Assembly (NCBI RefSeq): GCF_000178155.2
Contig: NZ_ADKM02000112.1
Location: 1-44,668 of the forward strand
DNA: 44,668 bases
Source of the DNA: Hominimerdicola alba 8
GTDB lineage: Bacteria; Bacillota; Clostridia; Oscillospirales; Ruminococcaceae
Reading direction: 5' to 3'
The notes beneath the pieces were generated by a model, which saw nothing but the letters and a program-made list of their open reading frames with translations, was not told the DNA's origin and ran no database searches. The stretch's first letter is position 1. The number at the start of each line of letters is the position of its first letter. Both the position numbers and the translations under genes were made by a program. This document shows, piece by piece, positions 1 through 44,668 of the stretch.

Positions 1-1
1 C

Positions 2-673
2 CTTAAGAGCACTCTTATCAGCAAGCTGACTGTCAAGGACGAAACTTACGGCGAATACTGGTCGCTCGACAGCTACACATACGTTGGCGCAAAGGCTTTC
101 GGTGACCGTGATTTCACCATCACAACACTGCCCGATATACTTTCAGGCGCAGAGCATATCGTTACAGCATGCGACTCCAAAAAGACCGATGCTGACCTTG
201 CAGTGCTGACTGCCGCTAAGGATATCACCGTTTACGTGGCTATGGATCAGAGAAATGTGACACTTCCCGCATGGCTGGGCAGTTTCACAAAGACAGGCTA
301 TATTCTGGGCGTGACCGACGGCGATGGCGAAAAGCCTTTCGATGTTTACGCTATCGACCTTAAGGCAGGTTCATCGCTTACACTTGGCACAAACGGCATG
401 ATGGGCTCAGTAATGGGCTACACAGCATTCGTCACCGAGTACAAAGAGCCTGCACCTGTAAAGGAAGTCGGCGTGCGCGGCGATGCAAACTGCGACGGCA
501 AGGCAGACCTCTTCGATGCGATACTCGTTGTGCAGTATCTCGCAGACCCCTATAACTCCGCTATCAGCGAACAGGGCAAGCTGAATGCCGATGTTGTGGG
601 CGATAACGGTCTTACAAGCGAAGATGCACAGCAGATACAGAAGTTTGTGACAGGTCTTGTAACAGAACTTTGA
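2..673 (+). CDS. Dockerin-containing extracellular protein, 3' end only
   Basis: The reading frame is open from base 2, so the 5' part lies outside the window and about 223 C-terminal residues are visible. The C-terminal 65 residues form a type I dockerin: two Ca-binding loops of the kind GDANCDGKADLFDAILVVQY and NADVVGDNGLTSEDAQQIQK, which anchor an enzyme to a cohesin in a cellulosome. In front is a module (VTVYVA-like stretch, then PAWLGSFTKTGY, then a FDVYAIDLKAGSSLTLGTNG run) of the type that often sits between catalytic domain and dockerin in pectin- or rhamnogalacturonan-degrading proteins. The catalytic domain is not in view, so the substrate cannot be named. The protein should be secreted. 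A strong terminator follows directly. Confidence 0.85.
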   Translation, partial: LKSTLISKLTVKDETYGEYWSLDSYTYVGAKAFGDRDFTITTLPDILSGAEHIVTACDSKKTDADLAVLTAAKDITVYVAMDQRNVTLPAWLGSFTKTGYILGVTDGDGEKPFDVYAIDLKAGSSLTLGTNGMMGSVMGYTAFVTEYKEPAPVKEVGVRGDANCDGKADLFDAILVVQYLADPYNSAISEQGKLNADVVGDNGLTSEDAQQIQKFVTGLVTEL

Positions 674-696
674 TATGTACCCCATATATTTGAAAG

Positions 697-730
697 ATGC
701 TCTCCGTAACATTGCGGAGAGCATTTTTTT
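697..730 (+). terminator. Rho-independent terminator of the dockerin gene
   Basis: A perfect 10-bp stem (697-706 with 715-724), an 8-nt loop and a run of seven T. Confidence 0.93.
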
Positions 731-795
731 GCCTGAGATCATACAGGGATATTTGAGAATGCCTTATAGAATACATCTATAGCACAAGGCTTATG

Positions 796-809
796 TGACA
801 GCGTTATCT
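796..809. promoter_or_regulatory. Putative LacI-family operator O1 of metY (degenerate)
   Basis: TGACAGCGTTATCT, matching the palindrome TGATAACGTTATCA at 11 of 14 positions and keeping the central CG. It is the most distal of three sites, with its centre 91 bp upstream of the next. It is the weakest member of the set and is supported mainly by spacing. Confidence 0.5.
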
Positions 810-886
810 TATATCCCATGTGATGACTTAGCGGAAAATGCACTCACCGATGCAGTGTAATGCGCTGATATACGCAAAAAACGCGG

Positions 887-900
887 TGATAACGTTGTCA
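887..900. promoter_or_regulatory. Putative LacI-family operator O2 of metY
   Basis: TGATAACGTTGTCA, one mismatch from the perfect palindrome TGATAACGTTATCA found at 4206. Its centre lies 104 bp upstream of the next site. The AACGTT core with central CG is typical of LacI/GalR/PurR operators, and a LacI-family gene follows metY. Confidence 0.75.
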
Positions 901-990
901 TATATTGCCGTAAAACACTGCTTTGGCGGACTTTATGTGCTGTGTATGCGGCTTTTGCCACTGCTTGAAAGCGCTGTGCTGCCCTTTCGG

Positions 991-1004
991 TGCAAACGTT
1001 GTCA
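991..1004. promoter_or_regulatory. Putative LacI-family operator O3 of metY, next to -35
   Basis: TGCAAACGTTGTCA. It ends exactly 10 nt before the -35 hexamer, the same distance as the promoter-proximal site in front of mccB. Confidence 0.68.
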
Positions 1005-1014
1005 CAGTTCAATG

Positions 1015-1043
1015 TTGACCTTTTCTCACTTTTCGGCTAAACT
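1015..1043 (+). promoter_or_regulatory. metY promoter
   Basis: TTGACC-N17-TAAACT. It lies just downstream of three operator-like palindromes and gives a leader of roughly 190 nt before the metY start. Confidence 0.68.
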
Positions 1044-1237
1044 ATAGTCAAACCAAAATATGGTTATCCCGCTGACACACTGAATTATATCGAAAATTGA
1101 AATAGTATGCGGTCATCTTCCCCTGCCGCATGCGGGGGGAAGATAACATCAGCACAATGTTTCCTTGTTATACAGCGCTTTGCGGCAGTGTGCTAAAGGG
1201 ATTATCATAAATCACAAACCGAAAGGAAATGATAAAC
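1044..1237 (+). other. metY 5' leader with a strong hairpin
   Basis: The leader contains a stable hairpin, ATCTTCCCC (1115-1123) pairing with GGGGAAGAT (1136-1144) around a 12-nt loop. It also carries a copy of a repeated 18-20-mer (GGTTATCCCGCTGACACAC near 1062). No SAM-I, SAM-II or T-box consensus was recognised. The hairpin has no T-run, so it is not an obvious terminator. Confidence 0.5.
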
Positions 1238-2527
1238 ATGGCAGAACTCAGATTTGATACCAGAAAGATAAAGGCAGGCTACAGCCCAGCCGACAACAAT
1301 CAGGCGATATCGCCACCCATTTACCAGACAGCCGCTTATGATTTCAGAGATACCGAGCATGCGCAGAATCTCTTCACCTATAAGGAAGCAGGCTACCTTT
1401 ACACCCGCGTGGGCAACCCCACCGTCAACTACTTTACCGAGCGTGTAAAAGCCCTTGACGGTGCAAAGAACGGTCTTGCGGTAGGTTCGGGCATGGCGGC
1501 TATAACCTACACACTGCTGAACCTTGCATCTAAGGGCGGCACTATACTGGCATCGCCCTACCTATACGGCGGCACTATCGATGCTTTCGACAGACTGTTC
1601 CCCGAACTTGGCATAAAGATAAAGCTGACAGATGCAGTGCTCGACCCCGAAAAACTTGAAAAAGAACTGACTGATGATGTCAAGGCGGTGTATGTTGAGT
1701 CGATATCCAACCCAAACGCATATCTGCTTGATATCGACAGCATTTCTGATGCCGCACATAAACACGGTGTACCTGTGGTAGTTGACAACACACTTGCCAC
1801 ACCATACCTTTACAGACCTTTCGAGCATGGCGCTGATATCGTTGTCTACTCGGCTACTAAGGCACTGACAGGTCATGGCAACCTTATCGCGGGACTGATA
1901 CTTGACAACGGCGATATGAGCCTTTACACCAAAGAGCGTTATCCGCAGTTCTATGAGCCTATCGTGATGCTCAAAGGCAAAGCGCCCGCAGACATATTTG
2001 CTGACAACTTCTTCATTTTCCGCGCGACACTGGTATACCTCAACCTGCTGGGTGCGGCGCTGTCACCGCAGGACGCATATCTAGGCATCATTGGCATAGA
2101 AACACTTTCCGAGAGAGTAGCAAAGCAGTCGGCAAACGCGGCAAAGATAGCGGCATACCTTGAAAGTTTGCCCGCAGTCGAATGGGTGCGCCACCCCAGT
2201 CTTAAAAGCTACAAGTTCCGTGAACTGGCTGAGAAGCATCTCACCAACGGCGGCGGCGGAGTACTGAGCTTCGGCATAAAGGGTACACCTGAGCAGGAAG
2301 CGGCATTCCTCAACAATATCAAGCTGTTCCACTACCATGTAAATCTGGGTGATGCGCGTTCGCTGATAGTTGACTCGCCAAACACCACTCACAGTGAACT
2401 GAATGAAGAAGAGTTTGTACTGGCAGACATTCCTAAGAATCTTATCCGCATTTCTGCGGGACTTGAAGATGCAGACGACCTTATAGCCGACCTTGAACAG
2501 GCATTTTCAGCGGCGGGGCTTTTGTAA
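1238..2527 (+). CDS. metY: O-acetyl-L-homoserine sulfhydrylase (MetY type)
   Basis: A 429-residue PLP enzyme of the Cys/Met metabolism family. It condenses O-acetylhomoserine with sulfide or methanethiol to give homocysteine or methionine. The length of about 430 residues and the insert after the PLP lysine favour MetY over the 380-residue cystathionine enzymes. Visible motifs are YTRVGNPT (55-62), the substrate/PLP stretch GSGMAA (83-88), VVDNTLATPYLYRPFEHGAD (181-200) and the Schiff-base lysine in SATKALTGHGN (K208). An ATG at 1229 is possible, but AAAGGA at 1222-1227 is correctly spaced only for the ATG at 1238. Upstream are three operator-like palindromes. Together with the nitrogenase-like genes 3' of it, this could be the acceptor for methanethiol made by a C-S reductase. 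Its TAA stop is the first part of a TAATTCA repeat array. Confidence 0.92.
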   Translation: MAELRFDTRKIKAGYSPADNNQAISPPIYQTAAYDFRDTEHAQNLFTYKEAGYLYTRVGNPTVNYFTERVKALDGAKNGLAVGSGMAAITYTLLNLASKGGTILASPYLYGGTIDAFDRLFPELGIKIKLTDAVLDPEKLEKELTDDVKAVYVESISNPNAYLLDIDSISDAAHKHGVPVVVDNTLATPYLYRPFEHGADIVVYSATKALTGHGNLIAGLILDNGDMSLYTKERYPQFYEPIVMLKGKAPADIFADNFFIFRATLVYLNLLGAALSPQDAYLGIIGIETLSERVAKQSANAAKIAAYLESLPAVEWVRHPSLKSYKFRELAEKHLTNGGGGVLSFGIKGTPEQEAAFLNNIKLFHYHVNLGDARSLIVDSPNTTHSELNEEEFVLADIPKNLIRISAGLEDADDLIADLEQAFSAAGLL

Positions 2528-2961
2528 TTCATAATTCATAATTCATAATTCATAATTGTTGGCAGGGTCGAAAGTGAGTTGGTTCAGCGGAAAAGAGAGC
2601 GAACCATGACGCGGACAAAGTGAGAATAGAACACAAAGCTATGCGCGAGTCGAGCTTTCCGTCCACCCTTTCGCGAAAGGGTGGCGGGAGTTTGAGGGCA
2701 GAGCCCTCAATCACCGAAGTGCAAAACCAAAATGCACATCAAACAATAAGAGCAAAGCAAAACGTGGTTATCCCGCTGACACACCACAAAAACGGCGTTT
2801 TTACAAAACTAAAGGTGGTTGGCATAAGCGCGGGAATGCGTGAAACTGCAAGGCGGGGGCGGCAGGCGCTCTCGCCTTTTGCATGGAAGTCTTGACAGAC
2901 AGGACAGAAAAGCAGGTAAAATTATATCGCATAACCCGCATTATTCTAAAAATTTACAATT
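2525..2961 (+). repeat. Intergenic mosaic element E1 after metY
   Basis: It begins with TAATTCA heptamers (four copies plus TAATT, 2525-2557), the first of which supplies the metY stop codon. The body contains a perfect 22-nt palindrome at 2663-2684 (CCACCCTTTCGCGAAAGGG plus TGG), a second hairpin GAGGGC-AGA-GCCCTC at 2694-2708, and a 48-bp segment (2762-2809) repeated in inverse orientation at 18871-18918. No convincing gene is seen; the short open frame at 2620-2895 lacks a ribosome binding site and is probably spurious. Confidence 0.72.
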
Positions 2962-2966
2962 TGCCC

Positions 2967-2995
2967 TTGACAAACAGGTCTAACTGCGGTATAAT
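2967..2995 (+). promoter_or_regulatory. Consensus promoter of the LacI-family gene
   Basis: TTGACA-N17-TATAAT, a perfect vegetative sigma-A promoter. No TGATAACGTTATCA site overlaps it, so autoregulation through that site is not suggested. Confidence 0.92.
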
Positions 2996-3040
2996 CATAC
3001 TATTCTAATATGTTAACTATGGTAAAGCGAGGTGAGTGTA

Positions 3041-4114
3041 ATGTCATTGAAAAAAATAGCACAGATGACAGGCGTGTCGGTATCAACAGTTGGCAGGATA
3101 CTCAGTGACCCGAACCATAAATGTGCCGATGAAGATGTCAAGCGAAGAGTACTTGAAGCCGCGAGGTCGATAAACTATATCCCGAACTCTTACGCTAGGT
3201 CGCTGAGGTCGGGCGGTGTCAGCGATGACAGGATATACCGCGTGAACATACTGATGACCAGATATGTGCATGAATCAGCAGACCCATTCTATGACGAACT
3301 GCTGATGATACTAGAAAAGGAACTGCGCAACAGCAGCTGCATCATCGGGCATGTGTGGCATTATGCAGAATTTTCCGACGAAAAGATAAGCAAGTCCGAC
3401 AAGATACAGAAACTTGCAGATGAACTCTACCCGGAAGGCGCAGAGCGTTCTGACGGACTGATAATAATAGGCAAGGTAACGGTGCGGGCACTAAGAATAC
3501 TAAAAAGCAGAGAGAAGAACATCATTTCGATAAACCGCAATTCTACCAACTACGAAGCCGATGAAGTTCTGTGTGACGGCAGGCGCATCGCACAGACTGC
3601 TGTTGCTTATCTGGTAAGGCTGGGTCATACTAAGATAGGATATGTCGGTGACTGTCACAGCGAATCGCGCTTTGCAGGCTATCAGGCAGCAATGACGGGC
3701 AGTCATCTCTCACCCGATATCGACCATATCTACGACACACTGCCCAACGAGGCGGGCGGTATCGCGGCGGCAGAGTATTTCAGCGAACTTGATGACCCGC
3801 CGACAGGTATCTATTGTGCGAATGATATACTCGCGGTCGGTATGCTAAAAGCGCTGGGCAGGCGGCGTACAAGGGGTTATATGCCGTCGGTTATATCCAG
3901 TGATGATATCGAAGCCGCCCAGTACACCAAACCGATGCTGACAACCATATCTCTGCCAAAGACCGAGATGGTGCGCTTTGCACTGATGCTGCTGCTCGAC
4001 CGCATAAAGGGCGGTCACAAGATAGTTTCACGGCTGGAGGTCGAAGGTACGCTGGTCATACGTGAGAGCTGTCAGCCTTACGGCGAGATGAATGAACCTG
4101 AGTACTACATCTGA
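3041..4114 (+). CDS. LacI/GalR-family transcriptional regulator
   Basis: A 357-residue regulator. Residues 1-60 are a LacI-type helix-turn-helix (SLKKIAQMTGVSVSTVGRIL) with the hinge helix NSYARSLRSGG, whose Leu normally inserts into the central CpG of the operator. Residues 65-345 form a periplasmic-binding-protein-like effector domain (GHTKIGYVGD, GIYCANDILAVGMLKALG, SSDDIEAAQYTKPMLTTI). A GTG at 3032 is possible, but AGGTGA at 3030-3035 is correctly spaced for the ATG at 3041. It stands alone between metY and mccB with its own consensus promoter and terminator, and TGATAACGTTATCA-type palindromes precede both neighbours, so it is inferred to control them. Most family members bind sugars or purines. 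The ligand here is unknown, and a regulatory link to sulfur supply would be unusual. Confidence 0.9.
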   Translation: MSLKKIAQMTGVSVSTVGRILSDPNHKCADEDVKRRVLEAARSINYIPNSYARSLRSGGVSDDRIYRVNILMTRYVHESADPFYDELLMILEKELRNSSCIIGHVWHYAEFSDEKISKSDKIQKLADELYPEGAERSDGLIIIGKVTVRALRILKSREKNIISINRNSTNYEADEVLCDGRRIAQTAVAYLVRLGHTKIGYVGDCHSESRFAGYQAAMTGSHLSPDIDHIYDTLPNEAGGIAAAEYFSELDDPPTGIYCANDILAVGMLKALGRRRTRGYMPSVISSDDIEAAQYTKPMLTTISLPKTEMVRFALMLLLDRIKGGHKIVSRLEVEGTLVIRESCQPYGEMNEPEYYI

Positions 4115-4159
4115 GAGAGTATAGTTCCTCTTATCCCATACATTACAGCGACCCGCCTT

Positions 4160-4197
4160 AAAAAGAATGACGCACTTCTGCTGTCATTCTTTTTTTT
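4160..4197 (+). terminator. Terminator of the LacI-family gene
   Basis: AAAAAGAATGAC (4160-4171) pairs with GTCATTCTTTTT, followed by a run of T. The A-rich left arm means it may also work in reverse. Confidence 0.92.
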
Positions 4198-4205
4198 AGC
4201 TTTAG

Positions 4206-4219
4206 TGATAACGTTATCA
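4206..4219. promoter_or_regulatory. LacI-family operator O1 of mccB (perfect palindrome)
   Basis: TGATAACGTTATCA, perfectly symmetric. Its centre is 88 bp from the next site. Confidence 0.8.
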
Positions 4220-4293
4220 TGTGACAGCGTAAAAATCACGCTGTTTTTGCCCGCTTTTGCATTACAGCAACGGCTAAACACGGATATATCAGG

Positions 4294-4307
4294 TGACAAC
4301 GTTATCA
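4294..4307. promoter_or_regulatory. LacI-family operator O2 of mccB
   Basis: TGACAACGTTATCA, one change from the perfect palindrome. Its centre is 114 bp from the proximal site. Confidence 0.78.
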
Positions 4308-4407
4308 TTCAAACGGCTGTGTAAACAGTATGTTCAAAAGAATTTACCATGATAAACTATTTTGAACCTAAAAAAGACCTTCTACAGTGCTGAAACAATG
4401 TGTGTGA

Positions 4408-4421
4408 TGACAACGTTATCA
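4408..4421. promoter_or_regulatory. LacI-family operator O3 of mccB, next to -35
   Basis: TGACAACGTTATCA, ending exactly 10 nt before the -35 hexamer. An operator centred about 52 bp upstream of the expected start site is more typical of activation or looping than of simple blocking. Confidence 0.8.
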
Positions 4422-4431
4422 CCTTTTTGCG

Positions 4432-4460
4432 TTGACATTACGGGCTTTTTGCAGTACAAT
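4432..4460 (+). promoter_or_regulatory. mccB-mccA-nifX-nifB promoter
   Basis: TTGACA-N17-TACAAT, immediately after the third operator. Confidence 0.88.
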
Positions 4461-4510
4461 ACATACATAACATAGATAACAACTAGGAATTGTATGAAAG
4501 GAAGATGGAT

Positions 4511-5668
4511 ATGAGTTACAATAATATAGAAACTGCACTGATACACGGCGGCATCTCAATTGACGAACGCACAGGTGCGGTGAATGTGCCCATCTACCAG
4601 ACCTCGACTTTCAAGCAGGACGGTCTTGGCAAGATGAGGGGATATGAATATTCCCGCACAGGCAATCCGACCAGAGAAGCACTCGAAGCCCTCATCGCTG
4701 AACTGGAGGGCGGATATGCAGGTTTTGCATTCGCAAGCGGTCTTGCGGCTGAAACTGCGGTGCTGAGTCTGCTTCACACAGGTGACAGGGTGCTGATATC
4801 CTCAAATGTTTACGGCGGTACTTTCAGGCTTTTAAATCAGGTGTTCGACCACTTCGGCATAAACTACACCATATCAGATACCGAAGACCCCGCCGCTTTT
4901 GAAAAAGATATCACCGATGATGTTAAAGCGGTGCTGATAGAAAGCCCCGCCAATCCGCTGATGACCATAACTGATATCCGCGCAGTGGCAGACATCGCCC
5001 ACAGACACGGTCTGCTGGTGATAGTAGACAACACTTTCATGACCCCCTACCTGCAAAGACCTATCGAACTGGGTGCAGATATAGTCGTACACAGCGCCAC
5101 AAAATATCTCGGCGGACACAGCGATGTGGTGGCAGGTCTGGCAGTAGTCAAAACTAAGGAACTGGCTGAGAAACTGGCGTTCATACAGAATTCCACAGGC
5201 GGTGTACTGCCGCCGTTCGACAGCTTCCTGCTGATACGCGGCATAAAGACACTGGGCGTAAGACTTGACAGACATGTTGAAAATGCAGTGGCGGCGGCTG
5301 AATACCTGTCAGCGAACGAAGCAGTCAAGAGCGTGCATTATCCCGGACTTCCCACCGACAAGGGCTATGAAGTCAACAAGCGTCAGGCTAAGAACGGCGG
5401 TGTGATGATAAGTTTTGAACTGACTGAAGGTCACGACATAGAAAAGTTTTTCGAGAGCCTTGAACTGATTACGCTGGCAGAAAGTCTGGGCGGTGTTGAA
5501 TCGCTGGTATGCCACCCCTCTACCATGACCCACGCATCTATCCCCGAAGAGATACGCAAAAAGGTTGGCATAACCGATGGGCTGATAAGACTTTCGATAG
5601 GCATTGAAAATATCAGCGATATACTGGCTGACCTTGAAAAGGCAATAAAAGCAAGTGAGGTAAAGTAA
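4511..5668 (+). CDS. mccB: Cystathionine gamma-lyase / gamma-synthase family enzyme
   Basis: A 385-residue PLP enzyme of the Cys/Met metabolism family. It shows YSRTGNPTR (48-55), FASGLAAETA (74-83) and the PLP lysine in SATKYLGGHSDVVAG (K198). The length fits cystathionine gamma-lyase (MccB) or gamma-synthase (MetB); sequence alone does not separate them. The gene directly downstream is a CysK/MccA-type enzyme with a 1-nt gap, which resembles the Bacillus mccA-mccB reverse transsulfuration pair and favours cystathionine gamma-lyase, running methionine/homocysteine sulfur to cysteine. AAAGGAAG (4497-4504) is correctly spaced for the ATG at 4511; TTG 4490 and ATG 4505 are less likely. It is the first gene of an operon that continues into nifX1 and nifB and is controlled by the three-operator region. 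Confidence 0.85.
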   Translation: MSYNNIETALIHGGISIDERTGAVNVPIYQTSTFKQDGLGKMRGYEYSRTGNPTREALEALIAELEGGYAGFAFASGLAAETAVLSLLHTGDRVLISSNVYGGTFRLLNQVFDHFGINYTISDTEDPAAFEKDITDDVKAVLIESPANPLMTITDIRAVADIAHRHGLLVIVDNTFMTPYLQRPIELGADIVVHSATKYLGGHSDVVAGLAVVKTKELAEKLAFIQNSTGGVLPPFDSFLLIRGIKTLGVRLDRHVENAVAAAEYLSANEAVKSVHYPGLPTDKGYEVNKRQAKNGGVMISFELTEGHDIEKFFESLELITLAESLGGVESLVCHPSTMTHASIPEEIRKKVGITDGLIRLSIGIENISDILADLEKAIKASEVK

Positions 5669-5669
5669 T

Positions 5670-6575
5670 ATGAGATATGAGTCGATGCACGAACTTATCG
5701 GACATACGCCGCTGGTAAGGCTCAAAAATATGGGGGTCGCCCCCGAAGTGAAGATATATGCAAAACTGGAGATGTACAACCCCTCAGGCAGTGTGAAAGA
5801 CCGTATAGGTGAGTATATGATAGCCGCTGCCGAAAAAGAGGGCAGGCTGAAAGCGGGCGGCACTATAATAGAAGCCACCGCAGGCAATACGGGACTGGGC
5901 ATTGCATTCGCAGCACTTGGAAAAGGCTACAGAGTGATATTTACAGTCCCCACAAAGTTCTCGGCTGAGAAGCAGGCGCTTATGCGTGCGCTTGGCGCTG
6001 AGGTGATAAACACTCCCCGCGCTGAAGGCATGCTGGGGGCTGTAAGAAAGGCAGAAGAGTTGAAAAGTCAGATAGAAGGCTCGATATCCCTCGAACAGTT
6101 CAAGAACAGATATAACCCCCTTGCCCACTATGAAACTACGGGCAAAGAGATATATGATGACCTTGACGGCAGGCTCGACTATCTTGTGGCAGGCGCAGGA
6201 AGCGGCGGTACGTATTCGGGTATCGTCAGGTATCTGAAAGAACATAACGATAATATAAAAGGTGTCCTCGCTGACCCTGAAGGCTCGACCATCGGCGGTG
6301 GCGAACACTTCGACTACAACATCGAGGGCATCGGCAACGACTTTATACCCGAAACGATGGATATATCCCTCGTAGACAAGGTGATAAAGGTGAATGACGA
6401 AGAGGCGTTCAGCACAGTGCGCGCCCTTGCTAAGAACGAGGGCATAATAGCAGGTTCGTCATCGGGGGCGGCTATGGCTGCGGCGATAAAGCTGTCAAAG
6501 GAGATAGACAGCGGAACTATAGTCGTGGTCTTCCCCGACAGAGGCGACCGCTATTTCAGCACAGGGCTGTTCTGA
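5670..6575 (+). CDS. mccA: Cysteine synthase / cystathionine beta-synthase family (MccA-like)
   Basis: A 301-residue fold-type II PLP enzyme that uses O-acetylserine or serine with sulfide or homocysteine. The PLP lysine is in NPSGSVKDRIG (K43), and the phosphate-binding/substrate loop reads ATAGNTG (69-75). The variant TAGNTG and the following VPTKFSAEKQALMRALGA stretch resemble MccA-type enzymes more than biosynthetic CysK (TSGNTG). The SGG-type asparagine loop near 210 (EGSTIGGGEHFDYN) and the final GDRYFSTGLF are also typical. No CBS regulatory domain is present. The start codon follows the mccB stop by 1 nt and is served by GAGGTAA within mccB, so the two are translationally coupled. CysK activity cannot be excluded. 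Confidence 0.82.
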   Translation: MRYESMHELIGHTPLVRLKNMGVAPEVKIYAKLEMYNPSGSVKDRIGEYMIAAAEKEGRLKAGGTIIEATAGNTGLGIAFAALGKGYRVIFTVPTKFSAEKQALMRALGAEVINTPRAEGMLGAVRKAEELKSQIEGSISLEQFKNRYNPLAHYETTGKEIYDDLDGRLDYLVAGAGSGGTYSGIVRYLKEHNDNIKGVLADPEGSTIGGGEHFDYNIEGIGNDFIPETMDISLVDKVIKVNDEEAFSTVRALAKNEGIIAGSSSGAAMAAAIKLSKEIDSGTIVVVFPDRGDRYFSTGLF

Positions 6576-6592
6576 CAAACGGAGAAGTATAT

Positions 6593-6964
6593 ATGATATT
6601 CAAGATAGCGATAGCAAGCAGCGACGGCGTTCGGACAGACAGGCATTTCGGGCAGGCAGATGAGTTCTGCATATACAGCCTTGACACCGAAAAGGAAGAC
6701 TGTGAACTGCTGGGCAAAAGAGAAGTCTGTCCCGCCTGTCACGGCGGCGAACATCAGGTCGGCAGTTTTGACGATGTACTGGCGGTACTGGAAGATGTAT
6801 CTGCGGTCGTGGCACAGCGGGTGGGCTACGGTGCTGAGAGTTACCTGAAAAGTCACGGCAAAGCAGTATACCAGATACCGCTGGACATCGAAGAAGCGCT
6901 GTGCAGACTGCTTGAAGAAAAACGATGGGAGGCAGACAAATGGCAGTTACATACGAAGAACTGA
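6593..6964 (+). CDS. NifX/NafY-like iron-molybdenum cofactor carrier domain protein (copy 1)
   Basis: A 123-residue single-domain member of the dinitrogenase iron-molybdenum cofactor biosynthesis family (NifX, NafY, C-terminal part of classic NifB). The family signature is the N-terminal IAIASSDGVRTDRHFGQADE, with the conserved HFG, followed by AVVAQRVGYGAESYLKSHG. Members bind NifB-co or the finished cofactor and pass it on. A CPACHGGEH stretch (about 47-55) adds two cysteines and two histidines that could bind metal. GGAG precedes the ATG by a normal distance. It overlaps nifB by 25 bp. In many diazotrophs this domain is fused to NifB; here it is the preceding separate gene. Confidence 0.87.
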   Translation: MIFKIAIASSDGVRTDRHFGQADEFCIYSLDTEKEDCELLGKREVCPACHGGEHQVGSFDDVLAVLEDVSAVVAQRVGYGAESYLKSHGKAVYQIPLDIEEALCRLLEEKRWEADKWQLHTKN

Positions 6965-7813
6965 CGACAAAGCACCCGTGCTTCGCGAGAGGTGAACACA
7001 GCAGCAACGGGCGGATACATCTTCCTGTAAGCCCCACATGCAACATCGAATGCCGCTTCTGTGAGAGAAGCATAAACAGCTATGAGAACCGTCCCGGTGT
7101 GGCAGCAACGGTCATACGCCCTGAGGAAGCTGCAAAAGCTGTGGAAAAGGCACTGGAGTTATGCCCCGAAATAAAAGTGGCAGGCATAGCGGGTCCAGGC
7201 GATACTCTGGCGAGCAACTGTGCGCTGCGCACATTCGGGCTGATAAAAGAAAAGTTCCCGCAGCTTGTAAAGTGCATGAGTACAAACGGTCTGCTGCTGG
7301 CTGAAAAGGCGCAGGAGGTCATAGATGCGGGCGTTGACTCGCTGACAGTGACGGTCAATGCGGTAGACCCCGAGATAGAAGCAAAGCTGAACGCAGGCAT
7401 AAGCTGGCACGGCAAACACTACGAGGGTGTCGAAGCCGCAAAGATACTGATAGAACAGCAGATAAAAGGCATAAAGCTGGTCAGTGATGCGGGCATGACC
7501 GTCAAGGTGAACACGGTGCTTGTGCCCGGTATAAATGTGGATCATATCGGTGAGATAGCCCGCACAGTGGCAGAAGCGGGTGCGAGCATATACAACATAA
7601 TCCCGCTGATACCTCAGCATCAGCTGAAAGACTGTCCGCCGCCTACCTGCGAGGAGATAGAGGGCGCGATACGTGCGGCACAGGAGTATATTGATGTGTT
7701 CCGACACTGCCACCGCTGCCGTGCCGATGCGGTGGGTATACCTGGCGGCAAAGACTTCGGTGATGAAGTCTATATGCAGAGGCTTTCCGCGAAAGATACT
7801 TTTTCACATGGAT

Positions 7814-7815
<2 letters not shown>
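6940..7815 (+). CDS. nifB: NifB-like radical SAM protein (FeS cofactor precursor synthase)
   Basis: A 291-residue protein lacking the C-terminal NifX domain of proteobacterial NifB. The radical-SAM cluster motif is CX3CX2C in SPTCNIECRFCER (C34, C38, C41). NifB-specific features are HPC near the start (C14), NRPGV (50-54), GIAGPGDTLAS and the C-terminal HCHRCRADAVG. NifB fuses two 4Fe-4S units with a SAM-derived carbide and sulfur into NifB-co, an Fe8S9C cluster and the precursor of nitrogenase cofactors. GGGAGG at 6926-6931 sets the ATG at 6940; the ATG at 6925 lacks a site. A NifB next to a NifH/D/K-like set with no nifEN implies that the neighbouring reductase may carry a NifB-co-type cluster. 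Confidence 0.92.
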
Positions 7816-8915
<1,100 letters not shown>

Positions 8916-8918
<3 letters not shown>

Positions 8919-9181
8919 TTCATAATTCATAATTCACAATTCATAATTGTTGACATGCACGATAGCTCGGCACATTTGACGCAAATCTTTGCAAACAAAG
9001 GTGAGTAGGGCGGGTGGCGTTCGCGACCGTGTCGGCGTTTTTCCCGCTGTTTGATTGGCTAAGCTGCGCAAGCACAAACACAATTTCCAAAAAATCATGA
9101 CAAAGAGCGACCCGCGCAACATCAGCAAAGCTGATGTTTGGGGTATGAGGGCTGTGCCCCCATTTAAGATAGGAGTTTAAA
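8916..9181 (+). repeat. Intergenic mosaic element E2 between nifH and nifD
   Basis: Starts at the nifH stop codon with TAATTCA heptamers (8916-8948, one degenerate). It ends with hairpin AACATCAGC-AAA-GCTGATGTT (about 9119-9139), a second hairpin GGGC-TGT-GCCC and the sequence AAGATAGGAG, which is the nifD ribosome binding site. The same right end precedes proB. No gene is seen. The hairpins may reduce transcription between nifH and nifD. Confidence 0.75.
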
Positions 9182-10651
9182 ATGAGTAAAGTAAATCTTA
9201 ATATACCTGAGGTCGAAATACGTGAGATACGCCTTAATTCGATAACGGGTTTTCAGGGAACTGCTAAGGAACTGGTAGATGCCTGTTCCGCATGCGGAGG
9301 AAAAATGAAAGACAAGAACAGGTCTTTCAGCCAGTGTCTTGGCTGCGGAACTTCAAATGCTGCCTGCACACTTACACTTATTCAGGACGCTGCGATAATC
9401 TCACACGGTCCTGTGGGCTGTTCGACCTGCCTGCATGAATTTGCCTTCACTTACAGGGTGAATGCTTATCTCAGACAGCTGGAACACCCGACACAGAGAA
9501 AGATATTCTCTACCAATCTGGAGGAAAAGGACACCATCTACGGCGGCGCGAAAAAGCTGGAAGCCGCTATCAGAGAGGTGCATAAAAGGGCAAAGCCAAA
9601 GGCGATATTCGTCATAACCACCTGCGCGGCAGGCATCATCGGTGATGATGTGGAAAGTGTCACAAATGCAGCACAGAAAGAACTTGGCATACCTGTTGTG
9701 GCAGTCTTCTGCGAGGGATTCAGGTCTAAGATGTGGACTTCGGGCTTTGATGCGGGCTATCACGGCATCGCAAGGAAGATAATCAAGCCTGCAAGACAGA
9801 AGAGGAATATCATCAATGTCATAAACTTCTGGGGCAGTGATATTTTCAGGGAGTGGTTCGCTGAATTCGGCTATGAACCAAACTATATCACACCATTTGC
9901 AACGGTGGACAGCCTCAGCTATTCCAGCGAGGCGGCGCTGACCATACAGGCATGTTCGACACTGGGCAGTTATCTCGGTGCAGCGCTGGAACAGGGCTTC
10001 GGTGTGCCTGAGATACGCAATTCGCCCCCTTACGGCATAGCACAGACCGACCGCTGGTTCAGGGAACTGGGTCAGATATTGGGCAAGGAAAAGGAAGCCG
10101 AAGAATTCCTCGCACGCAAAAAAGCTGAGTATATGCCGAAAATAGAGGCTCTGCGCGAAAAGCTGAAAGGCAAGACCGCTTATGTTACAGCGGGCGCTTC
10201 TCACGGTCATTCACTGCTGGCACTGCTGAAAGAACTGGGCATGGAAACTCAGGGCGCGGCTATATTCCACCACGACCCCAAATACGACAACGAGGACGAA
10301 CGTGCCGACACCCTCAGCCATACAGTTGCAGACTACGGCGATGTGCCGAATTACAATGTCTGCAACAAGCAGGAGTTTGAACTGGTCAATGTACTCAACC
10401 GCATACGCCCCGACATATTGCTTGCGCGGCACGGCGGCATGACCCTCTGGGGCGCTAAACTGGGCATACCCTCACTGCTGGTGGGCGATGAACATTTCGG
10501 CATGGGCTATGAGGGTCTTGTGGCATACGGCGAACGTATACTTGAAACTATCGAGAATGACGAGTTTGTAAAGAACCTTGCAAAGCATTCTGTCAACCCC
10601 TATACAAAATGGTGGCTTGAACAGGAGCCGTACACATTTTTAGGAAAGTAA
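9182..10651 (+). CDS. NifD-like catalytic subunit of a group IV nitrogenase-like reductase
   Basis: A 489-residue homologue of nitrogenase component 1 alpha. Probable P-cluster cysteines are C55 (or C62), C80 (SHGPVGCS) and C148 (ITTCAAGIIGDD). The cofactor cysteine (alpha-Cys275 of Azotobacter) aligns with C258 in ACSTLGSYLGAALEQGFGVP. By hand alignment on CEGF (C177) and on GYEG, alpha-Gln191 is Trp185, alpha-His195 is Phe189 and the His442 position is Leu near 432, with another His at 438 (GDEHFG). These are residues required for N2 reduction, so dinitrogenase activity is not expected. An extra pair C35xxC38 and C52xxC55 lies near the N terminus. The sulfur-gene context supports a C-S cleaving reductase related to MarD. 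GGAG serves the ATG at 9182. It is followed 14 nt later by the NifK-like gene. Confidence 0.82.
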   Translation: MSKVNLNIPEVEIREIRLNSITGFQGTAKELVDACSACGGKMKDKNRSFSQCLGCGTSNAACTLTLIQDAAIISHGPVGCSTCLHEFAFTYRVNAYLRQLEHPTQRKIFSTNLEEKDTIYGGAKKLEAAIREVHKRAKPKAIFVITTCAAGIIGDDVESVTNAAQKELGIPVVAVFCEGFRSKMWTSGFDAGYHGIARKIIKPARQKRNIINVINFWGSDIFREWFAEFGYEPNYITPFATVDSLSYSSEAALTIQACSTLGSYLGAALEQGFGVPEIRNSPPYGIAQTDRWFRELGQILGKEKEAEEFLARKKAEYMPKIEALREKLKGKTAYVTAGASHGHSLLALLKELGMETQGAAIFHHDPKYDNEDERADTLSHTVADYGDVPNYNVCNKQEFELVNVLNRIRPDILLARHGGMTLWGAKLGIPSLLVGDEHFGMGYEGLVAYGERILETIENDEFVKNLAKHSVNPYTKWWLEQEPYTFLGK

Positions 10652-10665
10652 AGGAGTAATAATAT

Positions 10666-12006
10666 ATGGCAGGACTTATAGAACAAGAGCGCTACACCTG
10701 CGCTATAGGTGCTTTGCAGACGGTGGTCGCTATCCCACGCGCGGTGCCGATACTTCATTCGGGACCGGGCTGCGGAGTTATGATAAAGGGCTTTTTTGAG
10801 AGAGCCTCAGGCTATGCGGGCGGCGAAACTGCACCCTGCACCAATTTCAGCGAAAAAGAGGTCGTCTTCGGCGGCACTGACAGGCTCAGGAATATCATAA
10901 AGAACACCTACAAAGTGCTGGACACCGATCTTCAGGTGGTAGTAACAGGCTGTACCGCAGGCATTGTGGGCGATGATGTTGCAAGTGTAACAGATGAATT
11001 TCTCTGGGAAGAGGACAGACCCATCGTGCATGTGGAAACTTCTGGCTTCAAATCGAACAACTATGTTTCGCATTCGGCGGTGGTAAATGCGATAATCGAC
11101 CAGTATGTCAGCCGCTTTGAAGAGGAAAATCCCGCAAGGAGCGAGAAGAACTTAGTCAATGTATTTGCATCTATCCCTTATCAGGATCAGTTCTGGAAAG
11201 GCAACCTGAAAGAGTACAAGCGCCTGCTGGAGGGTCTGGGATTGAAGGTCAATATCCTCTTCGGACCGCATTCACGCGGCGTTAAGGAGTGGCAGACCAT
11301 ACCTAAGGCGAATTTCAACGTGTTCGTATCTCCCTGGTACGGTGAGCCGATAGTAAAAAATCTTGAAAGAAAGTACGGTCAGCCGTACTATCAGTTCGGT
11401 TACCTGCCCATCGGTGCCAACGAAACCACCAAGTTCCTGAACGGAGTGCTGGAATACGCCATAGAACAGGGCGCAGGCATCGATGAGATAAAAGCCCGCG
11501 CATTCATAGCTGAGGAAGAAAGAGCCTACTATGAAGAACTTGATAATCTGGCGACATTCCTGCTGGAATTCAGATACGGTCTGCCAAGCTATGCGCATGT
11601 ACTGCATGATGCGGGATATGTGGTCGGTCTGACAAAGTTTTTGCTGCATGAAACAGGCGTGATACCAAAAGAGCAGTTCATAGTGGATAATGTTCCCGCC
11701 AAGTATCAGGAGAAGATAGCTGAGGAGATACGCTCGGTATCGGACAAGCGCGAGATACCCGTATACTTCGACCCCGATGCGGGCGCTATGCAGGACGTTA
11801 TCAGGGGGCTTGACAACAAGGGCAGAGCGCTCATACTGGGAAGCGGCTGGGATAAGGAACTTGCCGCAGAGATAGGCGGTGATTTCCTCTCCATCGCATG
11901 CCCGACACCTTACCGCATCGTGCTGACTACGAACTATGTGGGCTACACAGGCGGTCTGCGGGTGATAGAGGACATCTACAACACTGCCCTTGCGACATAC
12001 AAGTAA
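10666..12006 (+). CDS. NifK-like beta subunit of a group IV nitrogenase-like reductase
   Basis: A 446-residue component 1 beta homologue, expected to form an alpha2beta2 complex with the preceding protein. P-cluster cysteines are C12 (YTCAIGA), C36 (SGPGC) and C96 (VTGCTAGIVGDD), matching NifK Cys70, Cys95 and Cys153. It lacks the long N-terminal extension of Mo-nitrogenase NifK, so the first P-cluster Cys is only 12 residues from the start. GTGCTAGIVGDD-VASV and SGFKSN match the component 1 fold. AAAGGAG precedes the ATG. All six P-cluster ligands across the D/K pair are kept, unlike protochlorophyllide and chlorin reductases, which use an NB-cluster. This favours the methylthio-alkane-reductase-like branch. 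NifN would be an alternative label, but no second D/K pair is present. Confidence 0.83.
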   Translation: MAGLIEQERYTCAIGALQTVVAIPRAVPILHSGPGCGVMIKGFFERASGYAGGETAPCTNFSEKEVVFGGTDRLRNIIKNTYKVLDTDLQVVVTGCTAGIVGDDVASVTDEFLWEEDRPIVHVETSGFKSNNYVSHSAVVNAIIDQYVSRFEEENPARSEKNLVNVFASIPYQDQFWKGNLKEYKRLLEGLGLKVNILFGPHSRGVKEWQTIPKANFNVFVSPWYGEPIVKNLERKYGQPYYQFGYLPIGANETTKFLNGVLEYAIEQGAGIDEIKARAFIAEEERAYYEELDNLATFLLEFRYGLPSYAHVLHDAGYVVGLTKFLLHETGVIPKEQFIVDNVPAKYQEKIAEEIRSVSDKREIPVYFDPDAGAMQDVIRGLDNKGRALILGSGWDKELAAEIGGDFLSIACPTPYRIVLTTNYVGYTGGLRVIEDIYNTALATYK

Positions 12007-12031
12007 AACGGCATCTGAAAGGACTGATATC

Positions 12032-12352
12032 ATGGCAAAAGTCGCAGTTGCAACATCTGACGGTTTCACTGTCAATGAACATTTCGGGCATGCACAGTTT
12101 TTTCGTGTCTACGAGCTGAATGCTGACGGCTATGAATACGCGGGCATACGTGATGCGGTGGCTGTCTGTCAGCAGGCACTCGGTCATGACACCACCCGCT
12201 TTGACAAGATAATAGAACTGCTGTCCGACTGTGATGCGGTTCTTGTCAACCGCATCGGTGAGGGTGCGGCGGCGTACCTGATCGAACGGGGAGTGCGCGT
12301 CTTCGAGGTAAGCGGCACTATCGACGCGGTGCTGACACGGCTGAAACTGTAG
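12032..12352 (+). CDS. NifX/NafY-like cofactor carrier domain protein (copy 2)
   Basis: A 106-residue single-domain protein of the same family as the one at 6593. The N-terminal signature VAVATSDGFTVNEHFGHAQF keeps the HFG motif, and the middle reads ADAVLVNRIGEGAAAYL-like (CDAVLVNRIGEGAAAYLIERG). It ends the nif-like operon, 25 bp after the NifK-like gene; AAAGGA precedes the ATG at 12032. It lacks the CPACHGGEH stretch of copy 1, so the two may act at different steps, for example accepting NifB-co versus holding or protecting the apo-reductase. Confidence 0.85.
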   Translation: MAKVAVATSDGFTVNEHFGHAQFFRVYELNADGYEYAGIRDAVAVCQQALGHDTTRFDKIIELLSDCDAVLVNRIGEGAAAYLIERGVRVFEVSGTIDAVLTRLKL

Positions 12353-12380
12353 AGGTTATTTGTTGATATTTTATATAATT

Positions 12381-12416
12381 GCGTGGGCGGTCCGCAGTAC
12401 CGTCCGCGCTTTTTTA
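12381..12416 (+). terminator. Terminator of the nifH-D-K-X operon
   Basis: An 11-bp GC-rich stem (12381-12391 with 12400-12410, two wobble pairs) followed by T6. Confidence 0.92.
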
Positions 12417-12567
12417 TTATATTAAACAGTGCTGAATTTCAGCGTGAATCGGCGGGATATCTGCTTTGACAGACCTTTGTGCGACGAAAATCATGATCTG
12501 TCTTCCTCATTCACTCAAATTTTACTTAAGATACTTAAATTATTAATTTTTTATTCGTGAGTGCTCG

Positions 12568-12596
12568 TTGACAAAAAAACGATTTCGTTGTATAAT
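12568..12596 (+). promoter_or_regulatory. Mannanase promoter
   Basis: A perfect TTGACA-N17-TATAAT. A leader of about 165 nt follows, containing GGCATCAT pairing with a downstream ATAATGCC-type arm (12658-12692). No known riboswitch was recognised. Confidence 0.9.
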
Positions 12597-12768
12597 ACAA
12601 AAAAAGAAAGAAATATTGTGAAATTTTATTGTATTTTATTATCGTGACAAAACAAAAGGCATCATCTTGCGGGCTGTCTGGTGATAATGCCGTAAAACGC
12701 AGTATTTCGATTTCGTGACATGAGTTGGGAATGGGTAAAAAATATTACATTATAGGAGGATATTAAAC

Positions 12769-14580
12769 ATGAAAAGCAACTTTAAGAAAGTTATCTCGAC
12801 ATTTGCCGCACTTGCTGTAACAGCGGCTTCTTATACGGCTGCTATGCCTGTGGGCGCTGTGGGCAGCGGCAATGCTGATACTTTCCCTTACACCATCGAA
12901 GCTGAGGACATGGAAGGCGCATCTGTCTGGACGAACAATTACGGTCCTGCACCCAAGAATACTTCGGGCGAGGGCTTTTTCTACCTGACAGGCGGCTCGG
13001 CTTCATTTACCGTTACTGTCCCTGAGGACGGCATGTATACCATCACCGCAAGGTGTGCACAGGTGCTCGATAAGAACGGCAGACAGGAGTCGATCGCGGT
13101 AAACGGCATCAAGCGCATGAAGAATATGCCTTATTCCGAAGAATGGGTGGATTTCAGCTTCGGCAGCTTCCGCCTTAACAAGGGTGTCAACACCATCGAG
13201 TTCATAAACGAATACGGCTACATGGCTATAGATACAGTCACAGTAAGCGCTACACCAAAGCATGATTACACACTGGCAGAAGGCACGCTGACCGACAAGA
13301 ACGCTACCCCCGAAGCTAAGTCGCTGATGGCTTATCTGAAGAGCGTTTACGGAAGCCACATCATCGCAGGTCAGCAGGAGATATACGGCGGCGGTCACGG
13401 CGGCAACTATGAGTGGGAGAACGAGTATCTCAAAGACCTGACAGGCAAAGTGCCCGCTATCAGGGGCGTTGATTTCATGAACTACAACCCGCTGTACGGC
13501 TGGGACGACGGCACTACCGAGCGCTGCATCGAGTGGGCTACCGAGCGCGGCGGCATCGTCACTGCATCGTGGCACATAAATGTTCCCAAGGATTTCAAAA
13601 ACTACACTCTGGGTGACAGGCTGGACTGGAAAGAATGCACCTACAAGAACTATCAGAGCGGTGAAGGCTCTAAGGACTTCGATACAAGGAACGTAGTCAT
13701 CGAGGGCACTAAGGAGTATGAGTACTTCCAGCTGGCGATAAAAGACCTCGCCGCACAGCTTACCAGACTTCAGGACGCAGGTGTGCCTGTTATCTGGAGA
13801 CCTCTTCACGAAGCACAGGGCAACGAGGGCAACTACTCTGACGGTACAGCATGGTTCTGGTGGGGCGACAGAGGCGCTGAAACATACAAGCAGGTATGGA
13901 AGCTGCTCTACACCACACTGACCGAAGAGTACGGTCTGCACAACCTGATATGGGAATTCAACAGCTATGACTACACCAATTCCGCTTCATGGTATCCGGG
14001 CGATGATTATGTAGATATCGTGGCATATGATAAGTACAATGTTGAGTACAACAGAGGTGACGGCAAGTCAAGCGGTCCTAACCTGCTGGCTATACCTGCA
14101 AAGTTCGATGCACTGTATGCACTGACAAACGGCAAGAAGATGGTCGCTATGGCTGAGAACGACACCATTCCCGCACTGGATAATCTGGTCGTTGAGGACG
14201 CAGGCTGGCTGTACTTCTGCCCCTGGTATGACGGCGGCAACGACGGCGGCACAGCATTTCTCGGTGCAGCATATCAGGACTTTGATGAACTGAAAAAGAT
14301 CTATCAGAGCGATTACTGCATCACTCTTGATGAACTGCCTGTTGACCTCTACACAAACGGCGGCAGCACACCTGTACCCGTACAGGTCGAGAAGCTGATC
14401 GGTGATGCTAACTGCGACGGCAAGGTGGATACTTTAGATGCAGTGCTGGTAATGCAGTACCTTGCAAACTCGAAGAACTATCCGCTCACCGAACAGGGCA
14501 AGGCAAATGCAGATGTTGACGGTAACGGGATCAGCAGCAGCGATGCTCAGGCTATCCAGAAACTCGCTATAGGCGGCTGA
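12769..14580 (+). CDS. Secreted CBM35-GH26 beta-mannanase with dockerin
   Basis: A 603-residue modular enzyme. Residues 1-30 are a signal peptide (KSNFKKVIS, hydrophobic core, GAVG). Residues 39-162 are a CBM35-type module (TIEAEDMEG, FINEYGYMAIDTVTV). Residues 170-525 are a glycoside hydrolase family 26 barrel. The acid/base is E348 in WRPLHEAQG and the probable nucleophile is E463 in MVAMAEND; IRGVDFMNYNP and GIVTASWH are also typical. After a short Pro/Val linker, residues 543-603 are a type I dockerin (GDANCDGKVDTLDAVLVMQY, ADVDGNGISSSDAQAIQK). The predicted role is endo-hydrolysis of beta-1,4-mannan outside the cell, held in a cellulosome through cohesin binding. AGGAGG precedes the ATG. 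It is transcribed alone. Confidence 0.93.
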   Translation: MKSNFKKVISTFAALAVTAASYTAAMPVGAVGSGNADTFPYTIEAEDMEGASVWTNNYGPAPKNTSGEGFFYLTGGSASFTVTVPEDGMYTITARCAQVLDKNGRQESIAVNGIKRMKNMPYSEEWVDFSFGSFRLNKGVNTIEFINEYGYMAIDTVTVSATPKHDYTLAEGTLTDKNATPEAKSLMAYLKSVYGSHIIAGQQEIYGGGHGGNYEWENEYLKDLTGKVPAIRGVDFMNYNPLYGWDDGTTERCIEWATERGGIVTASWHINVPKDFKNYTLGDRLDWKECTYKNYQSGEGSKDFDTRNVVIEGTKEYEYFQLAIKDLAAQLTRLQDAGVPVIWRPLHEAQGNEGNYSDGTAWFWWGDRGAETYKQVWKLLYTTLTEEYGLHNLIWEFNSYDYTNSASWYPGDDYVDIVAYDKYNVEYNRGDGKSSGPNLLAIPAKFDALYALTNGKKMVAMAENDTIPALDNLVVEDAGWLYFCPWYDGGNDGGTAFLGAAYQDFDELKKIYQSDYCITLDELPVDLYTNGGSTPVPVQVEKLIGDANCDGKVDTLDAVLVMQYLANSKNYPLTEQGKANADVDGNGISSSDAQAIQKLAIGG

Positions 14581-14628
14581 TTTAATGAATGGAAAAATAT
14601 CCTGATTTTTAGCCTATAAAAGACAAGG

Positions 14629-14667
14629 ACTCTCCGACTGTGTTAAAGCGGTCGGAGAGTTCGTTTA
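14629..14667 (+). terminator. Probable mannanase terminator
   Basis: ACTCTCCGAC (14629-14638) pairs with GTCGGAGAGT (14651-14660). The T-run is poor (TCGTTTA). Confidence 0.7.
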
Positions 14668-14721
14668 TTGTATCTTTACGGAAAACGACTTTTAGGCAAC
14701 AGGCTGAATTCAAGACGGTGC

Positions 14722-14750
14722 TTGAAATATCTGATGAACCGTGTTATAAT
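14722..14750 (+). promoter_or_regulatory. Promoter of the DUF3737 gene
   Basis: TTGAAA-N17-TATAAT. Confidence 0.8.
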
Positions 14751-14789
14751 ATAAGCGTTGAGTCAAGTCTGATATCGGGAGAGTTAAAC

Positions 14790-15638
14790 ATGAATGTTAT
14801 AGAGAATAAAACTTTTGATAATGAAAGAGCACTTTACAATATACAGCACACTATTGTTAAGGGCTGTACATTTGCGGGTCCCGCTGACGGCGAATCGGTG
14901 CTTAAGGAAACGAGGGATATTGTCATCGATGACTGTAGTTTCTCGCTGAGATACCCCATCTGGCACGCCAGAAAATATGAACTGAAAAATTCAAGGCTGG
15001 ACGACAAAACAAGGGCGGCACTGTGGTATTCCGATGACGGTGTTATCGAACATACAGAGATAAGAGGAGTAAAAGCGCTGAGGGAGTGTCGCGGCACTGT
15101 CATACGCGGCTGTGATATCGAGTCGGTGGAATTCGGCTGGAAGACTGCCGACACTTCAATAACCGACACGAGGATAGTATCTGAATATATCTTCCTTGAT
15201 GCTTCGGATATCGAGATAGAAAGGCTGGATTTCAAGGGTAAATACTCTTTCCAGTATGTGGAGGGTCTGGTCATTAAAAATTCAGTGCTGGATACGAAGG
15301 ACGCTTTCTGGCACGCAAAGAATGTCACCGTGACCGATTCTGTCATCAAGGGCGAGTACCTTGCGTGGTTCTCTGAGGGTCTGACACTGATACGCTGCAA
15401 GATAATCGGCACACAGCCACTCTGCTACTGCAAAGATCTTAAGCTGATCGACTGCGAGATGGAGGACTGCGACCTTTCTTTTGAGTACTCAGATGTTCAG
15501 GCTGATGTAAAAGGTCATATCGATTCGGTCAAGAACCCGCATTCCGGCAGCATCACTGCCGACAGCATCGGTGAGATAATAAACGAAGACTCTATAATGG
15601 AGTGCTGCGCTGTTGTCACCGACAGAAGCAAGAACTAA
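14790..15638 (+). CDS. DUF3737-family right-handed beta-helix protein
   Basis: A 282-residue protein. The whole length is a series of short beta-strand repeats (VKGCTF, VIDDCSF, LKNSRL, VIRGCDI, VIKNSVL, LIRCKII, LIDCEME), as in right-handed beta-helices. It matches the DUF3737 family found widely in Firmicutes, in particular the conserved GPADGES, RYPIWHA, RAALWYSD, KALREC, FGWKT, KYSFQYVE, DAFWHAKNV, GEYLAWFSEGL, and IIGTQPLCYCK segments. No signal peptide is seen, so it is likely cytoplasmic. The catalytic role is unknown; the conserved Trp/His/Tyr positions suggest a carbohydrate-binding groove. GGGAGAG precedes the ATG at 14790; upstream in-frame starts lie before the promoter and are rejected. 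Confidence 0.88.
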   Translation: MNVIENKTFDNERALYNIQHTIVKGCTFAGPADGESVLKETRDIVIDDCSFSLRYPIWHARKYELKNSRLDDKTRAALWYSDDGVIEHTEIRGVKALRECRGTVIRGCDIESVEFGWKTADTSITDTRIVSEYIFLDASDIEIERLDFKGKYSFQYVEGLVIKNSVLDTKDAFWHAKNVTVTDSVIKGEYLAWFSEGLTLIRCKIIGTQPLCYCKDLKLIDCEMEDCDLSFEYSDVQADVKGHIDSVKNPHSGSITADSIGEIINEDSIMECCAVVTDRSKN

Positions 15639-15669
15639 AAATTCACTGTAATCATATGTCGTTTACAAT

Positions 15670-15706
15670 AACACCGTCAGACACAGCTGTCTGATGGTGT
15701 TTTTTT
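15670..15706 (+). terminator. Terminator of the DUF3737 gene
   Basis: AACACCGTCAGACA pairs with TGTCTGATGGTGTT (one wobble), with loop CAGC and then T6. Confidence 0.93.
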
Positions 15707-15754
15707 GTCAGTCTACAAAGTGTGACCCTATATCATATCTTACGCAGGCATGCC

Positions 15755-15857
15755 TATAGCAATCCGCCTTAAAATTCAGACAAAATCCAGTCACAAAACC
15801 CATAAATCCCAGCTTTTGCGACCGGATTTTGTGAATTTAAAAAGTTGGATTGCTATA
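15755..15857 (+). mobile_element. 103-bp palindromic MITE, copy A
   Basis: Terminal inverted repeats TATAGCAATCC and GGATTGCTATA enclose inner inverted arms (TTAAAATTCA with TGAATTTAA; ACAAAATCC with GGATTTTGT). Three other copies of the same 103-bp length occur at 18767, 32062 and 40311. It has no coding capacity. TA target duplication is possible, since the ends read TATA. The remaining gap to 16031 shows only a terminator for the minus-strand gene. Confidence 0.87.
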
Positions 15858-15961
15858 TATTTGCGGTCTTCATTATATTTTGTGGGGAACTCTTTTCGTT
15901 CCCCTGACTGTAGTCATATGATAGCGTATCTGTCAAGTACTTTTGGTCGCTGATATCCCAT

Positions 15962-16003
15962 AAAATACAGCAAAAGCTGCACCCTGTTATAAGAGTACAG
16001 CTT
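15962..16003 (-). terminator. Probable terminator of the EAL gene
   Basis: On the minus strand, AAGCTGTACTC pairs with GGGTGCAGCTT (two wobbles), followed by TTGCTGTATTTT. Confidence 0.6.
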
Positions 16004-16031
16004 ATTCATCAGTATATTTCGTTATCGTGTA

Positions 16032-18119
16032 TCACAGCGTTTCAAGCTGCCTGCCGTTGAGGTTCAGCCTGTATCTGCCGCCTTTGGTGTGTATGTCTTC
16101 GTTGTCGGCGCGGGTGATGATATTCAGTGTGTTTGATATCTTAGAGGAAAGGTCGATATCTGTAAAGGTAAGCATCGCTCTGCCTTTTATGCCGCCGAAT
16201 GCCAGCGCTTTCGGACCGTCTGCCGTTATCTTGACGGAAGAACGCTCTATCAGTATATCCGACTGCCCGAACAGTGAACCGTAGGCAGTAAGCGTGTCTG
16301 CACTCATCTCCATCACTATGCTGACGCTCTCCACATGTACCGTCGCTCTGTCGCCGCGCAGATCGCCAAGACCTGCCGATATCTGGCTGTCGATGCTTAT
16401 CTTCACGCTGGAATATTTTATATGTATATCCGCATTTCCGTTCTCAGCGCCTATACCCACACTGAATGCCCCCGAAGATGTGCAGTCGATGTCACAGCCC
16501 AGTATATCGATGACGGTGTCGCCCTCTATAGCACCTATACATACGTTGCTGCTGCCCGCAGCCCCCAGAACATAGCGTCCTCTTCCTATGATTATCTCGC
16601 CGCCCAGCCCCGAACCTATCAGTACCCCCGCGTGACTGGTGGCGGTGATGGTCACAGTGCCGTCCTGCAAAAATTCCAGTCTGCCGTGACGCGATGACAG
16701 GTCACAGCCGATGCCGTAGTAGTCGGTGTCGCCCAGCTTGATATCCAGCGAACCTTCGCCCTCAGTGATAAGTTTTGCGCTTTCGGGGACACGTATGCCG
16801 CCGCCCACAAGGATATTGCTGCCCGTCAGTACCAGCGTGACCGCACTGCTTCCGCCCAAGTCGATGCAAGGTCTGCCTGCAAGGTTTGAGAGCCTGACAT
16901 TTTCAAGCGCGACCCTGCCGCTGAAACCGTCAGCTATTATCATGTGTATGCCCGAATCGTGGTGTGACGAGCCGCTGACAGTTATGCTGCCGTCGCTGTA
17001 GCCGTTGCCTATCTGCAAACAGCTGTAGCCGTCACGCGCCAGCCTTTCGAGATATATCTTCTCGCCCTTTTCGGCAGTGTATATCCGCAGGCGCCTGCCG
17101 TCCTCCAACTCCTGCCTGTGGGCACATATCTCGGCTTTGACACTATACGGTATCTCAGATATTATCTCGGCAGACGGACGTGCAGTGTAGAAACCCTGTA
17201 TAAGGTCAGCCCCCAGCAGAATGACACAGCGCAGTTCTTCGCTGTTCTCAACGCCCTCAGCCAGCGCCATTATCTTGTTTTCGTGGCAGAAGTCGATTAT
17301 CTCCCGCACGAAATGCTTCTTGTTGGGATTGTTCTCTATCCCGCTCAGCAGTGAGCGGTCTATCTTAACGAAATTCGGCGTATATCTCAGCAGATTGCTG
17401 ATGTTTGAGTACCCTGTACCGTAGTCGTCGATGGCGATGGGTATGCCGAGCGAACTGTATTTCTCCTTTATCATGTCAAGTTCGCTGTCCTTGTACTCCG
17501 AACTTTCCACCATCTCTATTACCACACTGCTTATCCTCTCGGAGAGCATTTTTTCTATCTCAGCATTCTTTTCGGGGCGTATGTGGATATCGGGCATGCT
17601 GTTTATAAATACAGGCTTGCCTTGAAAAGGGTCATTCTCGGCGCTGGCGAGTTTTAACACATTCAGGAAAGTATACTGCTCTACCTCCGCAAGTCTGCCC
17701 GAAAGTTCGGCATACTTAAGTATGTGGAAAGGCGATATGCCGTCCATATCCTTTGCACGCATAAGCGCTTCATACGCGAATATCTCGCCGCTGTCAGCCC
17801 TGACGATGGGCTGGAAATGGTAGGTGAAGAGGTTTTTGTCCAGCAATTTCTGCACCAGTTTGTTTTCAGCCTTTTCGCTGTCGGTAAGTTCTTTTTTGCC
17901 TGATGACGCTCCGTGAACATTCTCACTGCGGCTGATATATCTGCGTGCAAGTTCAGATACAGCTTCAAGCAGTCGGTCAAGTTCGCTTTCGCCGCAGGCT
18001 TTTTTCAGTTTGCCCGAATATTTCCTGTCCAGTTCATCGAGCGCGGCGGTGCTGTCGGTATCGGCGGCTTTGCGGGCATATTCTTCCAGCAGTGCTATGC
18101 CTTTGGTGTAGTCGGTCAT
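16032..18119 (-). CDS. EAL-domain cyclic-di-GMP phosphodiesterase fused to a beta-helix domain
   Basis: A 695-residue protein. Residues 1-85 are a charged helical segment. Residues 90-335 are an EAL domain with all usual catalytic positions: E117 in FAYEALMR, N172 in FINSM, E201 in IEMVES, D230-D231 in AIDDYGTGYSN, K251 in VKIDRS, E287 in ALAEGVEN and Q307 in LIQGFY. It should hydrolyse c-di-GMP to pGpG. Residues 345-690 are a long repeat of short strands (GSITVSG, VTLVLTGSNILVGGG, TITATSHAGVLIGSGLGGEIIIGRG), which looks like a right-handed beta-helix as in carbohydrate-active or adhesin domains. No signal peptide or membrane segment is visible, so the helix is probably intracellular and may sense a ligand. 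AAAGGAAG supports the ATG at 18119 over the GTG at 18128. Confidence 0.85.
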   Translation of the reverse strand: MTDYTKGIALLEEYARKAADTDSTAALDELDRKYSGKLKKACGESELDRLLEAVSELARRYISRSENVHGASSGKKELTDSEKAENKLVQKLLDKNLFTYHFQPIVRADSGEIFAYEALMRAKDMDGISPFHILKYAELSGRLAEVEQYTFLNVLKLASAENDPFQGKPVFINSMPDIHIRPEKNAEIEKMLSERISSVVIEMVESSEYKDSELDMIKEKYSSLGIPIAIDDYGTGYSNISNLLRYTPNFVKIDRSLLSGIENNPNKKHFVREIIDFCHENKIMALAEGVENSEELRCVILLGADLIQGFYTARPSAEIISEIPYSVKAEICAHRQELEDGRRLRIYTAEKGEKIYLERLARDGYSCLQIGNGYSDGSITVSGSSHHDSGIHMIIADGFSGRVALENVRLSNLAGRPCIDLGGSSAVTLVLTGSNILVGGGIRVPESAKLITEGEGSLDIKLGDTDYYGIGCDLSSRHGRLEFLQDGTVTITATSHAGVLIGSGLGGEIIIGRGRYVLGAAGSSNVCIGAIEGDTVIDILGCDIDCTSSGAFSVGIGAENGNADIHIKYSSVKISIDSQISAGLGDLRGDRATVHVESVSIVMEMSADTLTAYGSLFGQSDILIERSSVKITADGPKALAFGGIKGRAMLTFTDIDLSSKISNTLNIITRADNEDIHTKGGRYRLNLNGRQLETL

Positions 18120-18168
18120 TTTATCCACTTCCTTTACCCTGTTTTTTAGATGCGGTTACTTACAAGAT

Positions 18169-18197
18169 ATTATACCACGATCCGACCATAATTTCAA
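18169..18197 (-). promoter_or_regulatory. Promoter of the EAL/beta-helix gene
   Basis: On the minus strand, TTGAAA-N17-TATAAT. Confidence 0.85.
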
Positions 18198-18357
18198 GCG
18201 TATCTATATAAAAATATGGTTTATGCACAGATAAATTTGTTGAATTTTTACATAGCCGATTATGCCGAAATGCGCTCCATGTAAAAGTTCAGCCCCCGAA
18301 CGCTTTTTCTGCGCTCAGGGGCATCATGTTGATACTATGATAAAGACACATAAGTAT

Positions 18358-18732
18358 CTATTCCTTTGGTCTTTTTATCAGCCATATGATAAACTCGATA
18401 ACCAGTAATAATTCGATGTACGGAGCGACAGAGAACAGCAGCAGACCGCCTTTTAATCCCGGTATGAAACTACGATCGTTTTTTATATCATGCCCTGCAA
18501 ATAAAGCGATACAAATACCGATAACGATATTGCTTATGGCAAAAACACGATAAGGCGAAACATTTTTCCATATTTGTGTTACTGCGCCTGTAAGCAGCAG
18601 ATCTAAAAATAATATAGCAGGATATGAACCAAAAATAAAAAATGTTATATCTTCATCATATATCAATTTTCCAAACCAAAAAAACATCACCACTATCAAT
18701 GATATCAGCAAACCTATCAAAATTTTACGCAT
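18358..18732 (-). CDS. Small four-helix membrane protein, tandem copy 1
   Basis: A 124-residue protein with about four hydrophobic segments (ILIGLLISLIVVMFFWF, AILFLDLLLTGAV, FAISNIVIGICIALFAG, LLLFSVAPYIELLLVIEFIIWL) and a basic end. Not recognised as a named family. A paralogue lies immediately upstream at 18943-19320. Both keep the central stretch LFLDLLLTGAVTQIWKNVSP and are identical over 105 bp of DNA. AGGTCGGTGA precedes ATG 18732; an ATG at 18753 (MNRSVMT...) is the alternative. Where copy 2 has its consensus promoter, copy 1 has a 103-bp MITE, so copy 1 may be silent or depend on read-through. Confidence 0.7.
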   Translation of the reverse strand: MRKILIGLLISLIVVMFFWFGKLIYDEDITFFIFGSYPAILFLDLLLTGAVTQIWKNVSPYRVFAISNIVIGICIALFAGHDIKNDRSFIPGLKGGLLLFSVAPYIELLLVIEFIIWLIKRPKE

Positions 18733-18766
18733 TGTCATCACCGACCTGTTCATTATATATTTTATA

Positions 18767-18869
18767 TATAGCAATCCGCCTTAAAATTCAGACAAAATCC
18801 GGTCATAAAACCCATAAATCCGAGCTTTAGCGACCGGATTTTGTGAATTTAAAAAGTTGGATCGCTATA
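18767..18869 (+). mobile_element. 103-bp palindromic MITE, copy B
   Basis: The same length and termini as copy A (right end GGATCGCTATA, one change). It is inserted at the 5' side of the copy 1 membrane gene, exactly where homology with copy 2 stops, and displaces the promoter seen in copy 2. Confidence 0.87.
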
Positions 18870-18870
18870 A

Positions 18871-18918
18871 GTTCTGTAAAACCGCCGTTTTTGTGGTGTG
18901 TCAGCGAGATGACCACGT
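18871..18918 (-). repeat. 48-bp dispersed repeat (inverse of 2762-2809)
   Basis: On the minus strand it reads as the 2762-2809 segment with a few changes (core CGCTGACACACCACAAAAAC). The ends GTGGT and ACCAC are inverted repeats. It lies between MITE B and the second copy of the membrane gene. A shorter relative is at 1062 and another near 23146. Confidence 0.7.
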
Positions 18919-18942
18919 ACTATGATAAAGACACATAAGTAT

Positions 18943-19320
18943 CTATTTCTTTGGCTTTTTTCTCTCCCATATCAGTAATTCGGCAACCAGTAATACTACG
19001 ATGAACGGAACTATAAAAGCCAGCATAAGACTGCCGATTATTCCTGCCAAAAAACCATGATCGGTCTTTATATCATAAACTGCATATGAAGCGATACCAA
19101 TACCGATAACGATATTGCTTATGGCAAAAACACGATAAGGCGAAACATTTTTCCATATTTGTGTTACTGCGCCTGTAAGCAGCAGATCTAAAAATAATAT
19201 AGCCGCATTTGAACCGATGATAAACGGTGTTATCATATCGTCATTCAGCATTTTCCCTATCAAATTTACGGACACTGAAATCATCAATGATATCAGCGAA
19301 CCTATCCATATTTTACGCAT
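18943..19320 (-). CDS. Small four-helix membrane protein, tandem copy 2
   Basis: A 125-residue paralogue of the protein at 18358, with the same four hydrophobic segments (IGSLISLMISVSVNLIG, AILFLDLLLTGAV, FAISNIVIGIGIASYAV, LMLAFIVPFIVVLLVAELLIW). The function is unknown. The same AGGTCGGTGA site precedes ATG 19320, and a perfect promoter lies just upstream. The duplication unit runs from a shared 30-bp sequence 3' of the stop (18333 and 18918) to the 5' side of the start, about 440 bp. Confidence 0.75.
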   Translation of the reverse strand: MRKIWIGSLISLMISVSVNLIGKMLNDDMITPFIIGSNAAILFLDLLLTGAVTQIWKNVSPYRVFAISNIVIGIGIASYAVYDIKTDHGFLAGIIGSLMLAFIVPFIVVLLVAELLIWERKKPKK

Positions 19321-19358
19321 TGTCATCACCGACCTGTTCATTATATATTTTATATAGA

Positions 19359-19387
19359 ATTATACCGCATTATCCTTGCGTTGTCAA
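19359..19387 (-). promoter_or_regulatory. Promoter of membrane protein copy 2
   Basis: On the minus strand, TTGACA-N17-TATAAT (perfect). The equivalent region of copy 1 is replaced by a MITE. Confidence 0.92.
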
Positions 19388-19448
19388 TAGAAAAGCCACA
19401 GCGATCCCGATATCATATCAGAATTGCTGTGGCATTAAATCAAAAGTC

Positions 19449-20816
19449 TTATCTTATAAGTTCTTTTGGTATAAGGTCGTAGTCGAACATTACCTCCGAG
19501 TGATTGTCGCGCACCAGCACTTTATCTACCACTTTTCCCGTAGCCTTGTCTTTGGTGACCTTGTATATCTTCGATATGCGGTAGAACACACCGTCCTCTT
19601 TCGAGAAGTGGTGGTCTTCCTCAACTATCTCGTAGGTGTACGGGAAAGGCTTTTTGCTCCTCAGTTCGCCCCTCAGCTTGCCGTCCTCGCACCACAGGCA
19701 CAGCTGTACGTCCTGGTCGGTGTTGTTGCGGAAACGGTAGTCGATATAGTTGTAGCACACCGATGTTCCCGAACTGAAAGGCACGCGCTTGTCGCCGTCG
19801 GGTGCAAGCGCATCGGAATGGCTGTGGAACTCCACCACCTCCAGCGGGCTGTGCAGTACCAGCAGGTGTATGGTGTTGCCCAGATTGCAAAGCCCTCCGC
19901 CCAGACCGGGTGTCAGCTTGTTGTCAGCGATTATCCTGCCCGACTTGTAGCCCTTTTTCTCTGTGATGCTCCCCACCGTCCGCCAGAATGAGAATACCTC
20001 ACCCGGACGTATCACCATACCGTCTATCTTGCTGCAAGCCAGCGCTATGTTGACCGCCTTGTTCTCCTGCAAAACAGGGTCGATGCCCTTGCCTTTCTTG
20101 ATGAGGGTGTTGCTGTGCTCGGATACCAGATTTTTCAGCTTTTTCTTAGTCCTTATCACCGAGAATTTGTCATGCCCCATGAAGTCGTGCAGATAGCGCT
20201 TCAGCTTCTCCTTAGTTTCAGATATCGCGTATGTGAACGGGCTTATGTTGCAGAAGAGTATATCCCTGCTCCAGAAATTTCCCGCACCCTCATTGTAGAT
20301 GTCACCGATGCGGTGCCTGAGCGTTGGTATCCTCCGCCACGCCCACAGCAGACCATACTCCGCATAGCGCCTTACACCTATACGCATCTCATCGGGCATC
20401 TGTATGAACTTGACCAGTATGCTTGCAAGCCCCGCGCGGTTCGCCCCCAGTATATCGGTGAATATCTGGTCGCCCACACAAACGCACTGACTTTTTTTCA
20501 GCCCCAGCTTTTTTACAGCTTTCAGGTAGCCCTTAGGCGACGGCTTGTCGGCATCGCATATGTACAGCGTATCGATATTCTTTATGAACATCTCAACGCG
20601 GCTCTTTTCATTGTTCGACAGCAGGAGAGTCTTAAGCCCTGCCGCATGTATCTCTTTGAACAGTTCATCGACCTCAGGCGTTGAACCTTCACCGTGATGC
20701 ACCAGTGTGTTGTCTATATCGAATATGACCCCGCGATAGCCTTTTGCATACAGCTTTTTGTAGTCTATTGCGAAAACGCTCTCAGCATATTCAAAGGGGA
20801 AAAGTTCCTTTAACAT
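19449..20816 (-). CDS. HAD phosphatase (YqeG-like) fused to a VanW-family domain
   Basis: A protein of about 455 residues. The first 175 resemble YqeG-type HAD phosphatases: the nucleophile motif reads FDIDNTLVHH, motif II LLLSNNE, the lysine DKPSPKGY and motif IV VGDQIFTDILGANRAG. The remaining 270 residues match VanW proteins: SRDILFCNISPFTYAISETK, FSVIRTKKKL, ALACSKIDGMVIRPGEVFSFWRTVG, GLGGGLCNLGNTIHLLVLHSPL and ERHSHSDAL-like FHSHSDALAPDG. VanW occurs in some vancomycin-resistance clusters but has no settled biochemical function, and nothing here indicates resistance. The two domains are normally separate genes. GGAGG is 7 nt before ATG 20816 (4 nt before ATG 20819). The start lies just past the upstream stop, so it is co-translated with the TIM-barrel gene. 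Confidence 0.85.
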   Translation of the reverse strand: MLKELFPFEYAESVFAIDYKKLYAKGYRGVIFDIDNTLVHHGEGSTPEVDELFKEIHAAGLKTLLLSNNEKSRVEMFIKNIDTLYICDADKPSPKGYLKAVKKLGLKKSQCVCVGDQIFTDILGANRAGLASILVKFIQMPDEMRIGVRRYAEYGLLWAWRRIPTLRHRIGDIYNEGAGNFWSRDILFCNISPFTYAISETKEKLKRYLHDFMGHDKFSVIRTKKKLKNLVSEHSNTLIKKGKGIDPVLQENKAVNIALACSKIDGMVIRPGEVFSFWRTVGSITEKKGYKSGRIIADNKLTPGLGGGLCNLGNTIHLLVLHSPLEVVEFHSHSDALAPDGDKRVPFSSGTSVCYNYIDYRFRNNTDQDVQLCLWCEDGKLRGELRSKKPFPYTYEIVEEDHHFSKEDGVFYRISKIYKVTKDKATGKVVDKVLVRDNHSEVMFDYDLIPKELIR

Positions 20817-20830
20817 CATCGCACCTCCGC

Positions 20831-21499
20831 TCACTTATCCATGTAGTCGCAGACAGCATCTATCTGTGCTGCAAAGCCCTTGCCGAAGCGTTCTTCGACA
20901 AATGCACTGCCTATCGTGAAAGCCCAAGCCGAAACTGCTTTGACTGCGTCCAGCTTCTCAAAGCTGTCAACACTGCCCGCAATGACCGTTTTTGCGCCTG
21001 TTTCTTTGACAAAGCGGCTGATAAGTTCGCCTGCATCGCCTGTGTATCTGTAGCCCAGCAGGTCAAAGCCGTCAGCGCCTTTTTCGAGCAATGTACGCGC
21101 CTCAGCTATCATGCTGTCGGCAGAACCGCCCAGCACTGAGGGTCTGCCTGTTATCTCGCCCACATACGGCAGGTATTCCATGCCGTTTCTTTTGCAGACC
21201 TCAGCCACCGAATCGTAATACATGGTACCCATAAGGTGATCTACCCCGCATTCTGCCGCAAGTCGGGCACCTTCAAGGCAGTGTTCCTCGTCATAAGCCA
21301 CCACTTCGAGAGCAGTCTGCTTGCCGCATTCTTTGATGCGTCCGAAAAGTCTGACCACTTCATCATGTGGTATGCCCTCTTCCTTGAAACCGAAGATCTC
21401 TGCTTTGGAATTTTTGCATTCTTCAAAAACCTTTTCGGCATCGGGTATCGTTCTGTCGTTGTATGTAAGCATAACGACCAGCTTTGGTCTGTTTTTCAT
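20831..21499 (-). CDS. TIM-barrel protein of unknown function
   Basis: A 222-residue protein. Alternating strand/helix segments (LVVMLTYNDRT, AEIFGFKEEGIPHDEV, TALEVVAYDEEH, VDHLMGTMYYDSV, YLPYVGEITGRPSVL, DGFDLLGYRYTG, KTVIAGSVDSFEKLDAV, AFTIGSAF) indicate a (beta/alpha)8 barrel. The late IAGSVDS and TIGSAF stretches look like the phosphate-binding end of HisA/TrpC-like or BtpA-like barrels. I do not recognise the exact family or substrate. GGAGG sits 8 nt before the ATG. It shares an operon with the HAD-VanW gene (stop and start regions adjoin). Confidence 0.72.
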   Translation of the reverse strand: MKNRPKLVVMLTYNDRTIPDAEKVFEECKNSKAEIFGFKEEGIPHDEVVRLFGRIKECGKQTALEVVAYDEEHCLEGARLAAECGVDHLMGTMYYDSVAEVCKRNGMEYLPYVGEITGRPSVLGGSADSMIAEARTLLEKGADGFDLLGYRYTGDAGELISRFVKETGAKTVIAGSVDSFEKLDAVKAVSAWAFTIGSAFVEERFGKGFAAQIDAVCDYMDK

Positions 21500-21695
21500 T
21501 TATTGTTCCTCCGAAATTTTCAGCTGATACGGGGCACCACCCCCGAAAACCGATGCACCAAGCACATCGTTTCAGCCGTCCTATAAATAATCTCCTGTAT
21601 CTGTCTTTATCATGCAGTGTGTTCGCGATTTGTCCTGCAAACCCGCGAAAGACCCGCATATCTTAATATATCTTCATAAGACATTATACTATATT

Positions 21696-21725
21696 ATTAT
21701 ATCACCCGATAACGTGCAGTGTCAA
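21696..21725 (-). promoter_or_regulatory. Promoter of the TIM-barrel/HAD-VanW operon
   Basis: On the minus strand, TTGACA-N18-TATAAT, leaving a leader of about 190 nt. Confidence 0.82.
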
Positions 21726-21939
21726 TCATCATACAGTCCCGAAAGCCGATATTCGGAGTATTTAACAACGCAGCGCCGAACATTAAGTTGTGAATTGCTG
21801 TTTTACCGAATATGTAAAAAGTTATAATGATTGATTTTTAAGATGTTGGAAGAATGATCATTCGGCGTTCTTAAACAGGACTATGGTTTCAGAAGATTTC
21901 TGTGCAGAAGCAAGCCAAAAACGATAATACAAGTCAATC

Positions 21940-22240
21940 CGAACATAAAAATTGACAAAATTGACAAAAGTTGACACGAAAGTGTCAACTATATAAAGCC
22001 CGAAAAATAGGGCTTTCAGCGGTCAAAACATAAAAGTTGACAAAATTGACAGGGTAGTAAGGATACTTTAAAAAATAAATTTACCATATATTGGAAACTA
22101 CCTGTTATTTTTTCATTTTTTTCATTACCTTGTCAATATTGTCAATTTTCTCAAAAACAAGGCTTAAACGCCGTAAAATAGGGCTTTTAAAAGTTGACAA
22201 AGCAGCGTCGATTTATGTCAGCTTTGTCAACTTTTGTATT
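21940..22240. repeat. TTGACA(AAA) repeat cluster with two strong hairpins
   Basis: About ten copies of TTGACA or its complement lie within 300 bp, several in the form TTGACAAAA and spaced 9-10 bp. Two hairpins are notable: AGTTGACAC-GAAA-GTGTCAACT at 21969-21990 (9-bp stem with a GAAA tetraloop) and a 15-bp perfect stem, AAAAGTTGACAAAGC (22190-22204) with its complement ending at 22236. AAAGCCC/GGGCTTT hairpins lie between. No gene is seen from 21500 to 22568 apart from a possible micro-ORF. The role is unknown; a structured RNA, iteron-like sites or a regulatory array are all possible. Confidence 0.6.
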
Positions 22241-22268
22241 AGCGTGCTAAAGTGAAAGGGGTCTGTCC

Positions 22269-22337
22269 ATGAAAAAAATACCTGATGACCGTATATACCC
22301 ATTTCGTTTCGGGCGAAAAATATACTCCCCGACCTGA
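22269..22337 (+). CDS. Possible 22-residue peptide
   Basis: ATG followed by 22 codons (begins MKKIPDDRIYPFRFGRK), with AAAGGGG 7 nt upstream. Only the ribosome binding site and a plausible basic composition support it. It lies directly after the TTGACA repeat cluster. It may be chance. Confidence 0.25.
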   Translation: MKKIPDDRIYPFRFGRKIYSPT

Positions 22338-22420
22338 CAGTCCGTCCACACCGCATGCGTAGAGGAATACACAGAAATACAGCCGTGTTTTGTCAAAATT
22401 GATTTACGTGATGCAGAGGG

Positions 22421-22449
22421 TTGAAAAATATCATTTTGCATGGTATACT
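22421..22449 (+). promoter_or_regulatory. Promoter of the AraC-like gene
   Basis: TTGAAA-N17-TATACT. Confidence 0.78.
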
Positions 22450-22568
22450 TACAATATGATGGTAATATCAGTCAGAAGATGATTGCTATAACGAATAAGT
22501 GCGCTGCCTGTCTTTCGCAGCGTATCCCTGTATAAACACCGCACAAAAGAATACCGAAAGGAGATACC

Positions 22569-22958
22569 ATGAGCATTAAAACAGCGGGGAGTCAGATCCC
22601 TGACCGCACAGAAGTCCCGCACCAAGACTGCTGTGACAGCATCACTGCTGAACGCCTGCGGCAGATACGTGCCGAGATATGTACTTCGCCCGGCGATTGG
22701 TCGGTCGAACGCATGGCAAAGTCTTTCTATATGACAAGGAGCCATTTCAGTGTGCTGTATAAAAAACAGTTCGGTATCTCACCGGGCGAGGATATCCGTG
22801 AGATGACCATGCAGTATGCCGCCGACCTGCTTGACAACAGTCAGCTGAGCATTGCGGATATCTCAAAAAAATTCGGCTATACCAACTGTGAGAACTTCAT
22901 TCGCGGCTTCAAAAAACATTTCGGCATCACCCCGCTGAAATACAGGCACAGGCAATAA
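22569..22958 (+). CDS. Stand-alone AraC-type DNA-binding protein
   Basis: A 129-residue protein. Residues 30-127 are the double helix-turn-helix of AraC/XylS regulators: first HTH WSVERMAKSFYMTRSHFSVL, then LLDNSQLSIADISKKFGYTN and the signature FIRGFKKHFGITPLKYR. There is no effector-binding domain; the first 28 residues are short and polar with one CC pair. Such minimal members usually act as partners of sensors or as constitutive activators. GAAAGGAG precedes the ATG at 22569. It is transcribed alone in the direction of the next gene, a c-di-GMP signalling protein, but that gene has its own promoter. Confidence 0.87.
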   Translation: MSIKTAGSQIPDRTEVPHQDCCDSITAERLRQIRAEICTSPGDWSVERMAKSFYMTRSHFSVLYKKQFGISPGEDIREMTMQYAADLLDNSQLSIADISKKFGYTNCENFIRGFKKHFGITPLKYRHRQ

Positions 22959-23052
22959 GGCTGTACTTTTGTCACTGTCCCCCATATAAGTACCTCTCTG
23001 AAAATTTTTGTATATTTATTCCAGTTTTTCACTCTTTGTGAATATATTTTGG

Positions 23053-23081
23053 TTGACATTTTGACAAAAATGTGTTAAAAT
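23053..23081 (+). promoter_or_regulatory. Promoter of the 7TM-GGDEF-EAL gene
   Basis: TTGACA-N17-TAAAAT. About 170 nt of leader follow, including a relative of the GTGGTnATCCCGCTGACA repeat near 23146. Confidence 0.75.
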
Positions 23082-23254
23082 AATTTATACAGAATATACG
23101 CACTTTGTCTTTATTCGGTATAACATTTAACATAAATTTTCTGATCTGTGGTCACCCCGCTGACATGCCTGTGATGCGTGTTTTTGTATCGCTTTCGTTC
23201 GCAGTGTGCCAAAGGGCTGACCATGTCTTTATTTATATTGGGTCTGGTGATACT

Positions 23255-25564
23255 ATGTACGTTGATATTGATATCAGAGTCGCGTTCTCTGCCGTCTTTA
23301 CTTTTCTGATGATAGCGCTGGGGGCTTGCTCGTTTATAGGCTTTCGGTCGCATAAGGCGATAGGCAGGGCTGTGGCGTGGCTCGACCTTTCACTGCTGCC
23401 GCCGATGGCAGGCAACATAATCATAATCGGTTCAAGCGTTGAGATGCGTTCGCTGGTGGGTGCTTATATCTACTATCTGGGGCTTAACGGCGTGCTGGTC
23501 GCGCTGGTGAATTTTACCGATATCTACTGTCGGGGCACCGGCAACGGTCAGCAGAAACCTACGGTGGTGTATATCCTGCTGGGAGTAGATTTTTTGCAGG
23601 TGTTTGCGAATATTTTCTTCGGGCACGCCTTTGACCTTGAAGCTGTGATGGTGCAGGATAAGCCCTATTACAGGGTAGTACCATACTGGGGGCAGTATCT
23701 TCACCGCATCGTTGACTACGCGGTGTTCTTTTGCGTGATACTGATATTCTTTCTGGCTTCGGTGAAGACTTCACGGCTTTTCCGTGAGAAATACACGGTG
23801 CTGACGGGTTCTATGATAGTTCTTGGCATCTGGCAGACTTTCTATGTCTTTTCACGCACGCCTGTTGACCGTTCGATGATAGGTTACGGCGTGGTAGGCA
23901 TACTGGTGTTCTATCTGTCACTTTACCACAGACCCATGCGTCTGCTGGACAGGATGCTGTCAAACATAGTTTCAGATATGTCTGAGGCACTGTTCGTATA
24001 CGATGCCACAGGCAGGTGCATCTGGGCAAACGAAAAGGGCATGGAGATGACAGCGACTACCGCCAAGACCTTTGATGATGTGTCCGAAGCGCTGATAAAG
24101 AAGTTCGGTGAGCGGGAATATTCTACCGCATGGTGGTGTACCAATAAGATCATCGGGAGCGGTGATGATGAGAGATATTACTATATAGAGAACCGCCCTG
24201 TAAGCGATGAAAAGGACAGCCTTGCAGGTTCGGTGCTGACTGTGCGCGATAATACCGAAGAACAGCGCAGGCTGAAAAGAGAACTGTACAACTCTACTCA
24301 CGACAGCCTGACGGGGCTGTACACCAAACAGTACCTCTACGAGTGCGTGCGAAATATGCTGACATCATCGCCAGATACCGCTTTTGTGGCGGTGTTTGTC
24401 GATGTAAAGAACTTTAAGATAGTCAACGATATATTCAGTGCGGCATTCGGTGACAATGCACTTAAGCAGATAGCCGAATGGATAAGCCGCGACATGAACG
24501 AAAAGTGTGTCTACGGCAGGCTGGCAGGTGATACTTTCGGGGTGTTCCTGCCTGCTGAACAGTTTGAAAATGACAGAACGCGCATTGAAAAAGAACTTGC
24601 CGACTTCACGGTGACTGACGGCAATGCCAGCCACCATCTGGTGATGCACTTGGGCGTTTACGAAGTCGCTGAGAGGGATATAGATGTGTCGGTGATGTTC
24701 GACAGGGCGCATCTGGCACTTTCTACCATAACCGATGACTACAACACACATATAGCTTATTATGACAATGTGCTTCGCGAAAAAATGCTTTGGGAACAGC
24801 GCATTACCGCCGAACTTCGCGAGGCGCTGGATACCATGCAGCTTCGCCCGTATCTCCAGCCCATAACCGACCGAAGCGGCAAAGTTGTCGGTGCTGAGGC
24901 GCTGGCAAGATGGATACACCCCGAACACGGCTTCATGTCGCCCGCCATGTTCATACCCGTTTTTGAGAAGAACGGTATGATAACTGAGGTGGACAAGCAC
25001 ATGTGGCGATGTGCCTGCAAGATACTTGCCGACTGGAAAAAAGAGGGGAAAGACCTGTTCATCTCGGTGAACATATCGCCTAAGGATTTCTATTTCATCG
25101 ATGTGGTCAGTGAGATAAAGGGGCTGGTGGCTGAATACGGCATCGACCCTGTAAACCTGAGGATAGAGATAACCGAAACTGTGATGATGAACGACCCCGA
25201 AGAACGCATGCGTGTGCTGGACGAGTTCAGGAAGCTGGGCTTTATCGTGGAGATGGACGATTTCGGCAGTGGCTATTCATCGCTCAACCTGTTAAAGGAT
25301 ATGCCTGTTGATGTGCTAAAGATAGACATGCGCTTCCTGTCGGTATCGGGCAGTAAAGAAAAGGCTAAGACCATCGTCCGCAACATAATCCGTCTTTCGG
25401 AGGAACTGGAGATAGCTTCGCTGACGGAGGGCGTTGAGAATGAGAATCAGTACCACAAGCTGACCGAGATGGGCTGTAAGCTGTTTCAGGGTTACTATTT
25501 CGCAAAACCTCTGCCGCGCGAGGAGTTTGAGGATTTCACGGCATCACGCGGCAAAATTCAGTGA
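23255..25564 (+). CDS. Membrane 7TM-PAS-GGDEF-EAL protein, probable c-di-GMP phosphodiesterase
   Basis: About 769 residues. The first 210 form seven hydrophobic segments resembling the 7TM region found at the N terminus of some histidine kinases (PYWGQYLHRIVDYAVFF). A PAS-like domain follows (NIVSDMSEALFVYDATGRCI), then a GGDEF domain introduced by STHDSLTGLYTKQYLYE. The GGDEF signature itself is degraded to RLAGDTFGVF, so cyclase activity is unlikely. The EAL domain is complete (GAEALARW, FISVNISPKDF, LRIEITETVM, EMDDFGSGYSS, LKIDMRFL, SLTEGVEN, LFQGYYFAKPL). The net expected activity is c-di-GMP hydrolysis gated by membrane and PAS signals. I chose ATG 23255 because the frame upstream has no ribosome binding site; the site for 23255 (GGTGAT) is itself weak, so the start is uncertain. 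Confidence 0.85.
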   Translation: MYVDIDIRVAFSAVFTFLMIALGACSFIGFRSHKAIGRAVAWLDLSLLPPMAGNIIIIGSSVEMRSLVGAYIYYLGLNGVLVALVNFTDIYCRGTGNGQQKPTVVYILLGVDFLQVFANIFFGHAFDLEAVMVQDKPYYRVVPYWGQYLHRIVDYAVFFCVILIFFLASVKTSRLFREKYTVLTGSMIVLGIWQTFYVFSRTPVDRSMIGYGVVGILVFYLSLYHRPMRLLDRMLSNIVSDMSEALFVYDATGRCIWANEKGMEMTATTAKTFDDVSEALIKKFGEREYSTAWWCTNKIIGSGDDERYYYIENRPVSDEKDSLAGSVLTVRDNTEEQRRLKRELYNSTHDSLTGLYTKQYLYECVRNMLTSSPDTAFVAVFVDVKNFKIVNDIFSAAFGDNALKQIAEWISRDMNEKCVYGRLAGDTFGVFLPAEQFENDRTRIEKELADFTVTDGNASHHLVMHLGVYEVAERDIDVSVMFDRAHLALSTITDDYNTHIAYYDNVLREKMLWEQRITAELREALDTMQLRPYLQPITDRSGKVVGAEALARWIHPEHGFMSPAMFIPVFEKNGMITEVDKHMWRCACKILADWKKEGKDLFISVNISPKDFYFIDVVSEIKGLVAEYGIDPVNLRIEITETVMMNDPEERMRVLDEFRKLGFIVEMDDFGSGYSSLNLLKDMPVDVLKIDMRFLSVSGSKEKAKTIVRNIIRLSEELEIASLTEGVENENQYHKLTEMGCKLFQGYYFAKPLPREEFEDFTASRGKIQ

Positions 25565-25578
25565 TATGAGGTCAACTT

Positions 25579-26181
25579 ATGATAATACTTGGTTCAAACG
25601 GGTTCGAGAACCCGACAGTCTGCAAAAAGCTGGATAAACTGTTCCCCGATAAAACGGGTAAACTGCTGTTTATAAACATAGCCCGATGGGACAGCATGGA
25701 GGTCGGACTTTTCGAGAAAGCGTGTGCGGCAGGCATCGGTTTCAGGGAAGAGAATATCACTATTTTCGATGAGAACGACCCCGATGCTGTAAAGGGCATG
25801 AAATTTGACCATATAGCTGTCACAGGCGGCAATACTTTCAGACTTCTGCACCTTATGAAAAAGTTCGGGCTTGACAGCCTTGTAAAGGAACACCTGTCAG
25901 AGGGTGCCGATTATATGGGTTTTTCGGCAGGCGCATATATGGTCTGCAAAGAGATAGGCTATGTTGATATGTTTGATGACAACATCGATATAACAGACGG
26001 CGACTTCACCGCTATCGGGTGGATAGAACAGTATCCGATATGTCATTTTGAGCGCAAAGGCTCAGAATGTCTTGTTATCTGCAAAAACAGGATAGGCGGT
26101 TCTCCCGAAATGCTCACCATCGATGAACTTGAACTGAAAATTCTTAAAACGAATGACAGCAAGGAGTTCATATCGGTCTGA
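25579..26181 (+). CDS. Peptidase S51 (dipeptidase E-like) family protein
   Basis: A 200-residue protein. S51 signatures are VTGGNTFRLLHLM (81-93) and the nucleophile elbow GFSAGAYMV with Ser116. A glutamine-amidotransferase-like fold begins with MIILGSNGFENP. Peptidase E proteins cleave Asp-Xaa dipeptides, and cyanophycinase is a relative; the exact substrate here is open. GAGGT precedes the ATG, which lies 14 nt after the EAL gene's stop, so co-transcription with the c-di-GMP gene is likely. Confidence 0.85.
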   Translation: MIILGSNGFENPTVCKKLDKLFPDKTGKLLFINIARWDSMEVGLFEKACAAGIGFREENITIFDENDPDAVKGMKFDHIAVTGGNTFRLLHLMKKFGLDSLVKEHLSEGADYMGFSAGAYMVCKEIGYVDMFDDNIDITDGDFTAIGWIEQYPICHFERKGSECLVICKNRIGGSPEMLTIDELELKILKTNDSKEFISV

Positions 26182-26270
26182 AAACTGTTTGGTTTTCAAC
26201 ATGTCGGCACTCAAAATGTTGAAAAATGCCGCGATCATTCAGTACGTCTATAAATATGATAACCATAAAA

Positions 26271-26301
26271 TGACCCCCGCAGGTTATGCTTGCGGGGGTC
26301 A
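26271..26301 (-). terminator. GC hairpin with minus-strand T-run (second hairpin beyond proA)
   Basis: TGACCCCCGCA pairs with TGCGGGGGTCA (11 bp). In the minus direction it is followed by TTTTAT. It resembles the proA terminator 150 bp away and, with it, brackets a gene-free stretch (26302-26436). It may also slow plus-strand transcription from the peptidase gene. Confidence 0.6.
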
Positions 26302-26436
26302 GCTTGTGTCAAACATTAATACACTGCCGAGATGTTATCTTTTCACCGCAGGCAGAAAAGATCTCAGCGTTCAGCGCTGTAATTTTATTACGGACTTTTC
26401 AACATCACAGCGAAAAGAATGTTGATAAACAGGCGC

Positions 26437-26467
26437 AAAAAGTCCCCCGCAAATATCTGCGGGGGAC
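26437..26467 (-). terminator. proA terminator
   Basis: On the minus strand, GTCCCCCGCA-N6-TGCGGGGGAC followed by T5. Confidence 0.92.
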
Positions 26468-26489
26468 AGCTTTGAACTATAAACAGGAA

Positions 26490-27740
26490 TTATCCGCGAA
26501 CCTGACCGTTGCCTGTTATCAGGTATTTGGTGGTGGTCATCTCGCGCAGACCCATCGGTCCTCTTGCGTGGAGCTTCTGGGTGGAAATGCCCAGTTCAGC
26601 GCCAAGACCGAACATCTCGCCATCGGTGAAACGTGTGGAAACATTCACATATACAGCCGCCGCATCTATCCTCTTCTGGAATTCCTGTGCGGAGAACAGG
26701 CTTTCGGTGACGATGCACTCGGAGTGACCTGTGGTGTACTTTGTGATGTGGTCTATCGCCTCAGCAAGGTCATCAACTACCTTGATGGAGATGATGTAGT
26801 CAAGGAACTCGGTCGCGTAGTCCTCTTCATCAGCGGGTACAACGCAGTCGCCAAGTATCTGGCGGGTCATCTCACAGCCTCTTATCTCGACATTGTGCTT
26901 GTCAAGACGCTTTTTCAGCTTCGGCAGGAAGGTTTCGGCAACATCACGGTGTACCAGACAGCTTTCAACAGCGTTGCATACAGACGGACGCTGGGTCTTG
27001 CCGTTGTCAACTATCTCTACTGCCATATTCAGGTCAGCGGTAGCGTCAACATAAACGTGGCAGTTGCCTGTGCCTGTTTCTATGACAGGTACGGTGGCAG
27101 TCTGCACGACAGCCTTTATCAGCTGTGCGCCGCCGCGCGGTACAAGCAGGTCGATGTACTTGTTGGCTGTCATCATATCATGTGCGATGCCTCTGTCAGT
27201 GTCCTCGACCAGCTGTATTATGTCAGAGTCCAGACCCGCACGCTTTACAGCAGTCCTCATAAGGTCAGCAAGGCACTTGTTGGAATTAATAGCTTCCTTG
27301 CCGCCGCGCAGTATGACTGCGTTGCCGCTCTTGAGTGCCAGTATAGCCGCATCAACGGTCACATTGGGGCGTGCTTCGTATATCATGCCCACAACGCCCA
27401 TCGGAACTCTCACGCGTTCTATCTTCATTCCGTTGGGGCGTGTGCTTCCGTCAACGACCTCACCGATGGGGTCGGGATACTTAGCAAGATTTTCGCAGGC
27501 GTTTGCCATACCCTCTATGCGGGCATCGTTCAGCGCCAGTCTGTCCAGCAGAGATTCGCTCATTTTGCGCATTCTGCCGTTTTCGAGGTCAACTGCGTTT
27601 GCCGCGATTATCTCGTCCTTGCTGTTGCGGAGAATGTGTGCTATCTCCAGCAGAGCATCGTTCTTCATGTCGGTGGAAGCAAAAGCTATCGCGCCTTTTG
27701 CGGCTTTTGCCTTCTCGCCCAAAGTGTCAATGTAACCCAT
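26490..27740 (-). CDS. proA: Gamma-glutamyl phosphate reductase
   Basis: A 416-residue, full-length enzyme of proline synthesis. It reduces gamma-glutamyl phosphate to glutamate-5-semialdehyde with NADPH. The catalytic cysteine is C255 in TQRPSVCNAVE. Other family segments are GVVGMIYEARPNVTVDAA, LRGGKEA, VPRGGAQLI, ETGTGNCHVYVD and the C-terminal LHARGPMGL. It follows proB on the minus strand, the normal proBA order; the two are separated by a small inverted-repeat element. A clear GC-rich terminator ends the unit. Confidence 0.95.
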   Translation of the reverse strand: MGYIDTLGEKAKAAKGAIAFASTDMKNDALLEIAHILRNSKDEIIAANAVDLENGRMRKMSESLLDRLALNDARIEGMANACENLAKYPDPIGEVVDGSTRPNGMKIERVRVPMGVVGMIYEARPNVTVDAAILALKSGNAVILRGGKEAINSNKCLADLMRTAVKRAGLDSDIIQLVEDTDRGIAHDMMTANKYIDLLVPRGGAQLIKAVVQTATVPVIETGTGNCHVYVDATADLNMAVEIVDNGKTQRPSVCNAVESCLVHRDVAETFLPKLKKRLDKHNVEIRGCEMTRQILGDCVVPADEEDYATEFLDYIISIKVVDDLAEAIDHITKYTTGHSECIVTESLFSAQEFQKRIDAAAVYVNVSTRFTDGEMFGLGAELGISTQKLHARGPMGLREMTTTKYLITGNGQVRG

Positions 27741-27766
27741 TGTTTTTCCCTCCGTTTTTATTTATC

Positions 27767-27864
27767 TCCCAATTTTGATGTGTATTGCTGATGATACAAA
27801 ATGGCTGTTCTTTCGTATTGTTCCCCCGCCTTCGGCGGGGGAACAATACACAACCAAATTGGGA
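27767..27864 (-). mobile_element. Second MITE family, long copy (between proB and proA)
   Basis: 98 bp bounded by TCCCAATTTTGATGTGTATT and its imperfect inverse ending AAATTGGGA. It equals the 70-bp copy at 38974-39043 (opposite strand) plus an extra 28 bp containing a hairpin; the resulting stem is 16 bp (27815-27830 with 27834-27849, loop TTC). It has no coding capacity. The hairpin could attenuate read-through from proB to proA. Confidence 0.82.
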
Positions 27865-27904
27865 TTTATTTATTCGGCAGACTTTGCCTGCCGTTAATTC
27901 CATC

Positions 27905-28759
27905 TTACTCTTCAACTATATCGCTGTCGCCGCTCTCGTCAGCCTCAGGGGATGCCTTTTCAGCCGCCGAACCTTTAGCTAAGAACCTTGTGCCCAGTCT
28001 GCCTGTTTCAAACAGCCAGTAGAGATTATCAGGGTTCTTGCCGTTAAGGATTATCATATCTATGCCGCTGCTGACAGCTATCTCTGCGGCATTTATCTTA
28101 GTTTTCATGCCGCCTGTGCCCATCTTTGTGCCTGCACCGCCCGCCAGAGCGCGTATATCATCGTTTATCTCCTCAACGACAGGTATCAGCTTTGCATCGG
28201 GGTCAAGGCGAGGGTCATTATCGTAAAGACCATCTATATCCGACATTATTATCAGAAGGTCAGCGCCCGCTATCTTAGCAACAGTAGCCGCCAGCGAATC
28301 GTTCTCGCCCATTTCGAGTTCCAACTCATCTATAGCCACCGTGTCATTTTCGTTGACTATTGGTATAACGCCCAGCTGAATGACCCTTTCAAGCGCGTTC
28401 TTCACATTGGTGCGCCTGTCCTCCAGCAGTACGAACTTTGTCAGCAGAAACTGTGCCACATTCAGGCTGTATTCTGCGAACAGCTTGTCGTACAGATACA
28501 TCAGTTCGCACTGACCCACAGCGGCGCAAGCCTGTTTTGTGGGAGTATCCTTAGGGCGCTCCACAAGTCCTATCTTAGACATACCGAGTCCTATCGCACC
28601 GCTTGACACCAGTATTATCTCATGACCCGCATTCTGTAAGTCCGCAAGATTTTTGACCAGTCCCTCAACTCTTCTTATATTCAGCCGACCTGTTCTGTGA
28701 GTCAGCGTTGATGTGCCGACCTTTACCACGACACGTTTCTTACTCTTAAGCTCCGACAT
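27905..28759 (-). CDS. proB: Glutamate 5-kinase
   Basis: A 284-residue amino-acid kinase that phosphorylates glutamate in the first step of proline synthesis. Motifs are VVVKVGTSTL (9-18), ILVSSGAIGLGM, IPIVNENDTVA, FGENDSLAA-like MGENDSLAATVAKIAGADLL, LSDIDGLY-like MSDIDGLYDNDPR and GTGGMKTKINAA. It is shorter than the 367-residue E. coli enzyme because the C-terminal PUA domain is missing, as in many Firmicutes; the acidic tail is variable. GGAG (as AAGATAGGAG) precedes the ATG and is the same sequence that precedes the NifD-like gene, both being the right end of an intergenic repeat element. Confidence 0.94.
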   Translation of the reverse strand: MSELKSKKRVVVKVGTSTLTHRTGRLNIRRVEGLVKNLADLQNAGHEIILVSSGAIGLGMSKIGLVERPKDTPTKQACAAVGQCELMYLYDKLFAEYSLNVAQFLLTKFVLLEDRRTNVKNALERVIQLGVIPIVNENDTVAIDELELEMGENDSLAATVAKIAGADLLIIMSDIDGLYDNDPRLDPDAKLIPVVEEINDDIRALAGGAGTKMGTGGMKTKINAAEIAVSSGIDMIILNGKNPDNLYWLFETGRLGTRFLAKGSAAEKASPEADESGDSDIVEE

Positions 28760-28769
28760 TTTAAAACTC

Positions 28770-29504
28770 CTATCTTAAATGGGGGCATAGCCCCCATACC
28801 CCCACGCTCGACTTCTGCGCCTCTGCCGACTTTGGCTTTGCGTTCACTCTGGTCGCACACGCCGACTCTGTCGGCGTTGCTCCCGTCGTTCACTCCAAGC
28901 CAAAAGGCGCAGAAGCACTTCGCTGTTTGCCATGCTGATATAGCTTGCTGTGTGGAAAATATAATGGCTTTGTTTCGCCCTCATTATTTTTAATGGGGGC
29001 ATAGCCCCCATACCCCCACGCTCGACTTCTGCGCCTCTGCCGACTTTGGCTTTGCGTTCACTCTGGTCGCACACGCCGACTCTGTCGGCGTTACTCCCGT
29101 CGTTCACTCCAAGCCAAAAGGCGCAGAAGCACTTCGCTGTTTGCCATGCTGATATAGCTTGCTGTGTGGAAGATATAATGGCTTTGTTTTGCCCTCATTT
29201 TATTATTTATGATTATTTCTAATGGGGACACAGCCCCCATACCCCAAACATCAGCTTTGCTGATGTTGTGCGCACCGCCTGCCAACGCAGGCTATTCACT
29301 CATTGCGCGCCACTACGGGTCGCTTCATTCGTTCATACGCCTGCGCGGTGCGCTCTTTGGCATGTTAGACGGCTTTGTTTCGCCCTCATTTTATTATTTT
29401 TGATTATTTCTAATGGGGGCACAGCCCCAAATATATTCATTACAACTGACAGAACACTAAACTTCCGCCCCTGTCAATAATTATGAATTATGAATTATGA
29501 ATTA
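28770..29504 (-). repeat. Intergenic mosaic element E3 between recQ and proB, with tandem modules
   Basis: On the minus strand it starts inside the recQ 3' end with TAATTCA heptamers (29504 down to 29479), which encode the last residues and stop of RecQ, and ends with AAGATAGGAG in front of proB. Inside are four GGGGGC-N3/4-GCCCC hairpins at about 28779, 28993, 29222 and 29413. The segments 28781-28994 and 28995-29208 are near-identical 214-bp direct repeats; the third module shares only its ends. AACATCAGC/GCTGATGTT hairpins as in element E2 are present. Short open frames here lack ribosome binding sites and look spurious. Confidence 0.78.
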
Positions 29505-31723
29505 CCAAAGATCTCTCCGAGATTTTCAAAGACAAATTCCTGCGCTTTCGGGGGGAAGACTACCGTTTTGTAGCTTCGGTTCATCGAACTTATCTTCTCC
29601 TGTTCGACTATGCCCGCTTCATCGGAAAGTATCGTTGCCGCTATGCGTGTCTTGCCGTTTTCTGCTATCTCGGTCAGATAATTCTCGTTTTTCAGCCAGC
29701 TTTTTATCTCTTTGAAGACCAGCTTATTGTCAGCACTCAGCCCCAGCTGTGTGAGTATCTCATCGCAAAGCCTTGTCAGCGGAAGTTCTTCGTTGACCGC
29801 CCGCAGGCTTTCAGCGCCCGCCGCGATAAGTTCAGACAGCGTACCGTTCGGGCTTTCGGGGGACTGCCCCTTTTTGTCGGGGTTCTCCCGCAGATACTTT
29901 TGTATCTCGCTTGTGAAGTATGCGCCGTATCGCTCCTGCTTTACCCTGCCGACACCTGATATCTCCATGAAATCGCTTTGGGTGACAGGCAGTTTCACGC
30001 ACATCTCCCGAAGTGCCTGGTCACCGAAAACTATGTATGCAGGCACGCTTGCTTCTGCCGCCAGCCTTGCGCGGAGTTTTTTCAGTCTGTCGAACAGCAT
30101 TTTGTCGAATGCCGTTATGACATCGCGCGGCTTTGCTGTGACAGCTTTCTCGCGGCTCTTTGCGGGCAGGCGCATCTCGACTTTCTGTTCTCTGTTCATC
30201 AACAGCTGTGCGCCGCGCCTTGTCAGCGTGAGTGTGCTGTGTTCAGCTTCGGCTATAAAGCCTTCTGCCTGCAAAAAGCGTATCATCGTGCGAATGCGTG
30301 TGGTCGTATCGCTCTTCATTATACCGAATGTGGAAAGCGTATCCAGCCCGAATTTTTTGACCTTGTCATTTCTCTCACTGCCCGTCAGCACAGCCGATAC
30401 CACCACTGCGCCGAAATGCAGATTTCTCTGGTGAAGTCTGTATATGCAGGAAAGTATCTTCTGCGCTTCCAGTGTGACATCAGTAAGTTCGGTCTCGCCG
30501 CTGCAATTTGAGCAGTTGCCGCAGGTACATTTGCGCTTCTCGCCAAAATAGTCCAGTATGAACTGCCGCAGACAGCGTCCCGTGTTGCAGTAATCCGACA
30601 TCATGCCCAGCTTGGCGTAGTCACGCCTGCGGAGCTGTTCGGCTGTTTCGTCGTCAAGGTCAGGATTATCGTTGGAATTTTCTATCAAAAACTTATTGGT
30701 CATGACATCTTTTGGGCTGTAGAGCAGTATGCACTTGGCTTCACTGCCATCTCTGCCCGCACGACCTGCTTCCTGATAATAATTTTCGATATTTTTGGGC
30801 ATATTATAGTGCAGGACGAGTCCGACGTTCGATTTGTCGATGCCCATGCCGAAAGCGTTGGTGGCGGCTATCAGTTCAACGCGGTCGTAGATGAAATCGT
30901 CCTGATTCTTTTTGCGCTCTTCGGGTGAAAGCCCTGCGTGATACCGTGTACAGGGTATGCCGTCAGCCGTGAGTTTTTCGCTGACCTCTTCGACCGCTTT
31001 TCTGGTCGAACAGTAGATGATGGCGCTTGTGCCGCTGTTCTCACTGATTATGCGCTTTGCCGCTTCATACTTGTTTCGCTCGTGCAGTACCCCGAAATAG
31101 AGATTTTTTCTGTCGAACCCTGTGGTCACACAGAGCGGTTCGCGCAGGCAGAGCAGTCTTATGATATCTTCCCTTACCTGATCTGTAGCCGTTGCGGTAA
31201 AAGCCCCGACTGTCGGGCGGTAGGGGAGTTGCGAAAGAAATTCCGGTATGCGCATGTAGTGCGGTCGGAAATCCTGCCCCCACTGAGAAACGCAGTGTGC
31301 TTCATCAACAGCCACCAGCGATATCTTAACAGTGCGTGCCAGTTCAAGGAAAGACTGTGTGCAGAGCCTTTCGGGTGCGACATATATCAGCTTATACATG
31401 CCCCGCATGGCATTTGACAGCGCAGTGTTATACTGCTGGGGTGTCAGCGATGAATTGAGATAAGCCGCCCTGACCCCCGACTGTATCAGGCTGTTGACCT
31501 GATCTTTCATCAGCGATATCAGCGGCGATATGACGATAGTTATGCCGTCGAGCATCAGTGCGGGTATCTGGTAGCAGAGACTTTTGCCTGCACCTGTAGG
31601 CATTATGCCTGCCGCATCACGCCCGCTCAGCAGAGCATCTATCAGCGGCTCTTGCCCCTCATGGAAATCGGTGTGTCCGAAGAAATCCCGCAGGACGCTG
31701 TATTTATCGGTAAAATCGGTCAT
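29495..31723 (-). CDS. recQ: ATP-dependent DNA helicase RecQ
   Basis: A 742-residue superfamily 2 helicase (3'-5' unwinding) for recombination and repair. Walker A reads MPTGAGKS (41-48), Walker B/motif II DEAH in AVDEAHCVSQWGQDFRPHY, and motif VI QEAGRAGRDG. The RecQ zinc cluster is present (C in TGRCLRQFILDYF then CTCGNCSNC). An HRDC domain lies around residues 500-585 (FDRLKKLRARLAAEASVPAY, ISGVGRVKQERYG), followed by a C-terminal helical extension (about 600-720) as in Firmicute RecQ. I chose ATG 31723 (MTDFTDKY) because the 15 upstream residues are poorly supported. The final N-S-stop codons come from the TAATTCA repeat, so the end of the gene was probably changed by insertion of that element. 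Confidence 0.94.
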   Translation of the reverse strand: MTDFTDKYSVLRDFFGHTDFHEGQEPLIDALLSGRDAAGIMPTGAGKSLCYQIPALMLDGITIVISPLISLMKDQVNSLIQSGVRAAYLNSSLTPQQYNTALSNAMRGMYKLIYVAPERLCTQSFLELARTVKISLVAVDEAHCVSQWGQDFRPHYMRIPEFLSQLPYRPTVGAFTATATDQVREDIIRLLCLREPLCVTTGFDRKNLYFGVLHERNKYEAAKRIISENSGTSAIIYCSTRKAVEEVSEKLTADGIPCTRYHAGLSPEERKKNQDDFIYDRVELIAATNAFGMGIDKSNVGLVLHYNMPKNIENYYQEAGRAGRDGSEAKCILLYSPKDVMTNKFLIENSNDNPDLDDETAEQLRRRDYAKLGMMSDYCNTGRCLRQFILDYFGEKRKCTCGNCSNCSGETELTDVTLEAQKILSCIYRLHQRNLHFGAVVVSAVLTGSERNDKVKKFGLDTLSTFGIMKSDTTTRIRTMIRFLQAEGFIAEAEHSTLTLTRRGAQLLMNREQKVEMRLPAKSREKAVTAKPRDVITAFDKMLFDRLKKLRARLAAEASVPAYIVFGDQALREMCVKLPVTQSDFMEISGVGRVKQERYGAYFTSEIQKYLRENPDKKGQSPESPNGTLSELIAAGAESLRAVNEELPLTRLCDEILTQLGLSADNKLVFKEIKSWLKNENYLTEIAENGKTRIAATILSDEAGIVEQEKISSMNRSYKTVVFPPKAQEFVFENLGEIFGNS

Positions 31724-31773
31724 TATGGTATCAGCTCTTTCCGAACGATGGTAAGTCAAAATATTCAAAGTAT

Positions 31774-31802
31774 ATTATACCACATTTATCTATAAAAATC
31801 AA
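31774..31802 (-). promoter_or_regulatory. recQ promoter
   Basis: On the minus strand, TTGATT-N17-TATAAT. Confidence 0.8.
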
Positions 31803-31815
31803 GGGCGGGGCATTT

Positions 31816-32061
31816 TAATTCATAATTCATAATTCATAATTCATAATTATTGGCGTGGTCGGGAGTTTTTAGTAACGGCGTTGGAAAGTGCGCTCATTCG
31901 TGCGTGGTGTCAGCATGACTCACACCTTGCCGTTCTGACCCTTGCCCGCAGACATTCGGTTCATGCCGCACATTTGCTTGTAGGACTATCATTTGCGTGA
32001 TGGTGGTGCTTTCCTTTGGACTGCGCCCCACCCGCCCGCCCACCTGCTTTTGTGCCTTGAC
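31816..32061 (+). repeat. Intergenic mosaic element E4, upstream of recQ
   Basis: Begins with TAATTCA heptamers (31816-31848) followed by TATTGGC, the same boundary sequence as the other three copies. The remaining 200 bp up to the MITE show no ORF with a ribosome binding site. recQ is thus flanked by two arrays that face away from it. Confidence 0.65.
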
Positions 32062-32164
32062 TATAGCGATCCAACTATTTAAATTCACAAGATCCGGTCG
32101 CTAAAGCTCGGATTTATGGATTTTGTGACCGGATTTTGTCTGAATTTTAAGGCGGATTGCTATA
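32062..32164 (-). mobile_element. 103-bp palindromic MITE, copy C
   Basis: The same 103-bp element as at 15755, in the opposite orientation (TATAGCGATCC to GGATTGCTATA). It lies 35 bp before the DUF421 gene. Confidence 0.87.
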
Positions 32165-32198
32165 AACATCATGAATAAAAAAAGGGGTGTTCGTTCAA

Positions 32199-32876
32199 AT
32201 GATAATTGTGATGATACGTGCGCTGGTGCTGTACTGTGCAGTCATTGCGGCAGTCAGACTGATGGGTAAACGCCAGATAGGTGAACTCCAGCCCGCCGAA
32301 CTTGTGGTGACTATCCTGCTGTCAAATATCGCCACCCTGCCCGTTGAAGATATCAGCATACCGATGACGATGGGACTTGTGCCTATATTCACACTGGTCA
32401 GCATCGATGTTATCGTGTCCTGCCTGTCACTGAGGTTTCGCGGGGTAAGGCGTGCAGTCAGCGGGTCGGCAAAGCTGATAATATCAAATGGTGAGGTGGA
32501 TAGAAGGGCTATGCGGGAACTCAGGTTCACCACCGATGACCTCATGGCGGCGCTGAGGTCACAGCAGGTGTTTGATATAAAAGATGTGCAGTTCGCCGTT
32601 GCCGAAACAACAGGCACTATCTCGGTATGCCCGAAAAAGTCTGCACAGCCGCCCACTGCCGCAGACTTAGGGCTTTCGCCCGAAGAGAGCGACCCGCCTG
32701 TGATGGTCATAAGTGACGGCAAGGTGTCGGCGGCGGCACTCAGATATCTGGGGCTTGACGAAAAGTGGCTCACAAAAATAGTGAAAGCACAGGGCTGTCA
32801 GGTGAGCGATGTGTTTATAATGACCGCCGCAGACGCATCTGACTACACGGTGATAAAAAGGGGGGATATGAAGTGA
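32199..32876 (+). CDS. DUF421 (YetF-like) membrane protein
   Basis: A 225-residue protein. Three N-terminal hydrophobic helices (1-75: MIIVMIRALVLYCAVIAAVR, AELVVTILLSNIATLPV, LVPIFTLVSIDVIVS) are followed by a soluble domain. Family hallmarks are RLMGKRQIGELQPAELV and the GEVDRRAMRELRFTTDDLMAALR segment, with FDIKDVQFAVAETTGTISV after it. YetF-like proteins are linked to sporulation or the cell envelope in Bacillus, but the molecular role is not established. GGGGTG precedes ATG 32199 by 9 nt; a GTG at 32187 overlaps that site. It overlaps the next gene by 4 bp. Confidence 0.88.
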   Translation: MIIVMIRALVLYCAVIAAVRLMGKRQIGELQPAELVVTILLSNIATLPVEDISIPMTMGLVPIFTLVSIDVIVSCLSLRFRGVRRAVSGSAKLIISNGEVDRRAMRELRFTTDDLMAALRSQQVFDIKDVQFAVAETTGTISVCPKKSAQPPTAADLGLSPEESDPPVMVISDGKVSAAALRYLGLDEKWLTKIVKAQGCQVSDVFIMTAADASDYTVIKRGDMK

Positions 32877-33244
32877 AAAGGCTGTATCTGAGTATTTTTC
32901 TGCTTGCTTTGCTGACAGCGGGCAGTATTTTTTCAGCGGCGTATATCGGTAGGGAGAACGACCGCCTGCAAGAATTGTGCGCTGATATACGCGAAGAAGT
33001 TCTTCGCGGCGAAGATACTTCCGAAGAGGTGGAAGCTCTCTGTGACGAATGGGAGCGGCACTGTAAGATAATGGCATTCATCGAGAATGCGGCGAACATC
33101 TCAGCAGTGACGGCGGAAGTCGCACGACTGCCCGCGCTGTCGCAGACAAATTCCCCCGACCTTATACAGCAGGTCGATGCGGTCAGCGCACAGTGTGCTC
33201 TGCTGGCTGAAAGGCAGTACCCGCACATAAGGTCGGTGCTGTAA
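32873..33244 (+). CDS. DUF4363-family small protein
   Basis: A 123-residue protein starting at GTG 32873 in an ATG/GTGA-type overlap with the DUF421 gene; GGGGGAT lies upstream. An N-terminal signal anchor (LYLSIFLLALLTAGSIFSAAYIG) is followed by a helical, acidic domain (EALCDEWERHCKIMAFIENAANI). The family is a usual partner of DUF421 in Clostridia; the function is unknown. Translational coupling suggests the two act together, with the soluble part probably outside the membrane. Confidence 0.82.
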   Translation: MKRLYLSIFLLALLTAGSIFSAAYIGRENDRLQELCADIREEVLRGEDTSEEVEALCDEWERHCKIMAFIENAANISAVTAEVARLPALSQTNSPDLIQQVDAVSAQCALLAERQYPHIRSVL

Positions 33245-33362
33245 AAGTCCCCGCAGGAGTCGAACTTGTCGGAAAACGGCTTCAAGTGCCTGTTTTGAAA
33301 GCTGTGTGTCCGACATTTTTTGGAACATGGCAAAAAAGTCTGCATGACAAACAATAAGAAAA

Positions 33363-33396
33363 CCGCGTACCTGCAAGATATTACGCAGATACGCGG
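33363..33396. terminator. Bidirectional terminator between DUF4363 and EamA genes
   Basis: CCGCGTACCTGC pairs with GCAGATACGCGG (one mismatch). TTTTC-TTATT follows on the minus strand and CTTTGCTTTT on the plus strand. Confidence 0.72.
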
Positions 33397-33420
33397 CTTT
33401 GCTTTTATGTGTCCGAAGTT

Positions 33421-34383
33421 TCATTCTTCGGCAGACTTCTTCTGTATATTCACCACCGCTATGCCGCCGCCGATAAGCATGAGCGCTATCAGGTATTTTA
33501 TACCGAGTTCATCCGCTTCGCCCAGCAGAAGAGCCGACAGCAGCACTCCGATGACGGGGTTCATAAAGCCGAATATGGATATTTTCGATACATCGTTGTT
33601 TTTTAGCAGTATGCCCCATAATGTGTAGGCAACGCTTGATATCAGAGCCAGATACAGAAGTATCAGTATTGCTTTGGGCATGTCCTCAGCGCCCTTGCCC
33701 GCACCGCCTGTCAGCATCACGCCCGCATGTCCGAAAACGGTCATCACCAGCCCGCCCAGCATGAACTGCCATCCGCTGAACAGCACCGTGTCGTGGCTGA
33801 CAGAATACTTCTTTATAAGCGAAGACGAAACGCCGTAGCAAAGTGCCGATGCCGCCACCAGCCCGTCACCTGCGGGGCTGAAAGAAAAGCCCTCAGCAGA
33901 GAGGTTTATCAGCAATACGCCCGAAAATCCCAGTACACAGCCCAGTATTTTCCGCGCAGTCAGTTTTTCCATGCCCATAAAGACACTTGCTACAAGTATG
34001 GCGAAAAATGTGGTCAGCGAGTCGATCACTGCCGAGTTCACGCCTGTGGTGTGGGCAAGTCCTATGTAAAAGCATATGTACTGCCCGACCGTCTGGAAAA
34101 GGCTCAAAAAGGCTATCTTCCCCCACTCGTCCTTGCGTGGTATCAGCAGTTTCTTCCGCCCGATCCCCGCGAAGAGTATCACCAGCGCCCCCGCCAGGAA
34201 GAACCTTATCCCCGCAAAGCGGATAATGCGCATAGTTTCGCCGTTTGCTATACCCCAGAGGTCATAGCCTATCTTTATCGAGGGGAAAGCACTGCCCCAC
34301 AGAAAACAGCAGAGCAGTGCGCCCAGAAATACTCCCGCGCCTTGTTTGAATTTTTTCGATATCTTCAACATGATGATTCTCAT
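33421..34383 (-). CDS. EamA/DMT-family transporter
   Basis: A 316-320-residue integral membrane protein with about ten helices in two EamA repeats. It begins with FLGALLCCFLWGSAFPSIKIGYDL. The second repeat starts near FSPAGDGLVAASALCYGVSSSLIKKYS. The conserved ends GFMNPVIGVLLSALLLGE and LIALMLIGGGIAVVN identify the drug/metabolite transporter superfamily. The substrate cannot be told from sequence. The start is ambiguous: ATG 34383 and ATG 34371 both lack a good ribosome binding site. It stands alone on the minus strand. Confidence 0.87.
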   Translation of the reverse strand: MRIIMLKISKKFKQGAGVFLGALLCCFLWGSAFPSIKIGYDLWGIANGETMRIIRFAGIRFFLAGALVILFAGIGRKKLLIPRKDEWGKIAFLSLFQTVGQYICFYIGLAHTTGVNSAVIDSLTTFFAILVASVFMGMEKLTARKILGCVLGFSGVLLINLSAEGFSFSPAGDGLVAASALCYGVSSSLIKKYSVSHDTVLFSGWQFMLGGLVMTVFGHAGVMLTGGAGKGAEDMPKAILILLYLALISSVAYTLWGILLKNNDVSKISIFGFMNPVIGVLLSALLLGEADELGIKYLIALMLIGGGIAVVNIQKKSAEE

Positions 34384-34481
34384 TTCTATATGTATATTTC
34401 TGCCGCCGAGATCGCGGACACGGGTTTAATTTTACTACATAACGGCGATAAAGTCAAGTGGTGCGGGAGTGCTGTTTATCC

Positions 34482-34517
34482 AAAGCAAAGACCCTCACCT
34501 TTCGCAAAGTGAGGGTC
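34482..34517 (-). terminator. Pectate lyase terminator
   Basis: On the minus strand, GACCCTCAC-N10-GTGAGGGTC followed by TTTGCTTTGG. Confidence 0.75.
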
Positions 34518-34544
34518 GATGTCATTGGGTGTAGTTATAATAAC

Positions 34545-36101
34545 TTAAAAACCTGAGCAATTGCCCGACAGCTTAGCGCCGCCGATGTTGTTCTTGCCGT
34601 TCTTGGAAGTACAGCTGATTATCTTAGCCACACCGAAAGTTACCTTGTAACCCAGTGCGGAAGGAGTGCCGCTTGCAGGCCAGTTGAAGTTGTACTTCTT
34701 GTTGCTGTCGCCTGTGCAGTTCTCCATAGTAACAACGCCGTTCTGGTTGTTTCTGTCAAAGCCCGAAGCGTAGTTGCCCTTAGCAGTGCAGCCCTTAAGA
34801 ACGTGGTTGAGCGGATCGAGGTGAGCCTTTTCGCCGTCAGTCTTGTTGTCAACGCCGCCCATCTTGAAGCCGTTGCCGTCGCCGTAGATGCCGTCGCAGT
34901 AGCCGTTGTAGTTAGCCTGGCAGTTAACAAGGGTAACTGCGCCGTGAGCAGCATAGCAGTCCCAGCCGTCGTCGCTGTTGTAGTCAGCGATGCAGTTCTC
35001 GTAATAGTTGCCTGCACCCGAATGCAGCTTGTTTGCGAAGCCGTCGGCGTTTTCGCCCTTAGCATCTGCATTGTGGTGAGAATGGCAGCTGTAGAACTTG
35101 TTGTTGGAGCCGCCGTTGCATACCTGGAAGCCTGCGTCCTTGTTATAGCAAGCCTCAACGTTCTTGAAGGTGTTGTTGGAGCCTGTGATGTACAGACCGT
35201 TATCGGAAGCGTTCTTTATGCAAACGTTCTGTACGGTACTGCCGTTGCCCTCGAAAGTAAGACCTCTGCCGTTGCTGCCCGAAGTAGACGAGAAGTCGAT
35301 GACAGCGGAGTTCTTGCCTGAGATGTTAACGCCTGCGGGTACCTTTACAGCGCCCGACTTTACTGTGCCGTTGATGACAACGGTATCGCCCTTTTTAGCC
35401 TTGCTGAGTGCAGAAGAAAGGGAGGTGCCGCCGTTCTTTACTTCAAGGGAAGAACCCGAAGAAGATGAACTGCTTGAAGATGAAGAACTGCTGCTTGAAG
35501 AAGATGAACTGCTCGAAGAAGAGCTGCCCGAAGATTTGCTTGCGCCTGCGGAAGTTGATTCAAACTTGAACTGCTGGCAGGCAAGTCCGTTATAAGTCCA
35601 CTGGTTGATGTTGGCGCTGTCTTCTGTTGACCAGCCGTAAACATCTACCGCTTTGGATTCGCCGCTGTTTTCGGTCTTAAGGCAGTAAACGCCTGAAGAA
35701 CTTTTGACTACCTTGAACTTCTGTGCGTCAGCGCCGTTGGCAGACCACAGGCGGATATTTGCACCGTCGGTGTTGGCACCGTTCTCGACATCGAGCATAC
35801 GTCCGCCTTTCAGACCGCTTCTGATAGTGATAACGTTATTGCCGAGATTGGTGACATACCACTTCTGGTTATTGCCGCCGTTGCCTTTATACTGGATAAC
35901 GTTGGAACCATCGGCATCTTTTTTGCCCGATACATCGAGGTATTTCTGGCTGTTGACATTTTTGATATAATACCAGCCGTCAGAGATGTAATTGGACGCT
36001 GCGAACGCATTGAGCGGTACAGCGGTGGTCAGTGCGGATACAGCTATACCGACAGCCGCAGCCGCAGAAGTTAATTTTTTTGCAATACTAAATCTTGACA
36101 T
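34545..36101 (-). CDS. Secreted ricin-lectin / PL9-type pectate lyase
   Basis: A 518-residue protein. Residues 1-35 are a signal peptide. Residues 38-180 are a ricin-type beta-trefoil (CBM13-like) with QKW and QQF repeats (NNQKWYV, DAQKFKV, CQQFKF). Residues 182-218 are an almost pure Ser linker. Residues 219-518 are a right-handed beta-helix with the family 9 pectate lyase signature: NADGFANKLHSGAGNYYENC (351-370) and YNSDDGWDCY. K358 matches the catalytic lysine of PL9 enzymes, and nearby Asp residues would bind Ca. The predicted action is eliminative cleavage of polygalacturonate outside the cell. Unlike the mannanase it has no dockerin, so it is probably free or bound to substrate through the lectin. 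AGGAG precedes ATG 36101; in-frame ATGs upstream lie at or before the promoter. Confidence 0.88.
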   Translation of the reverse strand: MSRFSIAKKLTSAAAAVGIAVSALTTAVPLNAFAASNYISDGWYYIKNVNSQKYLDVSGKKDADGSNVIQYKGNGGNNQKWYVTNLGNNVITIRSGLKGGRMLDVENGANTDGANIRLWSANGADAQKFKVVKSSSGVYCLKTENSGESKAVDVYGWSTEDSANINQWTYNGLACQQFKFESTSAGASKSSGSSSSSSSSSSSSSSSSSSSSSSSGSSLEVKNGGTSLSSALSKAKKGDTVVINGTVKSGAVKVPAGVNISGKNSAVIDFSSTSGSNGRGLTFEGNGSTVQNVCIKNASDNGLYITGSNNTFKNVEACYNKDAGFQVCNGGSNNKFYSCHSHHNADAKGENADGFANKLHSGAGNYYENCIADYNSDDGWDCYAAHGAVTLVNCQANYNGYCDGIYGDGNGFKMGGVDNKTDGEKAHLDPLNHVLKGCTAKGNYASGFDRNNQNGVVTMENCTGDSNKKYNFNWPASGTPSALGYKVTFGVAKIISCTSKNGKNNIGGAKLSGNCSGF

Positions 36102-36186
36102 TTTAAATTCTCCTATAAAGTCTTGGGGACATTTCATTCCGCGAAAAGAAACTTTCATGTTGCGCAGATTTGTAATTACAAGAAAA

Positions 36187-36215
36187 ATTATATATCTTAA
36201 CCAATTGTTTATCAA
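36187..36215 (-). promoter_or_regulatory. Pectate lyase promoter
   Basis: On the minus strand, TTGATA-N17-TATAAT, giving a leader of about 80 nt. Confidence 0.8.
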
Positions 36216-36543
36216 TGGACAAAACGTGAATGGATATTTCAAATTCGGATAAATAGCCGTCAATGTGTGATATTCTGTTCAAATTCTATTGAAAGTTTTT
36301 GTGGGTTAAGAATAATTTAAAATGGGTTCATATTACAAACTGAATTAATCACAATACAAATATCGGAAAATGTGCGTACAAACGCGGAGCAACGCACTTG
36401 TGATGGTACATCTTGACGGTGAGGCGGAATGGCAGTGGGATATAATTATTTTAGCTTCGGAGCGCGGACATTTTCGAGGTTACGACCCGACTTTAACGGA
36501 CGGCTTGTTTTTGGTTTTTACACCAAATTTTCAGCTTCCCCCC
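36216..36543. other. Gene-free stretch between divergent promoters
   Basis: AT-rich sequence. An open frame at 36370-36555 has no ribosome binding site and runs into the next promoter, so it is not called. No repeat or structured RNA was seen. Confidence 0.5.
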
Positions 36544-36572
36544 TTGAAAAGATAATGTAAAAGTTGTATAAT
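36544..36572 (+). promoter_or_regulatory. Promoter of the unknown membrane protein gene
   Basis: TTGAAA-N17-TATAAT. Confidence 0.85.
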
Positions 36573-36605
36573 ATCCTCATATGATACATAAAAGGAGATA
36601 TGACG

Positions 36606-37460
36606 ATGCAATACTATCAGCCGAACGATGAACTGACCTCTCCCGTCCTTAAAATGGACGTTCTCAGGTCGGTCATAGAAAATCCATACGGCAGACAGGT
36701 CGTGATCAACGGTATTCCCGACGGTGTTCAAGATAAACCGCCCTCTGACAGCAAGGGAGGCGGTGCGGCGGCGTTTCTGCTGATTTTTATGTTTATCGGA
36801 GGCATCATCGGTGCGGCAGTATTTTCGCAGATAAACCCGCCGCTGTGCATAAGCTGTATAGGCGCGATATTTTTGGTGATAGGGCTTGTCACTGCGGTGC
36901 AGAGCAAGAGCGGTCCTGTTTTTCTGGTGGCGCTGATCGGTCTGCTGATGACGGCACTGCCGATAGTGTATGTTTACGGCAAGAGTCACCCTGACAGTTT
37001 TCAGCTGACCACGACAATGATAATAAAGCTGATACTTGTGCTGATGATATTGGTGGGACTGGGGCTGATGATATTCCCGCACATTTCGCACAGCAAGGAG
37101 ATGTCGCGCTGTTCACAGGTTGTGAATGCAAAGTGTATCTACCGCACATTCCACACTAAAAGCACCAATACCCACAGCACCATGAGAAATACTGTCGGCG
37201 GACGCGCCCACAGTATAACAGTCTATTCACCTGTATGGCAGTATGAGGTCGGCGGGGTGATATTTGTGACTTGTGAAAACATCTACACCAACTTTGATGT
37301 ACCCGAAATAGGCGAAATAAGAGAGATACGCTTTGACCCGCGCATGCCGTCACACATTTACAGACCGATGGGCGGCACAAGGCTGATACCGACGATAATA
37401 GGCTTGATGTTCGTTGTTTTGAGTACGATAACACTATTTGTGATGAAGAATAATATATGA
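36606..37460 (+). CDS. Membrane protein of unknown function
   Basis: A 284-residue protein. A polar N-terminal 50 residues is followed by four hydrophobic helices (AAAFLLIFMFIGGIIGAAVF, CISCIGAIFLVIGLVTAV, VFLVALIGLLMTALPIVYVY, IIKLILVLMILVGLGLMIF). A soluble domain of about 100 residues then contains a beta-rich VYSPVWQYEVGG and GEIREIRFDPRMPSHIY, reminiscent of DUF3592-type domains, and a last helix (IPTIIGLMFVVLSTITLFV) closes the protein. I do not recognise a specific family. AAAGGAG is 8 nt before ATG 36606 and only 2 nt before ATG 36600, so 36606 is preferred. It is transcribed alone. Confidence 0.75.
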   Translation: MQYYQPNDELTSPVLKMDVLRSVIENPYGRQVVINGIPDGVQDKPPSDSKGGGAAAFLLIFMFIGGIIGAAVFSQINPPLCISCIGAIFLVIGLVTAVQSKSGPVFLVALIGLLMTALPIVYVYGKSHPDSFQLTTTMIIKLILVLMILVGLGLMIFPHISHSKEMSRCSQVVNAKCIYRTFHTKSTNTHSTMRNTVGGRAHSITVYSPVWQYEVGGVIFVTCENIYTNFDVPEIGEIREIRFDPRMPSHIYRPMGGTRLIPTIIGLMFVVLSTITLFVMKNNI

Positions 37461-37466
37461 TATGTG

Positions 37467-37496
37467 AAGCAGACCCGAAAAAGGTCTGCTTTTTTA
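37467..37496 (+). terminator. Terminator of the membrane protein gene
   Basis: AGCAGACC (37468-37475) pairs with GGTCTGCT (37483-37490), then a T-run. The rest of the gap to aroB holds a GGGGGCAAGCCCC hairpin near 37522 and no gene. Confidence 0.9.
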
Positions 37497-37667
37497 TGCC
37501 CTGAAAAGGGGAGCGGACGGCGGGGGCAAGCCCCTGCCCTACAATTTGGGAATGCAGAAACGGAAATGCGAGCGGTTTGCAAGTGTATGAGATCGGCGTT
37601 TGAGGGGGCGGTGATGAGGTCGGCGGAAAAATATGGCAATTAACGCTTCGTTAACCGAAAATTGCTA

Positions 37668-37696
37668 TTTACAAATTTCCCTTTTTGTGTTATAAT
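37668..37696 (+). promoter_or_regulatory. aroB promoter
   Basis: TTTACA-N17-TATAAT. Confidence 0.75.
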
Positions 37697-37763
37697 AATC
37701 GTGTATGTAGGTTTTAAACCGTTAAATCGTTAAATCAGATTTCTGATAGAAAGAGTGACAGAT

Positions 37764-38870
37764 ATGGTATTTCGTTGTGAACTTAAAAAAGTGGTGGACG
37801 ACACTTATGATATCGAGATAGGTCACGGGCTTCAGGAGAAGCTGGTGGCTGACCTTAAGGCGGGTCTGACAGGCAGGCGCAGGTTCGCGGTGATAACTGA
37901 CAGCACCGTTGAGGGGCTGTATGCAAAGGATATCTTTGAGATGATAAAAGCGGCAGGATTCGGGGCTGAGATGTTCGTGATACCTGCGGGCGAGAAGTCG
38001 AAAAGCAGGCAGATGAAAGAGTTCCTTGAGGACAGCATGCTGGAAAAGGGTTTCAGGCGCGACTGTGCGGTCATCGCGGTGGGCGGCGGCGTTGTCACCG
38101 ACCTTGCGGGATTTGTGGCAGGCACTTTCGGCAGAGGTGTGCCGTTCGTCAATTACGCGACTACTCTTCTGGCGGCGGCAGATGCTTCGGTGGGCGGCAA
38201 GACTGCGGTGGATACCCCTCTTGCAACGAACCTGATAGGCATGTTCAACCAGCCCGAAAAGGTCTACCTGGACATAGATACATGGAAAACACTGCCCGAA
38301 GAGCAGATAGCGAGCGGTCTTGCGGAAACGATAAAACACGGCTGTCTTGGGGACAGGGAACTGTTTGAGTACCTTGAAGAGAACGTTGAGAAGATATTCG
38401 CGGGCGATGTGGCGGCGTGCGAGTACATAGCTGAGCATAACTGTGCTGTCAAGTACAAGGTGGTAATGCAGGACGAGCGTGAGAGCGGTCTGCGGGAAGT
38501 GCTGAATTTAGGGCATACCGTTGGTCGTGCCATAGAAACTGTTTCGGATTACAGACTGCTTCACGGTGAAGCTGTTGCCATCGGCACAGTGGCACAGGCA
38601 AGGCTGGGCGAGAAGTACGGGTTCGTTACCGAAGAGGAAAGGGCGCGGGTGGAAGCGCTTCTTGAAAGGGCAAAACTGCCTGTGCGCATACCCGATTACA
38701 TTGACAAGGCGGCGCTGGTGAAGAAGCTGTACACCGACAAAAAGGTGCGTGACGGCAAGCTGAGGTTCGTGTTCGAGAAAGGCATCGGTGAGGTGGTGCA
38801 GTTCGGTGAGAACTGCTTTGCAAAAGAGATCGCAGAAAATGAGATAGCCGAGATCATCGCACAGATGTGA
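37764..38870 (+). CDS. aroB: 3-dehydroquinate synthase
   Basis: A 368-residue NAD- and metal-dependent enzyme that converts DAHP to 3-dehydroquinate, the second step of the shikimate pathway. Motifs are VGGGVVTDLAGFVAGTFGRG (near 105), LAAADASVGGKTAVD, GMFNQPEKVYLD, GLAETIKHG and the metal-binding NLGHTVGRAIE and LLHGEAVAIG segments. AAAGAG is 8 nt before ATG 37764; the GTG at 37755 overlaps it. It is followed by aroA 199 bp downstream, with a small MITE in the gap, and aroC lies 4 kb further on. Together these are three of the seven shikimate steps. Confidence 0.95.
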   Translation: MVFRCELKKVVDDTYDIEIGHGLQEKLVADLKAGLTGRRRFAVITDSTVEGLYAKDIFEMIKAAGFGAEMFVIPAGEKSKSRQMKEFLEDSMLEKGFRRDCAVIAVGGGVVTDLAGFVAGTFGRGVPFVNYATTLLAAADASVGGKTAVDTPLATNLIGMFNQPEKVYLDIDTWKTLPEEQIASGLAETIKHGCLGDRELFEYLEENVEKIFAGDVAACEYIAEHNCAVKYKVVMQDERESGLREVLNLGHTVGRAIETVSDYRLLHGEAVAIGTVAQARLGEKYGFVTEEERARVEALLERAKLPVRIPDYIDKAALVKKLYTDKKVRDGKLRFVFEKGIGEVVQFGENCFAKEIAENEIAEIIAQM

Positions 38871-38973
38871 GGGCGCAGGCGTTCTTCGGTGCTGAGGTTT
38901 TGGCGGCGCGCGGACAGCCTGTATGACTGTGCCGCTGAAATGCGGCTTTTGTGGGAGTTCCCCTATTATTACA

Positions 38974-39043
38974 TCCCAATTTGATTGTGTAATACGAAAG
39001 AACAGCCATTTTGTATCATCAGCAATACACATCAAAATTGGGA
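38974..39043 (+). mobile_element. Second MITE family, short copy (between aroB and aroA)
   Basis: 70 bp bounded by TCCCAATTTGATTGTGTAAT and its imperfect inverse. It is the same element as 27767-27864 on the other strand but lacks the 28-bp hairpin insert. It ends 26 bp before the aroA start. Confidence 0.82.
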
Positions 39044-39069
39044 GATCATTACAAAAAGGACTTGATGAG

Positions 39070-40299
39070 ATGAACATAAAGATAACCCCGAAAAAACTCA
39101 GCGGGGAGGTAACACCTCCTCCGTCAAAATCTGCGGCGCACCGCATGCTTATCGCGGCGGCGCTGGCTGAGGGCAATTCGGTCATAGACAGGCTTTATCC
39201 GTCTGTTGACATACTGACCACTGTTGATGCAATGCGTCAGCTGGGTGCAGAGATAACTGTCGAGGGCGAGAGGGCTGTGGTGAAGGGCATAGTAAAAGCC
39301 CCAGAAAAAGCGGTCATTGACTGCTGTGAGAGCGGTTCGACACTGAGATTTCTCATACCTGTGGCGGCGGCGCTGGGGGTCGAAGCGACTTTTCTCGGCA
39401 GAGGAAAACTGCCCGAAAGACCCATAACCCCATATTTGCAGGAATTTCCGAAACACGGTGTTGAGTTTGACTACAGCGGCACTATGCCGTTTACGATAAA
39501 AGGCAGGCTGACGGGCGGTGTGTTTGAGATAGACGGCGGTATATCATCGCAGTTCATCACGGGGCTTTTGCTGGCGATGCCGCTGACCAAAGAGGGCGGC
39601 GCGATAAAGCTGACATCGAAGCTGGAGTCGCGCCCTTATGTGGATATGACTCGCGGTGTGATGGAAGAACTGGGCGTAAGGGCAGAAGTTTCCGACAGCG
39701 GCTTTGAAGTGGCGGCGGGGCAGAAGTATCAGCCTTTCAGCGGGGCGGTCGAGGGTGACCATTCGCAGGGGGCGTTCTTTGAAGTGGCAGATGCACTCGG
39801 CTCAAAGGTGGAAATTTCGGGGCTAAATGTAAATTCTTTTCAGGGCGACAAAAAAATCATTGAAATATGCAGAGAAATGGTGTATAATAAAGATGGCGCA
39901 CTGCGTCCGTTTGAAGTCGATGTGTCTGACATACCCGACCTTGTACCCATACTGGCGGTGCTGGCGAGTTTCTGTGACGGCGAGAGCCGCATAACAGGTG
40001 CGGCAAGGCTTCGCATAAAAGAGAGCGACAGGCTGGCGGCTATGGAAGAAACTCTGAATGCGCTGGGCGGCGATGTTACTGCGACTGAGGACAGCCTTAT
40101 CATCAGGGGCAGAGATACACTTGCGGGCGGCGTGACGGTATCGGCGCACAATGACCACCGCATAGCTATGGCTATGGCGATAGCGGCGACAAGGTGTGAA
40201 AAGCCCATCATTATAGAGGGTGCGGAATGCGTCAGGAAGAGCTACCCCGATTTCTGGGAAGTTTACAGGGGGCTGGGCGGTATCGCTGAGGAAGTCTGA
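39070..40299 (+). CDS. aroA: EPSP synthase (3-phosphoshikimate 1-carboxyvinyltransferase)
   Basis: A 409-residue enzyme that joins shikimate-3-phosphate and PEP. Visible residues are PPSKSAAHRML (K20, S21, R25), the SGSTLRFLIPVAAALG segment, GRGKLPERPI, KESDRLAAM and the C-terminal NDHRIAMAMAIAAT. These cover the substrate-binding positions expected in an active enzyme. The frame is open from 38923, but the leading 49 codons fall in the MITE; AAAGGA at 39055-39060 supports ATG 39070. A 72-bp copy of an internal part of this gene lies downstream after a MITE. Confidence 0.95.
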   Translation: MNIKITPKKLSGEVTPPPSKSAAHRMLIAAALAEGNSVIDRLYPSVDILTTVDAMRQLGAEITVEGERAVVKGIVKAPEKAVIDCCESGSTLRFLIPVAAALGVEATFLGRGKLPERPITPYLQEFPKHGVEFDYSGTMPFTIKGRLTGGVFEIDGGISSQFITGLLLAMPLTKEGGAIKLTSKLESRPYVDMTRGVMEELGVRAEVSDSGFEVAAGQKYQPFSGAVEGDHSQGAFFEVADALGSKVEISGLNVNSFQGDKKIIEICREMVYNKDGALRPFEVDVSDIPDLVPILAVLASFCDGESRITGAARLRIKESDRLAAMEETLNALGGDVTATEDSLIIRGRDTLAGGVTVSAHNDHRIAMAMAIAATRCEKPIIIEGAECVRKSYPDFWEVYRGLGGIAEEV

Positions 40300-40310
40300 G
40301 CGGTCGGACT

Positions 40311-40413
40311 TATAGCAATCCGCCTTAAAATTCAGACAAAATCCAGTCACAAAACCCATAAATCCCAGCTTTTGCGACTGGATTTTGTGAATTTAAAAAG
40401 TTGGATTGCTATA
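40311..40413 (+). mobile_element. 103-bp palindromic MITE, copy D
   Basis: TATAGCAATCC to GGATTGCTATA, the same length as the other three copies and closest in sequence to copy A. It starts 12 bp after the aroA stop and is followed by an aroA fragment. Confidence 0.88.
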
Positions 40414-40435
40414 GCTTAAAAGAGCGCGGCATGAC

Positions 40436-40507
40436 GGGCGGCTATGTTACTGCGGCTGAGGGCAGTCTTATCATCAGGGGCAGAGATGTGCTTGCGGGCG
40501 GCGCGGT
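40436..40507 (+). pseudogene. Duplicated internal fragment of aroA
   Basis: About 72 bp closely match 40065-40136 inside aroA (the stretch encoding GGDVTATEDSLIIRGRDTL), with roughly ten substitutions. It has no start of its own and is not in frame with a gene. It lies 22 bp after MITE copy D and before the SUKH gene, so the MITE sits between the intact 3' end and the fragment. Confidence 0.78.
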
Positions 40508-40542
40508 ATATTTGAGATGGTCTGCGAAAAGGGGTCGGTATA

Positions 40543-40920
40543 ATGGACTTTTTTGATGGATTTGAGTTTGGTGAGCCTTACAAGGGTACACCTATTGAAG
40601 AAATAAACGATGTTCTTCTGCCTGAGGATTATCTGGCGTTCATGCGGGAGCATAACGGCGGTGAGGGCGAAGTATGCGGCAATTATCTGGTGCTTTTCCC
40701 GCTGGAGGAATTGCAGGCGGTCAACGACAATTACGACATCGCAAGTGAACTTGAAGGCTGTGTCATAATAGGCGGTGACGGCGGCGGTGAACTTTACGGC
40801 GTGGACGAACAGGGCAGATACTTCAATGTACCTGCCATCATCGAAAAAGAAGCGGTGAGATACATTGGCAGCAGTTTTGAGGGATTTCTTAAAAATATAA
40901 AAACGCTGTGGGAGGAATGA
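40543..40920 (+). CDS. SMI1/KNR4 (SUKH) domain protein
   Basis: A 125-residue protein. The SUKH fold is indicated by LPEDYLAFMREHNGGEGEV near residue 30 and by GGDGGGELYGVDEQGRYF after residue 75. SUKH proteins are often immunity proteins paired with polymorphic toxins, but many are stand-alone; no toxin gene is seen here. AAGGGG precedes the ATG. It begins a tight gene string with the next four genes (gaps of 4 bp or overlaps). Confidence 0.85.
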   Translation: MDFFDGFEFGEPYKGTPIEEINDVLLPEDYLAFMREHNGGEGEVCGNYLVLFPLEELQAVNDNYDIASELEGCVIIGGDGGGELYGVDEQGRYFNVPAIIEKEAVRYIGSSFEGFLKNIKTLWEE

Positions 40921-40924
40921 CTGC

Positions 40925-41401
40925 ATGACCATCGACAGGATAGACTGGCATTATGAAGATGCGGAACAGCTTTATGCGCAGACGCATGAGGTGGAAGGCG
41001 AGTACACCGAAGAGCAGTACCGCGAGATAGAACTGAAAGCGTCGAACCACATCGGGCTGTTCATAAGATGGATAATGGACAGACGGTTTGAGGGCGAGGA
41101 GTGCGCGAAAGAGGGCTGTGACAAGGTAAGGAACGGCGAGATATCGGGCGCGGAATATTTGCTGGACTACTGTGACGGCAAGCTGTGGGACGTTGATGTA
41201 AGAAGCGATATAATGCCGTTCGTAAACGCATATTATGTCGAGAGCAGTGACTTTTTCGGTGATTACTGTGAGACATGCGGATTTGAGGGCGAGGAAGAAG
41301 CTCCGGCTTACGGCTTCATCAGCGGTGACGGTGACTACAGCAGGCTGAAAGAGCGCATCGACAAGGCATACGAAAAGTTCTGTGAGGGGAATAATGGCTG
41401 A
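40925..41401 (+). CDS. Acidic protein of unknown function
   Basis: A 158-residue, strongly acidic protein. Recognisable stretches are IDRIDWHYEDAEQLYAQ, ASNHIGLFIRWIMDRRFEG, SGAEYLLDYCDGKLWDVDV and SDIMPFVNAYYVES. Similar proteins occur as small uncharacterised DUF families next to SUKH genes; I cannot name the family with confidence. No signal peptide or membrane helix is present. GGAGG serves the ATG, 4 bp after the SUKH stop. It overlaps the NUDIX gene by 8 bp. Confidence 0.75.
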   Translation: MTIDRIDWHYEDAEQLYAQTHEVEGEYTEEQYREIELKASNHIGLFIRWIMDRRFEGEECAKEGCDKVRNGEISGAEYLLDYCDGKLWDVDVRSDIMPFVNAYYVESSDFFGDYCETCGFEGEEEAPAYGFISGDGDYSRLKERIDKAYEKFCEGNNG

Positions 41402-41849
41402 TTACATAACCTATCTGCGCACAATGGTGGGGCATGAAGCTGTCATAATGGCGGCGGCGTGCGCGGTCATCGAGGACGGCGGCAGGATACTTTTGCAGAA
41501 GCGTCCGAGCGGTCTGTGGGGACTGCCCGGCGGTATAGCCGAACTGGGTGAAGCACTGCACGAAACGGCGGTGCGGGAAGCCTTCGAGGAAACGGGGCTT
41601 ATAACCGAAGCGCGGGAACTTGTGGGGATATACTCAAAGTATGATGTGGAATGCACGAACGGTGACAAGTTACAGCCTGTGACGGCACTTTTCAGGGTCG
41701 AAGCCGTGGGCGGAGAACTGAGATGTGACGAAAATGAAACGCTGGAACTTAGATATTTCAGCAAAGAGGAACTTCCTGAGATATACTGTAAACAGCACAG
41801 GGATATGATAGATGACTGGTTCGCGAAAAGGCGGGGAGTGTTCAGATGA
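41394..41849 (+). CDS. NUDIX hydrolase
   Basis: A 151-residue protein with a complete Nudix box at 46-68, GGIAELGEALHETAVREAFE followed by ETG, giving the metal-binding GX5EX7REUXEEXGU pattern. LQKRPSGLWGLPGG precedes it. Members hydrolyse nucleoside diphosphates linked to another group X; the substrate is not predictable. GAGGGG sets ATG 41394. It overlaps its neighbours on both sides (8 bp upstream, ATGA downstream), so it is part of the SUKH gene string. Confidence 0.88.
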   Translation: MADYITYLRTMVGHEAVIMAAACAVIEDGGRILLQKRPSGLWGLPGGIAELGEALHETAVREAFEETGLITEARELVGIYSKYDVECTNGDKLQPVTALFRVEAVGGELRCDENETLELRYFSKEELPEIYCKQHRDMIDDWFAKRRGVFR

Positions 41850-42253
41850 AGCGTGAGGGCGGCAAAATGGGAGCGTTCAGGCGGCTTTTTAGCGGCGATG
41901 CTGAGGGCGCGGGAGCGTCTGAGGGCGGCAAAATGGGAGCGTTCAGGCGGCTTTTTAGCGGCGATGCTGAGGGCGCGGGAGCGTCTGAGGGCGGCAAAAT
42001 GGGGGCGCTCAGGCGGCTTTTTGGCGGCGATGCTGAGGGCGCGGGAGCGTCTGAGAACGGTAAAATGAGGGCGTTCGGGCGGCTGTTTAGCGGCGATGCT
42101 GAGGACACGGGAGTGTCAGAGGACGGCAAAATGGGAGCATTCGGGCGGCTTTTTAGCGGCGAAGCTGAGGACACAGGAGTGTCTGAGGGCGGCAAAATGG
42201 GAGCGCTCAGACGACTTTTTGGCGGCGATGCTGATACAGAAAAACATCAGTGA
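41846..42253 (+). CDS. Protein made of six 22-residue repeats
   Basis: A 135-residue protein consisting almost only of a repeat of the form GGKMGAFRRLFSGDAEGAGA-SE, six times. Each unit has a short amphipathic/basic stretch (KMGAFRRLF) and an acidic Gly/Ala-rich linker. The next gene's product begins with the same motif (KMGFFSRLFGG), so the repeats look like amplified copies of that N terminus. It starts at ATG 41846 in an ATGA overlap with NUDIX and ends in a TGA that overlaps the next frame. The function is unknown; the motif could be a membrane-contact or assembly helix. It may be translated or may be a byproduct of DNA repeat expansion. Confidence 0.62.
   Translation: MKREGGKMGAFRRLFSGDAEGAGASEGGKMGAFRRLFSGDAEGAGASEGGKMGALRRLFGGDAEGAGASENGKMRAFGRLFSGDAEDTGVSEDGKMGAFGRLFSGEAEDTGVSEGGKMGALRRLFGGDADTEKHQ
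41855..42250 (+). repeat. Six tandem 66-bp repeats
   Basis: Units start at 41855, 41921, 41987, 42053, 42119 and 42185. The first two are virtually identical; later ones drift (for example AGGACACG and GAACGG variants). The period is a multiple of three and keeps the frame. Confidence 0.93.
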
Positions 42254-42267
42254 CGGAGGATAGCAAG

Positions 42268-42612
42268 ATGGGATTTTTCAGCAGACTTTTCGGCGGGCAG
42301 AATGACGGTCAGCCGAAGAATGATAAGGCAGATGCAGGTGAAGAACCGGGCATGCTCAGGACTGTGAGAAACGGCGGCTACGACAGGACGCAGACTTTGC
42401 TGGCGGTCGATGCGCTCAACAGGGAACTGATGATGCTGACAGAGGTGAAAGAGGCGCGTGAGAATGGTCGGATAATGGCTGTGCCGCCGCGTCAGACTTT
42501 CAATATGCCGAACAAGGTCGGCAAGGGCGGTTTCAGTGAGGAAGATGTTGAGAAGTATCTGGCGTATCTGACAGATAAGCTGGAAGAGATGCGCAGAGAA
42601 CTTGGCGAGTAG
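42268..42612 (+). CDS. Small protein with KMGFFSRLFGG-type N terminus
   Basis: A 114-residue protein. It starts with MGFFSRLFGGQ, an amphipathic stretch common at the start of small cytoplasmic proteins, then a polar linker. A helical region (about 45-114: TQTLLAVDALNRELMMLTEV, FSEEDVEKYLAYLTDKLEEM) could form a coiled coil. I do not recognise a family. GGAGG is 8 nt before ATG 42268; the frame is open from 42250 across the same motif. It is last in the string beginning with the SUKH gene. Confidence 0.68.
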   Translation: MGFFSRLFGGQNDGQPKNDKADAGEEPGMLRTVRNGGYDRTQTLLAVDALNRELMMLTEVKEARENGRIMAVPPRQTFNMPNKVGKGGFSEEDVEKYLAYLTDKLEEMRRELGE

Positions 42613-42864
42613 CGAGGTTCGGGGACTGCGGCGTTTGGAACTTGCGCTCGGGCTATCTGTACGGTGGACAGGGGGCGGCGGGGGCTGTATCGTCACGGAG
42701 ATGCGGTGCAGCATCTGCGGGGCTGAGGGATGGGAGCAAGTCATAAGCAGAAGATGTGTCAAGCACAGTTCAGAAATCGTGGTTTATGTGAAAAGTCTAA
42801 TGAACCATGACTTGTGGACCGCGTTAGTAAGGACAGAGAATACATAGAATAGGGAGGACAGAAT
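42613..42864 (+). other. Gap before aroC with a possible decayed small gene
   Basis: An open frame at 42602-42847 contains MRCSICGAEGWEQVISRRC, a CxxC zinc-ribbon-like start, but the ribosome binding site touches the ATG and the rest is not convincing. It is probably noncoding or a remnant. AGGGAGG of aroC lies at the right end. Confidence 0.35.
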
Positions 42865-43956
42865 ATGTCATCAACTTGGAAGAATAATATCAGCTTCACC
42901 GTGTTCGGTGAAAGTCACGGACCTGCCATCGGCGTGTGCATGGATAACGTTCCGCCCGGAGAGAGCATAGATGTGGACAAGATATACAAGTTCATGGCGC
43001 GCCGCGCCCCTAAAAAGGACGGCACCACGACCATGAGGAAAGAGAGCGATATCCCGCAGATAATATCGGGCTACCACAACGGCAAGACCACAGGCACTCC
43101 GCTGGTGGCTATGATAGCAAATAATGACCAGCATTCGCAGGACTATAACAATATCTCGAAGCTGGCAAGACCTGGTCATGCCGATTACACCGGTGCGCTG
43201 AGATATCGCGGGTTCAACGATATTCGCGGCGGCGGGCATTTTTCGGGCAGACTTACTGCGCCTTTGTGCTTTGCGGGCGCAGTGGCACAGCAGATACTTG
43301 AAAAGCGCGGCATCTATATAGGTGCGCATATCGCTGAGATTCACGGCATAACAGACAAGTCATTTGACCCGATAAACACTTCGAGGCAGGACATAATAGA
43401 TCTGAAAGAGAAGGATTTCCCTGTTATAATAGATGTTCAGGGCAACGAGATGAAGAAGGAGATACTGCACGCGCGTGAGGAACAGGACAGCGTGGGCGGT
43501 ATCATCGAGTGCATCGCAATAAACGTGCCTGCGGGCATCGGTTCGCCTATTTTTGACGGTCTGGAAAATTCCATCGCACAGCTGATATTCGGCATACCTG
43601 CGGTAAAGGGTCTGGAATTCGGCGCAGGTTTTGATGTGGCGAAGATGACAGGTTCGGAAAACAATGACGAGTTCTATGTTAACGAACGCGGCATTGTTGT
43701 GACAAAGACCAACTCTCACGGCGGAATACTGGGCGGCATATCATCGGGCATGCCCATCACGCTGAGAGTGGCTGTAAAGCCTACGCCTTCGATATCAAGA
43801 CCGCAGGAAACTATAGATTACTCGGCAATGAAGAATGAAACATTGGTGGTAAAGGGCAGACACGACCCCTGCATAGTCCCGCGCGCAGTACCATGCGTTG
43901 AGGCGGCAGTGAGCCTTGCTGTGCTGAGCCATATGCTCGAATACCCAAATTTTTAG
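42865..43956 (+). CDS. aroC: Chorismate synthase
   Basis: A 363-residue, full-length enzyme that converts EPSP to chorismate with reduced FMN. Signatures are FGESHGPAIGVCMDNVPPG (14-32), the second signature RPGHADYTGALRYRGFNDIR and GGGHFSGRLTA, then NSHGGILGGISSGMPI and the end KGRHDPCIVPRAVPCVEA. GGGAGG is well spaced to the ATG. With aroB and aroA upstream in the same direction this is a shikimate cluster broken by the SUKH-NUDIX-repeat string. Confidence 0.96.
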   Translation: MSSTWKNNISFTVFGESHGPAIGVCMDNVPPGESIDVDKIYKFMARRAPKKDGTTTMRKESDIPQIISGYHNGKTTGTPLVAMIANNDQHSQDYNNISKLARPGHADYTGALRYRGFNDIRGGGHFSGRLTAPLCFAGAVAQQILEKRGIYIGAHIAEIHGITDKSFDPINTSRQDIIDLKEKDFPVIIDVQGNEMKKEILHAREEQDSVGGIIECIAINVPAGIGSPIFDGLENSIAQLIFGIPAVKGLEFGAGFDVAKMTGSENNDEFYVNERGIVVTKTNSHGGILGGISSGMPITLRVAVKPTPSISRPQETIDYSAMKNETLVVKGRHDPCIVPRAVPCVEAAVSLAVLSHMLEYPNF

Positions 43957-43974
43957 ACAACTTCCCGAAGGAGG

Positions 43975-44622
43975 GTGATCACAACGATAAATAACCCAGA
44001 AAACTTCATTTCCGGGAACATGAAATATGTCACAGAGGCGTATCGCGTGCAGATATTGCTGGCATATTTCCTCAATAAGATAAACCAGCTGTGTACCCCT
44101 AATCAGCTGACCGAGATCGCAACAGGGGAGGGTATTGTCAACTATTTCGACTATACCGCCGCTGTCAGCACAATGCTGGAAAACGGTACGCTGGAGATAA
44201 CCGAGATAGAGGGCACAGAGTATTACCGCCTTACCGAAAAAGGAAAGGCGGGCGTTGAAGTCTTCAAAAAACAGGTCGAGAAAAGCCTGCGCGACAAAGT
44301 GTACGCCGCAGGTCTGAGGCTGTTCGCGCGGCTTAAAAGCGATATGGATATCTGCTTTGATATCGAGCCGATGGGAAGTGGTTTCAGCGTGGGCTGTAAG
44401 TACAAGGACGGCGATATGACGCTGATGGACATAAACCTGTACGCCCCCGATGAAGATCAGGCGAATTTTATCAGATCAAAGATAAAGATGAACCCGACGG
44501 ATTTCTATTGCAGGGTCATAGACTATATTATAGAGAACGAAGAGTATGTGCCGAGCGTTGCTGAAAGCGACGATGGCGCGGGCGATGATAGTGCTGTGGA
44601 AGAACAGTATACGCTATGGTGA
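43975..44622 (+). CDS. DUF4364-family protein
   Basis: About 200-215 residues. The N-terminal part (EAYRVQILLAYFLNKINQLCTPNQL, VNYFDYTAAVSTMLENGTLE, YYRLTEKGKAGVE) looks like a winged helix, and the C-terminal part matches DUF4364 of Firmicutes. A possible transcription factor; function unknown. The start is unusual: a strong AAGGAGG (43968-43974) abuts GTG 43975, too close to serve it. The next codons in frame are ATC, ACA, ACG and ATA, and the first ATG is at 44020 without its own site. Either a rare start codon near 43984 is used or the protein begins at 44020. The end is acidic. Confidence 0.8.
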   Translation: MITTINNPENFISGNMKYVTEAYRVQILLAYFLNKINQLCTPNQLTEIATGEGIVNYFDYTAAVSTMLENGTLEITEIEGTEYYRLTEKGKAGVEVFKKQVEKSLRDKVYAAGLRLFARLKSDMDICFDIEPMGSGFSVGCKYKDGDMTLMDINLYAPDEDQANFIRSKIKMNPTDFYCRVIDYIIENEEYVPSVAESDDGAGDDSAVEEQYTLW

Positions 44623-44628
44623 TAATAA

Positions 44629-44663
44629 AGCGCGGTAAAGGCTAAATACCGCGCTGTTTTTTT
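44629..44663 (+). terminator. Terminator after the DUF4364 gene
   Basis: AGCGCGGTA (44629-44637) pairs with TACCGCGCT (44647-44655), then G and T7. Confidence 0.93.
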
Positions 44664-44668
44664 ATATG

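Follow-up and report, generated by a model that had tools for sequence, protein, structure and literature searches.

Gene content and organization of the operon

The window, i.e., the whole stretch of 44,668 nucleotides that was analysed, contains ten genes between positions 1229 and 12352, all of them on the + strand (Table 1). The initial annotation had listed the same genes in this order, and the family it named for each of them was recovered with Pfam (Cys_Met_Meta_PP twice, LacI, PALP, Nitro_FeMo-Co twice, Radical_SAM/NifB, Fer4_NifH and Oxidored_nitro twice) and NCBIfam. The tight junctions it described in mccB-mccA-nifX-nifB were also found (1 bp, 17 bp and an overlap, respectively), and the genes of the D and K subunits are likewise close (14 bp). 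The last nifX overlaps the K gene if the listed TTG start is used, and is separated from it by 25 bp if translation begins at the alternative ATG. The distances between nifB and nifH (about 245 bp) and between nifH and the D gene (263 bp) are looser. Comparison with relatives placed the start of mccB probably near 4511 and backed the ATG of nifH given in Table 1, the ORF listing having started at 8007.

Table 1. Annotation of the ten genes of the operon.
Gene product	Position	Strand	Evidence
metY, O-acetylhomoserine sulfhydrylase-type PLP enzyme	1229..2527	+	PF01053 5e-117
LacI-family regulator	3032..4114	+	PF00356/PF13377
mccB, cystathionine gamma-lyase/homocysteine lyase type	4490..5668	+	PF01053 4e-153
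mccA, cysteine synthase / cystathionine beta-synthase type	5670..6575	+	PF00291 9e-77
NifX-like cluster carrier 1	6593..6964	+	PF02579 8e-16
NifB-type radical SAM enzyme	6925..7815	+	TIGR01290 268 bits
NifH-type Fe protein	8061..8918	+	TIGR01287 460 bits (above its cut-off)
Catalytic D subunit, Nfa (group IV-A) clade	9182..10651	+	tree, residues, solved-structure search
Catalytic K subunit, three P-cluster cysteines	10666..12006	+	MarK 9d9u_C 8e-117
NifX-like cluster carrier 2 (ATG at 12032 possible)	11990..12352	+	PF02579 4e-21

The host is a Ruminococcus: its D subunit shares 96.7% identity with the D of Ruminococcus albus KH2T6 and 99.6% with the one of the uncultured Ruminococcus MAG RUG10798. 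The gene order of the operon recurs in many other Ruminococcus loci (e.g., L084, L086, L089, and L095), while in some of them (L091, L094, L099, L104, and L106) transporter genes replace the upstream metY. No transporter adjoins the operon in the window. The LacI regulator was present in 22 of the 80 loci of the clade. It was absent from the 35 non-Ruminococcus loci that span at least 12 kb, i.e., those remaining when L084-L110 and L113 (28 of the 80) and all loci under 12 kb were dropped.

With respect to the sulfur genes, MetY scored 460 bits with TIGR01326, below the cut-off of 495, and its best relative of solved structure was the O-acetyl-L-homoserine sulfhydrylase 7kb0 (7e-115). The best solved relatives of MccB were the cystathionine gamma-synthase 4l0o (5e-136) and the bifunctional cystathionine gamma-lyase/homocysteine desulfhydrase 7d7o (2.5e-132), and MccA matched the cysteine synthase family TIGR01136 over its cut-off, with 5xw3 and 5b1h as best solved relatives. 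MccA-type enzymes depend on O-acetylserine, and the role of the MccA and MccB families is to pass sulfur on to cysteine. The TIGR01290 score of NifB also lay below the cut-off (344 bits); nevertheless, the protein has all seven cysteines common to 17 aligned NifB sequences, and it is the sole NifB-like radical SAM match of the host genome.

Placement and conserved residues of the catalytic subunits

Among proteins of solved structure, the D subunit was closest to methylthio-alkane reductase (MAR; 1e-132), compared with 8e-39 for a nitrogenase, and the K subunit matched MarK, with a nitrogenase next at 1.5e-15. The AlphaFold model of D (pLDDT 86.6) superimposed on MAR 9fmg with TM scores of 0.91/0.95 and an rmsd of 2.0, vs. 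TM scores of about 0.7 with nitrogenases. In a tree of 60 rows selected from the D matches, the Nif, Vnf, Anf, and NifE proteins were separated by a 100/100 split, and the window D fell together with NfaD of the termite-gut bacterium Endomicrobium proavitum in one 14-row clade (100/100). MarD formed its own 100/100 clade, sister to the Nfa clade, and both lay within a clade of 41 rows (100/99). The pair Arg428-His429 (MarD numbering, as below unless indicated) was kept in 40 of these 41 rows and is therefore not specific to MAR.

Several known systems were rejected as the identity of the enzyme. The 100/100 split of D and the glycine found in the column of the cofactor histidine exclude it from the canonical nitrogenases (Nif/Vnf/Anf). 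The F430 cyclase CfbCD consists of a homomeric D with no K, whereas a separate K gene is present here and TIGR03282 gave D 50 bits vs. a cut-off of 268. Finally, the separate 100/100 clade of the window D sets it apart from MarDK (group IV-C) proper. A grouping of D or K inside true nitrogenases, which would have spoken against the initial annotation, was not observed, as judged from the tree for D and from the sequence search for K; 15N2 fixation, which would also speak against it, has been reported by others for one clade member.

Window D residues Cys258, Arg416, and His417 correspond to Cys270, Arg428, and His429 of MarD. A census of the D subunits of the window clade gave conservation of Cys270 and Arg428 in 78/78 sequences and of His429 in 77/78; one D has proline in the latter column. 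The P-cluster cysteines were present in all 79 K subunits from the clade loci, and the three D cysteines are also kept by the window clade. As for the MAR pocket, Trp195, His375, Phe199, and Cys73 are retained, while Met184 takes the place of His194 and Thr63 that of Gln74. Position 194 is histidine in 10/10 MarD-clade rows and in 0/78 D subunits of the window clade. Gln74 is kept in two relatives of the widened clade, Chlorohelix and Heliophilum fasciatum, so its replacement is not clade-wide. The cofactor histidine of nitrogenases (Av NifD His442) was found in 7/7 NifD and alternative-nitrogenase rows, in contrast to the glycine that D has there both in the window and in E. proavitum. At the positions of NifD Gln191 and His195, the window D has Trp and Phe, as does MAR.

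It must be considered whether the operon simply encodes a MAR acting on the substrates of Rhodospirillum rubrum (2-(methylthio)ethanol, dimethyl sulfide, and ethyl methyl sulfide), with release of methanethiol and ethylene, methane, or ethane. The window shares with MarBHDK of R. rubrum the fold, the cluster ligands, the Arg-His motif, the six P-cluster cysteines, and the B-H-D-K gene set; metY lies nearby, and the identity to the R. rubrum proteins is 41% for D and 43% for K. However, the clades are separate and His194 and Gln74 are replaced, the Fe protein is of the NifH rather than the MarH type, and mccA and mccB form part of the operon. Moreover, contig C129 of the same genome carries a closer MarDK, with a D 56% identical to R. 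rubrum MarD, which would make such an enzyme redundant. We consider this explanation unlikely. Regarding the Mar-type system proposed in the initial annotation, the sulfur setting and the MAR ligands hold, but the assignment itself is not supported, given the sister-clade position of D, the nitrogenase-type H, the two altered pocket positions, and the MarDK on C129.

Fe protein, host genome and neighbourhoods of relatives

The window NifH was closer to the nitrogenase Fe protein 1cp2 (7e-139) than to MarH 9fmg_D (6e-83), and it is 64-79% identical to NifH of Mo/V/Fe nitrogenases. In a tree of 52 selected rows, in which most Ruminococcus sequences and R. rubrum MarH were left out, it belonged to the nitrogenase lineage and not to the MarH/NfaH lineage. 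A nitrogenase-type NifH is also the H partner of the clade in many Clostridia. With respect to NfaBHDK of E. proavitum, which has also been assigned in H. fasciatum, the D and K subunits are 71 and 64% identical to those of the window and the neighbours (metY, mccB, mccA, nifX, nifB, and nifH) are of the same kinds; the differences lie in its H, from another lineage with about 49% identity to the nitrogenase-lineage H of the window, and in the presence of a transporter in its cluster and of the LacI regulator in the window.

The host genome (98.8% complete) had 11 PF00148 matches, among which no NifEN-like pair was recognised; the four located on contig C75 are unassigned. Two further, more distant NifH-like genes were found, both on C75. 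A sulfite reductase with the NIR_SIR domain was not found in the host genome, R. albus KH2T6, or E. proavitum; sulfite, if released, would therefore have no obvious use. The single match to the PAPS reductase family is uninformative, since the family also matched all 14 control genomes.

Genes of the metY/mccB/mccA type adjoin 30 of the 35 non-Ruminococcus clade loci of 12 kb or more, across phyla, and none of 13 canonical nif/vnf/anf loci (Fisher 4e-8, the rows not being independent). In the other 5 of the 35 loci they were not found within the DNA examined. Neighbour protein clusters were obtained with a relaxed ORF caller, single gene starts being rough. The loci of E. proavitum and H. fasciatum, which have been credited with N2 fixation, showed the same kinds of neighbours as the window. 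In Sporanaerobium, a SAM riboswitch and a terminator-like hairpin directly precede an operon formed by transporter, H, X, B, D, and K, and a second SAM riboswitch precedes its metY. This was the only one of the 35 scanned loci with a SAM riboswitch; Rfam gave nothing over threshold in the window, SAM riboswitches included. A T-box in locus L139 was discarded, as it precedes tryptophan-synthase-like genes instead of the nfa operon.

Transporters of the SsuABC/TauABC-like (NMT1) type adjoin many clade members, as might be expected for a sulfonate reductase resembling isethionate reductase (Isr), from which sulfite would be released. IsrBHDK is likewise a nitrogenase-like system that cleaves C-S bonds for sulfur assimilation (PMC11423573). 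According to its published description, however, IsrD has one P-cluster cysteine and neither cofactor ligand (PMC11423573), in contrast to the three D cysteines and Cys270 of the window clade, and IsrB is not NifB-like, being nearest to BciD, while the window protein has all the NifB cysteines. Together with the missing NIR_SIR sulfite reductase, this makes an Isr-like function highly improbable.

A further possibility is that the operon encodes a true group IV nitrogenase. In that case, Nfa would use an Fe-only cluster to reduce N2, and the sulfur genes would either take part in cluster building or lie nearby for another reason. According to PMC9147875, E. proavitum incorporates 15N2 and has no nif-like genes other than Nfa, and H. 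fasciatum is diazotrophic, NfaDK being the proposed enzymes; N2 fixation by E. proavitum is also cited in PMC11257099 and PMC4995403. H. fasciatum is reported to reduce acetylene and to lack a classical nitrogenase (PMC9147875). In addition, NifEN and NifB carrying [Fe8S9C] can reduce N2 (PMC13245594), and the operon shares with Mo/V/Fe nitrogenases the NifH, the NifB, and the P-cluster cysteines. Against this, D is far apart from these enzymes, without the cofactor histidine and with the MAR-like Trp and Phe, and no NifEN-like pair was recognised in the host genome. Purified MAR, with the same ligands, gave no 15NH4+ (PMC12552129), and rumen N2 fixation has been reported as negligible, with low nifH expression in sheep (PMC6776011). 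The contrast of 30/35 vs. 0/13 in sulfur neighbours also argues against a nitrogenase, as does the presence of separate canonical-looking nif genes, judged by score and arrangement, alongside clade members in 5 of 13 genomes examined (four of these carry a four-gene nif set, and G718 has just two such genes, located on a short contig). Taking both sides together, we regard a true nitrogenase as quite unlikely.

Proposed function and implications

The initial annotation saw here a nitrogenase-like enzyme among methionine and cysteine genes, one that annotation pipelines would label as nitrogen fixation, and this view is supported: MAR is the nearest solved protein, the MAR ligands are kept, and a 100/100 split separates D from Nif, Vnf, Anf, and NifE. 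We propose, with a probability of roughly 0.7, that the operon encodes an anaerobic sulfur-salvage C-S reductase with an [Fe8S9C] cluster, belonging to the Nfa (IV-A) clade and feeding MetY and then MccA/MccB. This reading is based on the genes present, the clade of D, the conserved ligands, the neighbouring genes, and a single SAM riboswitch. NifB would make the [Fe8S9C] cluster and the NifX-like proteins would carry it to D, where, by analogy with MAR, Cys258 and His417 would hold it. The nitrogenase-type NifH, with ATP, may deliver electrons via a P-cluster between D and K, as the conserved ligands suggest. The cluster would then break a C-S bond reductively in a small organosulfur compound, for which an S-methyl thioether is the most likely candidate, and a thiol would be released, more probably methanethiol than sulfide. 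MetY would join this thiol with O-acetylhomoserine to give methionine (or homocysteine), and MccA/MccB, judging from their families, would transfer the sulfur to cysteine. The replacement of His194 and Gln74 of MarD, together with the presence of transporters of the amino-acid or sulfonate type next to many relatives, suggests that the substrate differs from that of the R. rubrum MAR.

It must be noted that the nitrogenase-type NifH, the scores of MetY and NifB under the NCBIfam cut-offs, the SAM riboswitch in only 1/35 loci and not in the window, the 5/35 loci without sulfur genes, the lack of a transporter next to the window operon, the Gln74 kept in two relatives, the N2 reduction by [Fe8S9C] on NifEN or NifB, and the reported N2 fixation by E. 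proavitum and H. fasciatum count against sulfur salvage, as does the reported growth of the latter with sulfate as sole sulfur source (PMC9147875). We lean slightly towards a broader proposal, in which the whole Nfa (IV-A) clade would comprise methionine-pathway C-S reductases with a substrate of their own. Gut and rumen Clostridia would pair them with a nitrogenase-type Fe protein, so that the gut diazotrophy deduced from nifH would be partly sulfur salvage; in the host, three different reductases (contigs C25, C129, and C13) would share a single NifB and a single NifH, and the 15N2 uptake of E. proavitum would be a side reaction of [Fe8S9C] or misassigned.

If the sulfur-salvage reading is true, the published N2 fixation of E. 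proavitum without a classical nitrogenase has to be tested again, as does the prediction derived from it for H. fasciatum, and sulfur enzymes would be among the nifH counted in the rumen and in the guts of termites and humans. Because the H partner is a nitrogenase-type NifH, nifH surveys can miscall these bacteria as diazotrophs; in one study, NifH served to score 23% of 501 rumen genomes as nitrogenase-positive (PMC6776011), and the window type may be among these. In vivo N2 fixation by MAR-type clusters would also become directly testable in cultivable bacteria. The operon would represent a second subfamily of [Fe8S9C] C-S reductases and an example of a nitrogenase-type Fe protein working with a sulfur enzyme; in the rumen, it would point to an origin of methanethiol and, perhaps, of small hydrocarbons.

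The operon and the affinity of its catalytic subunits

Gene calls and family matches confirmed the ten-gene run proposed in the initial annotation, from metY through the second nifX and in one direction. The two ORFs with dockerin-like tails on either side of it, recognized by eye, are in keeping with a fibre-degrading Ruminococcus.

Genes of the operon (all in the same direction) and flanking ORFs in the window
Feature	Position	Remark
ORF	203-673	dockerin-like tail (by eye)
metY	1229-2527	
LacI-type regulator	3032-4114	
mccB	4490-5668	
mccA	5670-6575	
nifX (first)	6593-6964	
nifB	6925-7815	
nifH	8061-8918	ATG at 8061
nifD-like gene	9182-10651	
nifK-like gene	10666-12006	
nifX (second)	11990-12352	
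ORF	12769-14580	dockerin-like tail; secreted glycoside-hydrolase-like protein (by eye)

The solved structure nearest to both catalytic subunits was the methylthio-alkane reductase (MAR) of Rhodospirillum rubrum, at 1e-132 for D (next, a nitrogenase at 8e-39) and 8e-117 for K (next, 1.5e-15). The AlphaFold model of window D, built from 35 clade and sister-clade sequences (pLDDT 86.6), matched MAR 9fmg with a TM of 0.91/0.95 and an rmsd of 2.0, and nitrogenases with a TM of about 0.7. In a D tree of 60 rows, nitrogenases and NifE separated at 100/100, and the window D fell in a 14-row clade (100/100) which Chlorohelix and Heliophilum widened to 17 rows (100/100). R. rubrum MarD belonged to a distinct 10-row clade (100/100), and both were enclosed in a 41-row clade (100/99). 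The window-D clade is the Nfa (group IV-A) of the literature, in which Mar, Isr (isethionate reductase; PMC11423573) and Nfa (also PMC9641968) have already been described.

Active-site residues were compared in MarD numbering, with the offset checked and all nine published residues aligning. In the clade D sequences from the best 80 of at least 571 loci, Cys66, Cys73, Cys91, Cys158, Trp195, Phe199, Cys270, His375 and Arg428 were each present in 78/78 and His429 in 77/78; the three K cysteines were present in 79/79 K sequences of those loci. All 78 D sequences had Val, Met or Ile at position 194 and Met, Thr or Val at position 74. Position 194 was His in 10/10 rows of the MarD clade, and Gln74 was retained in the D of Chlorohelix and H. 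fasciatum, within the widened clade. The Arg428-His429 pair has been named a possible hallmark of MAR, which is described as not reducing N2 (PMC12552129). Given that the pair occurred in 40/41 rows of the wider D clade of the 60-row tree, it indicates cluster binding and not MAR itself. The column of the nitrogenase cofactor His had His in all 7 rows of NifD or alternative nitrogenases; the D of the window, Endomicrobium proavitum and MAR had Gly there. A paper on Cluster III NifH (PMC4995403) mentions that the NifD of gut bacteria such as Ruminococcaceae bacterium AE2021 lacks a histidine, printed as His422, and keeps the cysteines, like E. proavitum; we take this residue to be the cofactor His.

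Gene neighbourhood and a probable sulfur role

The 80 best of at least 571 confirmed nfa loci, all on contigs of named genomes, were compared; a MetY/MccB-type gene was present in 61/80, nifB in 53/80 and an MccA-type gene in 45/80. Among them, 30 of the 35 non-Ruminococcus loci of 12 kb or more had metY, mccB or mccA types (none in L115, L118, L143, L151 and L153) vs. 0/13 canonical nif/vnf/anf loci (Fisher 4e-8, on rows which include relatives and hence are not independent). Of the 50 non-Ruminococcus loci with DK from the same 80, 16 carry a PF01053-type gene immediately next to D or K on the same strand, at a median gap of 28 bp, and 30 contain a transporter permease. Transporters near nfa were of two types, NMT1/Ssu-like and NlpA (MetQ-like). 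No transporter adjoins the operon in the window; a permease-type gene lies upstream in five other Ruminococcus loci (L091, L094, L099, L104 and L106). The NlpA type was seen in Sporanaerobium hydrogeniformans (L162), in which a SAM riboswitch (4989-5097; 92 bits, cut-off 44) is followed by a terminator-like hairpin, recognized by eye, and an ATPase-permease-NlpA-nifH-nifX-nifB-D-K-aminotransferase operon. A second SAM riboswitch of this organism (90 bits) lies upstream of metY. Such riboswitches were present at 1/35 loci scanned, and the scan of the window revealed none.

The D and K of E. proavitum are 71 and 64% identical to those of the window. Its locus is ordered metY, transporter, D, K, small ORF, nifX, mccB, mccA, nifB, nifX and nifH, with H seven genes past K, in agreement with the accession numbers printed in PMC9147875. 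Two of the organism's three PF01053 genes are within the cluster. This Nfa is the 'group IV nitrogenase' to which N2 fixation has been credited. NflDK1 has been proposed as the nitrogenase of H. fasciatum; there, the D at the NflDK1 place begins 9 bp past a metY, with K, nifH, a cysteine-synthase-type gene and nifB after it. The experimental 15N2 uptake of E. proavitum and diazotrophy of H. fasciatum (as cited in PMC9147875, PMC11257099 and PMC4995403) argue against a sulfur-only role. NifEN and NifB loaded with L-cluster are reported to reduce N2 (PMC13245594), and therefore a low side activity is possible. A primary nitrogenase function is considered improbable, and we favour a sulfur role for the window/Nfa enzyme, with a probability of about 0.7. 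Genome searches did not find the sulfite reductase family NIR_SIR in the host, R. albus KH2T6 or E. proavitum; H. fasciatum had five matches.

The plasmid of Candidatus Chlorohelix allophototropha (Chloroflexota; L228:1-14782) carries nfa-clade BHDK annotated as nitrogenase; an O-acetylhomoserine sulfhydrylase-type gene and a transporter lie close to it.

The Fe protein partner

The H tree divided nfa loci into two lineages. One (11 rows, 100/97) contained E. proavitum, Spirochaetes, Chlorohelix, H. fasciatum, Sinanaerobacter, a Bacillota MAG, Coriobacteriales and one Pectinatus locus. The window and the other Clostridia in this tree had nitrogenase-type NifH (39 rows including 12 canonical NifH, 99/96), with a weakly supported inner group of 28 rows (83/63). 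The window H shares 79% identity with NifH from the nif cluster of Acetobacterium tundrae and about 49% with the NfaH of E. proavitum. Neither the pairing of Nfa with a nitrogenase-type NifH nor the methionine/cysteine neighbours of Nfa were found described in the covered text passages of the literature on Mar, Isr and Nfa; no priority is claimed.

Distribution and the host genome

The window D type was found in 22 of the 29 genus genomes, at full length in 20 of them and in fragments in 2. It was rarer in even draws of the family (16/297 genomes with a D match of 1e-60 or lower, 8 of these at 94% identity or more) and of the phylum (14/398 with a match of 1e-40 or lower). Weak D matches (about 18-26% identity) in 24/29 genus genomes are perhaps of the kind seen on host contig C75 (17782-25545; L011:7783-15546), a nitrogenase-like group in which a HydE-like radical SAM gene precedes two sets, each of a NifH-like gene plus two nitrogenase component 1-type genes, adjoining hypF/hypC-like genes (the radical SAM and hyp genes were named by eye). 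Pectinatus haikarae (L212, L215) had 15 PF00148 matches, with a canonical-looking nif set and several consecutive Mar-family DK pairs accompanied by transporters; one DK set in L215 has its own H and a long-branched D without any cluster cysteine in the alignment.

The host genome (98.8% complete) contains three Mar-family DK pairs, in the window and on contigs C129 and C13, the latter types occurring in 3/29 and 5/29 genomes of the genus. The C129 D shares 56% identity with MarD of R. rubrum, and an NMT1-type transporter adjoins the pair. This closer MarDK relative lies at L009:9266-15177, where the neighbours are an NMT1-type substrate-binding protein, a permease and also a LysR-like regulator (by eye); no B or H of its own was found near DK in this locus. 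The C13 pair is more distant, its D having the His of the Arg-His motif and not the Arg, and is accompanied by a cysK-type gene and a transporter (L010:1425-9136 shows K-D order and nifX, the transporter here being of NMT1 type, as well as a flavin-reductase-like gene recognized by eye). The single NifB-like radical SAM gene and the single close NifH of the genome are both in the window, and therefore the three DK pairs would share them.
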